Assembly: GCA_008363265.1 (NCBI GenBank)
Contig: RHKR01000027.1
Span: forward strand, 1-12,138
Source: Chlorobiota bacterium
Lineage (GTDB): Bacteria; Bacteroidota; Ignavibacteria; Ignavibacteriales; Ignavibacteriaceae
Length of the DNA stretch: 12,138 bases
Direction: 5' to 3'
In this document: in pieces, positions 1-12,138 of the stretch
How positions within the stretch are numbered: position 1 is the stretch's first letter
Layout: each line of letters starts with the position of its first letter
The notes under the pieces: model-generated
Told to the model about the DNA's origin: nothing
The model's input: the letters and a program-made list of their open reading frames with translations, nothing else
Database searches by the model: none
Made by a program: the position numbers and the translations under genes

Positions 1-375
1 GAAAACCTCCCATATGTGGCCATCCAGGTCCTGGAAGCCGTGGGCGTACATGAAATCGTACTCCTGTTTCGGGTTCGGTGCCGAGCCGCCGGCCGATAAT
101 GCTTTTGAAACCAGTTCATCCACTTCTTCCCTGCTTTCGCATGTGAGGGATAGCAGCACTTCAGTTGAGGTGAAAGCGTCCGCGATCTTCTTATTGGTGA
201 AATTTAGGAACCGCTCCTCGGTCAGGAGCATGGCGTAAATGTCGTCGCTGATCACCATACAGGTCGCTTTTTCATCGGTAAACTGCTGATTGAAGGTAAA
301 ACCGAGCGCGGTGAAGAAATCGATCGATCTCTGAAGGTCTTTTACCGGAAGGTTAACAAAAATTTTACGGGGCAT
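1..375 (-). CDS. VOC-family (glyoxalase/bleomycin-resistance-like) protein, 3' end cut by window
   Basis: This is the first 125 codons of a small cytosolic protein that runs off the left edge of the window. It begins MPRKIFVNLPVKDLQRSIDF, the usual opening of a vicinal-oxygen-chelate domain (first beta strand, then the helix with D..RS..FF..LGF). It ends in D-x-DGHIWEVF (residues 116-125), the C-terminal metal-ligand motif of the family, with E123 as the expected ligand. The family is usually about 130-140 residues, so only some 10-15 residues are probably missing. The start ATG (373-375) has a GGAG Shine-Dalgarno at 383-386, spaced 7 nt. The gene is 123 bp downstream of the SurA-like gene on the same strand and is probably a separate unit. 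The substrate is unknown: VOC proteins include lyases, dioxygenases and resistance proteins, so no specific reaction is assigned. Confidence 0.85.
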   Translation of the reverse strand, partial: MPRKIFVNLPVKDLQRSIDFFTALGFTFNQQFTDEKATCMVISDDIYAMLLTEERFLNFTNKKIADAFTSTEVLLSLTCESREEVDELVSKALSAGGSAPNPKQEYDFMYAHGFQDLDGHIWEVF

Positions 376-498
376 ATCAAGACTCCGTTGTTATCGTTGG
401 ATTAAAAATGCGGGTAATAAAACTTGCGCAATAATACTATGACAAAATAATAAAAATACTTTAAAGTTTTTCGGTAAGAGGTTTAGTTTAAATTTTTA

Positions 499-2346
499 TC
501 AGGGCAACAACACCTTTTTGAACTGCTCCATGTCGACATGGTCGGTCCAGTTGTCGAGGAGGGGGGTGCCTGAGACGCGTCCTCCGAAGCCCATGAGGCG
601 GTGGACGAACATCATTATTTCCGTGGTTTTTACATCCTTTAGTCGGTTTTCATAGACTTTCGCGTTGAACTTGGCAGTCAGGTCGAGTGTCTTTTTCGCC
701 ATGAAGGTGTTGAGTCTCTTCTGGAAGAGGTAGTTGGCCAGGAGGGATTTGGAGTTTTCGAATTCCTTTTTCAGCGAGTCGTTCATCTCACGCTTTTCCT
801 TTACCATCAGAAGGGAGTAGCCGTCGCCCCTTTTGATCGGTCCGTAGAGCTCGCCGGGGTTTAATTTTGAGGCGATAATGCCGATGTCACCGAGGAAAAC
901 TGCGGGCTTGAGTCCTGTCTCTCCATTGGCATTAACGAGAGTATCGGTCTTGCCGTACTCTTTGATAACAGACTCGAACGTTTTTCCCGCGGAAGTTTCA
1001 TTGATCACTTTTTCCATTATCCCGAGATCACTAACGGTGAGAAGGAGGAGGTTAACGAGGAGGAAGTCCTTGTCCTTGAGGACCTCATCGCGGTAGTAGT
1101 TTTCAATATCCTTCTCGCTCACGCGAACAGAGTCGAGGAACGAAACTTTCAGCATCTGAGCCATCATATTCTGTTTCCACTCTTCGAGGTCACGGATAAC
1201 TTCCGGTGAACTCTGAAGGGCCTGCCGTTTTGCTTCAAATGTTAGTATCTGCTGCTGCACGAAGTCCTTCGCCAGTCTGCTCAACTTTTGGTATACCGCG
1301 GCACGGTCGCGAGAGGTGAACCGGTGCTCCTCGAACGTAAGGTTCGCGAGGAAGTCCCAAACGGTTACCGTTTCATTATCGATAAAAAAGAGCTTCTGTT
1401 GAAGTACCGGTTCGCCCAACCCTGTGCGGATCCTTCGCCAGTCAGAATCGTTCAGCACGACCGCGGAGTCACCCGTTCCCGCAGGAGGAAACGGTGCATT
1501 TGAGATCGCCTCATAAATTTTTGCTGCCGCTGCTTTGAAAGCGGTTTCGTCGATATTGATCGTTCTGCCGCCAGCGAGCTGTTTGAGGAAAGCACGTGTG
1601 GCGTGCATTGCCCTGCGGTCCTTCACGGTCTGCTTCGCCTGATCGGTCTGTTTCTTGTCGGTGAGGTCGAAGGCGGTGGTTACAATGTTGTCGATCCGGA
1701 AAATCACCCAGCCTATTTCACTCCTGACCGGAATGGAAACCTCACCCGGATTAAGTTTGAAAAGGTGGTCTTCCACTTCCTCATCCATCAGTGTACCGAG
1801 GTTGATATCCACCGGACTCCCTTTAATGCCCGCGAAACGCGGAAGTTTAAGAAGGGAATCAAGTTTTGCCGTGGCGGATGCTTTCAGTGAACCTACAAGA
1901 TCATTGATAGCCGCCGAATCCTGAGAGACAAGGGATGTTGTTTTAAGTGTTCTGCCGGCTTTGAAGATAGTGTTCGTAACATCTTGTGCTGAGAGTAGTA
2001 TCTTAGCCTGTACTTCTTTTTTAAAGAGGGCATCACGGAGGAAAATATCCTCCACGGGGTTAAAATAGAATCTGAACTCTTCATTCCGGTCGAGCCCGCG
2101 GTCGAGCCCCTCGAGGTACCACAGTTTTTCCGTGACCATCGAGTAGAGGAAGTCAGCCTTGAGGGAATCGGTATTGGTGCCCGCCCTTTTGGAGACGAAG
2201 GGGGAGAGTTCGAACCTGGACTTAAAATCGCGTGCGGTAATTTTGGCCCGGCCGGCCTCGGCGAGGACCGTGTTGGGGTCCTGCGCGAAAATTGTTGAAA
2301 AAAGAAGGAGGGAGAGAAGTGGGATTAGCTGTTTCTTTTTGATCAT
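499..2346 (-). CDS. Periplasmic SurA/PpiC-like peptidyl-prolyl isomerase (parvulin-type chaperone)
   Basis: A 615-residue exported protein. Residues 1-21 are a signal peptide (MIKKK, then a leucine-rich core, ending IFAQ), so it acts in the periplasm. The architecture resembles SurA: an N-terminal helical region, then two parvulin-like segments. The first lies at about 120-220 and ends in LNPGEVSIPVRSEIGWVIFRI; the second lies at about 408-519 (VSEKDIENYYRDEV, later LNPGELYGPIKRGDGYSLLMVKE). The LxPGE..gP...gdGY..l.V signature is typical of PpiC domains. The middle of the first copy (residues 130-180) is divergent, so it may be a chaperone module without catalysis. The known family role is folding or escort of outer-membrane and secreted proteins. 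The gene overlaps the end of the GH5 gene by ATGA (2343-2346), which implies translational coupling. An escort role for the secreted hydrolase or an outer-membrane partner is my inference. The C-terminal tail (570-615) was not recognised. Confidence 0.8.
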   Translation of the reverse strand: MIKKKQLIPLLSLLLFSTIFAQDPNTVLAEAGRAKITARDFKSRFELSPFVSKRAGTNTDSLKADFLYSMVTEKLWYLEGLDRGLDRNEEFRFYFNPVEDIFLRDALFKKEVQAKILLSAQDVTNTIFKAGRTLKTTSLVSQDSAAINDLVGSLKASATAKLDSLLKLPRFAGIKGSPVDINLGTLMDEEVEDHLFKLNPGEVSIPVRSEIGWVIFRIDNIVTTAFDLTDKKQTDQAKQTVKDRRAMHATRAFLKQLAGGRTINIDETAFKAAAAKIYEAISNAPFPPAGTGDSAVVLNDSDWRRIRTGLGEPVLQQKLFFIDNETVTVWDFLANLTFEEHRFTSRDRAAVYQKLSRLAKDFVQQQILTFEAKRQALQSSPEVIRDLEEWKQNMMAQMLKVSFLDSVRVSEKDIENYYRDEVLKDKDFLLVNLLLLTVSDLGIMEKVINETSAGKTFESVIKEYGKTDTLVNANGETGLKPAVFLGDIGIIASKLNPGELYGPIKRGDGYSLLMVKEKREMNDSLKKEFENSKSLLANYLFQKRLNTFMAKKTLDLTAKFNAKVYENRLKDVKTTEIMMFVHRLMGFGGRVSGTPLLDNWTDHVDMEQFKKVLLP

Positions 2347-3551
2347 TTAAGTCCGAGGGCTTTCAGGTATTCGCTGTTTACTGTGCAATTCTTAAGTTTG
2401 ATATTCTCGAGATAATTCCAAAGTATCTCTTTCACTTTGGGATAATCGAGTTTGCTGTCGCGAATATAACCATAGGAGACGTCAAAATTTTTGGCAAAAT
2501 TTATGATAGTCTCATAACCTTCGGGGGGAGAGACCGAAAGGATGCCGCGGGGGCTGTCGAGCTTCTTATAGGGCCAGAAAGCCCAGCCAACGTTGTCATT
2601 TTCAAGGGTTTGTCTGAATTCAGAGATCCATTCATTGGTATTTTCACCCGATTCCCCCATCCAGATCGCGGCATTGTACTTGTCGCGGAACTCGATGTAG
2701 TGCATGATCACATCGCGGGTTGCGGGGGTCCAGTACTTATGGAAGGTGTAAACCAGTTTATCATCGAACGGGGGTCCGAAAACGGAGAAATCGCTGTCCC
2801 ACTGAGCACCGCCGAGTATTATGATGTGGTTCCTGTCAACTTTTCTTATCTCTTCTGTCACCCTTTTGTAGAAGGGTTCGAGCAGCGGGTTCAGCTTTTC
2901 CTTGTCGAAATAGTGAGCTATCGGCTCGTTGAGGATGTCATAGCCGATCACAATGGTTTCGTTCGCGTAGCGTTCTGCGAGATGTTTCCATATCTTGACT
3001 GTCAGGGCAGTATTCTCTTCTGACTCGAAGAGAAAAGGGTAACCGTAACTGTCGTCGATGTTGTCGCCTGTCTGTCCGCCGGGGGCGCAGTGCATGTCGA
3101 GCACCACGGGGAGGTTAACTTCCCGGCACCACTTCACGGCACTGTCCAGGAGGGCATAGCCGGGACCCTCGAGCCGGTATTCAGGAGCCGAACCGACAAA
3201 AAGGCGGTAATTGAAAGGAACGCGGACCGAATTGAATCCGCGTTCCTTTATGAATTTTATATCGTCGCGAGTGATGTAATCTTCTCTGAACTTTTGCCAG
3301 AACCGGTTGGCTTCCGCCTCACCGAGGAGGATGTTGAAAAGGTCGGTGATCAGTCTGGGGGAGCTGATCTTGTCGAACTTGAACATGTATCCTTCGGGCA
3401 CGAGCCAGTTGCCGAGCCCTATCCCTTTCAGGAGTATGGGTTTCCCTTCCGGGTCAACGATCTCTTTCCCTTTTACTGAGAAGAACCCTGTTGTCTGCGG
3501 AAAAAGCTGAACTGTCAGAAACAGAAAAATTACAAGCCGCGCTAATATCAT
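2343..3551 (-). CDS. Secreted glycoside hydrolase family 5 (cellulase-superfamily) enzyme
   Basis: A 402-residue enzyme with an N-terminal signal or anchor sequence (residues 1-20, ending LFPQT), expected in the periplasm or outside the cell. Clan GH-A/GH5 hallmarks appear in order: the opening DPEGKPILLKGIGLGNWL (33-50), FNSVRVPFN with R110 (106-114), LDMHCAPGGQ with H154 (151-160), YDILNEP with acid/base E209 (204-210), FHKYW (270-274), the nucleophile E300 in IWMGESGEN (296-304), and WAFWPYKK (323-330). It is therefore a retaining beta-glycosidase with both catalytic glutamates present. The GLGNWLVPEGYM opening recalls the exo-1,3-glucanase/endoglucanase side of GH5, but the polymer attacked cannot be fixed from sequence alone. 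The gene starts 12 nt after the permease stop, with AAAAGAGAA as a weak ribosome-binding site, and overlaps the SurA-like gene by 4 nt. It probably supplies sugars to the permease encoded upstream. Confidence 0.92.
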   Translation of the reverse strand: MILARLVIFLFLTVQLFPQTTGFFSVKGKEIVDPEGKPILLKGIGLGNWLVPEGYMFKFDKISSPRLITDLFNILLGEAEANRFWQKFREDYITRDDIKFIKERGFNSVRVPFNYRLFVGSAPEYRLEGPGYALLDSAVKWCREVNLPVVLDMHCAPGGQTGDNIDDSYGYPFLFESEENTALTVKIWKHLAERYANETIVIGYDILNEPIAHYFDKEKLNPLLEPFYKRVTEEIRKVDRNHIIILGGAQWDSDFSVFGPPFDDKLVYTFHKYWTPATRDVIMHYIEFRDKYNAAIWMGESGENTNEWISEFRQTLENDNVGWAFWPYKKLDSPRGILSVSPPEGYETIINFAKNFDVSYGYIRDSKLDYPKVKEILWNYLENIKLKNCTVNSEYLKALGLK

Positions 3552-3563
3552 TATTGTTCTCTT

Positions 3564-4880
3564 TTATGCTGCTTTCTTCTCGAATGAAGGGGTACTCCCT
3601 ATCATTCCGTAATAGGCAATGAAGATATAGCAGATCACTGGAAGAATAAATGCATGGTGAATTCCTATACTGTCAGCGATAACACCCTGAACAACAGGAA
3701 TGAGCGCGCCACCCACGATAGCCATGCAGAGGATGCCGGAAGCCTGTCCGGTGTGTTTGCCGAGGCCTTTGATCGCGAGCGAAAAGATGGTCGGGAACAT
3801 GATAGAATTGAAAAGTCCAACGAGCAGTATCGACCACATCGCGACATTTCCATCAGTAAGCATTGAAATAACCACAAGAATTGCAGCCATAACAGCATTG
3901 AAGCCGAGCACAGTCCCCGGTTTGATCATTCTCTGAATGGCCGAGCCGACAAATCTTCCGACCATCGCGCCGCCCCAATAGAATGAAACAAGCTTTCCTG
4001 CGTCAACCTCGAGCATCGAGGGGTCGAGTGTGAGGAAGTAATTCACGAGGAAGCTGCCAATGGCCACTTCGGCACCTACATAAACGAAAATACCGACCGC
4101 GCCGAGGGTCAGGTGTTTGTATCCCCATGCTGAGGGGTGGAGATCATCGTAGGTGGTTTTGCTTCCATCGGTTGACTCAACACTCTCCGCCTCGATCTGC
4201 GGAAGTTTTATGAAAGCAAAAACCGCAGAGAGGATCAGGAGAACTGCCGCGAGTCCGAGATAAGGGAGCTGAACTGCTGCAGCTTCTGCGGCTTTGTAGA
4301 GCTCGAGGTCGGCCGGTGTCATCTTTGCCATCTCTTCGGTGGTCTTTACGGCTGTCGAAAGAATGAGAAGTGAACCGAAGTAAGGGGCCACCGTTGTACC
4401 GAGGGAATTGAAAGCCTGTGTCAGGTTGAGCCGTGATGAGGCTGTTTCAGGTTTCCCGAGGATGGTCACATACGGATTCGCCGCAACCTGAAGTATCGTG
4501 ATACCCGCCGCCAGAATAAAGAAGGCGAACAGAAAAACAGGATACGAGCGCATACCTGCTGCAGGGTAGAAAATGAGAGTGCCAATACCCGCGATCAGAA
4601 GACCGATCACGATGCCTTTCTTGTAGCCGACCTTTTCAACGAGTGTACCCGCCGGAAGCGACACGAGGAAGTAGGCAACAAAAAAAGTGAACTGCACCAG
4701 CATCGATTCGGTGTAGTTCAGCGAAAAGACACTTTTCAGGTGTGGAATCAGGATATCATTAAGACATGTCAGGAATCCCCACATGAAGAAGAGCGAGGTG
4801 AGGATCGTCAACTCGGGAGTATAATTTCTGTTGGTCCCGCCGGCTTTAAGATTGCCGGTATTGGTAGCTGTGGTAGCCAT
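3564..4880 (-). CDS. Sugar MFS permease of the FucP/GluP family (glucose/galactose type)
   Basis: A 438-residue inner-membrane protein with about 12 hydrophobic segments. The family signature is clear: [20 protein letters not shown] in TM1 (30-49, with N41 D42), [15 protein letters not shown] (76-90), [12 protein letters not shown] in TM4 (131-142), [21 protein letters not shown] (149-169), and [21 protein letters not shown] (362-382). D42 aligns with the proton-coupling aspartate of E. coli FucP. The FucP glutamate before AANP is replaced by Q131, which fits the glucose/galactose (GluP) branch better than L-fucose. The start ATG has GGAGAA at 4885-4890, a good Shine-Dalgarno. It is the first gene of the minus-strand operon with the GH5 and SurA-like genes. 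A palindrome pair and a weak sigma-54-like element lie upstream, so it may be induced by the divergent two-component system. The exact sugar is uncertain. Confidence 0.92.
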
Positions 4881-4926
4881 TGGTTCTCCGAAAGTGAAAC
4901 TGTTTTGATCAATGAACTAATTATCA

Positions 4927-4942
4927 TTCAATAATTGTGCCT
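4927..4942 (-). promoter_or_regulatory. Weak sigma-54-like -24/-12 element ahead of the sugar permease operon
   Basis: Read on the minus strand, the element is AGGCACAATTATTGAA. The -24 half (GGCAC) matches the sigma-54 consensus TGGCACG-N4-TTGCW well. The -12 half is TTGAA instead of TTGCA, so the normally conserved GC is GA, although the 10-nt spacing from the GG is correct. Transcription would start near 4916, giving a leader of about 36 nt. The paired palindromes at 4995-5031 lie about 86 and 108 bp upstream, where NtrC-type enhancers are usually found. The mismatch at -12 keeps confidence low. Confidence 0.35.
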
Positions 4943-4949
4943 TTTATTA

Positions 4950-4977
4950 ATCGATCATTGCAGCGGCCGGGATCGAT
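4950..4977. repeat. Inverted repeat in the divergent spacer (ATCGATC-N14-GATCGAT)
   Basis: The arms are 7 bp and perfect (4950-4956 and 4971-4977), separated by a GC-rich 14-nt stretch in otherwise AT-rich DNA. It lies between the -24-like element of the permease operon and the palindrome pair. It could be an operator for another regulator. ATCGAT is itself self-complementary, so two copies produce this symmetry easily, and the significance is modest. Confidence 0.3.
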
Positions 4978-4994
4978 GGAAAAGGCCCTGTCTT

Positions 4995-5009
4995 TTATCA
5001 TTTTGATAA
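4995..5009. promoter_or_regulatory. Candidate response-regulator binding site 1 (TTATCA-TTT-TGATAA)
   Basis: A perfect inverted repeat with 6-bp arms and a 3-nt spacer, in the divergent spacer between the permease and sensor operons. It shares 13 of 15 bases with the site at 9537-9551 upstream of the symporter. A second copy follows exactly 22 bp downstream. I infer that it is an enhancer for the sigma-54 response regulator encoded at 7924-9381; no binding has been shown. Confidence 0.55.
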
Positions 5010-5016
5010 TTTTCAG

Positions 5017-5031
5017 TTATTAAAATAATAA
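5017..5031. promoter_or_regulatory. Candidate response-regulator binding site 2 (TTATTA-AAA-TAATAA)
   Basis: A perfect inverted repeat with 6-bp arms and a 3-nt spacer, 22 bp (two helical turns) from the site at 4995-5009. It shares 12 of 15 bases with the site at 9515-9529. It is all A/T, so alone it would be weak evidence. The support comes from its exact spacing, which repeats that of the pair upstream of the symporter. Confidence 0.45.
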
Positions 5032-5058
5032 GTCTTTAATAAAGTATAGAATTAAATT

Positions 5059-5075
5059 TTCACCGATATGGTGAA
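5059..5075. promoter_or_regulatory. Operator-like palindrome TTCACC-GATAT-GGTGAA upstream of the sensor operon
   Basis: A perfect inverted repeat with 6-bp arms and a 5-nt spacer, in the only GC-containing patch of this part of the spacer. It ends 10 bp before a TATATTTG -7 box and 43 bp before the start codon of the sensor gene, so a protein bound here would cover the -33 region. No matching copy was noticed in the other intergenic regions. It could instead form a small hairpin, but it lies upstream of the expected transcript start. Confidence 0.45.
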
Positions 5076-5085
5076 GTGAAAAATC

Positions 5086-5093
5086 TATATTTG
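5086..5093 (+). promoter_or_regulatory. Bacteroidota-type -7 box (TATATTTG) of the sensor operon
   Basis: TATATTTG fits the TAnnTTTG -7 consensus used by the primary sigma factor of Bacteroidota and relatives. It lies 25 bp before the start codon at 5119, which gives a very short leader. No clear TTTG -33 element is present at the usual distance; the palindrome at 5059-5075 occupies that place. The Shine-Dalgarno is weak (GGA at 5108-5110). Confidence 0.4.
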
Positions 5094-5118
5094 CAATTAT
5101 TCATTCCGGAAATTTTTA

Positions 5119-6432
5119 ATGAACCTCGAAAAGATCTTCTACCTTGTCGCCAGCACGGTGCTTGTTACGGTGTTCGTGCTGATAGTTTTCATATTCTCTC
5201 CCGTCTCTTATGAAGAGAACATGACGGCGCGCGAGAAGGTGATCTACTATGCCGACAACATCTCCCCCGTGATGAAGAAGATCATCGCCCGGTTCAATGA
5301 TGAAAACAGGGGGAAGATCAGGGTTGAAACTATCGACCTTCCTTTCGAAAAGTTCAGCACCAACGAGAGAAAGGAACTGCTGGCCCGTTACCTTCGGAGC
5401 AAGAGCAACAGGATCGATGTTTTCAGCGTTGATATCATCTGGGTACCGAGGTTTTCCCGGTGGGCGAGGCCTCTGAATGCTTTGATCGACAGCAGCACGG
5501 TCGGCAGTATTATTCCCCATTTCCTTCCGACAAGTTACTATAAAGACTCCCTCGTTGCCATTCCGCACTATATCGATATTGCCCTGATGTTCTACCGTGA
5601 CGATCTTCTAAAAAAAGTGCCCGGATACGGTCAGTATGAGAAGGAACTGGCAGGATCGATCACATGGGAGAGGTTCGCGGAGTTAAGATCGGCCGTTGAC
5701 GCGGCAAACAACCGGGTGAATAAACCGTTCTATGTCTTCCAGGCCGAGGCCTACGAAGGGTTGATGTGCAGCTTCGTTGAAGTGATGGCCAACCTGCACA
5801 ATCCCGTGGTTGTGGAGAAGGGGCGACTGGGGAAGGATGACGCCAAAACCACCGCGGCGATCGAATTTATAACAGATCTTGTACACCGCAAAAGCCTTTC
5901 CCCGCCTGAAGTTGCCGGAATGAAGGAAAACCAGAGTTATGAGTTTTTCTTCGCGAACGACGGATTCGCGGTCAGGGGCTGGCCCGGATTCATGGGAAAA
6001 ACGAACACATCTTTCAGGGATGAGTTCAGGGGAAAAGTGAAAGCGGCACCACTTCCGCACCTAAACGGGTCGAAGCCTGCTCAGGTGTTCGGAGGATGGA
6101 ATCTGATGATATCGAACCTGTCTGTTAATGTACCGGAAGCCATAAAGTTTGTCGAGTTCCTCCTCTCAGACGAGATACAGAAACTTCATTATGAGGAGGG
6201 GAACATACTCCCTGTCAAGAGAAGCGTTTACGCCGATGCAGCCTTTGTCGCCAAGCACCCCGAACTTTCGTTTTATGAAAAGCTTTTTGAGGCCGGTGTC
6301 TACCGTCCGATGTTTGAGAACTACACCTTGGTCTCTGATCTGATCGTTCAGTATCTGAACAGGGCGATCAGGGAAAATATGGCTCCTGCCGCTGTGCTGG
6401 AAGAGATAAACGCGCACTTCAGGGGGAATTGA
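5119..6432 (+). CDS. Membrane-anchored family-1 extracellular solute-binding protein, probable sugar sensor
   Basis: A 437-residue protein with a hydrophobic N-terminal segment (about 6-27). There is no lipobox cysteine and no evident signal-peptidase site, so it is probably anchored in the inner membrane with the binding domain in the periplasm. The rest is a family-1 sugar-binding fold: FSVDIIWVPRFSRWARPLN (102-120), SLVAIPHYIDIALMFYRDDLL (144-164), ITWERFAEL (181-189), AVRGWPG (284-290), and GGWNLMISNLSVNVPEAIKFVEFLLSDEIQ (325-354). Aromatic candidates for sugar stacking are W108, W116, W288 and W327. Such proteins usually feed ABC importers, but none is encoded here. The gene is followed after 1 nt by a histidine kinase and then a response regulator. 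I infer a ligand-sensing partner of the kinase rather than a transport component. The fold is clear; the sensing role is contextual. Confidence 0.85.
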   Translation: MNLEKIFYLVASTVLVTVFVLIVFIFSPVSYEENMTAREKVIYYADNISPVMKKIIARFNDENRGKIRVETIDLPFEKFSTNERKELLARYLRSKSNRIDVFSVDIIWVPRFSRWARPLNALIDSSTVGSIIPHFLPTSYYKDSLVAIPHYIDIALMFYRDDLLKKVPGYGQYEKELAGSITWERFAELRSAVDAANNRVNKPFYVFQAEAYEGLMCSFVEVMANLHNPVVVEKGRLGKDDAKTTAAIEFITDLVHRKSLSPPEVAGMKENQSYEFFFANDGFAVRGWPGFMGKTNTSFRDEFRGKVKAAPLPHLNGSKPAQVFGGWNLMISNLSVNVPEAIKFVEFLLSDEIQKLHYEEGNILPVKRSVYADAAFVAKHPELSFYEKLFEAGVYRPMFENYTLVSDLIVQYLNRAIRENMAPAAVLEEINAHFRGN

Positions 6433-6433
6433 A

Positions 6434-7906
6434 ATGAAAAAGAACATTGTTGACAAGATCAAAGAATACCATTTTGAGTTCCGGCATGTAACCGTACTCT
6501 TCATTATACTTTTCTCGTTCCAGCTACTGGTCTCGTTCATAAACAAGTCATCGATCCGCGAGTTTCTGGAGACAACTCAGGACTGGTATCAGAAGGAATC
6601 CGCCGAGGAGATAGCCAATCTTACCGCCACGGCCTTCGAGCTGGGAATCGAGTCGATCAACCCAAATGAGCGCACCTCACCCGAGCGTGAGAGGCAGATA
6701 ATCCAGGCTTTTGATATAATATACAGTCAGCAGCAGCTCACTCACAACGTTCAGAAACTGGTTCTGATTTTCCAGAAGGGGGACAGCATCGCGGTCCTGA
6801 ACGATGGCTCGGCCCTTTACAGCGCTCTGGTACGAAAGGTTACCCCCGGAAGCAAGGCCGGCCCTGACAGTGAAGTTGAAGAGCTCTACCGTACTGTTGA
6901 GACCGATCTGAAGGCAACCGAGAGGATAAAGAGCATTATCCCCGGCAAGGAGACGTTCCATATCTTTGTTCCTTTCGTGATAAAAGGTGAGTTTATGGGA
7001 GCGATATACATGCTTATCCAACCCGACTTCAGTTCGATCAGCAACCAGGTTATCAGCTCGTATGACGAGACCTCGGTTATCTATCTTTCGCTTATCACCC
7101 TTGGTCTGCTCGCCATGTATTTCATTTCATCCTACACTGTAAAGGAAAGGGATGAGACCCAGAAACTCTTCTTTGAAGAGCATGAACAGAACCTTAAGAA
7201 GCAGATCAACTATGAGAATGAACTGACCTTCACAAAGAGGATATACCACACTCACCACAAGGCGGAGAAGGTTATGGGTTTCATCAAGGAGGACCTCAGA
7301 ACCCTCGAAGCCGGGAATATTGATGAAATTAAATACAGGGTAACCAAATACTCAAATTTCGTCTCCCGCGTTATCTACGATATGAAGTGGTACGATCCCC
7401 CGATCCAGACCATCAGAAACCAGATATTCCGGACGAACCTGAACGAAGTTGTTATTTTTATAGTCGATAATATCTTTCGCCGCACCTCAACGACGAGTGA
7501 AGATTTCAGGATCGAATGTGAGTTGGAACAGAATTTGCCTGTGGTTAATGTAAATGAGTTCGTCGTGTGGGAAATTCTTGAGCCACTGATCCAGAACAGT
7601 ATCGATCACGGAAGCGATCCCGGGTTGGTGGTTACCGTATCCACAGAACACGACAAGGAAGAAGGCTGCTCCCGGTTGATGATAAGCGACAACGGCAGCG
7701 GTATCGATCCCGAACTGCTCGTAACCGGGGAGGAGGGGATAAAAAAACTTTTTATGGAGAGTACCACGACCAAGACCCAAGGCCTCAGAAACGCCGGTTA
7801 CGGCTGTTACATCGCTTACGAAATGACGAAAAGGTGTGGTTGGGAACTCGATGCCGCAAACCTTCCTGAAAAAGGTTGCAGATTCACTATTACGATAAAA
7901 CATTAA
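6434..7906 (+). CDS. Transmembrane sensor histidine kinase with a non-canonical H-box
   Basis: A 490-residue kinase. TM1 lies at about 19-36 and TM2 at about 214-234; between them is a periplasmic domain of about 175 residues. Its end (KETFHIFVPFVIKGEFMGAIYMLIQPDF, 172-199) looks Cache-like. A coiled stretch (236-265) leads to the phosphotransfer region, which reads IYHTHHKAEKVMGFIKEDL (270-288) instead of the usual HELRTPL. H272, H274 and H275 are the candidates for phosphorylation. The ATPase domain is complete: N box EPLIQNSIDHG with N388, G1 box SDNGSGID (418-425), and G2 box NAGYGCYIAYEM (453-464). The gene begins 1 nt after the sensor gene, with AGGGGG (6421-6426) as ribosome-binding site, so the two are surely co-transcribed. 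It is expected to read the solute-binding protein and phosphorylate the next gene's product. Confidence 0.9.
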   Translation: MKKNIVDKIKEYHFEFRHVTVLFIILFSFQLLVSFINKSSIREFLETTQDWYQKESAEEIANLTATAFELGIESINPNERTSPERERQIIQAFDIIYSQQQLTHNVQKLVLIFQKGDSIAVLNDGSALYSALVRKVTPGSKAGPDSEVEELYRTVETDLKATERIKSIIPGKETFHIFVPFVIKGEFMGAIYMLIQPDFSSISNQVISSYDETSVIYLSLITLGLLAMYFISSYTVKERDETQKLFFEEHEQNLKKQINYENELTFTKRIYHTHHKAEKVMGFIKEDLRTLEAGNIDEIKYRVTKYSNFVSRVIYDMKWYDPPIQTIRNQIFRTNLNEVVIFIVDNIFRRTSTTSEDFRIECELEQNLPVVNVNEFVVWEILEPLIQNSIDHGSDPGLVVTVSTEHDKEEGCSRLMISDNGSGIDPELLVTGEEGIKKLFMESTTTKTQGLRNAGYGCYIAYEMTKRCGWELDAANLPEKGCRFTITIKH

Positions 7907-7923
7907 GATTTGGAGAGTATTAA

Positions 7924-9381
7924 ATGATCTACCAGGACAAGAACATCAGCATCCTCCTGATAGAAGATGAAGAGTTTGATGTAAGAAGGGTGAAGAACAC
8001 GGTTGCCCCCTTCGAGGATAAGATGCAGATAGTCAATTTTGTCTCAAACGGCAAGGCCGCGCTTGATTATCTGGCAGACCACAAAGATACCATCGATATC
8101 GTGATAATGGACTATCAGATATCGGGCGGACTTATGGGCGAGGATCTGATCCGCAAGATTAAAGAGATCGATTCCACCATCCAGATCATCGTTATTACCA
8201 AAATGACGATCAATCTCTCTGATTACCATTTCGCCAACAAACTTATAAAGGCGGGTGCTTTCTGGTACTGTACCAAATACCCGGGCGATATAGACGATTA
8301 CATCTATCAGCCGACCGATTTTATCCTCAGCATCTTCAATGCGCACGAGAAATCGATCCTTGAGAGGGAGCGGAGCCGCTCGCTGCAGAAGATCAAGCGG
8401 AATGTTGAAGACATACTGACTCAAAAGAGGATAATCGGTGAGTCGCCTCTGATGCTCAGCCTGAAATCCGACATCGAACGCCTGGCGCAGAGCAACATCA
8501 ACATTTTGATCAAGGGATCTTCAGGCACGGGAAAGGAACTGGTGGCGCATAACATTCACTACAGAAGCGGCAGGAAGTATGAAAACTTTGTAGTGGTAAA
8601 CTGCGGCAGCCTTCCCGAGCAACTGGTTGAAAGTGAGCTTTTCGGCTACGAAAAAGGTGCTTTTACGGGGGCCGACAGGAAGAAGCCCGGGCTGTTCGAA
8701 ATAGCCAATCACGGCACAATATTCCTCGACGAGATCACCGAACTCCCCCTTTCAGCCCAGGTAAAACTGCTCCGTGTGATCCAGGAAGGGGAGATAGAAA
8801 AGATCGGCAGAACCGAGACCGTTAAGGTTGATGTGAGGGTTATCGCCGCCACAAACCGCAATATCGAGCAGGAAGTGAAGGAGCGCCGTTTCAGGGAAGA
8901 CCTTTATTACAGACTGAACGTTCTGCCTGTGGTTGTACCCGACCTTAAGAAGAGGGGTGATGATATTCCACTTCTCATCGACCATTTTCTCCACAACATC
9001 AGCGTTGACATGGGGAAGGAAAAACCGTCCATTCCCGGGGATACGATGAAGGTATTCACGGGGTACGACTGGCAGGGAAATGTCCGCGAACTTAAGAACG
9101 TGGTTCAGCGCGTTCTCTTTCACTCCGACGCCACCGTCTCGCCGGTCGAGGCCACCCGGGCGCTCGGTCTCAGCATCGACACCGGCAGCAATGACGACAA
9201 CCTGAAAGACCTGTTCAATCCCGACAACATCATGGACCTTAAGGATGCTGAAAAAATATTCCGTGAGCGCTATTTCAATTTCGTGCGGATGTACAGTGTT
9301 TCCGACTCCGATGCCGCCAAGAAGATGGGCCTCGCCCCGCCCAACTATTACCGGATGATGAAAGAACTGGGGTTGAAGTAG
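7924..9381 (+). CDS. NtrC-type sigma-54-dependent response regulator
   Basis: A 485-residue transcription activator with three domains. The receiver domain (about 8-140) has acidic residues E14-D15-E16, phosphoacceptor D63 (IVIMDYQ), T92 and K118. Its post-D63 loop (SGGLMGEDL) is longer than usual, and K118 lies in TKYPGD rather than TKP. The AAA+ domain (about 168-400) has Walker A GSSGTGKE (198-205), an intact sigma-54 contact loop GAFTGA (245-250), Walker B TIFLDE (265-270), FREDLYYRL (323-331) and WQGNVREL (383-390). The C-terminal Fis-like helix-turn-helix lies at about 460-483 (SDAAKKMGLAPPNYYRMMKEL). The gene follows the kinase by 17 nt with GGAGAG at 7912-7917. It is a bona fide sigma-54 enhancer-binding protein. 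Likely targets are the symporter promoter at 9614-9629 and the permease operon, through the paired palindromes. Confidence 0.96.
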   Translation: MIYQDKNISILLIEDEEFDVRRVKNTVAPFEDKMQIVNFVSNGKAALDYLADHKDTIDIVIMDYQISGGLMGEDLIRKIKEIDSTIQIIVITKMTINLSDYHFANKLIKAGAFWYCTKYPGDIDDYIYQPTDFILSIFNAHEKSILERERSRSLQKIKRNVEDILTQKRIIGESPLMLSLKSDIERLAQSNINILIKGSSGTGKELVAHNIHYRSGRKYENFVVVNCGSLPEQLVESELFGYEKGAFTGADRKKPGLFEIANHGTIFLDEITELPLSAQVKLLRVIQEGEIEKIGRTETVKVDVRVIAATNRNIEQEVKERRFREDLYYRLNVLPVVVPDLKKRGDDIPLLIDHFLHNISVDMGKEKPSIPGDTMKVFTGYDWQGNVRELKNVVQRVLFHSDATVSPVEATRALGLSIDTGSNDDNLKDLFNPDNIMDLKDAEKIFRERYFNFVRMYSVSDSDAAKKMGLAPPNYYRMMKELGLK

Positions 9382-9407
9382 TTTAGTTTACCACAAAGGC
9401 ACATGGA

Positions 9408-9428
9408 AAATGTGAAATGTGAAATGTG
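9408..9428. repeat. Three perfect tandem copies of AAATGTG
   Basis: Three contiguous identical 7-mers (9408-9414, 9415-9421, 9422-9428) followed by a degenerate fourth (ATCTGTG). Short tandem heptamers of this kind can change copy number by replication slippage. No coding or regulatory role is evident. Confidence 0.8.
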
Positions 9429-9443
9429 ATCTGTGTTTGAGAA

Positions 9444-9464
9444 CTCATGACTCATCGCTCATCA
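9444..9464. repeat. Three near-identical tandem heptamers CTCATGA / CTCATCG / CTCATCA
   Basis: Three adjacent 7-mers sharing CTCAT (9444-9450, 9451-9457, 9458-9464). The unit differs from that of the neighbouring AAATGTG array but has the same 7-bp period, 15 bp away. Confidence 0.7.
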
Positions 9465-9514
9465 CTTGCTTTGTGTCTTTCCCGAAGGGACAAGCGTGAC
9501 TTTGTGGTGAATAA

Positions 9515-9529
9515 TTATTAAATCGATAA
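9515..9529. promoter_or_regulatory. Candidate response-regulator binding site 3 (TTATTA-AAT-CGATAA)
   Basis: An imperfect palindrome of the TTATYA-N3-YRATAA form, 13 of 15 bases identical to the next copy 22 bp downstream. Its centre is about 118 bp upstream of the predicted sigma-54 transcription start of the symporter, a typical enhancer distance. Confidence 0.5.
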
Positions 9530-9536
9530 GAGACGG

Positions 9537-9551
9537 TTATTAATTTGATAA
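9537..9551. promoter_or_regulatory. Candidate response-regulator binding site 4 (TTATTA-ATT-TGATAA)
   Basis: The second member of the symporter pair, centred about 96 bp upstream of the predicted start. It matches the divergent-spacer site at 4995-5009 in 13 of 15 bases. A further half site, TGATAA, lies at 9577-9582. Confidence 0.55.
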
Positions 9552-9613
9552 TACGGGGTGGGCAAATTCTCATAAATGATAAAATAGAGTTGCATAACCG
9601 TTAATTTTGCGAG

Positions 9614-9629
9614 TGGCATGATTTGTGCA
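9614..9629 (+). promoter_or_regulatory. Sigma-54 (-24/-12) promoter of the symporter gene
   Basis: The sequence TGGCATGATTTGTGCA has the invariant GG (9615-9616) and GC (9627-9628) separated by exactly 10 nt. It differs from the consensus TGGCACG-N4-TTGCW at only two positions. Transcription should start near 9640, about 21 nt before the start codon at 9661. The gene just upstream encodes a sigma-54 activator with an intact GAFTGA loop, which makes a functional promoter likely. Confidence 0.75.
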
Positions 9630-9647
9630 GGCATTGAGTTTGCACAA
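9623..9647. promoter_or_regulatory. Inverted repeat TTGTGCA-N11-TGCACAA over the -12 box and start site
   Basis: Perfect 7-bp arms (9623-9629 and 9641-9647) separated by 11 nt. The left arm contains the -12 element and the right arm covers the predicted first transcribed bases. A repressor bound here would block the promoter, so it is an operator candidate for a second layer of control. A matching copy was not noticed elsewhere in the window. Confidence 0.4.
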
Positions 9648-9660
9648 CAAATAAAAAGAG

Positions 9661-11289
9661 ATGCCTAATTCATTCACATATCTTGATGCCATTGTAATAG
9701 TTCTTTACCTGATTGCGGTATTGAGCATCGGCTTTTATTATTCGCGCAAGAATGATGAAAGCTACAGCGGCTATTTCCTCGCCGGGAAGAACACCGGATG
9801 GATCGCCATTGGCATCTCGATCTTTGCCACCAATATCTCCAGCGAGCATTTTATCGGTCTCGCGGGTGCCGGTTCGCTCAGAGGTCTGGCAGTGGGGCAG
9901 TTTGAATTGATGGCCATTTTCACCCTTATCTTCCTTGGGTGGTTCCTCGCGCCATTTTACCTGAAATCGGGCGTTTATACGGTCCCGGAGTTTTTAGGGT
10001 TGAACTTTGATGTCAGAATGCGGAAGATATTCGCTACTTTCTCAATAGTTATTTATATCCTCACCAAGATCCTCGTCTCCCTGTTCGCGGCGGGGCTCAT
10101 CTTCTACAGCATTTTCGGCATAAATATTTACGCCACTTCAATTTTGATCGTTCTTATCACGGGATTATACACCGTTATCGGCGGTTCACACGCGGTCATC
10201 CGCACTCAGGCATTTCAGGGTGTTGTTCTGATCGCAGGAGCGGTTGTTTTGTCCGTACTTGGTTTCATAGCGGTTGGCGGGTTTGACGGACTTTACTCCA
10301 GACTACCCGCTGATTTTTTCACAATGTTCAAACCGGCATCCGATCCCGATTATCCCTGGACGGGGATAGTGTTCGGCGCGCCGGTGATAGCTTTCTGGTA
10401 CTGGTGTACCGATCAGTACATGGTGCAGCGGATGCTTGGCGCACGCTCGATCGAAGATGCACGCAAGGGCACACTTCTCGCGGCCTCATTCAAACTCCTT
10501 CCGATCTTCATTCTCGTTATCCCCGGACTTTTTGCAGCGATACTCTTCCCCGAAGCGAAGGGAGACGGTGCATATTCCGCGCTGCTCAACGGAAATATAG
10601 TTCCGATAGGTCTGAAAGGCCTCGTGATCGCGGGTCTGCTGGCGGCGATAATGTCGTCACTTTCGGGGGCTTTCAACAGCATCGCGATACTGTTCACGAA
10701 CGATTATTACAAATTAAAATACCCCAACACATCGGAGAGGAAGCTTGTACTTGTCGGCAGGCTCGCTACAACACTTGCAGTGATCGCGGCAATACTGATC
10801 GTACCTCTTGTAAAAGTTATCAGCTCGCAGCTCTATCTCTTTCTGCAGAGCGCCCAGTCGTTTATTGCACCCCCGATAACCGCGGTATTTATATTCGGGC
10901 TTTTTTCACGCAGAATGAACACCCGCACGGCGCTGATCACGCTCGCCGTTACAGAGACGATCGGAGTGGGAAGACTGCTGCTTGAACTTTTGAAGGCCGG
11001 AGGCACTGAACTTTCTGTTGGTCTTATGGCGATAGCTGAAATAAACTTTCTCCACTTCTCTGTCGCACTTTTTGCGATAAGCGTGGGGATGATACTTACA
11101 CTTAGTCTGGGTGAAAGCCGTGAGAACAACCGTTTCGCCCTTCAGTTCAGACAGTCAGTTTCGGAAAGCATAACCGAGATCAGGGGAAATTTCGCCCGCC
11201 TGAACAGGGTGGGGAAGCTTAATTCAAGTTTCGTACTCTCGGCCATCATCCTTATCGCCATAATCGGGGTCTGGAGCATCTGGTCATGA
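9661..11289 (+). CDS. SSS-family sodium/sugar symporter (SGLT-like)
   Basis: A 542-residue inner-membrane protein with about 14 hydrophobic segments, the last at 523-541. It aligns by motif with the Vibrio galactose symporter vSGLT: ATNISSEHFIGLAGAG (56-71), QFELMA (80-85), GVYTVPEF (104-111), WYWCTDQYMVQRMLGA (246-261), GLLAAIMSSLSGAFNS (325-340) and FLQSAQSFIAPPITAVFIFGLF (394-415). The sugar-site residues N58, E82, K278 and Q396 and the Na2-site residues A56, I59, A329, S332 and S333 correspond to those of vSGLT. H63 replaces the vSGLT glutamine of AEQF, so the ligand may differ. It should import a hexose or related solute with sodium. An in-frame TAA at 9652 rules out an earlier start; the ribosome-binding site is poor (AAAAAGAG abuts the ATG). 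It is probably driven by the sigma-54 promoter just upstream. Confidence 0.93.
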   Translation: MPNSFTYLDAIVIVLYLIAVLSIGFYYSRKNDESYSGYFLAGKNTGWIAIGISIFATNISSEHFIGLAGAGSLRGLAVGQFELMAIFTLIFLGWFLAPFYLKSGVYTVPEFLGLNFDVRMRKIFATFSIVIYILTKILVSLFAAGLIFYSIFGINIYATSILIVLITGLYTVIGGSHAVIRTQAFQGVVLIAGAVVLSVLGFIAVGGFDGLYSRLPADFFTMFKPASDPDYPWTGIVFGAPVIAFWYWCTDQYMVQRMLGARSIEDARKGTLLAASFKLLPIFILVIPGLFAAILFPEAKGDGAYSALLNGNIVPIGLKGLVIAGLLAAIMSSLSGAFNSIAILFTNDYYKLKYPNTSERKLVLVGRLATTLAVIAAILIVPLVKVISSQLYLFLQSAQSFIAPPITAVFIFGLFSRRMNTRTALITLAVTETIGVGRLLLELLKAGGTELSVGLMAIAEINFLHFSVALFAISVGMILTLSLGESRENNRFALQFRQSVSESITEIRGNFARLNRVGKLNSSFVLSAIILIAIIGVWSIWS

Positions 11290-11351
11290 CATGTTCAAAT
11301 TTTTCAACCATAATTTCATTAATCAAAATCTCAACTTATTGAGGAATCAAC

Positions 11352-12138
11352 ATGAAAAGAATCGTACTGTCAATTCTTTTTCTGATCGGACTTTCAACTC
11401 AGGCACTGCCTCAGATCATTGAAAGTTTCGATACTCAGATAGACCTTGACTCCACCTACCAGTGGCTCGTCGAAGGTCCCAACAGCCGTATCGATTACTC
11501 TGTTAACACTACAGATGTTAAACAGGGTACAAGCTCGGCTGACTTTAAATTTGTTATCGGATCTGTCCACGAGTGGGGAAGCTACGGTCAGTTGGTCAAA
11601 AGACTCCCCGCCGGGCAGTATTTTGACTGGCAGGCCACCGACTCACTGGCCCTCTGGATCAAAGTGATCACCGCCCCGGCAATTCCGGTTAACATGGTTT
11701 TCAGGATCCACATCGCCGACAGGCCAACCCCTGAAGCACCGATAGAAGAGTGGGTCTATGAACACACCACAATTCTTGACGCGACCAGCGACTGGATCGA
11801 GCTCAAAATACCGATCAAGATCCTCGCTACTGACGGAAGCCTTACACCTGTTGATTCAGGTTTTGTTATCTTCCCTTCAGGCTGGGGCGGCGGACCAAAC
11901 AACTTCTGGAACAACCAGGAATTTGACTGGGACAAGATCGTAGGTTACAACATCAGCGCGATCACCTCCGGCTACACACCCGGTACCAATCTTCCTGCCG
12001 ACTCTGTTGCAGTTAGAATGGACGGATTCAGAAGATACGGAAACAGGTCTGTTCCCGCAGTAGTATTCAATGGTCTCCAGTTCATGGGTAACCTATCCGG
12101 CTTCAGCTGGGGTCAGTCGAACCTCGAAGTTGTTACCG
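11352..12138 (+). CDS. Secreted, probably carbohydrate-binding beta-sandwich protein, 3' end cut by window
   Basis: The first 262 codons of an exported protein that continues past the right edge. Residues 1-18 are a signal peptide (MKRIVLSILFLIGLSTQA). The region at about 22-228 begins IIESFDTQIDLDSTYQWLVEGP, then has DVKQGTSSADFKF, EWGSYGQLVKRL, FDWQATDSLALWIKV, TSDWIELKIPI and VAVRMDGFRRYG. This resembles galactose-binding or CBM11-like jelly-roll domains, whose pattern is a G-x-x-S beta strand, a WG aromatic patch and then DxLxxWIK. Another segment begins near 236 (VVFNGLQFMGNLSGFSWGQ), possibly a repeat. The start has GAGGA at 11341-11345. It lies 62 bp after the symporter with no promoter or terminator seen, so it is likely in the same transcript. 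Surface binding of the sugar polymer is inferred; a C-terminal secretion signal, if any, is outside the window. Confidence 0.75.
   Translation, partial: MKRIVLSILFLIGLSTQALPQIIESFDTQIDLDSTYQWLVEGPNSRIDYSVNTTDVKQGTSSADFKFVIGSVHEWGSYGQLVKRLPAGQYFDWQATDSLALWIKVITAPAIPVNMVFRIHIADRPTPEAPIEEWVYEHTTILDATSDWIELKIPIKILATDGSLTPVDSGFVIFPSGWGGGPNNFWNNQEFDWDKIVGYNISAITSGYTPGTNLPADSVAVRMDGFRRYGNRSVPAVVFNGLQFMGNLSGFSWGQSNLEVVT

Follow-up and report, generated by a model that had tools for sequence, protein, structure and literature searches.

Paired palindromes two helical turns apart as putative sigma-54 enhancers of a sugar-uptake and glycan-enzyme regulon in Ignavibacteria

Introduction

In the AatJ/AauSR-type systems of Pseudomonas, a solute-binding protein acts in concert with a kinase and a response regulator of the sigma-54 type. 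These systems concern amino-acid uptake in a different phylum from the DNA studied here.

As described in the accessible text of the respective reports, the CuaDSR system of Ruminiclostridium cellulolyticum senses cellobiose and controls its uptake (PMC10384115), while sigma-54 regulons of the Clostridiales have been delineated by comparative genomics in terms of enhancer-binding proteins, upstream activating sequence (UAS) motifs and –24/–12 promoters, with multiple UASs per promoter being common (PMC6615313). At the norVW promoter of E. coli, the several enhancer sites of NorR provide a scaffold on which the AAA+ oligomer assembles (PMC2941729). The main text of a sigma-54 regulon survey across phyla does not contain the term 'Ignavibacter' (PMC12316311), and the accessible part of the Melioribacter roseus genome paper, which reports growth on cellulose and other polysaccharides, describes no regulon of this kind (PMC3534657). 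Similarly, our search of the literature on Ignavibacteria and Melioribacter outside subscription journals returned no sigma-54 or histidine-kinase work.

The regulon proposed below and its motif are new instances of a familiar type. For a group on which we found no sigma-54 regulon literature, they supply a specific DNA motif together with its candidate regulator and a small, testable set of target genes.

Results

Two palindrome pairs around a sigma-54 activator gene

The window (i.e., the whole stretch of 12,138 nucleotides that was analyzed) stems from an Ignavibacteriaceae MAG (3.44 Mb in 627 contigs, 82% complete). Pfam families were found for seven of its eight genes, and its features are as follows:

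499..2346, minus strand: PPIC-type peptidyl-prolyl isomerase (Pfam PF13145/PF00639), with a 4-bp overlap with the end of the GH5 gene
2343..3551, minus strand: GH5-family (cellulase) protein (Pfam PF00150), with a 12-bp gap to the permease gene
3564..4880, minus strand: MFS permease of the GluP/FucP type (Pfam MFS_1), first gene of target unit 1
4927..4942, minus strand: –24/–12 element AGGCACAATTATTGAA of the permease unit, with its GG located 54 bp from A1
4995..5009, no strand: palindrome A1, exact motif match, near site for the permease promoter
5017..5031, no strand: palindrome A2, exact motif match, 22 bp from A1
5119..6432, plus strand: extracellular solute-binding protein (Pfam PF01547)
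6434..7906, plus strand: sensor histidine kinase (Pfam HATPase_c)
7924..9381, plus strand: sigma-54 response regulator (receiver, AAA+ and C-terminal HTH-like tail; PF00072, PF00158)
9515..9529, no strand: palindrome B1, exact motif match
9537..9551, no strand: palindrome B2, exact motif match, 22 bp away from B1, the site of this pair nearer to the symporter promoter
9614..9629, plus strand: –24/–12 element TGGCATGATTTGTGCA of the symporter unit, with its GG located 64 bp from B2
9661..11289, plus strand: sodium:solute symporter (Pfam PF00474; TIGR00813 above cut-off), first gene of target unit 2
11352..12137, plus strand: protein without assigned function, truncated at the end of the window (ORF only, no Pfam match)

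An earlier note on this DNA had reported four 15-bp sites fitting TTATYA-N3-YRATAA, and all four indeed match without mismatch at these coordinates. The coordinates also bear out the 22 bp from centre to centre within both pairs, as well as the distances of 54 bp (permease side) and 64 bp (symporter side) between the near edge of each pair and the GG of the –24 element. When up to two mismatches were allowed, the window contained 17 strand-counted matches (vs. 5.36 expected, with a maximum of 15 in 200 shuffles). The symporter element reads GG-N10-GC, and the permease element reads GG-N10-GA instead of the usual GC. Pair B (positions 9515–9551) lies between the response-regulator gene and the sodium:solute symporter gene, and pair A (positions 4995–5031) between the minus-strand MFS permease gene and the plus-strand solute-binding-protein gene. 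The placement of pair A upstream of the permease unit stands, but the spacer is divergent and the pair also faces the operon of the solute-binding protein, kinase and regulator.

One of the genes between the two pairs encodes a sigma-54 activator, as had been proposed; its product combines a receiver domain (PF00072, residues 10–118, 46.2 bits vs. a cut-off of 30.2) with an AAA+ sigma-54 interaction domain (PF00158, 237.8 bits) in whose translation the GAFTGA loop can be read. The Pfam scan gave no HTH match at its C-terminus, where its relatives share a conserved HTH-like tail. Its top NCBIfam family is NorR (335 bits, under the equivalog cut-off of 476), and RpoN itself is encoded in the same genome (PF04552, 185.9 bits, G000:C514).

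As for the genes around the regulator, the permease scored above the NCBIfam cut-offs of both TIGR01272 (gluP) and TIGR00885 (fucP), and its relative of solved structure is the L-fucose-proton symporter 3o7q. The GH5 gene is probably co-transcribed with the permease gene, and the gene at 11352..12137, starting 62 bp after the symporter gene, may belong to target unit 2 as its second gene. The solute-binding protein (5119..6432), which we propose to be a sugar sensor, is probably anchored in the membrane, judging from the N-terminal hydrophobic stretch in its sequence. Its best relative of solved structure is the trehalose/maltose-binding protein 1eu8, although such relatives do not settle the identity of the inducer.

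Occurrence of the pairs in the same genome and in relatives

Throughout the 3.44 Mb of the window's own genome, the exact site occurs at eight distinct places (vs. three forward and two reverse matches for the reversed control). Six of these make up three pairs with 22-bp spacing, all in spacers, and the two unpaired sites (on contigs C78 and C395) are both located within open reading frames. When up to three mismatches were allowed in the double site, the scan yielded exactly these three places, with none for the reversed control. Since the genome is 82% complete, three pairs should be regarded as a minimum. The third pair (G000:C13:5875–5911) lies outside the window, 77 bp away from the –24/–12-like TGGTACGATTGTTGAA, and the subsequent gene codes for a protein in which the scan shows a T9SS sorting tail only. 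The pair-to-GG distances in this genome are hence 54, 64, and 77 bp.

The nearest named relatives of the regulator are found in MAGs labelled Ignavibacteria, Ignavibacteriales, Melioribacter, or Bacteroidetes, and 80 of 142 confirmed stretches were kept as named loci encoding a regulator relative. With at most one mismatch per site, these loci displayed 40 close pairs at 22 bp, 15 at 23 bp and 8 at 21 bp, and no more than three at any other spacing from 10 to 60 bp, while three control patterns gave no pairs at 22 bp. The pairs are conserved at related loci, and the spacers between permease and solute-binding-protein genes of relatives carry corresponding pairs (e.g., positions 4995–5031 of locus L176 and 6142–6178 of L182). 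Two further loci (L072 and L107) contain three sites each in the same register of 22–23 bp.

At the level of whole genomes, strict pairs were present in 34 of 80 genomes of the family (reversed control, 1 of 80) and in 65 of 164 genomes of the order (reversed control, 2 of 164). A draw of 395 genomes from the phylum revealed the pair in 22 of the 40 belonging to the order and in 1 of the 355 outside it (split counted by hand), so that, together with the three places in the own genome, the pair is not frequent at random, an outcome that would have refuted the earlier note had it been otherwise. Allowing two mismatches raised the double site to 58 of 80 family genomes, but loose matches of this kind are not specific because the reversed control then reached 42 of 80 (hand count), and the looser pattern was discarded.

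Co-occurrence of the pairs with the regulator

Relatives of the regulator were called at E <= 1e-130, scoring the first 19 (family) or first 9 (order) candidates per genome. This located the regulator in 36 of 80 family genomes under either candidate depth, 32 of which also carry the pair. Among the 164 order genomes, the candidates scored revealed the regulator in 90, both features in 62 and neither in 71, which means that 62 of the 65 pair-bearing genomes also carry a close regulator relative. The corresponding Fisher odds ratio of 52 ignores phylogeny, and more telling is the both-or-neither split inside six genera of the family (g1, g3, g11, g12, g17, and g24), in which some species possess both features and others neither. 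This co-occurrence supports the earlier view of the pairs as an enhancer motif that defines one regulon of the neighboring regulator, and suggests that the latter binds them.

The association also has exceptions. A regulator relative without strict pair was found in 28 of the 164 order genomes (28 of the 90 regulator-bearing ones), and three of the 65 pair-bearing genomes showed no regulator match among the candidates scored (G012, G015, and G094; 99, 79, and 84% complete, respectively). The first two belong to genus g6, together with one regulator-only genome (G016). In the other discordant family genomes, the best regulator match is 50% (G002, genus g3), 57% (G027, g8), or 63% (G064, g21) identical, and in G064 a pair with one mismatch adjoins the regulator gene (L183). 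When the best regulator match was at least 64% identical, 31 of 32 such order genomes carried a strict pair (hand count, including two partial matches).

The solute-binding protein and kinase genes lie directly upstream of the regulator gene at 70 of the 80 named loci, and a kinase relative lies within 8 kb at 79 of them. Differences in the HTH-like tail were considered as a link between motif and regulator and discarded, as this tail is near-identical between 40 loci with pairs (window included) and 41 loci without, many of the latter being situated on short contigs. Since the tail is alike in both groups, weaker sites may be in use where strict pairs are missing. When these 41 loci were scanned under relaxed conditions, 22-bp pairs emerged at seven places in six loci, and one additional locus showed a 23-bp pair. 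Other spacings gave at most three, and four control patterns gave 1, 0, 0, and 0 pairs at 22 bp.

The exceptions could also indicate that the pairs are the sigma-54 UAS of another enhancer-binding protein encoded elsewhere, while the neighboring regulator binds something else. The regulator has 10 matches in the window's own genome, of which nine lie elsewhere than in the window (two being pieces on one contig), and both the three pair-bearing genomes lacking a match among the candidates scored and the 28 regulator genomes lacking a strict pair would be compatible with such a protein. However, the contigs of the other regulator matches carry none of the three own-genome pairs, nearly every order genome with a regulator match at or above the 64% mark has the strict pair, and for 25 of 98 classified sides (see below) the gene faced is that of the cassette's own solute-binding protein, which renders this explanation improbable.

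Genes flanking the pairs

The genes next to the pairs were classified in 52 fetched stretches, the window and locus L006. This set comprised 81 pairs (75 without mismatch and six with one), none of which was located inside a called ORF. The exact 22 bp seen in the window is the commonest spacing among these relatives (51 of 81), although it varies from 21 bp (11 pairs) to 23 bp (19 pairs). Ten of the 81 pairs had no gene start within reach and were left unclassified. The 98 classified sides faced 26 symporters, 25 solute-binding proteins, 19 permeases, 19 T9SS-tailed proteins (grouped, query aside, solely by a common stretch of ca. 90–130 residues), and nine others. Ten of the 28 T9SS-tailed or other proteins were annotated, and seven of these belong to glycoside hydrolase families (two each to GH2 and GH3, and one each to GH9, GH16, and GH81). 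The remaining three are a BNR/sortilin-like protein, a PAS-domain kinase whose side has no sigma-54 element, and the C13 protein with its tail only. Together with the GH5 protein of the window, the flanking glycoside hydrolases point to beta-linked glycans.

–24/–12 elements and distance geometry

Choosing –24 elements by best score put five symporter promoters at 103–110 bp from the pair, even though each has TGGCAT...TGTGA at 72–74 bp. Because these had been displaced by the best-score picks, the strict pattern GGYAY-N6-TG within 150 bp of the pair was adopted instead. It was found on 66 of 73 target sides (vs. an average of 0.94 in mononucleotide shuffles), so that the pairs do lie upstream of –24/–12 elements as had been claimed, mostly at about 55–77 bp. 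The strict-pattern scan retrieved no element on the other seven target sides. Two of these belong to the double pair of locus L147, on its far sides, and a third, in L182, has TGGCATGATTTTGGCT, which the pattern missed. On permease sides, an element scoring at least 10.5 was present in 19 of 19 cases. In contrast, only 2 of 25 sides facing a solute-binding-protein gene carried the strict element, which suggests that the pair acts on the promoters of transporters and enzymes rather than on the sensor operon.

The 68 pair-to-element distances fall into two modes, with 16 at 61–65 bp and 38 at 70–77 bp, none at 66–69 bp, and 14 elsewhere. A further 33 pairs taken from named loci (new pair sequences, likewise from relatives) yielded 29 elements and again both modes, bar distances of 52 and 95 bp; all of these counts ignore sequence kinship. 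Since both modes are present within the permease, symporter and T9SS-tailed classes, promoters of the same class differ by ca. 10 bp, or one helical turn. Five of the 19 permease elements are farther away (85–126 bp), and in the divergent symporter/GH2 spacer of L147 the two pairs lie 74 and 72 bp from their own element. In a jitter test of helical phase, the observed value was reached in none of 2000 randomizations for either set, and in a block-wise test it was reached or exceeded in 14 and 54 of 2000, respectively. The 14 distances outside 61–77 bp, tested alone, showed no significant helical phase (290 and 802 of 2000).

A C at –12 is present in 19 of 58 scored elements. The pattern TGGCACRN4TTGM occurs 46 times in three genomes of the genus to which the window belongs (vs. 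four in the reversed control), with a C:A ratio of 30:16 (hand count), suggesting that an A at –12, as in the permease element, is tolerated more widely; in four other genomes this pattern is near background.

AT-rich palindromes are also common operators, and the pairs might accordingly be the binding sites of a repressor of the classical type, or of a dual regulator, that controls sugar genes and has nothing to do with sigma-54, with the –24/–12 elements being incidental. Pair A faces the solute-binding-protein operon with TATATTTG, which we take to be a Bacteroidota-type –7 element, at 55 bp, and this motif recurs in 4 of 24 other such spacers (45–56 bp from the pair over the whole range). 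Nevertheless, the large excess of elements on target sides, at distances one helical turn apart, would be unexpected for a repressor, and we give this explanation equally little credence. Finally, although the sites are nearly pure AT, the spacers AT-rich and loose matches obtainable with a reversed control, chance or low-complexity DNA is hardly conceivable as the source of the strict pairs and was ruled out by reversed and rearranged controls, which gave no 22-bp pairs in the 80 named loci or the own genome, next to the single outside genome among 355.

Discussion

Taken together, the pairs are very probably sigma-54 enhancers bound by the regulator at 7924–9381, within a three-component sensing system that would control a regulon of sugar uptake and glycan enzymes. 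Each pair would act as the upstream activating sequence of a sigma-54 promoter. The solute-binding protein (5119–6432) would catch an extracellular oligosaccharide and pass a signal to the histidine kinase (6434–7906), after which dimers of the response regulator, whose stoichiometry and phosphorylation we infer, would occupy the two 15-bp palindromes. Since these are two helical turns apart, both dimers would share one face of the DNA, possibly helping their AAA+ domains to assemble. The activator could then span a short loop (mostly 55–77 bp) to the sigma-54 RNA polymerase at –24/–12 and open the promoter, the output being uptake via the MFS permease and sodium symporter plus secreted glycan-degrading enzymes.

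The flanking genes suggest a regulon for glycan breakdown and sugar uptake. The glycan concerned is probably a beta-glucan, and a beta-glucan-type inducer is a guess. A broader proposal, in which a glycan route widespread in this order (Ignavibacteria) combines sensing of a beta-glucan fragment by the solute-binding protein, phosphorylation of a sigma-54 activator by the kinase, a double palindrome at promoter distances quantized by helical turns and tolerance of a non-C at –12, seems to us evenly poised between right and wrong.

With the motif, target genes can be predicted in genomes of uncultured bacteria directly from their sequence. Furthermore, the natural spread of pair-to-promoter distances, with its two modes ca. 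10 bp apart, constitutes a data set on the face-of-helix limits of short-range sigma-54 activation.

With regard to known systems, and as far as the accessible text of each report goes, the window resembles CuaDSR, where a second solute-binding protein is encoded alongside a histidine kinase and a response regulator, in that its own three components likewise form a single cassette. CuaR is of the YesN/AraC type, however, whereas the window regulator is a sigma-54 activator, and uptake involves an ABC transporter there and MFS and sodium symporters here (PMC10384115). As in the Clostridiales sigma-54 regulons, activator, UAS motif and –24/–12 promoter emerge from comparative genomics. In 15 of 39 Clostridiales groups the motif is TGT-N10-12-ACA, with further motifs in other groups, as opposed to the fixed pair of TTATYA-N3-TRATAA here (a comparison that covers this one Clostridiales motif), and the UAS-promoter distance is mostly 100–250 bp there vs. 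mostly 61–77 bp from the –24 GG here (PMC6615313). NorR, the best-scoring NCBIfam family of the window regulator, likewise relies on several enhancer sites, but it has a GAF sensor domain and three such sites, whereas the window regulator has a receiver domain (PMC2941729).

The spacer between palindrome pair A, the proposed sigma-54 enhancer, and the solute-binding-protein operon holds two further elements:

window 5059–5075, perfect inverted repeat TTCACC-N5-GGTGAA, with pair A on one side and the TATATTTG motif on the other
window 5086–5093, TATATTTG motif of the solute-binding-protein operon

The TATATTTG motif was identified in 5 of the 25 solute-binding-protein spacers (i.e., those of the window, L157, L159, L176, and L177), at 45, 55 or 56 bp from the edge of the pair; the operon could possibly be autoregulated. 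The TATATTTG-to-pair distances differ by ca. 10 bp, as elsewhere in the regulon geometry. Since the inverted repeat was present in only three of the 184 fetched loci (L003, L004, and L009), all copies of the window region, it may represent a local operator or else have arisen by chance. The operon's histidine kinase (window 6434–7906) displayed a clear ATPase domain in Pfam, and no Pfam match to HisKA was found within it.

Further pairs and multi-site spacers were located as follows:

L006 (own genome, G000:C13) 5875–5911, the third pair of this genome, preceding the gene for an uncharacterized T9SS-tailed protein of 545 aa
L147 4313–4438, spacer with two pairs, for divergent promoters
L072 15702–15851, spacer with two pairs for divergent promoters plus a three-site array in 22–23 bp register
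L107 15460–15518, three-site array in the same register as in L072

Although scoring of the regulon's −24/−12 elements was biased toward C at −12, this base occupied just 19 of the 58 scored elements (T in 18, A in 16, and G in 5). TTGA was also seen among strong genome-wide −24/−12 matches in the window's genus.
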